Origin: a virus
Virus record (IMG/VR): IMGVR_UViG_3300018083_000050
Location: 1 to 45,441 of that record
Direction: 5' to 3' (one strand)
DNA length: 45,441 nt
Shown here: positions 1-45,441 of the stretch, piece after piece
Layout: each line of letters starts with the position of its first letter
Position numbering within the stretch: the stretch's first letter is position 1
Translations under genes and position numbers: made by a program
Notes under the pieces: generated by a model
What the model saw: only the letters and a program-made list of their open reading frames with translations
Told to the model about the DNA's origin: nothing
Databases searched by the model: none

Positions 1-1
1 A

Positions 2-1657
2 ATGCCTGTAGAGGTCGTAGGACGATATGAGAAAATCTGGAAGCCACACGACATCCAGGCGGAGTTCGTTAAGCTCCCGTTCTCAATCTTCGAAGCCCTT
101 TACGGTGGTGCTGCGGGGGGAGGTAAGAGTGAACTTCTCCTTATGCTCCCAATCCTTTACGGTTGGCATGACGTCCCGGGATTCCAGGGCATTATCTTCA
201 GGAAGACTTTCCCGCAACTCGAAGAGTCTCTTATCCCACGCTCTCACGGTTTCTATAAGCACCTTGCTGGACGCTATAACGACACCAAGCATGTGTGGAC
301 TTTCCCGTCTGGCGCAACCATTAGATTCTCCTATCTCGAAACTGACCAGGATGCCAGAGATCACGATACAGCTGAATATCAATACGCTGGATTTGATGAG
401 CTCACGTCGTTACCGCATTCCCCTCACTTCAACAGATATATCTATATCACATCGCGGTGCCGCTCGAGTATCCCAGGCGTTCCTGCAATTGTTCGAGGAG
501 CAACTAATCCCGGCAATATCGGACACATCTGGGTCAGGGACCGATTCGTTGGGCCAAATCCAAACGGACGGGTAATCATCTACGATAAGGCGTCAGAGAC
601 AAAGCGGATGTTCATTCCCGCTAAGTTGACTGACAATCCTTATCTGATGAAGTCGGACCCTGGTTACATCAAGAGATTGAATCTCCTCCCAGAGGCTGAG
701 CGCAGAGCCAAGGTTCTCGGAGATTGGTGGGTTTTCGCGGGTCAGGTATTCTCGGAGTGGCGAGACCTTTTCACTGGGGTCAACTTTCAGGACGAGCCAT
801 CAAATGCATCACACGTCATCCCGGACTTCGAGCCTCCCCTCTGGTGGCCACGCGTCATCGCTGCAGACTGGGGATATGCCGCTCAGACTTGGGTTGGATG
901 GGGTGCAGTCTCTCCCGACTCCAGATGTTTCCTGTATCGAGAATACGTCGCCGAGCGAGCTGACATTGCAGATTGGGGAGCTGATGTTCAGCGAATCTCT
1001 GAGCATGAGATCGATTCCATTCGTGTCAAGGTTCTAGACCCATCGGCGTGGGCCAAGAGAGGGGAACAGCGTTCAATCGCAGAACAGATCATGGATGCAA
1101 CGGGCATGATCTGGGAGAAGGCAGATAACGACAGACTCGGCGGCAAGATGTTGATGCATGAGATGTTGAGGTGGAAGCAGAAGCCTCCCTCATACATTCC
1201 ACAGGAGGGGTTCAATGTCGAGACTTTTCAAGAGGTCCTCCGCCGAAGTGGTCCAAATGCCGCGACTGAATATTACGAGCTCTTCCAACCGGAGCCCTCG
1301 GAAACAAACATCCCGAAACTCCAGGTATGTCGACGATGTGTCAACTTCCGAAAGACCATCCCTGCTTGTGTTTACGAGGACAAGGACGGGCAGGTTATCG
1401 AGGATGTTGCAGAGTTTAACGGAGACGATCCGTATGACGGGGGACGCTATCTAATCAAAGCGTTCCACAGACTTATCAATGAATCCAAGAGAAAAGGAAA
1501 GGCACATGACAAACTTGCCGAGATCATCGAGAACTTGGAGCGCACACAAGATTGGACTCGTTATTATCGACAGATGCACGCGTTTGAAGGAGCGTCTCAC
1601 GGGCCTCGTCCGGTCTATCGTGGAAGATCCAGAGGCGTTGGTTACGTGGCCCACTGA
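2..1657 (+). CDS. terL: Terminase large subunit (DNA packaging ATPase/nuclease)
   Basis: This is the packaging motor that cuts concatemeric DNA and pumps it through the portal. The ATPase domain shows a Walker A at residues 35-43 (GGAAGGGKS), a Walker B at 126-134 (YQYAGFDEL) and the coupling motif ATNPGN at 167-172. The C-terminal RNase H-like nuclease shows acidic positions D289 (VIAADWGY) and D346 (VKVLDPSAW). The length of 551 residues is normal for the family. The start is the ATG at base 2. Walker A lies at a usual distance from it, so the protein is probably complete, although the upstream ribosome-binding site is outside the window. The 3' end overlaps the next gene by about 150 bases, and the portal gene follows, the usual late-gene order. 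No small terminase subunit is recognised. Confidence 0.95.
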   Translation: MPVEVVGRYEKIWKPHDIQAEFVKLPFSIFEALYGGAAGGGKSELLLMLPILYGWHDVPGFQGIIFRKTFPQLEESLIPRSHGFYKHLAGRYNDTKHVWTFPSGATIRFSYLETDQDARDHDTAEYQYAGFDELTSLPHSPHFNRYIYITSRCRSSIPGVPAIVRGATNPGNIGHIWVRDRFVGPNPNGRVIIYDKASETKRMFIPAKLTDNPYLMKSDPGYIKRLNLLPEAERRAKVLGDWWVFAGQVFSEWRDLFTGVNFQDEPSNASHVIPDFEPPLWWPRVIAADWGYAAQTWVGWGAVSPDSRCFLYREYVAERADIADWGADVQRISEHEIDSIRVKVLDPSAWAKRGEQRSIAEQIMDATGMIWEKADNDRLGGKMLMHEMLRWKQKPPSYIPQEGFNVETFQEVLRRSGPNAATEYYELFQPEPSETNIPKLQVCRRCVNFRKTIPACVYEDKDGQVIEDVAEFNGDDPYDGGRYLIKAFHRLINESKRKGKAHDKLAEIIENLERTQDWTRYYRQMHAFEGASHGPRPVYRGRSRGVGYVAH

Positions 1658-2378
1658 GGGAGTTGCGTCGAAGATAAAGCTGATTCCCAGTCATAAGAGA
1701 CTCAGGTATGCAATACAGTCTCTCAATGATTTCGAGAAGATGTATAACAGGGCAGAGGAAGAAGCTTCAGGTCATGCGAAGGTAATATCAGGATATCAAG
1801 CAATCCAGTTACAGAAGCAGGCGCAGATTGATCTCCTCGCTGATACAATCGCCCGACAGAACAAAGAGATTCAGGGATATCAGAGCACACAACATGAACA
1901 CAAACAGACAATCGCAGACCAGTCTCATGTTATTGAGACAGGGACAATCGAGCGGAATGCGCTCAAAAAAGTCATCCGAGATTATGGAGCTACAAATGAG
2001 CTCCTGCTCACACAACGAGATCAAGCCATTGACGCTAAGCAAGCTGCGGAAGCTAGGCTTAGCGATCTCCAGGCAGCTCTCGAACTTGAACGGCAAAGAT
2101 TCGATTCGTCGATTGTTCACGAGAGGGAAGTCACTGCGGGATTGAGGGACCGATTGGGTCTTTCTCCTCGTGACACTTCTCAGACACCGGTGAATCACAA
2201 ACCAGTAAGTTCTCGGCCACCGACCTGGAATCAGCAGGCAGTCAATTTGGAGAGAGCAGCACAGAAGATAACGAACGACGCCAAGGAAGCCATCTGGAAG
2301 AAGAAGATCGAAGAAGCAGAGGCGAAAGATGCTGGAAACTCCGGAACTGCAGAGGAAAGCGCCCGCCCAACAGAGTAG
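1506..2378 (+). CDS. Coiled-coil protein between terminase and portal
   Basis: The function is not recognised. The product (about 290 residues) has a basic N-terminus, a long Gln/Glu/Lys/Ala-rich coiled coil from about residue 70 to 210, a Pro/Ser linker (around SSRPPTW) and a charged helical end. The start is uncertain. ATG 1506 has AAGGAAAGG just upstream but overlaps the terminase by 152 bases. ATG 1479 lacks a good site. GTG 1620 or TTG 1638 would shorten the overlap. The residues encoded inside the overlap look protein-like, so I prefer 1506. The 3' end overlaps the portal start by 50 bases. Its position and coiled-coil character would suit a packaging accessory or small structural protein, but nothing proves this. 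Confidence 0.7.
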   Translation: MTNLPRSSRTWSAHKIGLVIIDRCTRLKERLTGLVRSIVEDPEALVTWPTEGVASKIKLIPSHKRLRYAIQSLNDFEKMYNRAEEEASGHAKVISGYQAIQLQKQAQIDLLADTIARQNKEIQGYQSTQHEHKQTIADQSHVIETGTIERNALKKVIRDYGATNELLLTQRDQAIDAKQAAEARLSDLQAALELERQRFDSSIVHEREVTAGLRDRLGLSPRDTSQTPVNHKPVSSRPPTWNQQAVNLERAAQKITNDAKEAIWKKKIEEAEAKDAGNSGTAEESARPTE

Positions 2379-4767
2379 CGAAAAGCTCCTGAAGGATGAG
2401 GATTGGGCGCAGGACCTCTGGACAATCGTAAAGAATCTCGAGCTAGCGGACAAATCTGCGAGGGATCGCCTCATTCGCAAATACCGCAAGCAGATGTTCT
2501 ATTGGGATCATCTCCAGTATCTCTGGTGGAACGATACCGTCTACGATTGGAGAACTCCAGACCAGGCCCGAACTGACCTGACGGGCGATGACCGAGTTTC
2601 CATCGACCCCGCTCTCTACGCCAAGGTCATCAATATCTATCGCGCGCACGGTGAGATCATCATTGCCGCGATGAGTAGTTCCACTCCTAAGATTCAGTTT
2701 CCGCCAGACGACGCCGACAATCCAGACGATATCCTCTGTGCTAAGAGTAAGACGAAGCTTGCTGAGTTGATCCAGCGACACAATTACGCTGACCTACTCA
2801 TGACGAAAGCGTTGTTCCTACTCTATAACCAAGGTCTCGTCTGTGCGTATAACGAGACAATGGAGTCAGAGGAATATGGAACCATCGATCGAGAAATCAC
2901 CGAGGAAGTTCCAAAGACAAGACGTGACTACTTCTGTCCAGATTGTGGAATGGCGCTTGGATCTGAGCAGTTGGACTCTAATCTTCCACCGGACCCTGAG
3001 ACTGGGATGGTTGGGGATAATCAGGAAGAAGATCCTGAAGAGACGATTGTGCCTGAAGGTGGAGAGGAACTCGAATCCTCCCCACAAATTGTTCAGCCAG
3101 CGAACATTCCCATACAAGAAGGAATTTGTCCTAACTGTTCCGGCAAATCAGGAACTGAAGTTAGAGTCCCTCTGGAGTTTGAGGACTACGACGAGCTAGC
3201 ATCCGAGACCACAGGCTGGGAGAAGGAAAATAAGTGTCGTCAAATCCTCACCTTCTGGGGTCCGCTCAATGTCAAACTCCCTGCGTGGATTCGTCGTCTC
3301 AATGATTCGCCTTATCTCATCTTGGAGACTGAAGAGCACTACGCCAAGATGCAGAGTATCTATGAGGAGATTCAGGAACACATCGAACCTTCAGGCAATC
3401 CAGAGTATTCCGATCGAACCCATCGTGCGACGCCGGCGTATTCTGGGGACTTCCCGCGAGATCTGGTCACAGTTCGTCGCTGCTGGCTCAGACCCTGGGC
3501 GTTCAATACGCTTGGAGTAAAGACAGAAGATAACAAAGCTCGGGTTCAGGTTCTCAAAGACAAGTTCCCGAAAGGTTGTTACGTCGTCATCATCAACGAT
3601 GGCATTATTGCAGAGGCCGTTGACGACAAGCTGGACGACCATTGGACTTGCACAGTTCATCCTCTCTCAGACGTTCTCCACGCTGAGCCAATCGGTGCGC
3701 CGGTTATGCCAGTGCAGGACATGACGAATGAGTTGGGCAACCTGACTCTGGAGAATATCGAGCACGCAATTCCTGAGGTCTACATCAATTCCGATACCAT
3801 CGATTGGGACAACTACGAAAAGTCAGAAGCCCGTCCTGGCATGAACTATCCGGCGACCAAAATGCCGGGTGAGCCGATGGGCAATAATTTCCATGAGGTT
3901 AAAGGTGGCACCCTCTCGAAGGAAGTCGAGTCATTCGCAGACCGCTTGGAGAAGTTTGCGCAGTTTGTTGTTGGCTCCCTCCCCTCGGTGTTTGGTGGAC
4001 AAATTGACGGCGGATCTAACACCGCCAAAGAATACGAGATGTCCCGGACACAAGCTCTCCAGCGGCTATCGACGACCTGGAAGATGGTCACGACTTTCTG
4101 GGTGCAAGTTATCGGAAAAGCTGTCAATGCCCACTCGGACTATTTGATGGAGTCAGGGCAGGATGAGCGGTGGACGACCCAGTCTGGCAACACGTTCGTC
4201 AATGTATGGGTGGAGCATGCGAAGCTCACTGGCAAGATTGGTGACGCCTACGCGGAAGGATCTGAGTCGCTCCCAGTCTCGTGGAATGAAAAGCGTTCTG
4301 CGATTCTCGGTCTCATACAGATGCAGAACCCGATGATCGAGTCGGTGATGTCAGACCCACAGAACTCCTCTCTGGTTGCTCGACTTGTTGGGCTTCCCGA
4401 GATGCACATCCCCGGCGATCAGGATAGAGTCAAGCAGCTCTGGGAAATCTCGAAGCTTATCGCCGAGGAGCCAATCGAGATCCCGAATGGGGTTCCGACA
4501 GCAATGGGCGAGGAGGGGTCAGATGTTATGCCCTCCATCCAAATCGATCCACTTCTCGATGACCATAAGATCGAAGGCGATACCTGCGCATACTGGCTCA
4601 AGTCAGATATCGGGCTGGACTACAAGATAAACAAGCCCGGTGCGTGGTTGAACGTCTATTCTCATTTCAAGATGCACAGAGAAGCCGAAGCAATGCTCGC
4701 TCCTGCTCCAGAAGAATCAGGTGAAGAAACATCTGACGAAAGTGAAGTTGAGGAGATAGGGGCATGA
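2329..4767 (+). CDS. Portal protein with an internal zinc ribbon
   Basis: The 812-residue protein lies directly after the terminase and before the head genes, as expected for the dodecameric portal that forms the DNA channel and anchors the terminase. The region around residues 440-560 (DMTNELGN, then FVVGSLPSVFGG and TAKEYEMSRTQALQRL) is the helical core typical of large podoviral portals. Unusually, C203-P-D-C206 and C267-P-N-C270 form two CxxC knuckles separated by a Pro/Glu-rich acidic loop, so a zinc ribbon appears inserted in the N-terminal third. The C-terminus is acidic (residues about 790-812). The ATG at 2329 follows an AGAGGCGAAAG sequence. The stop overlaps the next gene's ATG. 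Confidence 0.88.
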   Translation: MLETPELQRKAPAQQSSEKLLKDEDWAQDLWTIVKNLELADKSARDRLIRKYRKQMFYWDHLQYLWWNDTVYDWRTPDQARTDLTGDDRVSIDPALYAKVINIYRAHGEIIIAAMSSSTPKIQFPPDDADNPDDILCAKSKTKLAELIQRHNYADLLMTKALFLLYNQGLVCAYNETMESEEYGTIDREITEEVPKTRRDYFCPDCGMALGSEQLDSNLPPDPETGMVGDNQEEDPEETIVPEGGEELESSPQIVQPANIPIQEGICPNCSGKSGTEVRVPLEFEDYDELASETTGWEKENKCRQILTFWGPLNVKLPAWIRRLNDSPYLILETEEHYAKMQSIYEEIQEHIEPSGNPEYSDRTHRATPAYSGDFPRDLVTVRRCWLRPWAFNTLGVKTEDNKARVQVLKDKFPKGCYVVIINDGIIAEAVDDKLDDHWTCTVHPLSDVLHAEPIGAPVMPVQDMTNELGNLTLENIEHAIPEVYINSDTIDWDNYEKSEARPGMNYPATKMPGEPMGNNFHEVKGGTLSKEVESFADRLEKFAQFVVGSLPSVFGGQIDGGSNTAKEYEMSRTQALQRLSTTWKMVTTFWVQVIGKAVNAHSDYLMESGQDERWTTQSGNTFVNVWVEHAKLTGKIGDAYAEGSESLPVSWNEKRSAILGLIQMQNPMIESVMSDPQNSSLVARLVGLPEMHIPGDQDRVKQLWEISKLIAEEPIEIPNGVPTAMGEEGSDVMPSIQIDPLLDDHKIEGDTCAYWLKSDIGLDYKINKPGAWLNVYSHFKMHREAEAMLAPAPEESGEETSDESEVEEIGA

Positions 4768-5936
4768 TGAAAAGGCTTCTGCTTGTTCTCGTTTGTTTTG
4801 TAGCTCTCACTAGCAGAGCCTATGCCCAGGACTGGAAGGGTCAAACCTACAGCTTGAGCACATCGCAGCTCTGTCAGACTCTCGAACTTCCGAACATGGG
4901 AACTGGCGTCTGGCAGGTGACGGCGATCGCTGGCGCTACCATGACGTTCTCGGTTTCCACGCTCGATACAACTGCTCTCTACCAGACGATTGCGGGAACG
5001 AGCACGGCTGGTGTTCCGGCCTCTACTACGACAACGACTGGTGCGTGGGCTGCGGGAGTTGCCGGATATCGGTTCATGCGGTCCTGCATCGACGCTGGCA
5101 CTGCTACTGTCAGGATGCACGCTACGGCAACGGGTGGAGGTAGTGGCTCTGGTGGTGGTGGCGGTGGTGGGGTCGTTACTGGAACTGTCAATGTTACCTT
5201 CGATGGTAATACGTTGAAGCTACATGCGACAGGAGATTCCACTATTCCTTATCTGATGCCCACAATCGCTTACAACGAAGATGGGACTGTGGCACAATTC
5301 GGGACACTCAATTATCATAACAATGCCGCACTGGTTAGTCAGGATGGTGTTGTTACGTTATGCAAGTCAGACCCTGGGGTTCCGACGGCCCTGAGCTTTG
5401 ATACCAATTTGAGTTGGCTCCATTGTAACGATAAGGGAGACCAATTTGTCGTTCCTGCAGTAAATGGGACAGCACTGTTTGGGGCTGCGGCTGCTCTGGC
5501 TGACAATACGGCCAACCCTACACTGACAAAGATTGCTACCTATCCTCACTACCTTGATCCAGCGGGAACGTGGGATCGGTGGCCAGGATATGCTCCTTGT
5601 TCCCAGACCATCATTCGTTCGGACAATACGAACAACGATGATGAGACTGAGATCAAGTCAACGGCTGGAGTCATCTGTGGGATAACTGGTTGGAATGCTC
5701 ATGCCTCAACCAATGCGTATGTGAGATGCACGAATGCTGTGGCGGCGAGCACGACACCGGGATCGACAGCAGTTATCTACGACGAGATTATTCCCTTCAG
5801 TTCAGGGATGATCGATACAAAAGTTGACGTTCCTTTCGCTACTGCTCTAACCTGCTACCTCGCAACCGGCAAAGCAGTGACAGATGCAACTGATCCTGGG
5901 TTGGATGATGTCGTTGTCATGGTGAGGTATCGGTAA
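4764..5936 (+). CDS. Secreted-type protein 1 of the portal-scaffold insert
   Basis: A Sec signal peptide is clear: MMKR, a hydrophobic core (LLLVLVCFVAL) and cleavage after AYA at residue 21. The 390-residue product is rich in Thr, Ala, Gly and Ser and probably beta-structured. A poly-Gly linker lies around residues 123-136 (coding GGTGGT repeats near 5140-5170), and a C-terminal domain follows from about residue 140. The function is not recognised. The gene overlaps the portal stop as ATGATGA, so it is translationally coupled, and it is the first of four consecutive exported-type genes. It could be a virion surface or fibre protein assembled outside the cytoplasm, or a protein exported to the cell surface late in infection. 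Confidence 0.85.
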   Translation: MMKRLLLVLVCFVALTSRAYAQDWKGQTYSLSTSQLCQTLELPNMGTGVWQVTAIAGATMTFSVSTLDTTALYQTIAGTSTAGVPASTTTTTGAWAAGVAGYRFMRSCIDAGTATVRMHATATGGGSGSGGGGGGGVVTGTVNVTFDGNTLKLHATGDSTIPYLMPTIAYNEDGTVAQFGTLNYHNNAALVSQDGVVTLCKSDPGVPTALSFDTNLSWLHCNDKGDQFVVPAVNGTALFGAAAALADNTANPTLTKIATYPHYLDPAGTWDRWPGYAPCSQTIIRSDNTNNDDETEIKSTAGVICGITGWNAHASTNAYVRCTNAVAASTTPGSTAVIYDEIIPFSSGMIDTKVDVPFATALTCYLATGKAVTDATDPGLDDVVVMVRYR

Positions 5937-6745
5937 TGAGAAAGTTTCTAGTCATTCTACTCATTTGTCTTGTAGCTTCTCCTGCTGAGGCTACTTGGTC
6001 TTTGATTGAGAATGGTGCATTTGGGACTGCCACAGCAGCAGGAGCAACAGTAGGAGTAACAGGACTAGGCGCAGATGCACCGATAGGTAGAGTTGCTATT
6101 GTCCATTGTTCTGCTCATTATACAGGAGCAGGGTCATCTGGTGCTACGACAGTAATGTCAGTATCAGATAATGATGGAATCAATGTATATACTCGGTTAG
6201 TTGAGCGCACAGTCAATAATGCTACGACCGACCAAATAGCTGGTCTTTTTTATAGTCAGCTTACAAATATCCTTGAGACCACTGATACAGTTACTTGCAA
6301 TACAGGTAATGGTTCATCAGAAGGAAAAGTAGTCAATCTTTGGATATTCTCTGTTTCAGCTGGTTCGACTGTAGCACCAGCAGGAACTACTGCACAAGGT
6401 TCAGGAACAAGCACAAGTTATTCTACAGGTGGTATTGCGAGTTTATCTAATATAGAGAGATTATGGCTTGGCGCAATTAGCATGAGCCATTCATCAGGCA
6501 GTATTACTTGTGATGCAACATTCACTTGTGGTTCGTCCCGATTAGCTAATACAGGGACAGCTTTGACTTCTCAAATTTTAAATACTGGTTATCTTGTTCA
6601 GACAGCTACAGGTGACGATTTCGCAGGATCCATCAGTGTTTCTCGTGTTTGGAATGATCTGGTAGCCGCATTAGAGGAAACTCTAGCTGGTGGAGCAACT
6701 CGTAATGTCGGTGGCATGATGGGATTTCCTGGAGTTAGACGATGA
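5936..6745 (+). CDS. Secreted-type protein 2 of the portal-scaffold insert (AT-rich)
   Basis: The 269-residue product begins with a signal peptide (MRKFLVILLICLVASPAEA, cleavage near residue 19). The mature part looks like an all-beta Gly/Ser/Thr-rich domain with four or five cysteines and alternating hydrophobic strands, ending in a Gly-rich, basic tail (GGMMGFPGVRR). I do not recognise the family. Similar Ser/Thr/Gly-rich beta proteins are common in phage fibres. TAATG overlap joins it to the preceding gene and ATGA overlap to the next. Base composition is odd: four lines counted by hand run from about 32% to 48% GC, against about 67% in a line of the capsid gene. That suggests separate acquisition. 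Confidence 0.83.
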   Translation: MRKFLVILLICLVASPAEATWSLIENGAFGTATAAGATVGVTGLGADAPIGRVAIVHCSAHYTGAGSSGATTVMSVSDNDGINVYTRLVERTVNNATTDQIAGLFYSQLTNILETTDTVTCNTGNGSSEGKVVNLWIFSVSAGSTVAPAGTTAQGSGTSTSYSTGGIASLSNIERLWLGAISMSHSSGSITCDATFTCGSSRLANTGTALTSQILNTGYLVQTATGDDFAGSISVSRVWNDLVAALEETLAGGATRNVGGMMGFPGVRR

Positions 6746-9726
6746 AAAAACTTGGACTCGCACTGCTTTCTCTCACGCTTCTGGGTATCCCTGTCAAGGT
6801 CGAGGCCCAGGCGCTCACTTCGGCCTCAAGTGCGACGGCACAAGCCTGCACGTCCATTGCACTTGGAACCATCACTTGGGTTTTTACGACGACCTATACG
6901 TGCGGTCGATACGCCACAGGAGATTTCTGGGTCACGAATTCCGGTGGCTCGACTGTCTCCATTAAGAGTATTAGTCCGGCATACACTATCGCTGCGGACG
7001 GTTCGGCGCGTAATGGTTCGATGTTGAATCCTGGCTCCTCGATGGCGGGGTATGGGTCGAACGGATTCGACTCTCGGACTATTGGACATTCCACAGGAGG
7101 CTTAGGTTATACCGCAGGAAATAACGTCGGGATTACGATGCCACTTGTGATTACTGAGGGGTCGTCGCTACTCTCCTCGGAATCCTATGGGGATACTCGT
7201 CCCGGTGGATCTCATCAATCTTACATCAAGCAGATCCAGGTCTTGACGGTCGTAACTGCCAATGCCAACGTAGGAGACTTCAGACCTTCATATATCGCTA
7301 CGGTGAGCAAAGCATCGCCGGCGAATGTGAGCTCTATCGACTACGGTAAGTTACATTCAGTTGTTCCTCCTACAACCTTTACTAATACCTATAGTGTCGC
7401 TTTTCTTGATACTATCATGGTCGAGCCGCAGATTGAATTGGAGATGTCGACGAAAGGTCGTTACCTCCATGCAGGGGATAATTACAGTCCAAAGGTAGGT
7501 TTTTCTACTGACTATGGGTATGGACAGAATATTGGCATGGCTATCGGTGTTTTATCGATGGCAGTCAACAGTAACTATACTAATGGTCAGAAAGCGCCTT
7601 GGGTTATCAGACTTATCCAACACGGTATCGATCTGAGGTATGCGTTGGACAAGGCTACTGGCACTCCTCAGCAGGGAATCAGAATGCTTGCGGGGGGTTC
7701 TCATACTCCTGCTAAGATATTCGTGATGGCATTCGCAGGATGGATGTTAGGTAATGCGGACCTTGCTGCATGGGGAGATCATGCCCAACATCCGGTAACC
7801 AATGAATCGAATCAGTATTTCTACGTAGCTCAATCTGACATCTGTGCAAGCTGTAAGACTGGAGCAAGCTCAGCAACGAATTGCACTCCGGCCGAGCAAT
7901 ATCCTCAGTCCTCATTGAACGAGCCTGAGTGGGGGAGTGACCACAAGACTTCTCCTCAACAGGATAATCACAGTTTTACTTATCATGCTTGCTATCGAGA
8001 TCAGGTAGGTCAGGCTACTAACTCTGAAGTCCTCGCAATGAAGATGATGGGGATGAAGTTAGCAGTAAATCTACCTCAGTTATTCGAATATTATGAGCAG
8101 CGGTATATGCCAGCCTCTTACTCCGAGGCAAATTTCGATACGAATACAATCAGAGACTGGCAGAGAGATTTCTGGCAGACTTACAAGGATATTACGCCGC
8201 CAAGTGGTGGGACACCTCCAACCAATGTCAATCCTACCTTAAACATTATCTCGGCTGTATCTCAGGAGACTACATCTACAACTGGAACCGTTACTCTATC
8301 CTATGCAGATAGCGATGGAACTGTATCTAGTGTGGCTTGGACGAGGACTGCACCTACCTCGGCGTCAGGTTCTTGCTCACTAGTTGCTGGAACCGCAACC
8401 TGCTCTGGCTTGACTTTGACGGGCGCGGCTAATAATGCCTTCTCTTTTATAGCTACAGATAACTCGGGGGGAACCTCTACAGCTGTCCTAGCGAATATCC
8501 TTCGTAGGACTTGTCCTGCTACTCCAGCAGATACTTTCGACGTGAATGGTGGATGGTCAAGTTCACTGGGTCCGTGTTGGCTGCCGATGACTACCAATAC
8601 CATGAATATTGGTGTTCAAGGATATGCCCAGATATCTAGTGCATTGGCCAGACATCTTGCTTACATGCCTTGGTCTGGTGGAGCGCCGGACGATTACAAG
8701 GTTCAAGTTACATCTACATCAAACGTAACCGAGGTATCTTTCCTTCTGTTTGGATGTTTCAGCTCTTATACCTCTGCCGGCATTTACAACGGCTACGTAA
8801 TGTCGATGCAGGGACTTGGGACTAACCTTGCTAGATACGATGCTGGCCAACGAGTTAGTCTTGCGCCGAATACTCAGGTCGCAGACGGAAATTGGATAGC
8901 TGGAGAAACAGGGACATTAGAATGCGAAGATACAGGAAGTAGTGTTATCCTTAGAGCTTACGATCAGAATAACGTTCTTATCGTGAGTGCTACGGATTCT
9001 ACTGCTGGTAGATATACCTCAGGAGAGGCTTTTGCTGGTGGATGGGGTGGGGCTACTTTCGATGGTTTCGTAGCTACATCTATTGTTGGTGGTCCTGGTG
9101 CAGATACAACTCCCCCAACGCTAGGTGTTACTGTTCCTGTCAATAACCCAGCCGATACTAACGACTCAACATACAATCTCTTAGCTGGAACAGCAGTCGA
9201 TAATGTAGGAGTAACATCGATTACTTGTTTGAATGTTACTACCTCAACATCCTGCACGGTTACTGGATTAGGTCCCTGGAGTGTGGCAAGTGTTACATTG
9301 ACAGGAACCAACATCATCAGATTCCAAGCTTGTGATGCAGCAACGAATTGCTCTGTTCCATACGATGTTACATTGAATTACTCCGCTGCATCTTCAGGGA
9401 CGATTTTGGTTAGTGATCCTGGACCGGCGAGAACTGAACCTTACTTCTTCAGAGGCGACCAGACGAATTTCCGTGGGGCCTGTTCTATGGGAACGGACCA
9501 TGTAGAGATTCTTGTCGCAGGGGTTTTGATTGACCCAAGTGGAACTCCAGCTAGTTCTGCATTTGTTAGTGGGACCACAGCCTGGGTGACCATTCAACCT
9601 ATTCCGATTCCAAAGAACGTTGGTGATATTGTTCCTGTCGAATTCCGTTGTGTCCAAGGCGATAGCAGTTACGCTTCGTCTATACTCAACATGAGTTCGC
9701 TGAGAGTTCCGAATAGAGGGAGATAG
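6742..9726 (+). CDS. Large exported multidomain protein, possible surface fibre or glycan-active protein
   Basis: The 994-residue product has a signal peptide (cleaved near VEA-QA, residues 22-24). Residues about 36-67 form a compact motif with W, F, CGRY, TGD and WV that recurs in the 63-residue exported protein at 36922-37113. Residues about 150-480 are helix-rich, with Trp, Tyr and His clusters. This is reminiscent of (alpha/alpha) toroid glycan-active proteins, but no catalytic set is certain. Ig-like beta domains lie near 498-592 and 789-880, a lectin-like jelly-roll candidate near 598-780, and a beta-rich C-terminal domain near 890-994. It starts within the preceding gene (ATGA overlap). 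A receptor-binding, depolymerase or cell-surface protein is plausible; the identity is inferred. Confidence 0.85.
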   Translation: MKKLGLALLSLTLLGIPVKVEAQALTSASSATAQACTSIALGTITWVFTTTYTCGRYATGDFWVTNSGGSTVSIKSISPAYTIAADGSARNGSMLNPGSSMAGYGSNGFDSRTIGHSTGGLGYTAGNNVGITMPLVITEGSSLLSSESYGDTRPGGSHQSYIKQIQVLTVVTANANVGDFRPSYIATVSKASPANVSSIDYGKLHSVVPPTTFTNTYSVAFLDTIMVEPQIELEMSTKGRYLHAGDNYSPKVGFSTDYGYGQNIGMAIGVLSMAVNSNYTNGQKAPWVIRLIQHGIDLRYALDKATGTPQQGIRMLAGGSHTPAKIFVMAFAGWMLGNADLAAWGDHAQHPVTNESNQYFYVAQSDICASCKTGASSATNCTPAEQYPQSSLNEPEWGSDHKTSPQQDNHSFTYHACYRDQVGQATNSEVLAMKMMGMKLAVNLPQLFEYYEQRYMPASYSEANFDTNTIRDWQRDFWQTYKDITPPSGGTPPTNVNPTLNIISAVSQETTSTTGTVTLSYADSDGTVSSVAWTRTAPTSASGSCSLVAGTATCSGLTLTGAANNAFSFIATDNSGGTSTAVLANILRRTCPATPADTFDVNGGWSSSLGPCWLPMTTNTMNIGVQGYAQISSALARHLAYMPWSGGAPDDYKVQVTSTSNVTEVSFLLFGCFSSYTSAGIYNGYVMSMQGLGTNLARYDAGQRVSLAPNTQVADGNWIAGETGTLECEDTGSSVILRAYDQNNVLIVSATDSTAGRYTSGEAFAGGWGGATFDGFVATSIVGGPGADTTPPTLGVTVPVNNPADTNDSTYNLLAGTAVDNVGVTSITCLNVTTSTSCTVTGLGPWSVASVTLTGTNIIRFQACDAATNCSVPYDVTLNYSAASSGTILVSDPGPARTEPYFFRGDQTNFRGACSMGTDHVEILVAGVLIDPSGTPASSAFVSGTTAWVTIQPIPIPKNVGDIVPVEFRCVQGDSSYASSILNMSSLRVPNRGR

Positions 9727-9727
9727 A

Positions 9728-10021
9728 ATGACCAAGTTTATCAGTTCCGTTATCATTGCGCTCCTCCTGAGTGCGACTGTTAATGCTCAGGAGGCTTCGA
9801 AGCAGGAGGTCGATGCTCTGGCCTCACAGATAGCTCAAGTCGTAGCGCAGAACAAGCAGCTTCAGGATCAGATTGCTCAGCTGCGACAGGTCATGGCTCT
9901 GGAGCAGAATAAGAAGACAGGCAAAGAGCTTGTCCAACAGATGAGGGATGCGTGCAAAAAAGAGGGTGCATCCTATAAGGGATTCATCAATCAACCACAA
10001 CCAATTCCGATCTGCAAGTAA
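9728..10021 (+). CDS. Small secreted coiled-coil protein
   Basis: The 97-residue product has a signal peptide (MTKFISSVIIALLLSATVNA, cleavage near residue 20). A heptad-rich Gln/Leu/Ala coiled coil follows (about residues 25-63), then a basic end with two cysteines (C76, C96) that could form a disulfide in the periplasm. GGGAGATAG precedes the ATG. It is the last of four consecutive exported-type genes before the scaffold gene. It could be a periplasmic assembly factor for the large exported protein, a trimerising partner, or an outer-type spanin-like subunit. No lipobox is seen, which argues against the last option. Confidence 0.82.
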   Translation: MTKFISSVIIALLLSATVNAQEASKQEVDALASQIAQVVAQNKQLQDQIAQLRQVMALEQNKKTGKELVQQMRDACKKEGASYKGFINQPQPIPICK

Positions 10022-10033
10022 CAGGAGAACATA

Positions 10034-11437
10034 ATGAGATTTCTCGATTTTCTTCAAAAGCATCCTCTCTTTTTTGAGGGAGAGGGTGGTGGTGCGGCTG
10101 GCGATGGGAATCTTGAAGGGGTCGATGATCTCAATCAGGATCTTGCAGCTCTTGAATCAGGTGAAGAAGAATCAGGCGAGGAAGATGAGGAGCTCGAAGA
10201 AGATGACGAGACCCCTACTCGGAAGCCCAAGGAACGGGCGAAGGATGATGGAGAGGAAGACGAAGAGGGGGACGAGGAAGATCCTGATGCTGACGAAGAC
10301 GACGAGGAAACGTCAGACGACGAGGACGAGGAAGAGGAAGAAGATCCAGAGAAAAAGGGAGAGAAGCCTGGTGATGAGGATGCAAAGCCTGTCGTTGTAG
10401 GCCGCCCCACCGCCAAGCAACTCAAGGACGCTGGAGTCTTCAAACAGTTCCCTGCTCTCCGGGAGATGTATTTCAACTACCCGAAATTCCAGGAGCAGTT
10501 TGCGACTCCTGAAGACGCTCAAGTTGTGGTGACGAAAGCGGCTCACTATGACGAAATTGAAGAGCAAGTCCTCGGCGGAAACGTCAAGGGTTTCCTCGAG
10601 ACTGTCAAGGAGGGGAGCGCTGAAGGATACAAGAAGTTTGTGTCCGGGCTGCTTCCTACGATTCGTGAGATGGATGGCGACGCATATTTCCAGAATGCTG
10701 TCGAGCCTATCATCCGCGAGATGGTCTTTCACGCGACGGCACATGGCAAGAAGATTGGTGGCAAAGAGGGTGAAAATCTTATCCGCTCTGCCAAGTGGAT
10801 CTCCAACTATGTATTTGCCGATGGTGGGGAGATCCAGGACATTACAAAGGTCGGTGGGAAACATCCTGCGGAGGTGGCACTCGAGGAAGAACGAGAGAAA
10901 GCTGCCAAGCGGGAACTCGCAAGGGCCTCCGGCGATGTGAATGGTCGTATTGACCGGACACTGAAGATTGCGATTGGGCAGGGCATGAGTAATCGGTTGT
11001 CGGCGATTGAGCGTGAGTTCATTGTGAACAAGACGCTCGACGAGACGATGACCCAGATTAACAAAGACCCCCAATTCGGCACAAGATTTCGGCAATTGTG
11101 GCGTAAAGCCCGAACGTCCGAATACTCCGAGCAGAGTAAAGTGGCGATATACCAAGCGCTCGTCGCCCGCGCCAACCCGCTCGTGAGAGAGATCAGAGAC
11201 AGGCTTACTCGTGAGGCGTTGAAGGGAAAGAAGAAGCCCATCGATGCAACAGGAGAGGAACAGACGAATCAAAAGAAGGTCAAGAAGCGGACATTTGATT
11301 CATCGGGTCGCGGTGGCGGTTCAGGACGTCGCTCTACGGTTCTCGATTCCCGTAAAATCGATTGGAGAAAGACGTCTGACTTGGACATCCTCAGCGACGA
11401 AGGTGGAGATAAGGTCAAGCTGAAGGGCCGTAACTAA
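10034..11437 (+). CDS. Acidic scaffolding-type protein
   Basis: This gene lies immediately upstream of the major capsid gene, the usual place for a scaffold that guides prohead assembly and then leaves. The 467-residue product has an extremely acidic segment (about residues 35-120, long Glu/Asp runs broken by TPTRKPKER), a predicted helical middle and a basic Lys/Arg-rich C-terminal third (around GKKKP and KKVKKRTF). Scaffolds often combine charged helices with a basic C-terminus that contacts the capsid protein, which fits. A strong CAGGAG lies before the ATG. There is no protease motif. The acidic N-terminus could also be an internal DNA-mimicking filler. Confidence 0.82.
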   Translation: MRFLDFLQKHPLFFEGEGGGAAGDGNLEGVDDLNQDLAALESGEEESGEEDEELEEDDETPTRKPKERAKDDGEEDEEGDEEDPDADEDDEETSDDEDEEEEEDPEKKGEKPGDEDAKPVVVGRPTAKQLKDAGVFKQFPALREMYFNYPKFQEQFATPEDAQVVVTKAAHYDEIEEQVLGGNVKGFLETVKEGSAEGYKKFVSGLLPTIREMDGDAYFQNAVEPIIREMVFHATAHGKKIGGKEGENLIRSAKWISNYVFADGGEIQDITKVGGKHPAEVALEEEREKAAKRELARASGDVNGRIDRTLKIAIGQGMSNRLSAIEREFIVNKTLDETMTQINKDPQFGTRFRQLWRKARTSEYSEQSKVAIYQALVARANPLVREIRDRLTREALKGKKKPIDATGEEQTNQKKVKKRTFDSSGRGGGSGRRSTVLDSRKIDWRKTSDLDILSDEGGDKVKLKGRN

Positions 11438-11452
11438 ACAAGGAACGCGACA

Positions 11453-12736
11453 ATGGCTCAAACAGAGGCCCAGGTCGTCGGTGCTGAGCTCGAGAAGACC
11501 AAGACAAAGGTCCCCGTGCTCTTCGACCGCGACGCGTATTTCTACGGGAACATCGAGAAGCGTCCCGTGGATAAGGTCTCGGCTCGCGATATGCGGGTGC
11601 CCTTGGAACTTCGTCCTGGCGGTCGGTTCGGCTATTTCGACCCCGCTGGCGGAGACCTCGGACGTGGCGATGGTCCAACCTTCGACAAGGCGACTGTCTC
11701 CACGGTGCATCTGAAGTTCGCAGTCGAGTGGCAGAAGAAGGCTCAGTGGGCAACCGACGACACGCGCAAGTCGGTGGTCAACTCCTTCCGTCACCTTCTT
11801 GCAAAGTCGATGGGTGAGTTCCGTCGACAGCTCGATTCACAGCTGATGACTGCCGGTGATGGCGTCGTCGCTACCGTGACCTCTGTCGCTACGTCTGGCG
11901 GCAAGGACACGATCACCTGCACGACGGACGGCTATCGGATCCGCCTTCTCCGCTTCGGGCAGTATGTGTCGGTGTATGATTCGACGATCGCCGCCGCTCG
12001 CGCCATCACTCCCGTGTCGCCTGGTGACTCGGAAGGGACGGCTCTCCGTATCGACCTCATCGACATGTCGAACCACAAGTTCCGCGTCTCGGGGACTTAC
12101 ACCTCGATCACGGCAGGCGACAAGGTGGTGGTTGCTGGACTGTCCGGCGCCAACCCTGTGGGTCTTCTCGGGGTCAAATACCATCACAGCGATGCATCGA
12201 CGGGAACGTGGCTCGGGTTCGCAAGGGATGTGACTCCCGAGATTCGCGCCAATCGCGTCAACGCCAATTCTGGCCCGCTCAAGCTGACGTATGCTCGCCT
12301 CTTGGTCAACAAGATTCGCGATCGCGTCGGCCTCGAGAACGGCGTCAAGATGCAGGCGTGGACGCATCCGGCGCAGGTGCAGGGGTTAGAGGAACTCGGA
12401 CAGTCCGTTCAGGTCATCAACCGGACGACCGAGAAGAGCCCGAACCTCGATCTGTATTTCTCAGTCAATTCCATCGCCGGCACGCCCATCAAGGAATCGA
12501 ACTCCTGGGATCGGACCCGTATCGACTGGGTCGTGAACGAAACCTGGGGTCGAGCCGAGATGAACGCACCTGGATACTACGAGGAGGACGGCGTGAAGCT
12601 GTTCCCCGTCCGTGGTGCATCCGGTGGCGTCGCTGCCGCTTCTCTCTTTTACATCGTTGTATCATTCAACACCTTCGTCGACAATCCAGCGATTTGCGGT
12701 TACATCGATTCGCTGGAAGTGCCGTCGGGCTACTGA
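11453..12736 (+). CDS. Major capsid protein (HK97-type fold)
   Basis: The 427-residue product follows the scaffold and precedes a decoration-like gene. It starts with an Ala/Gln/Glu-rich N-arm. A conserved block of large podoviral coat proteins follows: the RDMRVPLELRPGGRFG stretch (about residues 44-59), GGDLGRGDGP (about 66-75) and a spine-helix-like segment around residues 96-127. The middle (about 135-230) is a beta-rich Thr/Ser/Val insertion resembling a surface domain. The C-terminal part (about 250-427) carries P-domain-like strands and WGRAEMNAPGYYEEDG. GC content is much higher than in the fibre genes, with strong codon bias as expected for the most abundant product. AAGGAACGCGACA precedes the ATG. 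Confidence 0.9.
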   Translation: MAQTEAQVVGAELEKTKTKVPVLFDRDAYFYGNIEKRPVDKVSARDMRVPLELRPGGRFGYFDPAGGDLGRGDGPTFDKATVSTVHLKFAVEWQKKAQWATDDTRKSVVNSFRHLLAKSMGEFRRQLDSQLMTAGDGVVATVTSVATSGGKDTITCTTDGYRIRLLRFGQYVSVYDSTIAAARAITPVSPGDSEGTALRIDLIDMSNHKFRVSGTYTSITAGDKVVVAGLSGANPVGLLGVKYHHSDASTGTWLGFARDVTPEIRANRVNANSGPLKLTYARLLVNKIRDRVGLENGVKMQAWTHPAQVQGLEELGQSVQVINRTTEKSPNLDLYFSVNSIAGTPIKESNSWDRTRIDWVVNETWGRAEMNAPGYYEEDGVKLFPVRGASGGVAAASLFYIVVSFNTFVDNPAICGYIDSLEVPSGY

Positions 12737-12749
12737 GGAGACTGCGAAC

Positions 12750-13094
12750 ATGGCATCACCTGCTCTCTGGCCCAACTTCCAGCACCTCGGGACAAAGGAA
12801 CTCGGCATTCACGGAGGCACTGTTGCTTCCGTCGCCGGTCTCCAGCCTGCGGTGACTGGATGGTTGACGGTCGTCTCCGGCACGAACGCGATCACAACCT
12901 TCGGCCTCCCTTACGAGGGATTCGAGGGAACTATCGCGCTTCGTCCAACTGGCGCTTTCACCGGTGCGACTGGTGGAACTGGCACGGCGACGGCGAAAGC
13001 AATTGGTCTGGCGTTCACGGCGGTTGTGGGGAAAATCCTCTTCATGACCTACGACAAGAACTCCGGCCTCTGGTATCCAAGTTACGTGTCCTAG
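12750..13094 (+). CDS. Probable capsid decoration or head-fibre protein
   Basis: The 114-residue product is beta-rich and Gly/Thr/Ala-rich, with few charged residues. It sits 13 bases after the major capsid gene with TGAGGAGACTGCG ahead of the ATG, and a strong intrinsic terminator follows it. Position, size and composition suit a decoration or cement protein expressed with the capsid, but no diagnostic motif is seen. The reading frame is open further upstream (to about 12612), but that would lie inside the capsid gene. The start at ATG 12750 is therefore chosen from the ribosome-binding site and spacing. Confidence 0.75.
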   Translation: MASPALWPNFQHLGTKELGIHGGTVASVAGLQPAVTGWLTVVSGTNAITTFGLPYEGFEGTIALRPTGAFTGATGGTGTATAKAIGLAFTAVVGKILFMTYDKNSGLWYPSYVS

Positions 13095-13119
13095 TCGAAA
13101 ACTGGGATGCGTGATAGGT

Positions 13120-13156
13120 GGTGGGAGGGGAGTGGTTGCCCCTCCTGCCATCTTTT
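13120..13156 (+). terminator. Intrinsic terminator after the capsid genes
   Basis: Bases 13120-13130 pair with 13139-13149 around an 8-base loop: 11 pairs, two of them G-U and most of the rest G-C. ATCTTTT follows at 13150-13156. This is a textbook rho-independent terminator downstream of the capsid and decoration genes. It would limit read-through into the connector and tail genes, or set their ratio. Confidence 0.8.
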
Positions 13157-13165
13157 AGAGGGATT

Positions 13166-13750
13166 ATGAACGAATCACGGACCGGACACAATATCACAGA
13201 CCTCATAGTAATCGAGGGCATCAACAAGAAGTTAGCTGAGTTTGGCTCTACTCTTGATGGGCGTCCACTCTTTCGAATCGCATGGACTAGCGATCAGCAC
13301 GAAAAGAGAATTGGATGGCATGAGGAGTATAGCCCGTCAGGTAACATCTTTATCAGGAAGTGGTTTGGGATGAAAGACTGTCTCAAATATTCCTACTGTA
13401 TGCATCGGTGGGCACTGGAGCGTTTGACGTTTCTCGGCGATAACAAGATCATGGAGATGGAGATTGAAGGCGCCAGAAATGGAACCTACGAGCTCATTTA
13501 TCTTTTCCAAGATCCGCAGGGGAATGCACTTCCTGTTGTCTGGTGGGCAGTTGATCTCATCATGGTCTGTTTGCAGCAGGGGCCAGGATACACCCGTGGG
13601 AATGAACGGGAAGACCTCAGAAAGAAATTCGAGGAGAACGAGGATAAGGAAGTAGAAGCTTATCTAGGAGAGATTGGAAGATCTCCTCTTACGTCATTTG
13701 AGAACTTTGCCTTCCAAGAGTCTCACAAACAGCAGATGTGGAGTAGATAA
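13166..13750 (+). CDS. Conserved-looking structural-region protein, function unknown
   Basis: The start is ATG 13166, preceded by AGAGGG. An upstream in-frame GTG at 13118 would put the terminator hairpin inside the gene, so it is rejected. The 194-residue product has GRPLFRIAW (about residues 32-40), several Trp/Tyr clusters and a charged helical C-terminus (about residues 145-175). Proteins of this kind lie between capsid and tail genes in other podoviruses as I recall them, but I cannot give a function. It overlaps the next gene as TAATG and may be a neck or assembly factor. Confidence 0.78.
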   Translation: MNESRTGHNITDLIVIEGINKKLAEFGSTLDGRPLFRIAWTSDQHEKRIGWHEEYSPSGNIFIRKWFGMKDCLKYSYCMHRWALERLTFLGDNKIMEMEIEGARNGTYELIYLFQDPQGNALPVVWWAVDLIMVCLQQGPGYTRGNEREDLRKKFEENEDKEVEAYLGEIGRSPLTSFENFAFQESHKQQMWSR

Positions 13751-14427
13751 TGTCAACAGCATCACGGCCCAGAGTGAGAGACGTTTCAACAGTTGTATCC
13801 ATCCTTCCCTTTTCTATCAACGAGAGCAAGCCCGGTCTCATTCCGGGAGAGTTCAAGATGGACAAGGTCAAGGCTGGTGACTTTCAGCTTCTCGTTATCG
13901 AGAGGTGCCAGCACGCCGTATACCTGGATGAGTCAAGGCCACGGCTGATCGTGCCTGACCCGTCGGATACGGTGGCGGCATCCATCGTCAACGACTTCAA
14001 GTATTCCAATCATGGATTCGTTTCCGGGGTCGCCGAGCCGGGCCTCTCATGGGTTTACGGAGAGTTCCCGAATACTCCCGAGGGCAAAGCACTCTTCAAG
14101 GCACAGCACGCAGCGGTCCTCCTGGAGATGGAACGCCTCCAGATGAAGTGGTTCGAGACCCTCGTGTTCGCCGCCGACGATGACTGGGCAAAGTATCGAC
14201 GCCATTCTCTGATCACCCCGACTCAACGCTACGCTGCGATGTCGATGGGATTGACCAGCAAGGAATGGCTCATCGAGCAGGAGATCAAGGAAGCCCAGAG
14301 TCGGTGCAAGTTCTGTTTCACGATGGTTGATCCTCGGGCAGTTGTGTGTGCTGGCTGCCACGGTGATCTGACCAAAGAGAAATACTCGAACGTGACCTCT
14401 CCGGCGGCTCAGACAGTAACGAAATAA
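13750..14427 (+). CDS. Zinc-ribbon protein of the head-tail region
   Basis: The 225-residue product has a mixed alpha/beta N-terminal half, a helical segment around residues 115-150 and a C-terminal zinc ribbon: C-K-F-C near residue 190 and C-A-G-C about 15 residues later. Its start overlaps the preceding stop (TAATG), so the two are coupled. The function is not recognised. A zinc-ribbon structural or assembly protein encoded beside the connector genes is the most that can be said. Confidence 0.75.
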   Translation: MSTASRPRVRDVSTVVSILPFSINESKPGLIPGEFKMDKVKAGDFQLLVIERCQHAVYLDESRPRLIVPDPSDTVAASIVNDFKYSNHGFVSGVAEPGLSWVYGEFPNTPEGKALFKAQHAAVLLEMERLQMKWFETLVFAADDDWAKYRRHSLITPTQRYAAMSMGLTSKEWLIEQEIKEAQSRCKFCFTMVDPRAVVCAGCHGDLTKEKYSNVTSPAAQTVTK

Positions 14428-14458
14428 GTTCGCCGGATGAACATTAGGAAGGCGCATA

Positions 14459-15106
14459 ATGGCGACAACAGCGGCAGCAGCGATAACACTCGCCCAGTCA
14501 TTACTTCACGACTCTGCGGGTATCAGCTACACAACAGCGAAACTCCTCCCACTGCTTGCGAAGGCGTATCGGGAGCTCCAGGTTAAGCTGACGAAAGCTG
14601 GGATATCGACTGCCCGTGAAGCGTCGACTTCCCAGACTGTGTTAGCCAATGTCGTCGCTTTGACTGACGGTGCTGGCCTTCCAAATAATTTCCTTTATCC
14701 TGTCGAGTTGAAGGAGAGGGGAAACACGTCGGAGCAATGGTCGACGATGACAGAGTATAACTGGGAGCCGGACTTCGAGCGAGCTACGACTCTCCGTTAT
14801 TACTCTTTTAGGGAGGAACAGATTCATTTCGTCGGGGCTACCACAGATCGACTCCTCTACATGAAGTATTGGAAGTCACTGACGCCAATTACTGCGGACA
14901 CAACTCCACTTGAAATTGCTGATAGTGACATCTATCTTGCTTCTAGAACTGCTGCCATTGCCGCTCTGGTTCTTGGTGAGAATCCTACAAGGGCTACGGC
15001 GCTCAATCAGGACGCACAGCTTCTCTGGGAGGATCTCAAAGGGATCAGAGTAAAGGGCAGACAATCTATGCCGGTCCGAAGGAGAGTTAATCGTTACCGT
15101 CAGTGA
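14459..15106 (+). CDS. Probable head-tail connector (adaptor) protein
   Basis: The 215-residue product is largely helical at its N-terminus (Ala-rich, with LLPLLAKAYRELQVKL at about residues 30-45). It has a central beta segment (PVELKERG, WEPDFER) and returns to helices near residues 160-200. It ends in a basic Arg-rich tail (MPVRRRVNRYRQ). Helical adaptors that sit under the portal have this organisation, and the gene lies between capsid and nozzle-like genes. The assignment rests mainly on position. AGGAAGG lies ahead of the ATG. Confidence 0.65.
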   Translation: MATTAAAAITLAQSLLHDSAGISYTTAKLLPLLAKAYRELQVKLTKAGISTAREASTSQTVLANVVALTDGAGLPNNFLYPVELKERGNTSEQWSTMTEYNWEPDFERATTLRYYSFREEQIHFVGATTDRLLYMKYWKSLTPITADTTPLEIADSDIYLASRTAAIAALVLGENPTRATALNQDAQLLWEDLKGIRVKGRQSMPVRRRVNRYRQ

Positions 15107-15146
15107 CCTTTCTGTTTGACTGGGCGATTGCCCTGGAAGGAACCAA

Positions 15147-15794
15147 ATGTCTGTTCTCACGAAACTCACTGCTGCAAGCTATCAGGCCGACCTTACTGCT
15201 CGCATTCGCAATGCACTGAGGTCAATCACCGGGAGTGGCGCTCCTGTCGATGGAACGGATGGAGCTGGGTATGCTGGTCCTGGCTCCGAATACATCGACA
15301 TCGTTACTGGGTTCTCCTACTACAACGTCGGAACAAAAGCTGCTCCAATCTGGCTTCAGAGGGAGGCAGGTCAGACCAGAGTCGTATCTGGGACGATCAG
15401 TTCTGCCTTCATCACCGGCACGTCGGCAGGACAGCTCGGCCACGCAAACGGTTACGAGATGGTCGCCGCTGCGGGTGCTCACATCGTCAATGACTGGATC
15501 TCAACCATCCTGATCAACGACTTCGGCGTCGCGGCATACACGGGCGGTGGCAACACGACCATCAACATCGGCGGCGGTGGCGCGGCTCTATCTGGTCTGG
15601 TCAGCAATGCCAACTTCATCCAGGCAGCTGCGGACAAGATCATCAAGTTCGTGCCTCTCGCAGCGACCTTCCTTACAATCACCGAGAACACTGGGATCAA
15701 TCTGGTGACGGCATCAGCTCCGACCAATCCTGGCACGGCGGTTGGAGTCTTCCGATTCATCACGCTCTATCGTCAGGTTGCTACCGGACTGTAA
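15147..15794 (+). CDS. Beta-rich structural protein, function unknown
   Basis: The 215-residue product is Gly/Ala/Thr-rich with a short helical N-terminus (residues 1-30). It has probable beta strands in the middle and a glycine-rich turn (about residues 133-147, GGGNTTINIGGGG). GGAAGGAACC precedes the ATG. It sits between the connector candidate and the nozzle-like gene, so a head completion, decoration or short tail component is likely. No family was recognised. Confidence 0.72.
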   Translation: MSVLTKLTAASYQADLTARIRNALRSITGSGAPVDGTDGAGYAGPGSEYIDIVTGFSYYNVGTKAAPIWLQREAGQTRVVSGTISSAFITGTSAGQLGHANGYEMVAAAGAHIVNDWISTILINDFGVAAYTGGGNTTINIGGGGAALSGLVSNANFIQAAADKIIKFVPLAATFLTITENTGINLVTASAPTNPGTAVGVFRFITLYRQVATGL

Positions 15795-15797
15795 ACC

Positions 15798-17654
15798 ATG
15801 AGAGATCATGAGGTCAAGCGGATAACTCGGTTTCGTGGTCTCCATCTCAATGGGGAGGAAGAGGTCTGTCCGTTAGACTTCTCCCTCTCCTGTTCTAATC
15901 TGGAGTTTACTAAAAGAGGATTCAGGACAAGGATAGGTAGCACCCTCGACTATTCGATTGCCAGTGTTCGTAGAGCTGCAATCTTCCGTATCCCAGGACA
16001 GGCACAGAGACTTCTTATCCTCAATAGCGTAGGAGAACTATTCGACTCGACAAACCTTGGCGTGCCTATCCTGACCATCGGCGCAATGACCGACTTCTCA
16101 GTGGTAGTGATGTATGGTCGTGCTTATATCACCCCCCATGATGGTAAAGTCGGATTGCCTGGAGAGATAGTCTATGTTTACACTGGGGCAGGAACCGCCA
16201 GACCCGCAGCAGGAACTTCTCCGACAGGCTTTACTCTTACAGCTGCGAACTCTCCTAACTCTGGAAAGGTTGAGGCTGGAATTCATCTCATTGGGGTATC
16301 CTATATTACCAATACGGGATTTATTACAAAGCCCTCAGGATTTGTTTCTATTACAAATATTGGGGCCAGGAAGCTTGACATTAGTAACATCGGAACCGGA
16401 CCGGCTTATGTCGTTGCTAGAGTGCTTGTATCTACTAAAATCGTTGCAAGCTTTAATGGAGACTTCATTAACCAGACTTACTATCTCATCCCTGGCGGAC
16501 AAATAGACAATAACGTCTCAACTACCCTCACTGTCGATTACTACGATGCGGACCTAGTTCAGGATGCCTCCTTCCTCCTTGAGCAATTGGAAGAGATCCC
16601 TGCTGGAGTTTGTATCACGAACTATAATAGTCGGCTTTGCGTGGGCGGATCAGACGCTGAGCAATCAACTGTTTGGATTTCTAAGAAGGGTGATCCTGAG
16701 TCTGTAGATGCAGCAGAAGGATTCCTTGAAGTCAATCCTGGTGATGCGGGAGCTGGCGTCAGGAATATGTATACCTACAGAACTCAGCTAATTATCAACA
16801 AGAGTCAGCGAACTTACTACACTGTTGACAATGACCAGAATGCAGTGTTTTGGAAGCCAGATAATCTTGATGCTTCCCACGGTTCTGAGTGTCATGGTGT
16901 AGGAAAGATTCTGGACTTTGGTGAGACCATTGAGGACAAGACCATTGTAGCGACTCGCTCTGGTCTTCGTCTATTCAATGGCACATACGCAACGATTCCC
17001 CTCACAGTCAACATTGACGATCTGTGGAGCAGAATCAATAAGAAATACTTCCACACTGTAGAGGTAGCTGTCGATTCTGAGCATTCTATGATCTATGTGA
17101 ATGCTCCAATTGATGGGCAGACCTCTCCTAGTGTCGTCTTAGTTGGCGATTTTAAGGAAGGCCTAGACAGTGAGAACATAAAGTGGTGTCCTTGGTCATT
17201 TCCAATCTCGGCTCAGACTATCGTAGTCGATGAGACCTTCGCCACAGAAGAACCAGTATTGAAGATTGGAGCCTATACTGGGAATATCTACAAGATGGAT
17301 CCGACTGCTACTTCAGACTTTGGGTATGCAATTGATAACTTCTATCAGTTTGCTTTAATCCCGAGTGACCTAGCAGAAGATACAGAGGAAGGAATATATC
17401 ATTTCGCTGGTGTCATACTAAACATCAATGGAGCAGGGGATCTTCTCATTAGTGGTAGGAATCAGAATGCAGCCTCCTTATTTACTGCCACTCCGATTAC
17501 ATTATCAATCGTCAAAGGAATAGACGAGGCAAGATTATTCGATTTTACAGGACAGAAATGTTCTATACTCATCCGCATGGCTTCAATCAATGAATACATG
17601 ATAGTTAGTAAGTTCGGACTCCTGACCACTTGGCTCTGGGCGGACCATGCCTGA
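15798..17654 (+). CDS. Probable tail nozzle / tail tubular protein (beta-propeller-like)
   Basis: The 618-residue product is almost entirely beta, with repeating strand patterns. These include YGRAYITPHDG near residue 100, YNSRLCVGGSD near 275 and a similar blade around residues 330-460 (RSGLRLFNGTY). This is the pattern of short-tail nozzle proteins, whose core is a propeller that opens on infection. Order (connector, then this gene, then an FN3 tail protein) supports the call. It overlaps the next gene by 8 bases. Confidence 0.68.
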   Translation: MRDHEVKRITRFRGLHLNGEEEVCPLDFSLSCSNLEFTKRGFRTRIGSTLDYSIASVRRAAIFRIPGQAQRLLILNSVGELFDSTNLGVPILTIGAMTDFSVVVMYGRAYITPHDGKVGLPGEIVYVYTGAGTARPAAGTSPTGFTLTAANSPNSGKVEAGIHLIGVSYITNTGFITKPSGFVSITNIGARKLDISNIGTGPAYVVARVLVSTKIVASFNGDFINQTYYLIPGGQIDNNVSTTLTVDYYDADLVQDASFLLEQLEEIPAGVCITNYNSRLCVGGSDAEQSTVWISKKGDPESVDAAEGFLEVNPGDAGAGVRNMYTYRTQLIINKSQRTYYTVDNDQNAVFWKPDNLDASHGSECHGVGKILDFGETIEDKTIVATRSGLRLFNGTYATIPLTVNIDDLWSRINKKYFHTVEVAVDSEHSMIYVNAPIDGQTSPSVVLVGDFKEGLDSENIKWCPWSFPISAQTIVVDETFATEEPVLKIGAYTGNIYKMDPTATSDFGYAIDNFYQFALIPSDLAEDTEEGIYHFAGVILNINGAGDLLISGRNQNAASLFTATPITLSIVKGIDEARLFDFTGQKCSILIRMASINEYMIVSKFGLLTTWLWADHA

Positions 17655-19080
17655 TATTAGTGCCAAAGTATTAGGCGAAATTGCTCCTATTAGGCGTGAA
17701 GATCCGCGTCTCTATAATGCTTTGGAGTTGCTCAATAAGCAGGTCCTTAGCCTTACAATTGACGTAGAAGGTTTGGATGCTTCGACTAGCCTGGACCCGA
17801 CAGGTGGAGAGGAACCACCGGATACTCCTACAGGTTTCACTGCTTTCTCTACTGGGAGGGCAGTTCGTTTCAATTGGGTGGCTACAGTCGGGGCTACATT
17901 TTACGAGGTAAGACAAGGGTCATCTTGGGATTCTGCATCATTCAAATTCAAGACGGTTAACACTCAAGCTGACATAGACCCTCTCCTATACGGGACTTAT
18001 ATCTTCCTTCTCAAATCGATAGACTTAGACAATAACTATTCTGAATCTGCGATCGCTGTAGGATTCACAGTTCCTCTTATCTCTGGCGTCCCCATTTCGC
18101 CACAGGTAATTGACAACAACGTCCTTCTCTATTGGACTGAGCCGCCATCTACATTCATCATCGACCATTATGACATCTATAAGAACGGGACAAAGATTGG
18201 AAATTCTCGAGGGACATTCGCATCAGTCTTTGAGTCAACCGCAGGAGTCTACACCTACAAGATCATCGCAGTTGATATCGCAGGGAATGAGAGCGCTAAC
18301 TCAGAAGTATCAGTAACAGTTAACCAGCCGCCAGACTTCATCCTTGAAGCTACCCATCTTAGTATTTTTGACGGGACCCTCAACAATGTAATCTTGGAGA
18401 CAGGAACAGGTATCCCCGATAAATTGGTAGGTCCGGTCGATACATCCAAGACCTGGTCTGACCACTTTACGGACAATAGCTGGACCACTATTCAAGATCA
18501 GATTGATGCGGGCTATCCCTATTATGGGCAACCCTCGAAAACAACAGGAACTCCTCCAGGTTACTATGAGGAGAAGATTGATTTTGGAACCATCTTCTCG
18601 GCTACGATTGCGACGGCGACCTTCAATTTCAATCAGGTCCATGTCGGCCATGACGTTACAATCGTTGTCAAGATGGCCTGGTCGGATGATGACATAACTT
18701 ATACCTCCTTCACATCTGGCGCGGTTCAGTTTGTGACGAACATGCGCTATTTGAAGGTGAGGCTAGAGTTCAATCCGGCAGATGATCATGCGTTGATTGA
18801 AGTCTTCAACTTTGTCGTTACCATCCAAACCAAACGTGAGAATGATGGCGGCGAAGTAGATGCACTCTCAACGGATGTAGGTGGAACATCAGTAGCTTTC
18901 ACTAAGGACTTCAAGGATATCGAAACGGTTACTGCTACAGTGAAAGATATCGTGCAGTATATCGTAGTCGTAGATTTCGTCGATGTGCCAGACCCAACAG
19001 GTTTCTCAGTCTACGTTTTCAATACGGCAGGAACTAGAGTCTCCAAAACTGTTGAGTGGCACGCAAGGGGAGTCGTATGA
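17647..19080 (+). CDS. Tail protein with two fibronectin type III domains
   Basis: The 477-residue product has an N-terminal segment (about residues 1-55) and two FN3-like domains: about 57-140, ending in YSESAIAVGF, and about 145-228, containing DHYDIYKNG and ending in NESANSEVSVTV. A beta domain follows at about 240-400, with WSDHFTD and YYEEKIDFG, resembling discoidin-type carbohydrate-binding folds. A final beta domain closes the protein. FN3 modules are frequent in phage tail tips and fibres. It overlaps both neighbours (8 bases before, ATGA after). Confidence 0.75.
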   Translation: MPDISAKVLGEIAPIRREDPRLYNALELLNKQVLSLTIDVEGLDASTSLDPTGGEEPPDTPTGFTAFSTGRAVRFNWVATVGATFYEVRQGSSWDSASFKFKTVNTQADIDPLLYGTYIFLLKSIDLDNNYSESAIAVGFTVPLISGVPISPQVIDNNVLLYWTEPPSTFIIDHYDIYKNGTKIGNSRGTFASVFESTAGVYTYKIIAVDIAGNESANSEVSVTVNQPPDFILEATHLSIFDGTLNNVILETGTGIPDKLVGPVDTSKTWSDHFTDNSWTTIQDQIDAGYPYYGQPSKTTGTPPGYYEEKIDFGTIFSATIATATFNFNQVHVGHDVTIVVKMAWSDDDITYTSFTSGAVQFVTNMRYLKVRLEFNPADDHALIEVFNFVVTIQTKRENDGGEVDALSTDVGGTSVAFTKDFKDIETVTATVKDIVQYIVVVDFVDVPDPTGFSVYVFNTAGTRVSKTVEWHARGVV

Positions 19081-19331
19081 AGATTAGCCTAGACATTCCA
19101 GACGAGTTCGTTCCAGGCCTCACGATAAAGCTGGATAAGCATAATCAGGACAAAGGTGCTAGCCTTACTCTTGATGAGTTCATATCTTATCTACTTGGTC
19201 AGTGGGCACGGCACGCGGTCACTAAGGACCGAATGTCCAGGTCCAATGAGGTCACGAAACTTGTCAGTGGCCTCTCAACTGATCAGCTAAATGAGATAAA
19301 GGCAGCATATGGACCTGGCAACAAGCCCTGA
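19077..19331 (+). CDS. Small protein between tail genes, unknown
   Basis: The start is ATG 19077, with AGGGGAG five bases upstream and an ATGA overlap with the previous stop; an in-frame GTG at 19056 is less likely. The 84-residue product has a short beta-like start (MKISLDIPDEF) and then predicted helices (about residues 30-75, with FISYLLGQWARHAV). The function is unknown. It could be a small tail chaperone or assembly protein. It overlaps the next gene's start by 23 bases. Confidence 0.7.
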   Translation: MKISLDIPDEFVPGLTIKLDKHNQDKGASLTLDEFISYLLGQWARHAVTKDRMSRSNEVTKLVSGLSTDQLNEIKAAYGPGNKP

Positions 19332-19587
19332 CGAACTGTTCATGCTTATCGGTAGTCGTGAGTTTACGATTTATCGACAACAGAAACGTATTGAGGAGCT
19401 AGAGGAAAATGCCCGGAGACTGGAACAAGCCCACAACGAGCTCCTTATACAATACCGAGGTCTTACAGAATCTCCACCTGAAGGACCTGGACGCGATATC
19501 CCTCTGTCTAGCCGACCCGACGAATATGGTGGACGGGATGATCAAGCTCGTCCGTTCGCCAAACGTAAAATTCCAAGAGAGAGCTAG
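19309..19587 (+). CDS. Small coiled-coil protein overlapping the fibre gene
   Basis: The 92-residue product begins with DELFMLIGSREFTIYRQQ and a coiled coil (RIEELEENARRLEQAH). This pattern of an ELF/LIG helix followed by a coiled coil is familiar from small phage proteins of unknown function. The last 179 bases lie in another frame of the fibre gene starting at 19409. Within the overlap the composition is Pro/Gly/Arg-rich and less ordered. The first 34 residues are outside the overlap and look genuine. An AAAGG sequence is near the ATG. It may help fold or attach the fibre. Confidence 0.6.
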   Translation: MDLATSPDELFMLIGSREFTIYRQQKRIEELEENARRLEQAHNELLIQYRGLTESPPEGPGRDIPLSSRPDEYGGRDDQARPFAKRKIPRES

Positions 19588-20452
19588 TGGAGCGTGGAGC
19601 GATCGAATTCTTTCTGTTGCTGGCGGTGGGACAGGTTCTACTACTTCCTCTGATGCTCGCACGGCTCTGGGCCTTGGCACGATGGCCATCCAGAATAGCT
19701 CTGCTGTCAGTATTAGTGGTGGAACTCTCGCTGGTGATGGTGCTGGCCTTACTAATCTAGCTGCACCCAATGTAGCTACAGGAAATTTCAATCCTCAGAG
19801 GATGCCAGTCGGTGGATCATGGGCTACCCTCACAAGTAATCTAGTCGTTCCGGGGCATAGATTCTCAGTTGCAGGATTTGGAGCCAGTATCGTTGGAAGT
19901 GTGGGAAGTCCTGCATCTCTAGTCGATACTGACTTCGTGATGGTTGCATTTCACACTCCAGCTACTCTCCCTAGTCCATCAGGTAGAGCGGGCGCAATCT
20001 ACGTAGTTAAGAGGTGGTCCGCAAGTGATATAGTCGTGAACTGTTCAGGCGGTGCGACTATTGATGGGGTCAGCACTTATACACTACGTAGAGATTTCGA
20101 AACTATTATGGTGCAGACCAATGGCACCGATTGGTTTATCATTGGTAAATCAGGAGGAGGCTCTGTGCGAGACATATTCCATGGCGATGTCTCATTCGGC
20201 ACTGGTGACTTGACTCATGATTCAACAGTCACCTGGGAGGGTGGAACGCCCGCGTCAATCGATGAAATCTCTGTTAACTTCGGGGGACCTGCGGCGTCGG
20301 ATGGAAACGGAAACGCAAGCTGGTTTGTCGGTTACGAATGGATCAGCACTACTGTCATTCGATTCTACAAGACAAAGGGTGGTGGAACTGGAACTGCCCC
20401 TCTCGCATCCGCTCATTATTTCACGGCGTTCTGGCATGACGGTGTGTCGTAA
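19409..20452 (+). CDS. Tail fibre protein
   Basis: The 347-residue product shows the classic fibre segment GGGTGSTTSSDARTALGLGT at about residues 72-91. AIQNSSAVSISGG and GAGLTNL follow, as in many collar and tail fibres. The N-terminus (about residues 10-60, LHLKDLDAI and KLVRSPNVKFQ) resembles a virion-attachment domain. The C-terminal half is a beta-rich, Gly-rich trimer-type receptor-binding tip. AGAGGAAA precedes the ATG. The first 179 bases also encode the end of the small coiled-coil gene. The stop overlaps the next ATG as TAATG. Confidence 0.85.
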   Translation: MPGDWNKPTTSSLYNTEVLQNLHLKDLDAISLCLADPTNMVDGMIKLVRSPNVKFQERASGAWSDRILSVAGGGTGSTTSSDARTALGLGTMAIQNSSAVSISGGTLAGDGAGLTNLAAPNVATGNFNPQRMPVGGSWATLTSNLVVPGHRFSVAGFGASIVGSVGSPASLVDTDFVMVAFHTPATLPSPSGRAGAIYVVKRWSASDIVVNCSGGATIDGVSTYTLRRDFETIMVQTNGTDWFIIGKSGGGSVRDIFHGDVSFGTGDLTHDSTVTWEGGTPASIDEISVNFGGPAASDGNGNASWFVGYEWISTTVIRFYKTKGGGTGTAPLASAHYFTAFWHDGVS

Positions 20453-20784
20453 TGGGGCAAGACATACTCCTACTCCTGATTGGAGCGTCCGTTAGCATCC
20501 TTATCACGGTCGGTTATCACAAAGCGGTCATTCAAAGAGCAGTAAAAGACATAGAAGATTTAGGTAAGAAGGTTGATATGCTCGAAGCAGATCTCGAGCG
20601 GACATATGCTAGGAAAGATACCATCCAGGTTGAGTTGGATAGTATTAGAGAAATGCAGGAGAATCTGGCTGAGAGTCAGAAAGAGATAGTTGTTGACGTG
20701 AAAGCCTGCACAGTCTTAGTTAATCAGGTCCTAATCAATCTAGCAGGAATTTCGTCAAGTAGAGGTAGAAGCCGTGAGACTTAG
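20452..20784 (+). CDS. Membrane-anchored coiled-coil protein (holin or inner-spanin-like candidate)
   Basis: The 110-residue product has one N-terminal membrane helix (about residues 4-22, LLLLIGASVSILITVGY). A long charged coiled coil follows (about residues 28-85), then a basic end. A single N-terminal membrane segment plus coiled coil is the layout of inner-membrane spanins and some small lysis proteins, but no partner lipoprotein or endolysin was found. A membrane-bound tail assembly factor is also possible. It starts at the fibre stop (TAATG). Confidence 0.7.
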   Translation: MGQDILLLLIGASVSILITVGYHKAVIQRAVKDIEDLGKKVDMLEADLERTYARKDTIQVELDSIREMQENLAESQKEIVVDVKACTVLVNQVLINLAGISSSRGRSRET

Positions 20785-21163
20785 GGAGTTTCAAGATTCA
20801 GACATCCCTCGTATCAGTGCTATCTGGGAGAAGCATCATTCGACGGACCATTCTCTACCAGATCGTCAAAACTCCATAGTTGATGCTGTGGTAGAGGATG
20901 ACGCTGGAAACATCGTAGCCTATGGACAGGTCAAACTGTTTGCAGAGGCCATGCTATTCCTCGATTTTGATTCGTCGAAATTAGCACAAGGCGAGGCCAT
21001 CAAGCTACTCATGCAAGAGGCGTTCAGGGGCACGAGAGAGTTTAGATTGAAAGATATCTATGCTTTCATCAAAGACCCTGCATTCGCTGATTTGATAGAG
21101 CGGCATTTCGGTTTTCAGAGGACTGCGTATCCTGGTGAGCTTCTTCTCAGGAGACTTGACTAA
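20774..21163 (+). CDS. GNAT-like N-acetyltransferase domain protein
   Basis: The start is GTG 20774 preceded by AGAGGTAG. The 129-residue product has the beginning of a GNAT fold (MRLREFQDSDIPRISAIWEKH), the central strand-turn around GNIVAYGQVKLF and a C-terminal segment (DLIERHFGFQRT) like the last strand-helix of these enzymes. The acetyl-CoA loop is poorly conserved, since the usual Q/R-x-x-G-x-G/A is not clear, so activity is uncertain. It sits between membrane/fibre genes and the ejection proteins. It may have become a structural or modification factor. Confidence 0.65.
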   Translation: MRLREFQDSDIPRISAIWEKHHSTDHSLPDRQNSIVDAVVEDDAGNIVAYGQVKLFAEAMLFLDFDSSKLAQGEAIKLLMQEAFRGTREFRLKDIYAFIKDPAFADLIERHFGFQRTAYPGELLLRRLD

Positions 21164-22137
21164 TGGGTGGGGGCAAAGAGCAAAAGAAGACCAATCAGAT
21201 GTTGGATACGAGTGCTGCGACCCAGAACAGGGAACATACTGAGGATCGTGGCGCAATTCAACAGAAACAGACTGAGGCCGATACTACATCCGCTGAATCT
21301 CGGAAAGGCTTCGAGGATAATCTGGCGGACTTCAAGACTCGCGACTACTCTCTTGGTGGAAGTTATCACAGCGATTACAATCCAAACTTCACCAGGAAGT
21401 ATATGGAGAACTTCGCCGAGACAGGTGGGGTAGATCCAGCAACCTTCGATCGATGGCGTGGTGGGGGAGTCTACGATGAATTCTCCAAGACCGGAGGAGT
21501 TTCAGAGGGAGACAAAACCAACATCCGATCACGAGGCGCATCAGTTATTCCTGCCTATTATGATGCAGTCAACCGAGACGTCGACAGGGCTGCACTGGTC
21601 GGTGGAAGGATGGGTCCGGGTGGTCTCGCGCTCAAGGCCAAGCTCGCCAGAGAAGGAGCAGCTGCCTCTGCCGATGCCGTTCGGGACACAGAGCTAGGAC
21701 TTTCCGATACGATCAATAAGGGTAGGATGTGGGGAACGGAAGGGATGAGTCGTTCCGAGTCTGATCTTCAGGGTGCCCTCCAGCGTGGTAAGATGTTTGG
21801 CGCTGAGGGTATCAAGGGGATTGAAAGTGACACAAATAACATCCTCTCCAATCAGTCCATGTTCAATGCTGGTCAGGACTTCGGGCAAGCGAGATTCAAT
21901 AGCGGCGTCACAAGCGACAGGGACAAGACTGCTCTTGCCGCTGAAGGTGCCCTCTACGATTCAGACCGAGATTACAGCATGGGTCTGGAAGGTCTGGGCT
22001 TGGACGAGCGTAATAGCTACAATGCAGGACAGGCTGCGCTTATCCAGAATCGAATGGGTAACAACCCGAAACGCGATTGGTTCGGCACTATCATGGGTGG
22101 TGCTGGTCCGATCATCGGTGGGATTGCAGGTATCTAA
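21163..22137 (+). CDS. Probable internal virion / ejection protein 1
   Basis: The 324-residue product is hydrophilic, Gly/Ala/Asn/Asp-rich and mostly helical. It has repeated short motifs (GRMWGTEGMSRSESDLQ, GKMFGAEGIKGIESDTN) and a C-terminal glycine-rich hydrophobic tail (about residues 308-324, TIMGGAGPIIGGIAGI). That hydrophobic end could insert in a membrane. Such proteins form the first of three internal virion proteins in podoviruses and are injected with the DNA. Order and composition support the role; no direct homology was checked. TAATG joins it to the preceding gene. Confidence 0.65.
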   Translation: MGGGKEQKKTNQMLDTSAATQNREHTEDRGAIQQKQTEADTTSAESRKGFEDNLADFKTRDYSLGGSYHSDYNPNFTRKYMENFAETGGVDPATFDRWRGGGVYDEFSKTGGVSEGDKTNIRSRGASVIPAYYDAVNRDVDRAALVGGRMGPGGLALKAKLAREGAAASADAVRDTELGLSDTINKGRMWGTEGMSRSESDLQGALQRGKMFGAEGIKGIESDTNNILSNQSMFNAGQDFGQARFNSGVTSDRDKTALAAEGALYDSDRDYSMGLEGLGLDERNSYNAGQAALIQNRMGNNPKRDWFGTIMGGAGPIIGGIAGI

Positions 22138-23274
22138 ATGATCACATCCCCAATCGCCCAAACCCGACTCAGAAGCATCTTCGGTCGTCGTCCCCCTATG
22201 AGTGAAGGTCAGATGGGGAGAGAGCAACCGATGGATGAAGTTCCACGGCCAAACGCTGATCCTGGAATGACTCCTCCTGTTACTCGGCAGACTCAGCAGG
22301 GCCAACAGCCTGGAGCTGAATTCTACGATGCTGTTCTCCGTGCTCGTGGAAATATGCCTATCACATCACAATACAAAACAGAGCTAGGACAGACACCAGT
22401 CAGAGAAGACTACAAACCCTCAGGCTGGAGGAAGCTCGCATCGGCAGCCGCAGGTGGGGCGATGGGAATGTCTGGAGATGCAAGAGGTGGGGTCGAACTC
22501 GCTTCAAACATCAACAACTCTCCCTATCGTAATGCCATGACAGACTATTCAACTAAGCTCGCCACTCTTGAACGTGGGGCTGGCTTGGAACAAAGAGACG
22601 TGGACAATGAGACAGACGCAATCAATAACGCGTATCGGCTTGGTCTCACATATCAACAGTTCTTGCACAAGAAGGACATTGACGAGCAGAATGCTGACAC
22701 CGCTGGTCGTCGCGTCGATGTGGATGCTCAGAGGGCTGATGCCTATGATCGCTACGTCGATAAATCAGTATATGATCAGGTCCAGAAGCCTACGGGAGTT
22801 CTGTTCGTCAATAAGAACAACCCGACCGATACTCGATTCATCCCCGGCGAAACCATCGCTTCCGTCAACGCCCAAACACAAAAGGGATTCCTTGGAGTAG
22901 GTCAGAGGAATGCCGGGACAGCAGCCCGAAATGCAGACACTAATGCGCTCCGTGCTACGAATGACGTTCAGATGGATCGCGAGAACTTGGCTCTTCGTCA
23001 AAGACAGGTCCGCGTAGCCGAGCAGAGAGTTGCGAAAATCACAGGCGCCAATGCTACTCAGGTCGCGTCGGCAAGGCAGACCGCACTGAGGAATATGGCT
23101 GCCGATCCAGCTTACAGAGATACTATCCAAACCGGCGACTTCCCTGACCTCAAGGGGGATCTCGAGCCAGCAGAATTCGATGATGCCATCAAGGAACTCG
23201 AGGATCGAATGGCAGAGATCCTCAAACCGGGGTCAGGCCAATCTGATGACGACAATGACATGGAGGAATTCTAG
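22138..23274 (+). CDS. Probable internal virion / ejection protein 2
   Basis: The 378-residue product is Pro/Gln-rich at its N-terminus (about residues 20-65). A Gly/Ala patch follows (SAAAGGAMGMSGDARGG). A long Ala/Gln/Asp/Arg-rich helical region extends from about 140 to 350, with an Asp/Glu-rich end. It is consistent with an ejected internal protein and lies between two similar genes. No enzymatic motif, including lytic transglycosylase, was recognised. It starts right after the previous stop. Confidence 0.62.
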   Translation: MITSPIAQTRLRSIFGRRPPMSEGQMGREQPMDEVPRPNADPGMTPPVTRQTQQGQQPGAEFYDAVLRARGNMPITSQYKTELGQTPVREDYKPSGWRKLASAAAGGAMGMSGDARGGVELASNINNSPYRNAMTDYSTKLATLERGAGLEQRDVDNETDAINNAYRLGLTYQQFLHKKDIDEQNADTAGRRVDVDAQRADAYDRYVDKSVYDQVQKPTGVLFVNKNNPTDTRFIPGETIASVNAQTQKGFLGVGQRNAGTAARNADTNALRATNDVQMDRENLALRQRQVRVAEQRVAKITGANATQVASARQTALRNMAADPAYRDTIQTGDFPDLKGDLEPAEFDDAIKELEDRMAEILKPGSGQSDDDNDMEEF

Positions 23275-26200
23275 ATGCCCTCCGAAACAAGAGAACAGCG
23301 TCGGCAAAGGAGACTGGCAGCTGCCTCCCAAGATACTGGGAGCAATCAGAGTCTTCGAGATTATTCTGCTATGGGGCTTAGGGGCGCTAGTGGGTTTGTG
23401 CCTGGAGGTCCGTGGGGTGCTGTGGCTGGTGGACTTGCTGAGACTGGTGCTCAATATCTAGAAGGCAAGGGATACAGCCCTGCTAGGATTGGAACAGCTA
23501 CCGCTCTAGGATTCATCCCATTCGGCAAGACTGCATCCTTTGGGCGTGGGATGCTCAAGGGTGGAGTGATGGGTGTCGGTTCTCAGCAAGCATTCTCACA
23601 GACGGACCGAGGTCTCCACATTCCTGATGCAATGGAACTCTCCAACGAAACCCTCCCGGCAGCGATGGGTGGAGCAGCAGGTGGTGGAGTCGGTGGAGCA
23701 ATTGGTGCTCGTGCAATGTCGAGGGCCAAGACCATTCCTCCGCCAGCTGACATTCCATTAGAACCAGTCGAGCCATTCACCAGGAAGCCAACTGCTATGA
23801 GGTCTTCACCGGAGGATCTCGACAATGTAAGGAGGGCAGTTGGTCCTGAGCTTCGAGAGTGGCGTCGTAATCCACAGTCTTTCGATGCTCAACGTGCTCA
23901 GGCTCTTGCAGATAATCTCCATCAGTCGGGTGCTCCGAATGCTATGGAGCTTGCCGAGGAAATCTACAGGAAATTTTCAGACGCAAAGGTTAGCCAATTT
24001 CGACCAGATGAACCGGGTCGTGGTGTTGTAGGAGATCGTCTCAAGTCCTCCCCAAGAGAAGAGACTATTCCAGAACGAGATCCGGGAGTAACCGGTCACG
24101 TTGGAACTAGGGCTCGCCTTGAGGGAGTGGATGAGTTTGGTGGGGGCACATACTTCAGTCCAAGTAATGCTCCTGTCAAGCCGATGCGATCCTCAGCAAC
24201 TAGACCAGTAAAGATGAAGGGAGCAAAGAGAAGTGGGAAAAGTAGTGCGCCTCAACGACCTTTCGCCCCTCCAGTATCAGAGACTCCAGCGGCATCTGCT
24301 CCTCCAAAGGCTCAAAGAACTTCTGGAGTATCGCCGATTCCAGATGTTGACGATCCAGCAAGGCCATATGCATCCGCTCCTGCAAAAGATCTCGAATTTC
24401 TCGCTTCTCAAGGAGATACCCGAGCGATCTCTGAAATTGATCTCCGGAAGGTTGGACGCTCGTCAGGAGTAATGGATGAAACAGGAGAAGCCGGAGTCAA
24501 CGTCGGACGCACTAAGGCTTATAATTCTTACCTCAAGGAGTGGGGTAAGGACGGTGAACTTGGAGAGGCTGGGGAAAAGCCACCTCTACTCGATGATCTC
24601 GTCTCTTGGCGCGACCGAATGTATGACATGGGTGCATCAGGAGCTGAGATTGATTCCGCTACAAGGAAAGCATTCCGCTCTGGGGTTTCACCTGCAAGAT
24701 TCGATAATCTGTATGAATTGAACGACCATATCAGTAGGTCAGGTCAGGCTCCAACTGGAAGAGCAGGCCGATCATCTCTCATGCATCTGGCAGTGGATGA
24801 AATGGGTGCGGCAGGAGATGTAGCTGGAGCTAGGACAAATCTACCAGCCTCAAACAATGTTCAGCGCACGAACAAATCACGCCCTTTCAGCGACCGCTTC
24901 AGTAAGCCCATGTCCCGGAGCCTGAAGCGAGCAGATGCGCACACTCCGGGATTCGCTGGGAAGTTTGGCGATTGGGTCAATGGAAGAAGAGCGACGAGAG
25001 CGGAGGGGATGCTCAAGGCTAAGGAATTCAAAGACCTGGATGCACAGGGAATCGAGGGAATCAAGCAGTTCCAGGCAGGTATCAGGACAGGGAAGTATGC
25101 AGATGTTCAGAAGTATTTCGATGAGAAGCATGTTCAGGTTGAGCAGTCTGGTATCCGCTTAGGCTTCAAGGAGAATTACCTTCCACAACTCTGGGAGAAC
25201 TCTGCCGATGAAGTCTTTGCCGCCGCCAGAAAGCTGGGACTCAAACCCCGATTCACTCTTCAGTCTGTTCTTGAGAATTATCAGGCAGGTATCAATGTCG
25301 GACTCAAACCGAAGTTCAAGAGCATCTCAGATCTCGTTGGTTGGTATGAGAAAACAGCTAACAAGGCTATGGTCGATCGTCAGTTCTTCGACTATCTCAA
25401 GCAAAACAATCTCATACAACCCAAGAGTAAGGCTCCTGCAAATGGAACTTGGGAAGCTCTCGATCCAGATCATTTCCCTATCCAGAAATTTCAGGCTAAG
25501 GGGAAGGAATTTCAGGGAGTCCTTATGGCTCCTAAGGAAATTGCAGGGAATATCAATAACTACCTTCGTGAGCCCCAGAATAGAGTTCTCGATTGGACGT
25601 CGGACGCAGCATCGCTTTCTAAGAACTACGCCATGTCCGCCGGAGTCCCAGGGACGGGTATCAACGCTCACGGTTTCAACATTCTTGCCCGTAACATTAT
25701 GGGTAAGGGTCTGCTCAAGGGGGGAACCGAAATGGCCGGTTACATGGTCAACCCCAAATCAGCAGCCCGAGACCTTGAGGGGTTGATGCAGACTGCTCCG
25801 GCTGCCATGAAAAATGGCTTAACTCTCACAACGGAAGGGTTCGAGCTGGGGCAGAACAATCTCAAGGAATTGGTATCGAGTCTGGGAGGGAAAGGCAAAA
25901 TCACTGACAATCGAATCCTCGACTTCCATACCAAGTATTTCGAGAAGCCTCTGTTTCATGAGATCATCCCGGCTCTCAAGTTGAAGTATTACAATCAGTT
26001 TAGTAAGGAGCTCCTAGCCAAAGGGATGAGTCCAACCGAGGCTGGTAGAGCAGCAGCAGAAGCGACCAATACCCTCTACGGAGGAATCAATTGGGAGGCA
26101 ATGGGACGCAACAGAGACGTGCAGAACCTCTGGCGCACCATCTTCCTCGCCCCCGATTGGTTCGAGACTAATGCGAGGATGGGTCAGGGAATGGCGCAAG

Positions 26201-26796
26201 CTATGATCGACCCGAATACACCACAGGGGAAACAGTTTGGACGAGTTGCCAAGAATATCCTCATCGCCTATGTCGCGGCCAACGTGGCAAATGTCGCTTC
26301 CTCTGGTCATCCCATGTGGGAGAACCCTCCAGGACACACGCTTGACGTGCAGCTCGGAATGTCAGGGGATAGAAACCGCTACCTCCGTCCATTCGGAACG
26401 GCAGCTGATTTTCTCAGGTTGCCACTGGATACGATGGTCGCGGCGATAAAGGACAAAGACATTGGGCAGGGAGCTAGGATCGCAAAGAACAGACTGTCCA
26501 TGCCCATTAGCTCAGCAGCAAATCTCCTGCTCAACGTAGATGATTTCGGCAAGCCAATTACTGGTCGAGATGTCTACGGTAGGAAGATCCCAATGCAGCA
26601 ACAGGTCGCAGGCGTAGCGAACGAGGTAGTGGGACCATTCACTCCTCAGTATGTCAGGAATCCTGCTTTGTATGCAACTGGTCGTCAGAATGCGGAGCAG
26701 GCAATTGCGGGAACCGCTGAAAGCCCACTCCGCTATGCAAAACCACCGAAGAAAGAGGGTAGGACTAGAAGCAGGGTAAGGTCACGTCAACGTTAA
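23275..26796 (+). CDS. Large internal virion / ejection protein
   Basis: The 1173-residue product is the longest in the window. It has a basic N-terminus (RREQRRQRR-like), a Gly/Ala-rich hydrophobic stretch (about residues 30-60 and 95-150) and a Pro/Ser-rich middle. A long helical C-terminal region follows from about residue 560. Within it, segments around residues 935-980 (EATNTLYGGINW, LWRTIFLAPDWFETN) resemble a helical domain seen in large polyvalent phage proteins and podoviral ejection proteins. The last residues are basic (RTRSRVRSRQR). No peptidase or transglycosylase motif was seen. Probable role: injected with the genome and forming part of the DNA-delivery channel. Confidence 0.68.
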   Translation: MPSETREQRRQRRLAAASQDTGSNQSLRDYSAMGLRGASGFVPGGPWGAVAGGLAETGAQYLEGKGYSPARIGTATALGFIPFGKTASFGRGMLKGGVMGVGSQQAFSQTDRGLHIPDAMELSNETLPAAMGGAAGGGVGGAIGARAMSRAKTIPPPADIPLEPVEPFTRKPTAMRSSPEDLDNVRRAVGPELREWRRNPQSFDAQRAQALADNLHQSGAPNAMELAEEIYRKFSDAKVSQFRPDEPGRGVVGDRLKSSPREETIPERDPGVTGHVGTRARLEGVDEFGGGTYFSPSNAPVKPMRSSATRPVKMKGAKRSGKSSAPQRPFAPPVSETPAASAPPKAQRTSGVSPIPDVDDPARPYASAPAKDLEFLASQGDTRAISEIDLRKVGRSSGVMDETGEAGVNVGRTKAYNSYLKEWGKDGELGEAGEKPPLLDDLVSWRDRMYDMGASGAEIDSATRKAFRSGVSPARFDNLYELNDHISRSGQAPTGRAGRSSLMHLAVDEMGAAGDVAGARTNLPASNNVQRTNKSRPFSDRFSKPMSRSLKRADAHTPGFAGKFGDWVNGRRATRAEGMLKAKEFKDLDAQGIEGIKQFQAGIRTGKYADVQKYFDEKHVQVEQSGIRLGFKENYLPQLWENSADEVFAAARKLGLKPRFTLQSVLENYQAGINVGLKPKFKSISDLVGWYEKTANKAMVDRQFFDYLKQNNLIQPKSKAPANGTWEALDPDHFPIQKFQAKGKEFQGVLMAPKEIAGNINNYLREPQNRVLDWTSDAASLSKNYAMSAGVPGTGINAHGFNILARNIMGKGLLKGGTEMAGYMVNPKSAARDLEGLMQTAPAAMKNGLTLTTEGFELGQNNLKELVSSLGGKGKITDNRILDFHTKYFEKPLFHEIIPALKLKYYNQFSKELLAKGMSPTEAGRAAAEATNTLYGGINWEAMGRNRDVQNLWRTIFLAPDWFETNARMGQGMAQAMIDPNTPQGKQFGRVAKNILIAYVAANVANVASSGHPMWENPPGHTLDVQLGMSGDRNRYLRPFGTAADFLRLPLDTMVAAIKDKDIGQGARIAKNRLSMPISSAANLLLNVDDFGKPITGRDVYGRKIPMQQQVAGVANEVVGPFTPQYVRNPALYATGRQNAEQAIAGTAESPLRYAKPPKKEGRTRSRVRSRQR

Positions 26797-26806
26797 AGGA
26801 GTTGAA

Positions 26807-26998
26807 ATGAGTGCAATGCTTTGGAGAATTATCATCGCTGTCATTTGCGTGATCATCGTTTACACCCTGATCCCACCGTTCTCTCGGATCATTGGGTTTG
26901 GCGTATCAAGCGACGTGATGACGATTCTGAAGGTTTGTATTGCAGGATTGGCGGTCCTCTATGTCATTAAAGGACCACCTCCCCTTAGCATCCCCTAG
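26807..26998 (+). CDS. Two-helix membrane protein, holin candidate
   Basis: The 63-residue product has two hydrophobic helices (about residues 6-23 and 38-56) separated by a short polar turn. A strong AAAGGAG lies before the ATG. As the last gene of the plus-strand operon, after the ejection proteins, a holin is plausible by size, topology and place. No endolysin was identified beside it, which weakens the case. Confidence 0.62.
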   Translation: MSAMLWRIIIAVICVIIVYTLIPPFSRIIGFGVSSDVMTILKVCIAGLAVLYVIKGPPPLSIP

Positions 26999-27012
26999 TC
27001 GTTCCCCAAATC

Positions 27013-27050
27013 ATGACGAGGACAAGGAGTAAAATCCAAAGCCTCGTCAT
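27013..27050. terminator. Convergent-boundary inverted repeat, possible bidirectional terminator
   Basis: ATGACGAGG (27013-27021) is a perfect reverse complement of CCTCGTCAT (27042-27050), with 20 bases between. It lies between the last late gene and the last early gene, which are transcribed towards each other. There is no clear U-run, so termination may be weak or factor-dependent. The position argues that it insulates the two operons. Confidence 0.55.
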
Positions 27051-27052
27051 TG

Positions 27053-27241
27053 TCACTCTAGTGGCGGCAGGTCAGCCACATTACTGACCACCTCAATCTC
27101 GACGGAAGGACCAGACGCTAGATGACAGGCAGTGACGCCTTCACAATCTAGAAGTGCTAGGACCAATCTGTTAGCACGGTCCTTTGCTACTTCCGATTCC
27201 CTATCATCGACCTCCATCGCAATCGTGAATTTGAATCCCAT
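27053..27241 (-). CDS. Small protein at the end of the early operon, unknown
   Basis: The start is the ATG ending at 27241, preceded on the minus strand by GGAGAAGGAGAAC, rather than further upstream. The 62-residue product has an alternating beta-like start (MGFKFTIAMEVDDRE), a helix and a final strand with acidic residues. The function is unknown. TAATG overlap couples it to the preceding gene, and it is the last minus-strand gene before the convergent boundary. Confidence 0.7.
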   Translation of the reverse strand: MGFKFTIAMEVDDRESEVAKDRANRLVLALLDCEGVTACHLASGPSVEIEVVSNVADLPPLE

Positions 27242-27420
27242 TAGTTCTCCTTCTCCAGTTTGTTGGCTTCCTCTCGCTTCTCGCAAGCCATCTGATGGTA
27301 GTGAGCGCGGCGTTCAGGTGACACCCAGTTCTCTGATGAAGGACCATCTGTAGCACTTACACTCTCCTCCATCCGATCAGCAGCAGCTCGAAGTGCTTTG
27401 ATTTTCTCTTCTTTAGTCAT
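27241..27420 (-). CDS. Small helical charged protein (59 residues)
   Basis: Reading the minus strand from the ATG at 27420 gives 59 codons starting MTKEEKIKALRAAADRMEES and ending EANKLEKEN, with stop TAA at 27241-27243. It is helical and charged, with a single cysteine. The ATG overlaps the stop of the ATPase gene (ATGA), and the stop overlaps the next start (TAATG), strong signs of a real coupled gene. The function is unknown; it may bind a partner through its helices. Confidence 0.75.
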   Translation of the reverse strand: MTKEEKIKALRAAADRMEESVSATDGPSSENWVSPERRAHYHQMACEKREEANKLEKEN

Positions 27421-28631
27421 GATTCTTTTTTCTCCGCGATAGTTTTTTCATACCGCTGAATGACGATTGGTTCCAGATACCACCAGACCTCCATCTTACC
27501 CTCGACTCGTTTCGCTTCCTCTCTGATTGCCTTCTGTGCTTTTAAACTCTCCGCAATCTTGTCGAGCTCAAACATATCAAAATACTGCCAGTGCTTCTGA
27601 CCCATCGCGATCCGGGTCATGCCGTAGTCACTTTCCTTCCGACTAAGCAACTCCCTAATAAACACCGCAGTTCCAGGTGCCGCTGCCGACTTACCACCGG
27701 AAGTCATCGCAACCTTACGAGCGCCAGGAACGAAATCCTGACAGGCGATGATCGCTTCTTTTATGTCTCCAATTTCGAGTCGAAGGTCAAGCCCCCTTGC
27801 CAGTGAGAGGAGCATGGCTGTCTTAAGGATATGATCATGAAGTCGCTCGATAGTCCCTGTGGTGTCACTATACTCACCCGCCGAGAACTGTGTATACCAA
27901 CGGTCGTAGAGTTCCTTTCCGTCATGACTCCAAACGAACTGACCTTTAACTTTTGAAATCTTGAAAAGGTGCTCAGACAATAGATTAACGTCTGGTATGT
28001 GGTCGGGACGTGATGTGAGAGAATTAACACCCGCTTTCTTGTCCGCGTGGATAATGAATGTTCTAGCGACAAATCCTCCGCCCATTGCATTATCAGGGAC
28101 AGCATCCTTGAAATGGACCTCGTTTGACGCCCCGAGGAGTGAGATACAAGGATTCTTGAGTCGCTCATCTCCAGAGCTTTTGGTGATGTTTTCCCATTGG
28201 GGGTTGTAGTGTCCGTCATATAGGTCCGTGAGAATTGTTAAAGCCGCGGGATCCTCTACGATGAAAGACGCGAACTCGGAAGTATTGAAATATCCGATAG
28301 CATCTACAATCGGAGGACCACCATTCGGCTTGGTGATTGACGACTTGAGTTTCGAAAGAGCTGCCTGAATCGTTAACCGACCAGAGAAAATCCTTGTGTT
28401 GTCTACGCATTGAACTAGCTGCTTAGCCAGCGCGACAGGCGGCCCCTTTCTGATCCCCGACTTCCCGATAAGTAGCACATATATGTTAGGATATAACTTA
28501 TACATGAACTTATCGAGATGCACCTGATTATTTACGACAGCAGAGATAGCCGAGAGACCTGCCCAATACCAGTATTTCCTTGGGCTCTCCGACGATTCTG
28601 TTGCCTTTAGTAGTTGGTTTATCCAGCTCAT
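27417..28631 (-). CDS. DUF3987-type replication ATPase
   Basis: The 404-residue product opens with PRKYWYWAGLSAISAVVNN, the start typical of DUF3987 phage proteins. A deviant P-loop follows at residues 56-65 (GKSGIRKGPP), and a Walker B-like stretch near residues 111-122 (GYFNTSEFASFI). A polar block with SLLGASNEVHF near residue 162 resembles sensor motifs. The C-terminal third is helical. This family stands in for primase-helicase functions in phages lacking DnaB, and no DnaB or DnaG-like gene was found here. It lies directly after the polymerase with an ATGA overlap. Confidence 0.78.
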   Translation of the reverse strand: MSWINQLLKATESSESPRKYWYWAGLSAISAVVNNQVHLDKFMYKLYPNIYVLLIGKSGIRKGPPVALAKQLVQCVDNTRIFSGRLTIQAALSKLKSSITKPNGGPPIVDAIGYFNTSEFASFIVEDPAALTILTDLYDGHYNPQWENITKSSGDERLKNPCISLLGASNEVHFKDAVPDNAMGGGFVARTFIIHADKKAGVNSLTSRPDHIPDVNLLSEHLFKISKVKGQFVWSHDGKELYDRWYTQFSAGEYSDTTGTIERLHDHILKTAMLLSLARGLDLRLEIGDIKEAIIACQDFVPGARKVAMTSGGKSAAAPGTAVFIRELLSRKESDYGMTRIAMGQKHWQYFDMFELDKIAESLKAQKAIREEAKRVEGKMEVWWYLEPIVIQRYEKTIAEKKES

Positions 28632-31282
28632 GCAGCCGCCGGTAGATGGTATTCGTGCATATACTTACATCCGGGACAGCCCCTGATTTTGCACTCTTTG
28701 AGATTCCTACCAATCTTCGACTCTGCAGGGATGACAATCTTCCCCCTTGGAATCGTGCAGTTGGCAAAGTCGATAGGAACCTCAATTTCTCTATGGATCA
28801 TCTCCACATACATCGGCACATACTCTGTCTTGATTAGGGCGTAGAGTGCGTCATGTGCCTCAGTAGCAAAGATAGACTCGAATCGGGTCATCTTGTTGTA
28901 GATGCCCATATCTCTCAGCTTGTCTTCAATCCGTAATCCTGCATGGCGGAGGTGATCGGGAACTGTTGACTGAGGGATATGGGCGTAAGCCTCTTTATCG
29001 AGATCGTGACCTGGAATTCCAAAGAATTGTCGATAGCGACCAAATGGGTTGACGAGAGTTCTTTGGTTAGTTCGGAGAGCTTCCCTAACTGACCAATGGA
29101 ATCCTCCGTCAGCTCTAATCTTAGGGGAATAACGATGGAATTGCTCAAGGATTTTACCCGCCTTCCATTCTGAGATGCTGATGTTTATGTTAAACTTCTT
29201 CGCGTCCGTGTTGACGATCTGCATGAGCCGCTTCTTCTGCATGTCATAATTGCCTGCATGTCGAGTAGTCTTCCCGATGAAGCGCAGCTCAGGATAACGG
29301 ACTTTAATAATGTGTGGTTCCTCCGCCAAACCGAATATCCATTTAGCTGTGAGCGAGTGGATATCCTCACCACGATTGAAAAGGTCCAGTGTGCGTTCGT
29401 CGTTACCAAGCAGAGCAACAATACGAGCCTCTGCCTGAGACATATCGGTTTCCACGATCGTATAACCATCATCTGCCTCGTATTCCGATCGAACTTCTGG
29501 ACCAAACTCTCCATGTTTCGTTAGCGTTTGCGCGGCGTGCCCTTTTTTACGAGGTCTGACAGGTGGCTTGAGAATTCCAGTAGCACTACGTCCTGTCTCA
29601 GTCCCGCAGATTTTGTAGCTAGTCCGCATGCGACCGTCGTAGTCAGGCTCAGAGATGAAATAAGTTCCGAGAGCTTTCCTAATTCTCCTGTAATCAAGTA
29701 TCCGTTCCACTGTTCGTTTATGGACTGGATTTTTACAGTTATTAGCTGCAATTGCGACAAGAGAATCCTCATCTGTTGATTCACGCGGGGGAAGCATGAA
29801 GGATTCAATACCATCGCTATCTGCTGTCGACTCGTATCGTCCCGTCGCTTTGTTTGGCTTTCCGAATAGGAGCTTGCGGATTTGGGGATGGGAATTGTAG
29901 TTGATGTCTCCACCTGTGAGCGAGTCGAGCTCTGCTTGGACTTCTTGTAGCTTCTGCGCATATTCAATCACCAGTTCTGTCTGGCGCTCCTTGTTATGTA
30001 GATAGCCTACGTTCTCCATCCGACGGTAGAAGTCGTGGAGTCGCATTGTATAACCAAGAACAAAGGTCTCGAACCAGTTAGGGAATCCGGGAACGACAAG
30101 CTCTTGACTCTGTTTGATAAACTCTGTGAGGAGTGCGTAAGTAACGACGCAGTCCCTGGCGTTGTAGCGCAGGAAGTTGAGGATGGATTCTTTTCCACCA
30201 TACTTAAACTCCTTACCGTCATCCTTGTGGAAGGGGAACTTAGTCCAAAGACTCTGATGAAAGGCTAACTTCTTCTCCCACTCAGGATAGAGATTGTGGG
30301 CCATGATCATAATGTCGGCCCAGAACGTCGGAATCTCGAAACGGCAACAGTGAGCTAATGACTGGTGGTCAAACTTGAAGTTCTGTCCGACTATCTTTAT
30401 GTTCTCATGCCCTGGATAACGACCCGCAAGGAATTCACTGACCATCTTCCACATGCGAACGAGGACGCTTTTCGGGATTCCTTGAAGATTTTGCCATGAC
30501 ATGACGTCGAGGAGCGGTATCGAAGCCCCGTGCCAGTCGTTAAACGCAAAACCGATACATACAGGGATCGCTCTAACAACCTCGATGTCGCACGTAGCGT
30601 AAAGACTACCCCTGTATTTATCGAAGAAACGCTCAAGCGCAACGTCGTCTCGGATAATTTCCAGGTCTGGCTGCGGGATGTCATATTTAGGACTCCTGCT
30701 TTCCTCTAATGCACGCGCGAGGTCCATTCGGAAAACGTATTTAAATCTGGGATTAAGTCCTCCTCTGGATCCTGAGGATTCTTTTCCGGCGAGAGCTCTA
30801 AGGAGAGCGGCTGGATGAATGTGAGGGACAGCTTTCCGGTTGAGGTGGAGTGTAGGCAGTATTGATCCTCGCCAGGACATAATCCCAGACTCACCACTCC
30901 CCTTACCCGTAATAGCCTTAAGAGCGAGGTTGCCAAGTGGAACAATACAGTTCGACTTAATGTCGCCCATCTCGTGCCAAAGCTGGTCGATCCCGTCTTC
31001 GATCTTATGACCTGTCTCAGCGGCCCGGGAGATATCGTTATTCGGTGGCCTCCATTTGAAGACGTTTGTGCGGTAGCAATCATCAAGTCTGACTTCATAG
31101 CCTAATACCTCCTTGGAGATTTCCCTTAACTGTTCATCGAGGAACTTCCCAGAGGGTCCGTAGAGGGGAATGCCATACTCATCCTCTTTGGCACCGGGGG
31201 ATTCTCCAACAAACGTGAGGGGTCCATCTGATGGTCCATAACCACCAACATAGTTCAACCCAGGAACATAGTGGTAGCTCAT
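28628..31282 (-). CDS. Uracil-DNA glycosylase / family A DNA polymerase fusion
   Basis: This 884-residue enzyme is the replicative polymerase candidate. Residues 1-200 form a UDG-like domain: GESPG at 26-30, RTNVFKWRPP at 71-80 and HPAALLR at 156-162. The 3'-5' exonuclease has D232/E234 (exo I), N301 and D305 (exo II) and Y373/D377 (exo III). The palm shows motif A at TDMSQAEAR (D613), motif B around GKTTRHAGNYDM (K671, Y679) and motif C at H810-D811-A812. Usually an acidic residue follows the Asp in motif C. The tail has C864, C869, C872 and H876, a possible zinc knuckle. The glycosylase lacks the N-terminal CxxC of iron-sulfur UDGs. It overlaps both neighbours. Confidence 0.92.
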   Translation of the reverse strand: MSYHYVPGLNYVGGYGPSDGPLTFVGESPGAKEDEYGIPLYGPSGKFLDEQLREISKEVLGYEVRLDDCYRTNVFKWRPPNNDISRAAETGHKIEDGIDQLWHEMGDIKSNCIVPLGNLALKAITGKGSGESGIMSWRGSILPTLHLNRKAVPHIHPAALLRALAGKESSGSRGGLNPRFKYVFRMDLARALEESRSPKYDIPQPDLEIIRDDVALERFFDKYRGSLYATCDIEVVRAIPVCIGFAFNDWHGASIPLLDVMSWQNLQGIPKSVLVRMWKMVSEFLAGRYPGHENIKIVGQNFKFDHQSLAHCCRFEIPTFWADIMIMAHNLYPEWEKKLAFHQSLWTKFPFHKDDGKEFKYGGKESILNFLRYNARDCVVTYALLTEFIKQSQELVVPGFPNWFETFVLGYTMRLHDFYRRMENVGYLHNKERQTELVIEYAQKLQEVQAELDSLTGGDINYNSHPQIRKLLFGKPNKATGRYESTADSDGIESFMLPPRESTDEDSLVAIAANNCKNPVHKRTVERILDYRRIRKALGTYFISEPDYDGRMRTSYKICGTETGRSATGILKPPVRPRKKGHAAQTLTKHGEFGPEVRSEYEADDGYTIVETDMSQAEARIVALLGNDERTLDLFNRGEDIHSLTAKWIFGLAEEPHIIKVRYPELRFIGKTTRHAGNYDMQKKRLMQIVNTDAKKFNINISISEWKAGKILEQFHRYSPKIRADGGFHWSVREALRTNQRTLVNPFGRYRQFFGIPGHDLDKEAYAHIPQSTVPDHLRHAGLRIEDKLRDMGIYNKMTRFESIFATEAHDALYALIKTEYVPMYVEMIHREIEVPIDFANCTIPRGKIVIPAESKIGRNLKECKIRGCPGCKYMHEYHLPAAA

Positions 31283-31680
31283 TGGAACCTATTGAATACT
31301 CGCCGAATGATGTATGACCTGATTATCGATGTGACAGAAAATATGATCACAGCAAGGATATTCGTCCTCGCCGGGATAATAATCCCAAAGAAAGGATAGA
31401 GTGTGAACTGGATGAACAAGGCGAGCAGGAATCCAGCCAGGAGATTGGCCGTAGACTCGGCAGCGGATTCTGTCCTTGTCTGTCCTAGTCTAGATTCCGC
31501 AGCGTAGAGAGTATCGTCCGATAGTTCAGGGACGTAAACAATCTTTGCTCGACCTATTGAGAATCCTCTCTCCTCTCGATCCATTTCCTCGTGGAAATCA
31601 AGAGCCTCATTCATTTCAGCACGATGTCGGTCACAGATCCAATGGGCTTCAGGATCACAGCCACAAGGTTGAGAACTCAT
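31279..31680 (-). CDS. Small membrane protein with Cys-rich N-terminus and conserved two-helix C-terminus
   Basis: The 133-residue product begins with a Cys/His cluster (CGCDP, then CDRH). It has a charged middle and ends in a pair of membrane helices (about residues 80-100 and 108-124) containing SRLGQTRTESAAESTANLL and TSIIRSYIIRR. The C-terminal block resembles a small phage membrane family I recall as DUF7220; this was not checked. The function is unknown. ATGA overlap links it to the polymerase gene. Confidence 0.75.
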   Translation of the reverse strand: MSSQPCGCDPEAHWICDRHRAEMNEALDFHEEMDREERGFSIGRAKIVYVPELSDDTLYAAESRLGQTRTESAAESTANLLAGFLLALFIQFTLYPFFGIIIPARTNILAVIIFSVTSIIRSYIIRRVFNRFQ

Positions 31681-31901
31681 AACTCCTGCACCTTCCGATA
31701 GATCTCCTCAAGCCAATCCTCCTGCTTGAGTGTGAGTTTACGACCGGCCTGTCTCTGAGTGCTGACAGATTCAACGAAGTCAATTTCCTTCGCTGTCATC
31801 TTCTCAAATTCATCCTCGAGGTAGTAGATCCAAGTGTCCCATTTGTCAGATTGGACACCCATCTCCTGTTTAGGACCTTGGTTTGGGATTCTGATTGGCA
31901 T
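31677..31901 (-). CDS. Small acidic/basic helical protein
   Basis: The 74-residue product is charged and helical after a short start (MPIRIPNQGPKQ). It has the segment MTAKEIDFVESVSTQRQAG, then LTLKQEDWLEEIYRKVQ, a pattern frequent in small phage proteins of unknown function. The stop overlaps the next ATG (ATGA). No enzymatic motif was seen. Confidence 0.72.
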   Translation of the reverse strand: MPIRIPNQGPKQEMGVQSDKWDTWIYYLEDEFEKMTAKEIDFVESVSTQRQAGRKLTLKQEDWLEEIYRKVQEL

Positions 31902-31904
31902 CGT

Positions 31905-33194
31905 CTACACCTTTATCCCTAATCTGGCGCACCCTTTCTCGTAGGTCGCCCTGTCCCTTTCAATTATGATCCACTTCCGCCCGAGGGACTTGCAAGCTGC
32001 GGCGGTGACGAACGATCCCCCAAATGGATCGAGGATAATGTTACCCTCATAAGATATATCCTGGAGATAATCTTCAACCACAGATACGGGCTTCTCGTTT
32101 GGGTGGATGAGCTTGGTTGCAGGAACAATCGGCCGTCGCTTAAACGAAGAAACTGCTGTAGGGTGGACCATTGTCGGGTTCCCTTTGACAGCCACAACCA
32201 CAAACTCAAAGTCACGATCATATTCCCAAGGACGGACCCCTCGACGGGATAGAGCGGATTCTTTCTGCCAGATAGAAGGAGTCTTGGAAACTGTAAATCC
32301 AATTCTCTCCAATTCTCCCTTGGTGTGAACCACATCATCACCATCGCCGGGTAGATCGGTCCCACAATAGTAGTGGTAGTCGTCGAGGCCACAGAAAAAG
32401 AGAAGAAAGCTATTGCTCTTGAGGACACGATAGACCTCCTTAAAGACTGGAAGTGTCCGTTGATCGAGGGTAAGGGACTTGTCGAAGAACTTGATCCAAG
32501 GTGGGTCGGAGACGCAGTGGTCGAAGGTCTTGTCCTTGAAGTGCTTCAGGATCTCGACCGAGTCCCCACAGAAAGCTTCGTTGTAGGACTCCTCCGTCGG
32601 CATGGCAGCTTCGATGGCAGAGGTCATACGACGAGCTTCGACTCTCGCAAGCTTCACCGCAGTCCTACGGTCGGTTACATTCCTCAGAGAGGGAGACCGT
32701 GCAACTGCCTGGGCGAGCATGAGATCCTCTGAGATACCACCGAGTGCCCGACCTAGCTCTGTCGCAGTGTCCCTGATACCCCAACGTGGTTCGTCTGCCT
32801 TGGGTCGGCCACGCTCAACTGGTTTCTCGGGGTCCATCCCGACTTCTCGTTGCTTCAACTGGTGGAGAGTCTGGACGAGAGCAGCTTGATCCCACCACGC
32901 CAGATTAGTTCGCTTGAGATTCTCGTGGAGCCGGACGATATTCCCATGGATCTCGTCGACGTTCCGAACCTCCGCCTCGATCTCTGCAAGCTCTAGGATC
33001 TTATGAGCTTGTATCCTCTTGTCACCGGATACCAGAGCATAAGGCTTTCCCCCAATGTTCAGCGGGCGAACAATAATGGGATGACTCATTTGATGCTCTC
33101 GGATGCTCTCCGCGAGTTCTTGAATCTCCTTAGCTCTGTCTTCTGTCTCGGCGGCTGGTTCGACGATCTCAATGTCAGCTATCGGTATCTTCAT
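31905..33194 (-). CDS. ParB-like domain fused to a DNA methyltransferase
   Basis: The 429-residue product has an N-terminal ParB/Srx-type domain (about residues 1-100, with VSGDKRIQAHKI near 55-66) and a helical linker. A class-beta adenine/cytosine-N4 methyltransferase follows: DPPW at 230-233, the catalytic motif, comes before the SAM-binding FGGS at 391-394, and HPNEKP lies at 364-369. The DPPW-then-FxGG order fits N6-adenine or N4-cytosine enzymes. The partner of the ParB fold may set where the phage methylates, and the methylation probably protects phage DNA from restriction. Upstream lies an intrinsic terminator, so this gene may need its own promoter. Confidence 0.9.
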   Translation of the reverse strand: MKIPIADIEIVEPAAETEDRAKEIQELAESIREHQMSHPIIVRPLNIGGKPYALVSGDKRIQAHKILELAEIEAEVRNVDEIHGNIVRLHENLKRTNLAWWDQAALVQTLHQLKQREVGMDPEKPVERGRPKADEPRWGIRDTATELGRALGGISEDLMLAQAVARSPSLRNVTDRRTAVKLARVEARRMTSAIEAAMPTEESYNEAFCGDSVEILKHFKDKTFDHCVSDPPWIKFFDKSLTLDQRTLPVFKEVYRVLKSNSFLLFFCGLDDYHYYCGTDLPGDGDDVVHTKGELERIGFTVSKTPSIWQKESALSRRGVRPWEYDRDFEFVVVAVKGNPTMVHPTAVSSFKRRPIVPATKLIHPNEKPVSVVEDYLQDISYEGNIILDPFGGSFVTAAACKSLGRKWIIIERDRATYEKGCARLGIKV

Positions 33195-33263
33195 CAGTCC
33201 TCCATTGGCTCAGCTTTAGTCTCAATATGCCTATCTCCTTAATTCAAACCTAACAGGTCTCAA

Positions 33264-33299
33264 TTAAAGAGAGGGAAGGGGATGATTAGTCCCCCTCCC
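33264..33299 (-). terminator. Intrinsic terminator between acidic ORF and methyltransferase
   Basis: On the minus strand, bases 33299-33290 pair with 33282-33273 around a 7-base loop: 10 pairs, one G-U, mostly G-C. TCTCTTTAA follows towards 33264. This should end the transcript of the acidic micro-protein gene, or attenuate the early operon before the methyltransferase. Confidence 0.75.
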
Positions 33300-33306
33300 A
33301 ATCTAC

Positions 33307-33486
33307 CTACTCTTCGACGTCCTCGTCTTCTTCATCGTCCGAGTCGTCGTCATCATCGTCATCGTCGTCGGAGTCCTCGTCCTCCTCATCCTCGTCTTCC
33401 AGGTCGGTATCCTCGAGGTTTTCCGGATCCACCTGTGCGGGGTCGATCTCGTTCTCGTCTTCCTTCACCGCTGCGAAATGTCTCAT
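33307..33486 (-). CDS. Extremely acidic micro-protein (59 residues)
   Basis: The minus-strand reading frame from ATG 33486 to TAG 33307 encodes 59 residues, of which 37 are Asp or Glu (63%). It begins MRHFAAVKEDENEIDP and includes a run of nine Asp near residues 40-48. AGGAGAG precedes the ATG with good spacing, and an intrinsic terminator follows. The only similar composition in the window is the acidic segment of the scaffold. Such negative tails can mimic DNA, as anti-restriction proteins do, or sequester basic proteins; this is inference. A candidate structured RNA lies just upstream. Confidence 0.75.
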   Translation of the reverse strand: MRHFAAVKEDENEIDPAQVDPENLEDTDLEDEDEEDEDSDDDDDDDDDSDDEEDEDVEE

Positions 33487-33525
33487 GTGTTCTCTCCTGG
33501 TTATGGTTGCAGATGTTCTGAGATA

Positions 33526-33648
33526 ATTTGCTGGTAGCTTAAACCTACTCGATATCCAGTCGCGCCTTTTCTGGGCCTACCAAGGATACCTACCTGCGCC
33601 CTCGTCTTATAGATATTCAGCCTTTACCGAGTGCGATGACCAGCAAAT
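33526..33648 (-). ncRNA. Candidate structured RNA or 5' leader element
   Basis: ATTTGCTGGT (33526-33535) and ACCAGCAAAT (33639-33648) are perfect 10-bp inverted copies enclosing 103 bases with no gene. Inside are repeats of GGTAGG and GTAGG on the minus strand and the near-palindrome at 33547-33560. It lies between the SSB-like gene and the acidic ORF on the transcribed strand. The span is too long for a tRNA and no tRNA arms are seen. It may be a leader RNA, a processed RNA or an origin-like structure. Confidence 0.4.
33547..33560. promoter_or_regulatory. Near-palindromic operator-like site
   Basis: ACTCGATATCCAGT is palindromic at 6 of 7 pair positions, with GATATC at its centre. It sits inside the 33487-33655 gap, about 60 bases upstream of the acidic ORF start. 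It could be a regulator site or part of the RNA structure; unproven. Confidence 0.3.
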
Positions 33649-33655
33649 CAATTAC

Positions 33656-34132
33656 TTACTCGAAACCCCCCGCCGAGACCGGAGCAGCCGACTCACCAGC
33701 ACCCTTGACCGCCAACGGGTGATCCTTCGGCAACGGAGCCCAGTCCACGATGACGTTCTTCGCCTTCTCCTGGCCGTCCTTCCCACGGTCAGTCTTCCAC
33801 TGCGCGAAGACGATGTTGCCGTTGATCTTCTCGAAGTCGTAGCGGGGATCGATGCCCGTGTCCTCCGAGAGAGGATTGGGAATGCCCTGGAGAGGACCGG
33901 TGGCGCGGACCAGAGGGTTGATGTTCTGGATGAACTTCTCCGAGAAGAAGCACTTGGTCGGGACGTTGGTCGCATCCCCCTCCTGCCCCGTCGCTTCCAG
34001 GGTGTAGTTGATGGACTCCTTGTCCTTGGCCAGCTCCTCCTTCGGGTCGTTGATCTTGGTCGCATACCAGCCCGGCTTGACGACCTTCTCCGCTTTGACT
34101 TCTTTGCTGCCGATCGAAAGCTTGATTGACAT
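33656..34132 (-). CDS. Probable single-stranded DNA-binding protein
   Basis: The 158-residue product looks OB-fold-like. It starts with a beta segment (MSIKLSIGSKEVK, then KPGWYATKI) and has internal strands around FVFAQW-type positions (NIVFAQWKT). It ends in a flexible Ala/Gly/Ser tail terminating in GGFE. The small acidic-aromatic tip resembles SSB tails that bind partner proteins. The operon order (Sak4-like ATPase just upstream, nuclease nearby) fits a recombination SSB. Some phage DUF669 proteins share this look. A 165-base non-coding stretch with a structured-RNA candidate follows it. Confidence 0.65.
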   Translation of the reverse strand: MSIKLSIGSKEVKAEKVVKPGWYATKINDPKEELAKDKESINYTLEATGQEGDATNVPTKCFFSEKFIQNINPLVRATGPLQGIPNPLSEDTGIDPRYDFEKINGNIVFAQWKTDRGKDGQEKAKNVIVDWAPLPKDHPLAVKGAGESAAPVSAGGFE

Positions 34133-34152
34133 TTGTGTATTGTCCTTGTTGT

Positions 34153-34173
34153 AACGTGTTAGTGTGAACGTGT
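34153..34173. repeat. Short direct repeat between recombination genes
   Basis: AACGTGT occurs at 34153-34159 and 34167-34173, 14 bases apart, in the 80-base gap between the SSB-like gene and the Sak4-like gene. It may be a regulator site; no promoter is clear. Confidence 0.3.
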
Positions 34174-34212
34174 GACTCGCGTGTTTGTCCGGATGCGCAA
34201 CCCCCGGTCTTG

Positions 34213-35094
34213 CTATAAAGTATCCTCCCCTCCTGAGACAGCTTCCCTCGCCGCCTGCTCAGCCGCGACAGCCGCTGCAATCTTCGCCTTGTCTTCCTCC
34301 AACTTGAGGTTGTGCTCTGCCAAGAATCCCTGGATCTGTTTGAACATCGGCAGATTGGTAATCTCGAAACGACCAGGGAGTGGAAGCGCCGACTTGCACA
34401 GGGTATCCTCTCCAGCAAGTGTGGTCACCCAACGCTTTGGAGGCATACCGATTCCGTTGAACTCCTTGGAGAAGTTGTATATCTCGTCGAAATAGGCAGG
34501 GACGAACGAAGGCGTCTTGTTGCCGAACGCCGTGATTGACTGCACCTTCTTGACGAGAGGATTGCCGTCAGCTCCACGCTCTCCTGTTATCTCTGTCTTA
34601 TCAATGGGGTGAGCGGTAAAGATGACATGACAAGGGAGAACCTTCGCTAGTTCAATTGTCTCCAGGACGGCCTGAACCTCGCCGTTGAACTCGTCCCAGG
34701 TAGGCACCTCGATGAAGTTAGCAAGTTTCTTTCCCTTACCTTTGCCCTTCTTGTTGAGCTGATAACGAATGACGGTCGCGGTGTAGCTGGTGAGTGAGTC
34801 GATGACCATTGTGGAGAAGTCACAACGGTTTTGATATTCTTCGAATTCATCACAGAACTCCTTGAAGTCGATGTAGTCTTTCCGCCCCGGTGAGGGATAA
34901 GACCCTACGACCTTATACTGGATATCTCTCCGGTTGGGAAAGAATCGTTTGACCGGTGCCATGCGGTCGTCGAAAGCGTAGAACATGATTGGGCCAGGGA
35001 AAGACGCCGCACCTACTGTCTTCCCACACCCATTCGGTCCTACAAAGAGGCCAACGAACCGACCTCCTAGAACGATATCTGCTGTGTATGCCAT
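34213..35094 (-). CDS. Sak4-like RecA-family ATPase (single-strand annealing/recombination)
   Basis: The 293-residue product has Walker A GPNGCGKT (19-26) and Walker B around VIDS (D99). A downstream HVIFTAHP stretch (156-163) is typical of AAA_24/Sak4 phage recombinases. A Lys/Gly-rich loop (KKGKGKGKK, about 115-123) may contact DNA. The Ala/Glu-rich C-terminal helix is plausible for oligomer contacts. It sits beside an SSB-like gene and near a Cas4/RecB-like nuclease, forming a recombination set. The ATG overlaps the stop of the next small membrane gene (TAATG). Confidence 0.85.
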   Translation of the reverse strand: MAYTADIVLGGRFVGLFVGPNGCGKTVGAASFPGPIMFYAFDDRMAPVKRFFPNRRDIQYKVVGSYPSPGRKDYIDFKEFCDEFEEYQNRCDFSTMVIDSLTSYTATVIRYQLNKKGKGKGKKLANFIEVPTWDEFNGEVQAVLETIELAKVLPCHVIFTAHPIDKTEITGERGADGNPLVKKVQSITAFGNKTPSFVPAYFDEIYNFSKEFNGIGMPPKRWVTTLAGEDTLCKSALPLPGRFEITNLPMFKQIQGFLAEHNLKLEEDKAKIAAAVAAEQAAREAVSGGEDTL

Positions 35095-35234
35095 TACTTT
35101 TTCTCTCCTGTAAACTCGCGGAGTCTTGCTTCATCCATCTTGATGTAGTCCGATTTGTCTCGCTTGGCCAATCTTCTCCAACGCCAGACCAGAAAAGCAG
35201 CGAGAGGAATAGCGATGAGAAATTCAGGTATCAT
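35094..35234 (-). CDS. Small single-span membrane protein (46 residues)
   Basis: Reading from ATG 35234, 46 codons encode MIPEFLIAIPLAAFLVWRWRR, then a basic/acidic tail (AKRDKSDYIKMDEARLREF). The first 17 residues form one membrane helix followed by an Arg-rich cytoplasmic face. ATGA overlap with the upstream zinc-finger gene and TAATG overlap with the ATPase gene support reality. The function is unknown. Confidence 0.72.
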   Translation of the reverse strand: MIPEFLIAIPLAAFLVWRWRRLAKRDKSDYIKMDEARLREFTGEKK

Positions 35235-35569
35235 TCTATCACCTTCCCCGCAAGAATGTCGTCGAGAAGCGTAGTGACTTCCTCAGTGGAGAGGATCTGC
35301 TTCTTCGTTTCGACCTTACCCGTCTTTCGATTGTAGGTAGGTCGATTACAGTCAGTGCAGTGGATCTTGACAATCTTGCGTGGAAAGAGGATAGCCTTCG
35401 TGATCTCGAAGACCTTGTCACACCGATAGCAAGTTGCCATCTGCCCGACGATGAATTCCTCCCGAAGATAGTGCGTGCATCCGGTGGAGACACACCGATA
35501 GGTCGCACTTGACCCATCATTCTTTGGTTGGATTCGACGATACTTATGCGGATGCTTCTTGGCTGGCAT
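35231..35569 (-). CDS. Zinc-finger protein
   Basis: The 112-residue product has paired cysteines at C26/C31, C47/C50 and C71/C74, with basic residues around them (KKHPHKYRRIQ at the start). The layout of two or three Cys pairs suggests one zinc ribbon plus an additional pair. The C-terminal helix (about residues 92-112) is acidic-leucine rich. It could bind nucleic acid or a host protein. Same-frame neighbours are coupled by ATGA. Confidence 0.75.
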   Translation of the reverse strand: MPAKKHPHKYRRIQPKNDGSSATYRCVSTGCTHYLREEFIVGQMATCYRCDKVFEITKAILFPRKIVKIHCTDCNRPTYNRKTGKVETKKQILSTEEVTTLLDDILAGKVIE

Positions 35570-35577
35570 TTTGTCCT

Positions 35578-35817
35578 CTACGTTGAACGCATTTTCGGGT
35601 CGATGACTAAATGTGGATGACGATGTGGATGCTGTGGGACCTTGACCCAGATGATTGGCATCCTCGCACCCTCGATAAGTCCAGGAAGTTGACCTCTGTC
35701 TTGTTTGGTCGAAACTTCATCCCAGATTTGCCAAAGCTCATTACAATCTGAGACGTAACTTCCAGAAGAATAGAACTTCCCATTGGACTTAAAATAAGTG
35801 AGCTTAACATAGAACAT
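35578..35817 (-). CDS. Small protein of a familiar phage type, unknown function
   Basis: The 79-residue product begins MFYVKLTYFKSNGKFYSSGSY, followed by a helix (CNELWQIWDEV). It ends with a Pro/His-rich stretch (VPQHPHRHPHLVIDP). I have the impression of similar short proteins in other phages, but no function is known to me. The start overlaps the nuclease stop (TAATG). Confidence 0.7.
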   Translation of the reverse strand: MFYVKLTYFKSNGKFYSSGSYVSDCNELWQIWDEVSTKQDRGQLPGLIEGARMPIIWVKVPQHPHRHPHLVIDPKMRST

Positions 35818-36746
35818 TATTCTGGCTCCACTCCTGTCACGTGTGTTTGTTGCTGGTCTTTATCGAGTAGCTCATGTTGGGGACGAATGTGATACCAAGT
35901 CTGAAGCTTCACCTCTCGAACTGCCGGGATAGCTTTACAGACAGGCTTGAATCTACATCCAGAGAACTTGTTACAGGAGGTTCGATTACGTGGCCAATCA
36001 GGATGACCAGCAGCCTCCCGTTTGTGGCGTTCAATTGTCGCGAGGACCGACTTGATTACGTCAACTCGCCACTCCTCAATGATTGCCTTGCTACGGTAAT
36101 TGAGGAAGATACGCCGGAACTTTTCTTCGTCCTTGAGGGAAGTCTGGAATCCCACCTTATTGACTACAATGTCATCCACGTCGAAAGCCCAGGCAGAACC
36201 CTCGAACTGATTGTCTAGCTCAGAGGGGTTCGTCTTCCGGCTCTCAGACTTGTGGTCCCAGACGGCCAGCGGATTATTCGGGAGAGTTGCGACTAAGTCT
36301 ACGCGACCTTCCCAGAGAATTCGGACACCGTGAATCTTCTCTCCGTTAGGTCCTTCTCTGTCCGGAGTTTCGTATAAGATTCGAGAGAACGGCTCCTCCA
36401 CAGCATGGACTGTAATGCCATCCTGTCGGTGATGTATGAGGGACTGTCGGGCAGCACCAATGGCTTCGTCAATCTCACTGACAGATATAGCGAGATCAAC
36501 ACCAACTCGTCGGCCCTTGTTAGTCGCTTCGTCAAGAACAATACCCTCACGTTCAGGGCTAGAGAACCAATTCTCAGTCATCTTCGCTTTGTAGTAGTGC
36601 GAGTGGACTGCATGAACAACTGTCCCCTGGTCGAGGGGTTTGTCGTTCTCGTTGACAGCCCAACGCCGATTGTATGTTAGGTTGTAAAGCTCCCAACAAG
36701 AGTCGATGACATTGATCTTGCTCGCTGAGACTGCAAAGACTATCAT
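35817..36746 (-). CDS. PD-(D/E)XK nuclease of Cas4/RecB type
   Basis: The 309-residue product shows the GxxxH-like motif at 41-45 (GTVVH), an acidic D150 in WEGRVD and the D164-x-K166 catalytic pair (VWDHKSES). Four cysteines (C17, C258, C264, C270) lie at the places where Cas4 and AddB-type nucleases hold an iron-sulfur cluster. This would be a 5'-3' exonuclease or resecting partner of the Sak4-like ATPase and SSB. The family pattern is strong; specificity is not known. It is coupled to its neighbours (TAATG and ATGA overlaps). Confidence 0.85.
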   Translation of the reverse strand: MIVFAVSASKINVIDSCWELYNLTYNRRWAVNENDKPLDQGTVVHAVHSHYYKAKMTENWFSSPEREGIVLDEATNKGRRVGVDLAISVSEIDEAIGAARQSLIHHRQDGITVHAVEEPFSRILYETPDREGPNGEKIHGVRILWEGRVDLVATLPNNPLAVWDHKSESRKTNPSELDNQFEGSAWAFDVDDIVVNKVGFQTSLKDEEKFRRIFLNYRSKAIIEEWRVDVIKSVLATIERHKREAAGHPDWPRNRTSCNKFSGCRFKPVCKAIPAVREVKLQTWYHIRPQHELLDKDQQQTHVTGVEPE

Positions 36747-36925
36747 AGTCCTAATCTTCCAATTGGGCAGTTAGGATGATGCTCCCCAGTTTTATTGCAC
36801 TCCCTACATTTTCCCTTTTCGTAAATCTTGTATAGGACTCGATTTCTAGCGCCCAATCCCAAGGCAAGACCGACTAGAAAGCAGAGAAATTGTAGGATTA
36901 AATCTACGATTAGCTCATTACTCAT
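36743..36925 (-). CDS. Membrane protein with a Cys/His zinc motif
   Basis: The ATG at 36925, not an upstream GTG, is the likely start, because it makes an ATGA overlap with the stop of the 63-residue exported protein. The 60-residue product has one membrane helix (about residues 5-25) and a short tail with CRECNKTGEHHPNC, a CxxC-HHxxC zinc-binding pattern, near its C-terminus. The function is unknown. It may anchor a zinc tail on the cytoplasmic side. Confidence 0.75.
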   Translation of the reverse strand: MSNELIVDLILQFLCFLVGLALGLGARNRVLYKIYEKGKCRECNKTGEHHPNCPIGRLGL

Positions 36926-37113
36926 TTGCTGTTCCTTACCCACCAATCGCCGGTCTTATAACGACCACACTCTCTCATATCGTTAAAAGTCCAAGACATA
37001 TTGCCTATTACAATCACTTTGCAATATGCGTGGGACTCTTGGACGGGATACTTATAGAATCCGAGAGTCATGAGTCCAATCATTGCCAGGAGAATGAAGA
37101 TGAGAAGTTTCAT
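36922..37113 (-). CDS. Early exported protein sharing a module with the large late exported protein
   Basis: The 63-residue product begins with MKLLIFILLAMIGLMTLGF, a signal peptide or membrane anchor. Its mature part (from about residue 30) aligns without gaps to residues about 36-67 of the 994-residue exported late protein: C at position 0, W at 10, F at 12, CGRY at 18-21, TGD at 23-25, WV at 27-28 and NS at 30-31. That is 16 identities in 32. The two cysteines are 18 residues apart in both, so the same disulfide is likely. The role is unknown. A decoy or competitor of the late protein at the cell surface is a tempting guess. Confidence 0.85.
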   Translation of the reverse strand: MKLLIFILLAMIGLMTLGFYKYPVQESHAYCKVIVIGNMSWTFNDMRECGRYKTGDWWVRNSK

Positions 37114-37244
37114 CGTAGCCTATCCTTGATAGCTGACAGTTCCCACCTAATATCTCTCAAGATGCTATTTTGCCCACACTGTGCCATCTGAGCCATAGCG
37201 ATAATGTAGAGCATAAGAGCAATAGCCCACAATGGACCTCTCAT
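37110..37244 (-). CDS. Small membrane or secreted protein (44 residues)
   Basis: From ATG 37244, 44 codons encode MRGPLWAIALMLYIIAMAQM, then CGQNSILRDIRWELSAIKDRL. The first 20 residues are hydrophobic, like a signal peptide or single membrane helix. The remainder is an amphipathic helix with one Cys near residue 23. ATGA overlaps at both ends support a real gene, which is coupled to the exported module protein downstream. No function known. Confidence 0.68.
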   Translation of the reverse strand: MRGPLWAIALMLYIIAMAQMAQCGQNSILRDIRWELSAIKDRLR

Positions 37245-37606
37245 GATTCGTAATCCTCCATCTTCTTGTCATACTCCGATTGCTGCACTCCGGTCTGCAC
37301 CTTGATGACACGATTGTTCCACGCGGTTGCAAACCAGTTAGCGATATGGTCCGGACTAGCACGATGAGAGAACATATGCTCGGCGGCAGCATTGGAGAGA
37401 ATGCGTCCAACAGTCTGGTGCTTCAACACACTCATACTGATGAATCCATCCTTCCCAAGCTCGGCTATGTCCTCTGGATTATAGAGCTTCTGGATCATCC
37501 TGTCATCGATCAGAAGAGTCGTGAAGTCTAGAATCTCATATGCTATCTTACAGACCTCGCAATCACAAAGACGGCGAAGATGTGGAATCTCTTTAATGTC
37601 GTCCAT
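37241..37606 (-). CDS. Hypothetical early protein
   Basis: The 121-residue product is mostly helical with a Cys cluster near its N-terminus (CDCEVCKIAY, about residues 14-23). The C-terminal half has NNRVIKVQTGVQ and an acidic end. It may bind zinc through its CxC/C. ATGA overlap links it to the 44-residue membrane gene downstream. Function unknown. Confidence 0.7.
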   Translation of the reverse strand: MDDIKEIPHLRRLCDCEVCKIAYEILDFTTLLIDDRMIQKLYNPEDIAELGKDGFISMSVLKHQTVGRILSNAAAEHMFSHRASPDHIANWFATAWNNRVIKVQTGVQQSEYDKKMEDYES

Positions 37607-37609
37607 GAT

Positions 37610-38065
37610 TCACCCCTTACATTTGGAGCAGACGTTATCGGAAGCCTCCGTTGGCTCAGAGCAGAACATGCAAGGTTTCTCTCTCGTCCTCAAGATTGCT
37701 CGCCCTGCTGACGTTCTAGACATCGCTGGAAGATGGACCCGCACGTTCTGGATTCTAGCGTGGGCTACTCCAACCTCTAGTTCATTGGCGAGATGCTCCC
37801 ACTGTTGCTTAGAGAGCTGACGCATGACGATGAGATGGTCACAACAGGTCACAATCTCAACGCCAACAAGATAATCTCTATCACCGTTCTCCTTCTTAGG
37901 ATGGACAGTGATATGAGCATCTGACAGATAATCGACCCCACCGTGGATACGGGAAGGGTCAATCCTCTGACAGTTAGGACAGCAGTCGGAAAGGATGGTC
38001 AGTCCCAATAGCACGAACACATCATCACACTCAATCCGAGCACGCCCGAAAGCTTTGACTATCAT
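37610..38065 (-). CDS. Zinc-ribbon protein
   Basis: The 151-residue product has a CCPNC cluster near residues 28-32. At its C-terminus, CMFC and CSKC are separated by 11 residues, a complete zinc ribbon. The middle holds mixed alpha/beta sequence with HVTVH-like strands. Possible RNA/DNA-binding or host-protein-binding role; function unknown. It overlaps the upstream gene (ATGA). Confidence 0.74.
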   Translation of the reverse strand: MIVKAFGRARIECDDVFVLLGLTILSDCCPNCQRIDPSRIHGGVDYLSDAHITVHPKKENGDRDYLVGVEIVTCCDHLIVMRQLSKQQWEHLANELEVGVAHARIQNVRVHLPAMSRTSAGRAILRTREKPCMFCSEPTEASDNVCSKCKG

Positions 38066-38439
38066 TCCTTGTCCCTACCCATGAGAACTTTCTCCATCCG
38101 CTCAGCGAGGCTCTTTCCAGTCTCGAAGATTGCTTGTTCAAGTAGGTCCATATTCTTCAGACCCCAAACCCGCATCCCTCGAGGAGCTGTTTTGAGGTCC
38201 CAGATGTAGGACTCATTCTTATGTCTCGGGTCAGTCTCCTTGACAAGAATCTTCCACTCCCCCTGCTCGTTAGAGTAACCAAGCTGGAGAGATCCTTCTG
38301 GCTTCAGTGGAGTCCAGCACCGAACGCCAAGCCCCATCGCCCGGAACTTGACTTCCCATGCTTGGATTCGCTGATTGACCTGGTCGGAGAGTCGATCCAG
38401 TCTCTCCTTTAGCTCTTGGACCTCAGTTAAGTCAATCAT
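38062..38439 (-). CDS. Coiled-coil protein of the early block
   Basis: The start at ATG 38439 forms an ATGA overlap with the next gene's stop and gives 125 residues; an earlier in-frame start would run into the neighbouring gene. The product has a heptad-type N-terminal helix (VQELKERLDRLSDQVNQRIQ), a beta segment with Gly and Trp (QLGYSNEQGEWKI) and a C-terminal helix rich in Glu/Met/Lys. The function is unknown. Confidence 0.72.
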   Translation of the reverse strand: MIDLTEVQELKERLDRLSDQVNQRIQAWEVKFRAMGLGVRCWTPLKPEGSLQLGYSNEQGEWKILVKETDPRHKNESYIWDLKTAPRGMRVWGLKNMDLLEQAIFETGKSLAERMEKVLMGRDKE

Positions 38440-38729
38440 TTGTCCAACTGCCCCTTCTCGCTGAGCACTTCCTGGCAGCTTACGCAGAGAAAGGTCTTGC
38501 CGAACCCGCGCCACTCGACGACAGAACCTTCGAATCCCTCCACCTTCAACTTATCACAACGACGACAGGACTTGGACTTGAGCCGACCACGAATGGCCTC
38601 GTAGAGAGCCTCACAATCCTCCTTCTCCAACGTCATCCCTCGAATGAGAGTAACGAGGTCATTCACTACGACCTTACGAGGAAGTTGTGGACGTCTTGAA
38701 CCAGCGACCAGATCATCAAACAATGGCAT
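38436..38729 (-). CDS. Small zinc-ribbon protein
   Basis: The 97-residue product carries CRRC (C55, C58) and CVSC (C82, C85), a clean zinc ribbon with about 24 residues between. It has an N-terminal region with FDDLVAGSRRPQL, a leucine-rich helix around residues 22-45 and an acidic-basic C-terminus. It may act as a nucleic-acid or protein adaptor. Function unknown; coupled to its neighbour. Confidence 0.74.
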   Translation of the reverse strand: MPLFDDLVAGSRRPQLPRKVVVNDLVTLIRGMTLEKEDCEALYEAIRGRLKSKSCRRCDKLKVEGFEGSVVEWRGFGKTFLCVSCQEVLSEKGQLDK

Positions 38730-38737
38730 AACCTCTC

Positions 38738-39628
38738 CTATCCTAAAGTCTTGTAATCGTATACACAGCAGTCAGCTGCAATTGATTCGATCTTGTGGCA
38801 CTCCGTGAAGAATCCAGTCGAGACGGTTATCTTCCGCATATTGAACTCAGGTGCGGGAAGGATACCGCGTTGAATCAAGTCGTAGAGGATGACGTTGAAT
38901 GGGAGATAAATCTTCGACCTACGATTGAGTTGTATGGAGAACTCATGCCCCAGCTTTGCCCCATTCAGGATAACATAGTGATAGGACTCAGTCTCCGTGT
39001 AGAACACAACATCTGGAGCAGGATGTGCGTCACCCCAGAGAGAATGCTGATAGAGGTCTACGTCGACGAGGATTGACTTCCCTCCCCAGAACCCCTGCCA
39101 CGTCACACCCATCCGGCTAATGCCCGAGATGTTACCCAGACGTGTCGGGATGAGTTGTGTTGCCTCGTTGTAGATCAAGTCGATGTAGACTCCACAGCTG
39201 TTCGCGTCAGGAAGTGGTCCGCCGCCAGCACTAATATGGTCCATCACAGAGAACCAGGTCCACGTCTCACCAGGGCATGGATGCGGATAGTCGATGAAGT
39301 TCGTTCTCAGTCGGATAGCATTCTTATCCTCGTGAGGCTCAAACGCCAGAGTCAGTGGACCTCCAACATTAATCGGGAGGCTCTGAGCATTCGGGCCAGC
39401 ACAAGACTGACCCAATGTCGATTCAGTCTGCACCCCAACAAGCCAGTGATGCTCAAGGATAGACGGATAGTCAGTCATGTCCTCGAAGTAGTTCGGCAGA
39501 TTCGGGTCGAGAGATCGAATGTGCCTCGCAAATCCTGGACGCCAACTGATACCGGGCATAGGACGAGCTTGGGTCCTCATCAATGCCCGATAGAGATACG
39601 GTGCGGGTTGGAAGGGGATGTGAATCAC
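38738..39628 (-). CDS. Unknown 296-residue protein with GTG start
   Basis: The start is GTG 39628, and its first bases overlap the stop of the preceding gene (GTGA). The product is beta-rich and aromatic. It has HPHED-type clusters, PCPGETWTWF (about residues 117-126), the block WQGFWGGKSILVDVDLYQHS near 176-195 and several His/Asp, but no catalytic set I recognise. Surrounded by replication and zinc-ribbon genes, it may be a hydrolase, a sugar-binding protein or a displaced structural gene. It is the largest unassigned early protein here. Confidence 0.7.
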   Translation of the reverse strand: MIHIPFQPAPYLYRALMRTQARPMPGISWRPGFARHIRSLDPNLPNYFEDMTDYPSILEHHWLVGVQTESTLGQSCAGPNAQSLPINVGGPLTLAFEPHEDKNAIRLRTNFIDYPHPCPGETWTWFSVMDHISAGGGPLPDANSCGVYIDLIYNEATQLIPTRLGNISGISRMGVTWQGFWGGKSILVDVDLYQHSLWGDAHPAPDVVFYTETESYHYVILNGAKLGHEFSIQLNRRSKIYLPFNVILYDLIQRGILPAPEFNMRKITVSTGFFTECHKIESIAADCCVYDYKTLG

Positions 39629-39819
39629 TGCTCCTCCTTCCCGCCACGCCGGTCGTCATTCTTGAAGAGACGATACTCCTGATCAGGGATGTGGTTCATC
39701 CGCATCTTGACCGTCCCATCGGAATAGTGAGTTACCTTCCCGACGTTATAGAAGGCTGGTCGTCCAGACTCCATCTTGACAGCCTTGATCGAGTAAATAG
39801 CCGTGACCTGTGGGTTCAT
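39625..39819 (-). CDS. Small beta-type protein, unknown
   Basis: The start is ATG 39819, preceded by GGGAGAC, rather than an earlier in-frame site. The 64-residue product looks beta (VTAIYSIKAVKMES, then GKVTHYSDGTVKMRM) and ends with charged residues (KNDDRRGGKEEQ). Function unknown. It overlaps the 296-residue gene by 4 bases. Confidence 0.66.
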   Translation of the reverse strand: MNPQVTAIYSIKAVKMESGRPAFYNVGKVTHYSDGTVKMRMNHIPDQEYRLFKNDDRRGGKEEQ

Positions 39820-39820
39820 G

Positions 39821-39907
39821 TTAGTCTCCCGCCATCGCCCGAGCAATAGACGCGATCGCAGTAACGGAGATAAGGAGCCAAAAGATCCAGTCGGCAATCC
39901 TATTCAT
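39821..39907 (-). CDS. Tiny membrane peptide (28 residues)
   Basis: An ATG at 39907 opens a 28-codon frame encoding MNRIADWIFWLLISVTAIAS and an Ala-rich end, one membrane helix. AAAGG lies just before it. It overlaps the end of the 91-residue frame by a few bases. The coupled position is plausible, but the gene is very short, so confidence is modest. Confidence 0.45.
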   Translation of the reverse strand: MNRIADWIFWLLISVTAIASIARAMAGD

Positions 39908-40175
39908 CCTTTCCCGTTGACGCTGTCTTACGATCACATGGTTCTCTACGACCCTCGTCATGCCGTAGTTTTGAGCATGATATCGTAGCCTGGGCTCGAA
40001 GGATTTCTTCCTGTGAGAGCGTGCGAATTTCTTTGCCGGACTCATTGTCTATCTCCTTTACGGATACAATGTGGACATACGTGCCGCCGAGCAGTATCTG
40101 GACCGCATTGGCGACATTGTGACACCTAACAGTCATCGGCTTACCAAGGCCACGTTGATATGTCATTTGGAACAT
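39900..40175 (-). CDS. Hypothetical early protein, 91 residues
   Basis: The frame from ATG 40175 encodes a basic N-terminus (MFQMTYQRGLGKPMTVRCHN), a helical/beta middle (VQILLGGTYVHIVSVKEI) and a Lys/Arg/Asp-rich tail. An alternative start is the ATG at 40136 (MTVRC). A single Cys in the middle may matter. Function unknown. Confidence 0.65.
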   Translation of the reverse strand: MFQMTYQRGLGKPMTVRCHNVANAVQILLGGTYVHIVSVKEIDNESGKEIRTLSQEEILRAQATISCSKLRHDEGRREPCDRKTASTGKDE

Positions 40176-40178
40176 GAC

Positions 40179-40505
40179 TCACCAACCTAACAGACGAGCA
40201 ATTGCCTCGTCCCTTGTGTGTCCCCACTTGACGATGACCCTATCCCCCTGCTGAGTGGTCCGCTGGCTCAACCAATAGATGATGGGAACCTGACGCCAAC
40301 CAAACTGTCGGAAGAAGAACTCGCTTCTCTCTTTATAGACGTATCCGATGAATCGTCCAGTCTCAGAGTCCCAAACACCGTAAGGATGCTCTTTCTTTCC
40401 TCTTATCCAGCTATATCGAAACATGTGTTTGGTCAGTCGAACTTCTCGACTCAGAATCTTACAGACGTATTTCGTTCCGAATTTCTTAGCCTTTTTCGAC
40501 GGCAT
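40179..40505 (-). CDS. Basic hypothetical early protein
   Basis: The 108-residue product is strongly basic and aromatic (MPSKKAKKFGTKYV, many Arg, Lys, Tyr and Trp, GWRQVPIIYWL in the middle). It could bind DNA or RNA nonspecifically. It overlaps the upstream Cys-rich gene by about 20 bases. No known motif. Confidence 0.66.
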   Translation of the reverse strand: MPSKKAKKFGTKYVCKILSREVRLTKHMFRYSWIRGKKEHPYGVWDSETGRFIGYVYKERSEFFFRQFGWRQVPIIYWLSQRTTQQGDRVIVKWGHTRDEAIARLLGW

Positions 40506-40851
40506 GGTTTATCTCCTTAGTTGCAGGATTAAGAATCATGAACTTACCACAGCACTCTGTCCATTTCCACAGATACTGTCCTCGACTGCTCCCATCATCA
40601 CAGGGTTGCGGTCCAAGACAATACCAGAGGGAATCTAACCTTCCACATGAACCACAGAATACCTGCTCTCCTCTCTTAGGTTGCTTCTCGTATGGTGACA
40701 TAGAGTTAATAGCATGGACTGGATTGTCGGTGTATGCATTCTCCTGTATGACAAGCACTATACAGTCCAAACAGGAATAGAGGAGGTGTCCATCTGCGAG
40801 ACAAATCTCCACTTCAGCATCTTTGACAATACAGCCCATGCACTCTTCCAT
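40486..40851 (-). CDS. Cys-rich zinc-binding protein
   Basis: The 121-residue product has at least ten cysteines: ECMGC and CLDC near the N-terminus, CGSC near residue 66 and CC near residue 100. It probably holds one or two zinc ribbons. Acidic and polar segments separate them. It may be a nucleic-acid or host-protein adaptor. Function unknown. Confidence 0.72.
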   Translation of the reverse strand: MEECMGCIVKDAEVEICLADGHLLYSCLDCIVLVIQENAYTDNPVHAINSMSPYEKQPKRGEQVFCGSCGRLDSLWYCLGPQPCDDGSSRGQYLWKWTECCGKFMILNPATKEINHAVEKG

Positions 40852-40852
40852 G

Positions 40853-41176
40853 TTACTCCTCGACTGTGGCTACGATGAGCCGGAACCCCTTGACGTATTT
40901 ACCAGCTGACTCAACCGTCAAGACCTCGCCATCCTCTACCATCTGCTCCTTTCGAGCATGAGTGAGTGAGAGGACAACCTTGACTGGTTCCTCGCCCGGT
41001 AATTCCTTGAACGCCTGACGCAAATCCTCAACTGTCAGAATCGGCACTGTATCACCTCCCTTCCTACACCAGAATAAGACTTCATCATGCTGTTCGAGAT
41101 AACCTTGATGGGCACCTACATGCCACTTCTCAAGGTAGCATGAAATACCTGCGTTAGAGACATTACATTGACCCAT
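40853..41176 (-). CDS. Small protein with an N-terminal Cys/His cluster
   Basis: The start is ATG 41176 (TGATG overlap with the helicase stop), giving 107 residues; an earlier start would lie inside the helicase. C4, C13, H19, H23 and C37 may bind zinc. The C-terminal half (LTVEDLRQAFKELPG, then VKVVLSLTHARKE) is a helix-strand pattern. Function unknown. Confidence 0.7.
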   Translation of the reverse strand: MGQCNVSNAGISCYLEKWHVGAHQGYLEQHDEVLFWCRKGGDTVPILTVEDLRQAFKELPGEEPVKVVLSLTHARKEQMVEDGEVLTVESAGKYVKGFRLIVATVEE

Positions 41177-42879
41177 CACTTCACCTTGAATCGCTTGAGA
41201 CCCTTGACCCGCAAAACCTCCGCGAGATCCTGCATGAGGTCTGAGTCCTCCCACTGATTCTCCTTGCCTTCCATGACTGACTGGAAGATTGCCCGCTTCT
41301 GCTCCACGATTTCAGTGAGGAACTCGTCAATGGTCCCGGCGGCAATCAGATACCAGACGTTGACAATGGAAGCCTCGGAACCTGGACGTGGGAATCGAGC
41401 CTCACACTGCTCCTCATTCGCTGGATTCCACTGCCTCTCGACCATCAGTGCGTCAGAGCAGAATTGAAGATTGAGTCCTTCACCAGCCGCAAGTTGAGAC
41501 GCGACCATCACGCGATTCTGAGACTCTTTGAAAGCCTCTACAATCTCGTGTCGTTGGTTCATGTCTAGACCGGAGTGCAGGGACAAAGGAGGTTCGAATC
41601 CTCCCTCCTGCATGATCCGACCTAGCTTCTCCATTATCGCCTTAGCGACTTCCTTGTGGTGAACGAATATGACAATTTTGCGATTGTTTGAAAGCAGGAA
41701 CTCCTCGAGAAACTCAATCGCCGGGTTGACCTTAGCCATGCCGGTGATATGTCGCATCCGAGAGAACCAACCAAGGAGGTCAGTGGCATTCGGGGACTTC
41801 TCTTGGATGTCCATGAACTCCTGGAATTCCTTGACCGTTCGCTTGTAGACCTCAAGGAAGTTACCCTCCATCTCAGCAAGGCGGAACTGACGGAATATCT
41901 TGGGAAGGTCAGGCAGAACCTCGGCCCTCTCGAAGCGAATGATGAAATCCTTGGTCAGCTCATGGAACCGTTCGGGGTTGCGTAGTCCGACCTCTTTACC
42001 ACTCGCTCCATACCGCACATGCTCGCGGCAAAACCGATCGTGGAAGGGGAAAGTCTCGGGCCGAATGAGGTTCAGCAAGACCCAGAACTCGCTCGGATAG
42101 TTCTTGAAGGGTGTCCCCGAGTATCCGCTCACATGCGGTGGGTTTTCCTTCGCCTTCCCATCCTTGTCGAACTTCATCAGATTGAAGGCAGACTGAAGGC
42201 TCTTGGTCCGTGAGGATGCAGGATTCTTGAACAGCTGAGTCTCGTCGATTACGAGGTTATCGAACTGTGAGAGAATCTCTGGACCCCACTTGACTTGCTT
42301 GACACGGCGACCCTTTGTCTGCTTCCCAAAGATTTGCTCGAACTCTGCATTCTTGGAAGCCTCATCAGCAAGTATCTTATCCTCTTCGTTCAGGACAGGA
42401 TGGACTAGCCGCAGAGTGTCGGCACTGATGATGAAAACGTCGAACAGATCAAAGTCAGGCTTCTCGTTCGAGCCTTCGATGATCTGCGAGAGAATCCCAG
42501 GCCAGCGAAACATCTCATGCCACCACTGTAGTCTCAGACCGGATTTGGCAACAATGAGAGTCCGCCCAACCTCCTTGAGATGACGCTTGAGTAGGAGAGC
42601 CGCGATGACTGTCTTGCCCAACCCCATCTCATGAGCGCAGATGTAGTTGAGATTAGCAGCCTCGGCAAATTCAGCAGTCTTTATCTGGAATGGGAAAGGC
42701 GAGCGACCATCAGAGGAAACCATCTCCTCGAAGCCTTCTAGCCTTACTGCATCCCGGATAAGAGTATGGCCGCAAGTGAGATTGATCCACTCGCTACCAC
42801 CGACGATGGAACGTGGCTTGTCAAGATTCTCGTTAGCTGTCTTGCCACACCACATGCACTTGACGGATTTGAGACTCAT
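41176..42879 (-). CDS. SNF2-type helicase/ATPase
   Basis: The 567-residue product has an N-terminal Cys pair plus C36/H38 (possible zinc finger). The helicase core shows a Q-like PFQIKTAEFA near 63, MGLGKT Walker A at 85-90, the DETQ motif at 212-215 and SGTPFKN near 254-260. The C-terminal motifs lie around VMVASQLAAGEGLNL and RQWNPANEEQCEAR, typical of SF2/SNF2-like enzymes. It may act in replication fork remodelling or DNA repair, and it is the only processive-helicase-like protein in the block. Coupled (TGATG/ATGA) to its neighbours. Confidence 0.88.
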   Translation of the reverse strand: MSLKSVKCMWCGKTANENLDKPRSIVGGSEWINLTCGHTLIRDAVRLEGFEEMVSSDGRSPFPFQIKTAEFAEAANLNYICAHEMGLGKTVIAALLLKRHLKEVGRTLIVAKSGLRLQWWHEMFRWPGILSQIIEGSNEKPDFDLFDVFIISADTLRLVHPVLNEEDKILADEASKNAEFEQIFGKQTKGRRVKQVKWGPEILSQFDNLVIDETQLFKNPASSRTKSLQSAFNLMKFDKDGKAKENPPHVSGYSGTPFKNYPSEFWVLLNLIRPETFPFHDRFCREHVRYGASGKEVGLRNPERFHELTKDFIIRFERAEVLPDLPKIFRQFRLAEMEGNFLEVYKRTVKEFQEFMDIQEKSPNATDLLGWFSRMRHITGMAKVNPAIEFLEEFLLSNNRKIVIFVHHKEVAKAIMEKLGRIMQEGGFEPPLSLHSGLDMNQRHEIVEAFKESQNRVMVASQLAAGEGLNLQFCSDALMVERQWNPANEEQCEARFPRPGSEASIVNVWYLIAAGTIDEFLTEIVEQKRAIFQSVMEGKENQWEDSDLMQDLAEVLRVKGLKRFKVK

Positions 42880-43298
42880 TCTCCCACCGCCTTCCGGATG
42901 AGATCATGAGCAATCCTCTCTTGTGCGTCAGAGAATCCCATCTCACGACGAAGCATCTCAATATCACCACGACGACGATACGCTGAACCACTCGTCACAT
43001 GCCAATAGCGGTAACGAGTAGATGAGAGTCGGCCATCCATGAGGACAGCCCAATCGGTAGTTGTAACTCCTGGAAAGCCAATGCGCTCAATAGTGATGTC
43101 AGGTTCGCCAGTCACCTCAACCACCGTCTCAACCTTGACGTGGGCACCTTGTTCGATTCGATTGTCCATCCCGACGCCAAACCGAACCGCCAGAGCAGTC
43201 TCAAGTCTCTTGGCAACCTCGACGAACTGCTCAGAGCCGTAGGGCATCCCATCGAACTGGATGCGGATGTTCATGACCTGACGAGAGATACGAGCCAT
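42876..43298 (-). CDS. Hypothetical early protein, 140 residues
   Basis: The 140-residue product has an N-terminal strand-helix region (MNIRIQFDGMPYGSEQFVEV), a mid-section with repeated Val/Thr/Glu (VETVVEVTGEP) and a C-terminal Arg-rich helix (RRRGDIEMLRREMGF). No recognised family. The gene order suggests a DNA-metabolism partner of the helicase. Confidence 0.68.
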   Translation of the reverse strand: MARISRQVMNIRIQFDGMPYGSEQFVEVAKRLETALAVRFGVGMDNRIEQGAHVKVETVVEVTGEPDITIERIGFPGVTTTDWAVLMDGRLSSTRYRYWHVTSGSAYRRRGDIEMLRREMGFSDAQERIAHDLIRKAVGE

Positions 43299-43504
43299 TA
43301 GTATCTCCCCTCTGACAACATAGTGTCATCGTCCATGACGTGGATGAGGGGCCATACCCGCACAAATCCATGACGCTCCTTAACGTAACGGAGGTATGGA
43401 ATTCCACTCTCATGGCAGTTCTTGATCATGAGGTCTGACTTACCCTCTGACATGTGACGAAGGTATCTATCCTCCGTCGCTCCTCTCGGTTCTAATGCTC
43501 TCAT
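43298..43504 (-). CDS. Hypothetical early protein, 68 residues
   Basis: The start is ATG 43504 with GAGGAG just upstream; an alternative GTG lies at 43528. The product is basic and aromatic, with an acidic tail (MDDDTMLSEGRY). It overlaps the preceding gene by TAATG. Function unknown. Confidence 0.66.
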   Translation of the reverse strand: MRALEPRGATEDRYLRHMSEGKSDLMIKNCHESGIPYLRYVKERHGFVRVWPLIHVMDDDTMLSEGRY

Positions 43505-43551
43505 CACAATCTCCTCGCCCCCTATCACAGGAAGGCTTTTATCGTTTTGGG

Positions 43552-43815
43552 TTATTCCTCTGACTTGACGACGGGAACTTCACAGAACAGACAGCCTCGA
43601 CCAGAACACTGCTCACACTTGTTCTTGAGGAGTCTCTCCTGCACGATCTTGCTGTTGATCGCCTTGCGAACCTGACGACGCATCCAACGAAGGTTACGTC
43701 GAATCCTCCGATAATCCTTGAGGATCTCTCGAAGTTCAGCCGCAGTAAGACTCTCGAGGTCGGACTGACGAAGATACTGCGTCGTCTTGTTGCGGTTGTA
43801 GACTAGAGGATTCAT
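43552..43815 (-). CDS. Zinc-ribbon protein with DnaJ-like Cys motif
   Basis: The start is ATG 43815, preceded by GGGAGAAGGG, a strong site, giving 87 residues. It has an N-terminal helical segment rich in Leu/Arg (YRRIRRNLRWMRRQVRK). A terminal Cys set follows (KCEQC, then GCLFC), a CxxC-x-G-x-G-C-xx-C pattern like a DnaJ zinc repeat. It could bind nucleic acid or assist folding. The start overlaps the stop of the next tiny gene (ATGA). Confidence 0.74.
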   Translation of the reverse strand: MNPLVYNRNKTTQYLRQSDLESLTAAELREILKDYRRIRRNLRWMRRQVRKAINSKIVQERLLKNKCEQCSGRGCLFCEVPVVKSEE

Positions 43816-43916
43816 CGCCCTTCTCCCTCTGAACCGGTGGGGTCGACGAATCGATACCACGCCGAGCCAAGGATAGCAAGGGGGAGGAAAATCAGGTAGA
43901 GGATTCTGTGTTTCAT
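43812..43916 (-). CDS. Tiny single-span membrane protein (34 residues)
   Basis: A frame from ATG 43916 to TGA 43812 encodes MKHRILYLIFLPLAILGSAW, then a short polar tail (DPTGSEGEGR). One membrane helix, N-terminus basic. AAGGAG lies upstream with reasonable spacing. ATGA overlap with the zinc-ribbon gene supports a real gene. Function unknown. Confidence 0.62.
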   Translation of the reverse strand: MKHRILYLIFLPLAILGSAWYRFVDPTGSEGEGR

Positions 43917-43942
43917 GTCTGCTGACTCCTTTACGCAGGAAA

Positions 43943-43978
43943 TGTTCGTTTGGTGAACAATATTTACTGAGAACAATA
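43943..43978. promoter_or_regulatory. Compact repeat element in the 43917-44022 gap
   Basis: TGTTC (43943-43947) and GAACA (43955-43959) are inverted around 7 bases. GAACAATA occurs at 43955-43962 and 43971-43978, flanking TTTACTGA at 43963-43970. The central 8-mer is the same as the core of the third repeat unit near 45383. This looks like a protein-binding site upstream of the 34-residue gene. Confidence 0.45.
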
Positions 43979-43988
43979 GGGTTTAGTT

Positions 43989-44014
43989 GGGCCTTCAAGA
44001 CTCCCTGAAGACCC
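43989..44014 (-). other. Intergenic RNA hairpin
   Basis: Bases 43989-43997 and 44006-44014 pair on the minus strand (9 pairs, one G-U) around an 8-base loop, just after the TAG at 44023-44025 of the upstream gene. No U-run follows, so it may be an RNA processing or stability hairpin rather than a strong terminator. Confidence 0.45.
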
Positions 44015-44022
44015 TCAAAAAC

Positions 44023-44217
44023 CTAGTCCAGGATTGTCACGGTCGTATTCCAAGAGCACTGATACTCCCACGCGGGATAAACAGGCTCAGTCTCATGAAC
44101 AGCTCGCTCGATCCCTGCATCGCATGTCACGTCTCGATGTCCAGTTACTCCCCAGATGTAACCGAGGATAACAGCAGCAGTGATGAGAATCGTGATGAGT
44201 GGAGGAGATACTCTCAT
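44023..44217 (-). CDS. Secreted or membrane small protein with two cysteines
   Basis: The 64-residue product begins MRVSPPLITILITAAVILGY, an N-terminal hydrophobic helix (about residues 7-22), then a polar part with two Cys about 22 residues apart (DVTCDAG, then YQCSW), possibly a periplasmic disulfide. ATGA overlap with the upstream gene shows coupling. The mature part has no strong match to the CGRY-type module. Function unknown. Confidence 0.7.
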   Translation of the reverse strand: MRVSPPLITILITAAVILGYIWGVTGHRDVTCDAGIERAVHETEPVYPAWEYQCSWNTTVTILD

Positions 44218-44468
44218 TTGTAACCTCGGAACTCCTTAGGAAGTGCCCCATCATAAAGGAACGCTCTGTCACCAACTGAGAAGAACTCCACAGCCTCCCA
44301 ATTGTTGATAATGATCTCGAAGATTGCCTTGGCAGAGGCGAGATACTGATTGGCAAGTTCAGTCTGTCCCCGCTCTGTGCAATAGATTACCGAATTATGA
44401 GCGTCTCTGAACCACCCATGATAGAACTTTGCGAGCGACTTCCTGAACTCCATCGATGGCGAGACCAT
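44214..44468 (-). CDS. Hypothetical early protein, 84 residues
   Basis: The start is ATG 44468 (TAATG overlap), giving MVSPSMEFRKSLAKFYHGWF. It is helix-rich with Tyr/Phe clusters and one Cys. It may form a small helical bundle. Function unknown. Confidence 0.68.
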   Translation of the reverse strand: MVSPSMEFRKSLAKFYHGWFRDAHNSVIYCTERGQTELANQYLASAKAIFEIIINNWEAVEFFSVGDRAFLYDGALPKEFRGYK

Positions 44469-45313
44469 TATCCTACCTCACTGAAAACGAGGTCAATAGT
44501 CTTCTGCATGGACTCCGTCAGCTTGTTACGACCCGCGAGTTCGCTCTCGACCTCAGCCTTCGACATCCCGAGATTCTTGAATGTCTTGACCGTCTTCTCG
44601 TCCTGCGATCCTGCAACCTTGATGGATGCCTTGCGAACTGCCTTCGCCTTCTCGGTGGGTTCAGCAGATGACGCCTTCTTACGACGTTTGAACTCGTTTT
44701 GCTGGTCGAGAATCTTGGCTCTCTCGGTCATGTTCATCTTCGAGAGGTGATGCTCGAGGGCGACCCTGAGACCCTGATTCTGTGTCTTGGTTCGTCGAAT
44801 AGCCTCCTCGTTGCGGTCGATCGCGGCGATGATCTGCTCGGGGGTCAATTGCTCGATGCCCTGCTTGACCGAGAGACCAAACACCTCAGCCCACCAACCC
44901 TCTGAGCCTACCGCGACGAGTTGTTCTGATACGTAGGTCCCGAGGAATGGATGGGTTCTGATCTCCATGACCGTCTTCGTCTCGGGGGGATTCTCAGAGA
45001 CGGTAGAGGGTGGGGCTGGAAGATCAGTAACGACCGGCTCGGGAATGGCACCATTGGGTCGTGCGTCCTGATGGGAGGCTGATTCTCCAATCGTCAGGCC
45101 AGGGTAGGTCTGGAGGGCCTCGACTTGAACTTCGCCCTTGAATCCTCCGGTAATGCTATTCGCCAGCACTTCCAGATTGTCAGGGCCTGAAGCCTCGTCA
45201 AAGGTCATCGAGCTAGAGGTTGGGACGTTCTTGAACTGATCCTCAACACTCTTGACAAGATCGGATATGTTGGGAAGGTCAAGACCCGTCGAATCGTCGT
45301 ATAAATCAGACAT
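44468..45313 (-). CDS. First gene of the early operon, acidic/coiled-coil, unknown
   Basis: The 281-residue product begins MSDLYDDSTGLDLPNISDLV. It has a Pro/Ser-rich acidic middle (about residues 80-115) and WWAEVFGL near residue 140. A helical charged C-terminal half follows, with a Lys/Arg-rich cluster (KRRKKASS) and coiled-coil sections. GGGAGAA precedes the ATG. As the first gene of the minus block it could be an early regulator or host-takeover protein. The function is unknown, and no helix-turn-helix is obvious. Confidence 0.72.
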   Translation of the reverse strand: MSDLYDDSTGLDLPNISDLVKSVEDQFKNVPTSSSMTFDEASGPDNLEVLANSITGGFKGEVQVEALQTYPGLTIGESASHQDARPNGAIPEPVVTDLPAPPSTVSENPPETKTVMEIRTHPFLGTYVSEQLVAVGSEGWWAEVFGLSVKQGIEQLTPEQIIAAIDRNEEAIRRTKTQNQGLRVALEHHLSKMNMTERAKILDQQNEFKRRKKASSAEPTEKAKAVRKASIKVAGSQDEKTVKTFKNLGMSKAEVESELAGRNKLTESMQKTIDLVFSEVG

Positions 45314-45370
45314 TGTTTTCTCCCTGCTTGGGAAGTTCGGCTGTCAAGGTTCGTGCCATGTTGGACTCGA

Positions 45371-45414
45371 ATTTACTTATCGTTTACTGATCGCCTACTG
45401 ATCGCCTACTGATC
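45371..45414. repeat. Four tandem 11-bp repeats (iteron-like)
   Basis: On the minus strand, four contiguous 11-base units read GATCAGTAGGC (45414-45404), GATCAGTAGGC (45403-45393), GATCAGTAAAC (45392-45382) and GATAAGTAAAT (45381-45371). The period of 11 bases is about one helical turn, so proteins bound to each would face the same side. They lie 58 bases upstream of the first early gene. Possible origin iterons or operators for an early regulator. The rest of the 45314-45441 gap holds no clear promoter. Confidence 0.7.
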
Positions 45415-45441
45415 CTTCTCTGTTCTGTCTCTGATTCAATT

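What the first reader, a model, noticed from the sequence alone, without database searches (positions are those of the whole stretch)
36922..37113. Early exported 63-residue protein mimics the start of a large late exported protein
The mature part of the early protein aligns ungapped with residues about 36-67 of the 994-residue late protein (6742-9726): 16 of 32 identical, including CGRY, TGD, WV, NS and two cysteines 18 residues apart. One copy is early and minus-strand, the other late and plus-strand. A host-surface decoy, superinfection-exclusion factor or competitor for a shared receptor or periplasmic partner would explain such a pair. Domain duplication by chance recombination is the alternative.
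Basis: partly seen in the sequence, partly recalled or inferred. Interest (0 to 1): 0.85.

Follow-up and report, generated by a model that had tools for sequence, protein, structure and literature searches.

The report
Small early copy of late-protein edge
A virus of bacteria carries, among its replication genes, a tiny membrane-directed protein that is a genuine, long-separated relative of the first three strands of a large exported protein made by its structural genes; no other free-standing copy of this piece was found, and what it does is still untested.

Summary
Residues 31-62 of the 63-aa protein (36922-37113, -) match residues 36-67 of the 994-aa exported protein (6742-9726, +) at 16/32 positions without gaps. 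A profile built from relatives outside this genome also finds the small protein (E = 2.9e-7). It is the only significant protein similarity inside the window.

The shared segment is not an independent module. It is the N-terminal edge (strands 1-3 of a predicted beta-sandwich) of a ~450-residue domain with no Pfam/NCBIfam family and no solved relative. The domain occurs in about 25 uncultured phage records, Omega-type mycobacteriophages, Planctomycetota, a few Bacteroidota and a Pacearchaeon. Every other copy sits in a large ORF, is cut by a contig end, or (once) heads a 227-aa chimera. The free-standing 63-aa form was seen only here. Nine of 16 identical residues use different codons, so the split is old.

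Most likely it is a membrane-tethered three-strand fragment of the late protein's domain, acting in the envelope on the late domain or its partner (Spackle-like exclusion or strand-mimic inhibitor). Homology and placement are shown; function is inferred. No relative of the early region was found, so conservation is untested.

The parts
36922..37113 (-). 63-aa small protein P0002: hydrophobic anchor/signal (residues 3-20) plus the family's N-terminal three-strand piece
36928..37023 (-). Segment of P0002 (residues 31-62) homologous to the late protein; predicted strands 25-36, 39-52, 57-60
6742..9726 (+). 994-aa exported protein P0001 with a signal peptide, in the structural gene block
6847..6942 (+). 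Matching segment of P0001 (residues 36-67), strands 1-3 of the predicted beta-sandwich
6847..8199 (+). About 450-residue domain (residues 36-486): N-terminal beta-sandwich plus helical part, shared with phage and Planctomycetota proteins
4764..10021 (+). Block of four consecutive ORFs with signal-peptide-like N-termini (390, 269, 994, 97 aa) among the structural genes
36743..37244 (-). Three overlapping small membrane-protein ORFs (44, 63, 60 aa) just upstream of an exonuclease gene; P0002 is the middle one

Best explanation
P0002 is a real small gene of the replication/early operon that encodes a membrane-tethered (or periplasm-exported) free-standing copy of strands 1-3 of the N-terminal beta-sandwich of the P0001 domain family. 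It arose long ago from a P0001-like gene and has been kept under selection on its amino-acid sequence. The most likely way it works is envelope interference: soon after infection it sits on the periplasmic face of the inner membrane and engages either the P0001 domain itself (by strand pairing or occlusion) or the domain's partner. It thereby blocks or times the action of P0001-type protein, in the way T4 Spackle inhibits its own tail lysozyme. Shown: homology, gene integrity, membrane/export signal in sequence, placement. Inferred: early timing, topology, independent folding, target and exclusion effect.
For: Significant pairwise and profile similarity. P0001 is the best match of P0002 and vice versa among about 50 family segments (scores 100; next best 83 for P0002 and 89 for P0001), pointing to a specific relationship. 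Five of the eight near-invariant family positions in this stretch are kept and two more are conservative (I to M, T to S), read. Nine of 16 identical residues use different codons, including Ser AGC/TCC, and the flanking DNA is not similar, so amino acids are kept while synonymous sites have turned over. AlphaFold2 gives strands at the matching places in both proteins. ATGA overlaps and a Shine-Dalgarno-like site. It sits in an operon with exonuclease, Sak4-like annealing protein, helicase and DNA polymerase genes. Precedent: T4 Spackle, early, periplasmic, small, binds the phage's own tail protein (PMC7677548).
Against: No second sequence of P0002 exists in the data, so selection on the gene today cannot be measured; the identical contig G001 ends before the early region. 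The near-invariant Tyr is Arg in P0002. Whether 34-40 residues fold without the rest of the sandwich is unknown, and the model borrows an alignment of full domains. Nothing shows that P0001 is in the virion or acts on incoming phage.
Confidence: 0.4

Rival explanations
1. Strand-complementing regulator or chaperone of the late protein: P0002 pairs with unfolded or edge strands of P0001 in the periplasm during export, holding it inactive or helping it fold, with no role in re-infection.
For: The shared piece is the domain's own first three strands, not a surface loop; both carry export/anchor sequences; the small protein would still be present when the late protein is exported.
Against: No complex was predicted; other phages with the domain lack such a partner in the records held.
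Confidence: 0.2
2. Repurposed mini-fold: the fragment was captured with a signal sequence and now binds an unrelated host envelope component; the likeness to P0001 is history, not function.
For: The one other split case, a 227-aa ORF in G002, joins signal peptide plus half the motif to an unrelated C-terminal part, showing that this N-terminal piece is moved between contexts. It lies among other small membrane proteins typical of phage early regions.
Against: Strong retention of family framework residues and reciprocal best match with P0001 suggest a continuing constraint tied to the fold.
Confidence: 0.25
3. Non-functional relic: a broken-off 5' end of a lost second domain gene, still translated.
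For: Only one copy known; no known function; length ends right after strand 3.
Against: Tight ATGA overlaps on both sides, good ribosome-binding site, no remnant of the rest of the domain downstream, and amino-acid conservation with scrambled synonymous sites.
Confidence: 0.12
4. Chance or convergent likeness of two short segments.
For: Segment is only 32 residues.
Against: Shuffle test, independent family profile and uniqueness within the window.
Confidence: 0.02

Closest known systems
T4 Spackle (superinfection exclusion protein; PMC7677548)
   Same: Early product, small, export signal, two cysteines, acts in the periplasm on the phage's own late tail protein
   Different: Spackle is an all-helical bundle not homologous to its target; P0002 is a homologous fragment of the late protein and its function is untested
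T5 Llp / T1-type Cor lipoproteins (PMC9586334)
   Same: Small envelope proteins made from the phage genome that stop re-infection
   Different: Lipoproteins that act on the host receptor; P0002 has no lipobox and no known receptor
P22 SieA (PMC10883804) and TP-J34 Ltp (PMC3952083)
   Same: Membrane- or envelope-located phage proteins; SieA blocks DNA delivery by related phages
   Different: Prophage-expressed, different size and fold, not fragments of the proteins they act on
Standalone SH3-domain protein of Drexlerviridae (PMC13164509)
   Same: A domain usually part of a larger phage protein found as a free-standing small protein
   Different: A whole domain, widespread, in the lysis cassette; P0002 is a partial domain, single case, in the replication operon
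Redno2 gp43-type proteins of Omega-type mycobacteriophages (NC_022066; phrog_34846)
   Same: Carry the same ~450-residue domain, starting with ITWTF...GDWWV
   Different: Large proteins without the small free-standing copy; the label 'lysin A' is not supported by any family match here

Membership tests
P0001-type domain family (unnamed; phrog_34846-like) | N-terminal ITWTF...G[QR][YF]xxGD[WFY]WV segment | tested here: met
   Profile without P0001 hits P0002 at E = 2.9e-7
P0001-type domain family (unnamed; phrog_34846-like) | Remaining ~400 residues (rest of sandwich, FRP motif, helical part with QxGID and GGHxxGRK) | tested here: not met
   P0002 ends after strand 3; so it is a fragment, not a full member
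Superinfection exclusion proteins | Envelope location | tested here: inconclusive
   18-residue hydrophobic N-terminal run, weak cleavage site; sequence only
Superinfection exclusion proteins | Made early or from the prophage | tested here: inconclusive
   Lies in the replication operon; no expression data
Superinfection exclusion proteins | Expression blocks infection by the same or related phage | not testable with these tools
   Needs plaque or adsorption assays
T5 Llp / Cor lipoproteins | Lipobox with lipidated cysteine | tested here: not met
   No L-x-x-C before C31; sequence context SHAYC
Known defence or counter-defence families (PADLOC) | Match to a PADLOC model | tested here: not met
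   No match for P0002 or its neighbours at E <= 0.1

The most novel reading that the evidence does not exclude
A phage makes, early in infection, a membrane-tethered three-strand copy of the leading edge of its own late exported domain, which inserts into or blocks that domain (its own or that of incoming relatives): exclusion or timing by self-derived strand mimicry rather than by an unrelated inhibitor.
Probability: 0.2. Interest if true: 0.8.

Novelty: new variant of a known kind. Interest (0 to 1): 0.5.

Why it matters
Small early membrane proteins are among the least understood phage genes. Here sequence alone links one to a specific late protein of the same phage, which gives a concrete target to test. 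If P0002 blocks the P0001 domain or its partner, it would be an exclusion factor evolved from the very protein it counters. The work also shows that the late protein belongs to a widespread, unnamed domain shared by unrelated phages and Planctomycetota, which several phages export as part of a block of secreted late proteins.

Tried and rejected
Pfam and NCBIfam gave no family for either protein or for the 22 domain members. PHROGs gave only phrog_34846. No PDB sequence relative and no significant PDB fold match; weak polysaccharide-lyase and glycosidase hits at E > 1 were not used. Viral fold library returned only homologous phage proteins. Direct search for close relatives of P0002 in viral contigs found none. 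One degenerate DNA pattern was written with the wrong spacing and found nothing; corrected. Two apparently short copies in Planctomycetota (117 and 67 aa) are cut by contig ends. Recent duplication was rejected because identical residues use different codons and flanks do not match. A C31-C49 disulfide is attractive but the strand register of the model does not clearly support it, so it is not claimed. I considered searching for relatives of the early region by the DNA polymerase (alignment made) but spent the last viral scan on the motif pattern.

Full report
Observation. The window is a 45,441-base virus record. The ORF at 36922-37113 (-) encodes MKLLIFILLAMIGLMTLGFYKYPVQESHAYCKVIVIGNMSWTFNDMRECGRYKTGDWWVRNSK; the ORF at 6742-9726 (+) encodes a 994-residue protein with an N-terminal signal peptide. 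BLASTP aligns residues 31-62 of the former with 36-67 of the latter, 16/32 identical, no gaps, E = 2e-11 for the pair. With the small protein's last 34 residues shuffled 300 times and searched against all six frames of the window, the best score was 60 (mean 39.3, sd 4.05); the real score is 100. An all-against-all six-frame comparison shows this pair and no other.

What the shared segment is. tblastn of the large protein's first 533 residues finds 20 Mycobacterium phages of the Omega type over residues 44-486 at about 22% identity (Redno2 gp43). Pattern and profile searches found the same domain in about 25 IMG/VR records and in Planctomycetota, a few Bacteroidota and a Pacearchaeota genome with seven copies. 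The family starts with ITWTFDxxYTVGQFANGDYWVVGP and continues for about 430-450 residues. A profile of this first segment built without the window's large protein finds the small protein at E = 2.9e-7. AlphaFold2 on residues 25-500 (22 sequences, pTM 0.87, mean pLDDT 78) gives an N-terminal all-strand part, read here as a beta-sandwich, followed by a helical part; the shared segment is strands 10-17, 20-32 and 38-41 of the model. AlphaFold2 on the small protein gives a helix 2-17 and strands 25-36, 39-52, 57-60 (pLDDT 83, pTM 0.50), that is, the same three strands and no more. The second model borrows the alignment of full domains and is not proof of independent folding. No PDB fold matches significantly (best E = 0.46); the viral library returns only two phage proteins, one of 706 aa like Redno2 gp43.

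How unusual the free-standing form is. Of about 50 distinct segments collected outside the window, and the matches in 392 Planctomycetota and 396 Bacteroidota genomes, all lie in ORFs of 423 aa or more, or in ORFs cut by a contig or locus end (checked for the 117-aa and 67-aa cases; for the 187-aa case the full record gives 476 aa), except one: a 227-aa ORF in IMGVR_UViG_3300003332_000006, where a signal peptide plus half of the segment is joined to an unrelated C-terminal part, directly upstream of a full-length copy. So the 63-aa form is, in this sample, single. The sample was reached by patterns and close-relative searches, so other short forms may have been missed.

Relation of the two. 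P0001 is the best match of P0002 (100; next 83) and P0002 the best match of P0001 (100; next 89). Both have CGRY and cysteines 18 apart. At DNA level 54/96 bases agree; 9 of 16 identical residues use different codons, including Ser AGC versus TCC, and the flanks do not match. This argues for an old split with amino acids kept. It is not a measured dN/dS: no second P0002 exists here. The contig G001 is the same phage over window 1-28123 (99.996%) and does not cover the early region.

Gene context. P0002 overlaps its neighbours by ATGA on both sides and has AAGGA before its start. It is the middle of three small membrane-protein ORFs (44, 63, 60 aa) upstream of an exonuclease gene, in a minus-strand block with a Sak4-like annealing protein, helicase and DNA polymerase. 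A near-consensus sigma-70 site (11/12) lies at 37506-37478 (-), but the region holds no more such sites than shuffles do. P0001 is the third of four consecutive ORFs with signal-peptide-like starts among structural genes. The same domain sits in blocks of signal-peptide ORFs in phages L022, L043 and L072, whose neighbouring structural proteins do not match the window's. P0002's 18-residue hydrophobic run and distant cleavage site make a tethered topology likely (inference).

Mechanism. What is shown: homology, gene integrity, a membrane/export sequence, placement. What is inferred: early expression, periplasmic side, independent folding, and action on P0001 or its partner. The closest precedent is T4 Spackle, an early periplasmic protein of 75 mature residues that binds and inhibits the phage's own tail lysozyme (PMC7677548); it is not homologous to its target. 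I put about 0.4 on envelope interference of this kind, 0.2 on a strand-complementing regulator without an exclusion role, 0.25 on a repurposed mini-fold, and 0.12 on a relic.

Verdict. Confirmed observation, explained as a fragment of a widespread unnamed domain, with an unusual free-standing early copy. Interesting and testable, not yet demonstrated to do anything.

Noticed in passing
window 4764-10021; L022 2071-8114; L043 3356-6587; L072 2742-5937: Phages with unrelated neighbouring genes carry this domain inside a run of consecutive genes that all start with signal peptides, next to structural genes; why structural-block proteins would be exported is unexplained.
   Followed up: partly
L015 1300-1980 (IMGVR_UViG_3300003332_000006): A 227-aa ORF joins a signal peptide and half of the family's N-terminal segment to an unrelated C-terminal part, directly upstream of a full-length copy.
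   Followed up: partly
G029 (Candidatus Pacearchaeota, locus L037): A genome of about 1 Mb with seven copies of this domain in ORFs of 550-651 aa, several side by side.
   Followed up: no
L004 4266-6386 (Redno2 gp43): Annotated 'lysin A', but it carries this unnamed domain after a LamG-like part; the label looks doubtful.
   Followed up: no
window 44023-44217 (-): Another 64-aa replication-block ORF with a hydrophobic N-terminus and two cysteines; no similarity to any other window protein.
   Followed up: no
window 36743-36925 (-): 60-aa ORF with a transmembrane stretch followed by CxxC...H...C, like a membrane-anchored zinc knuckle.
   Followed up: no
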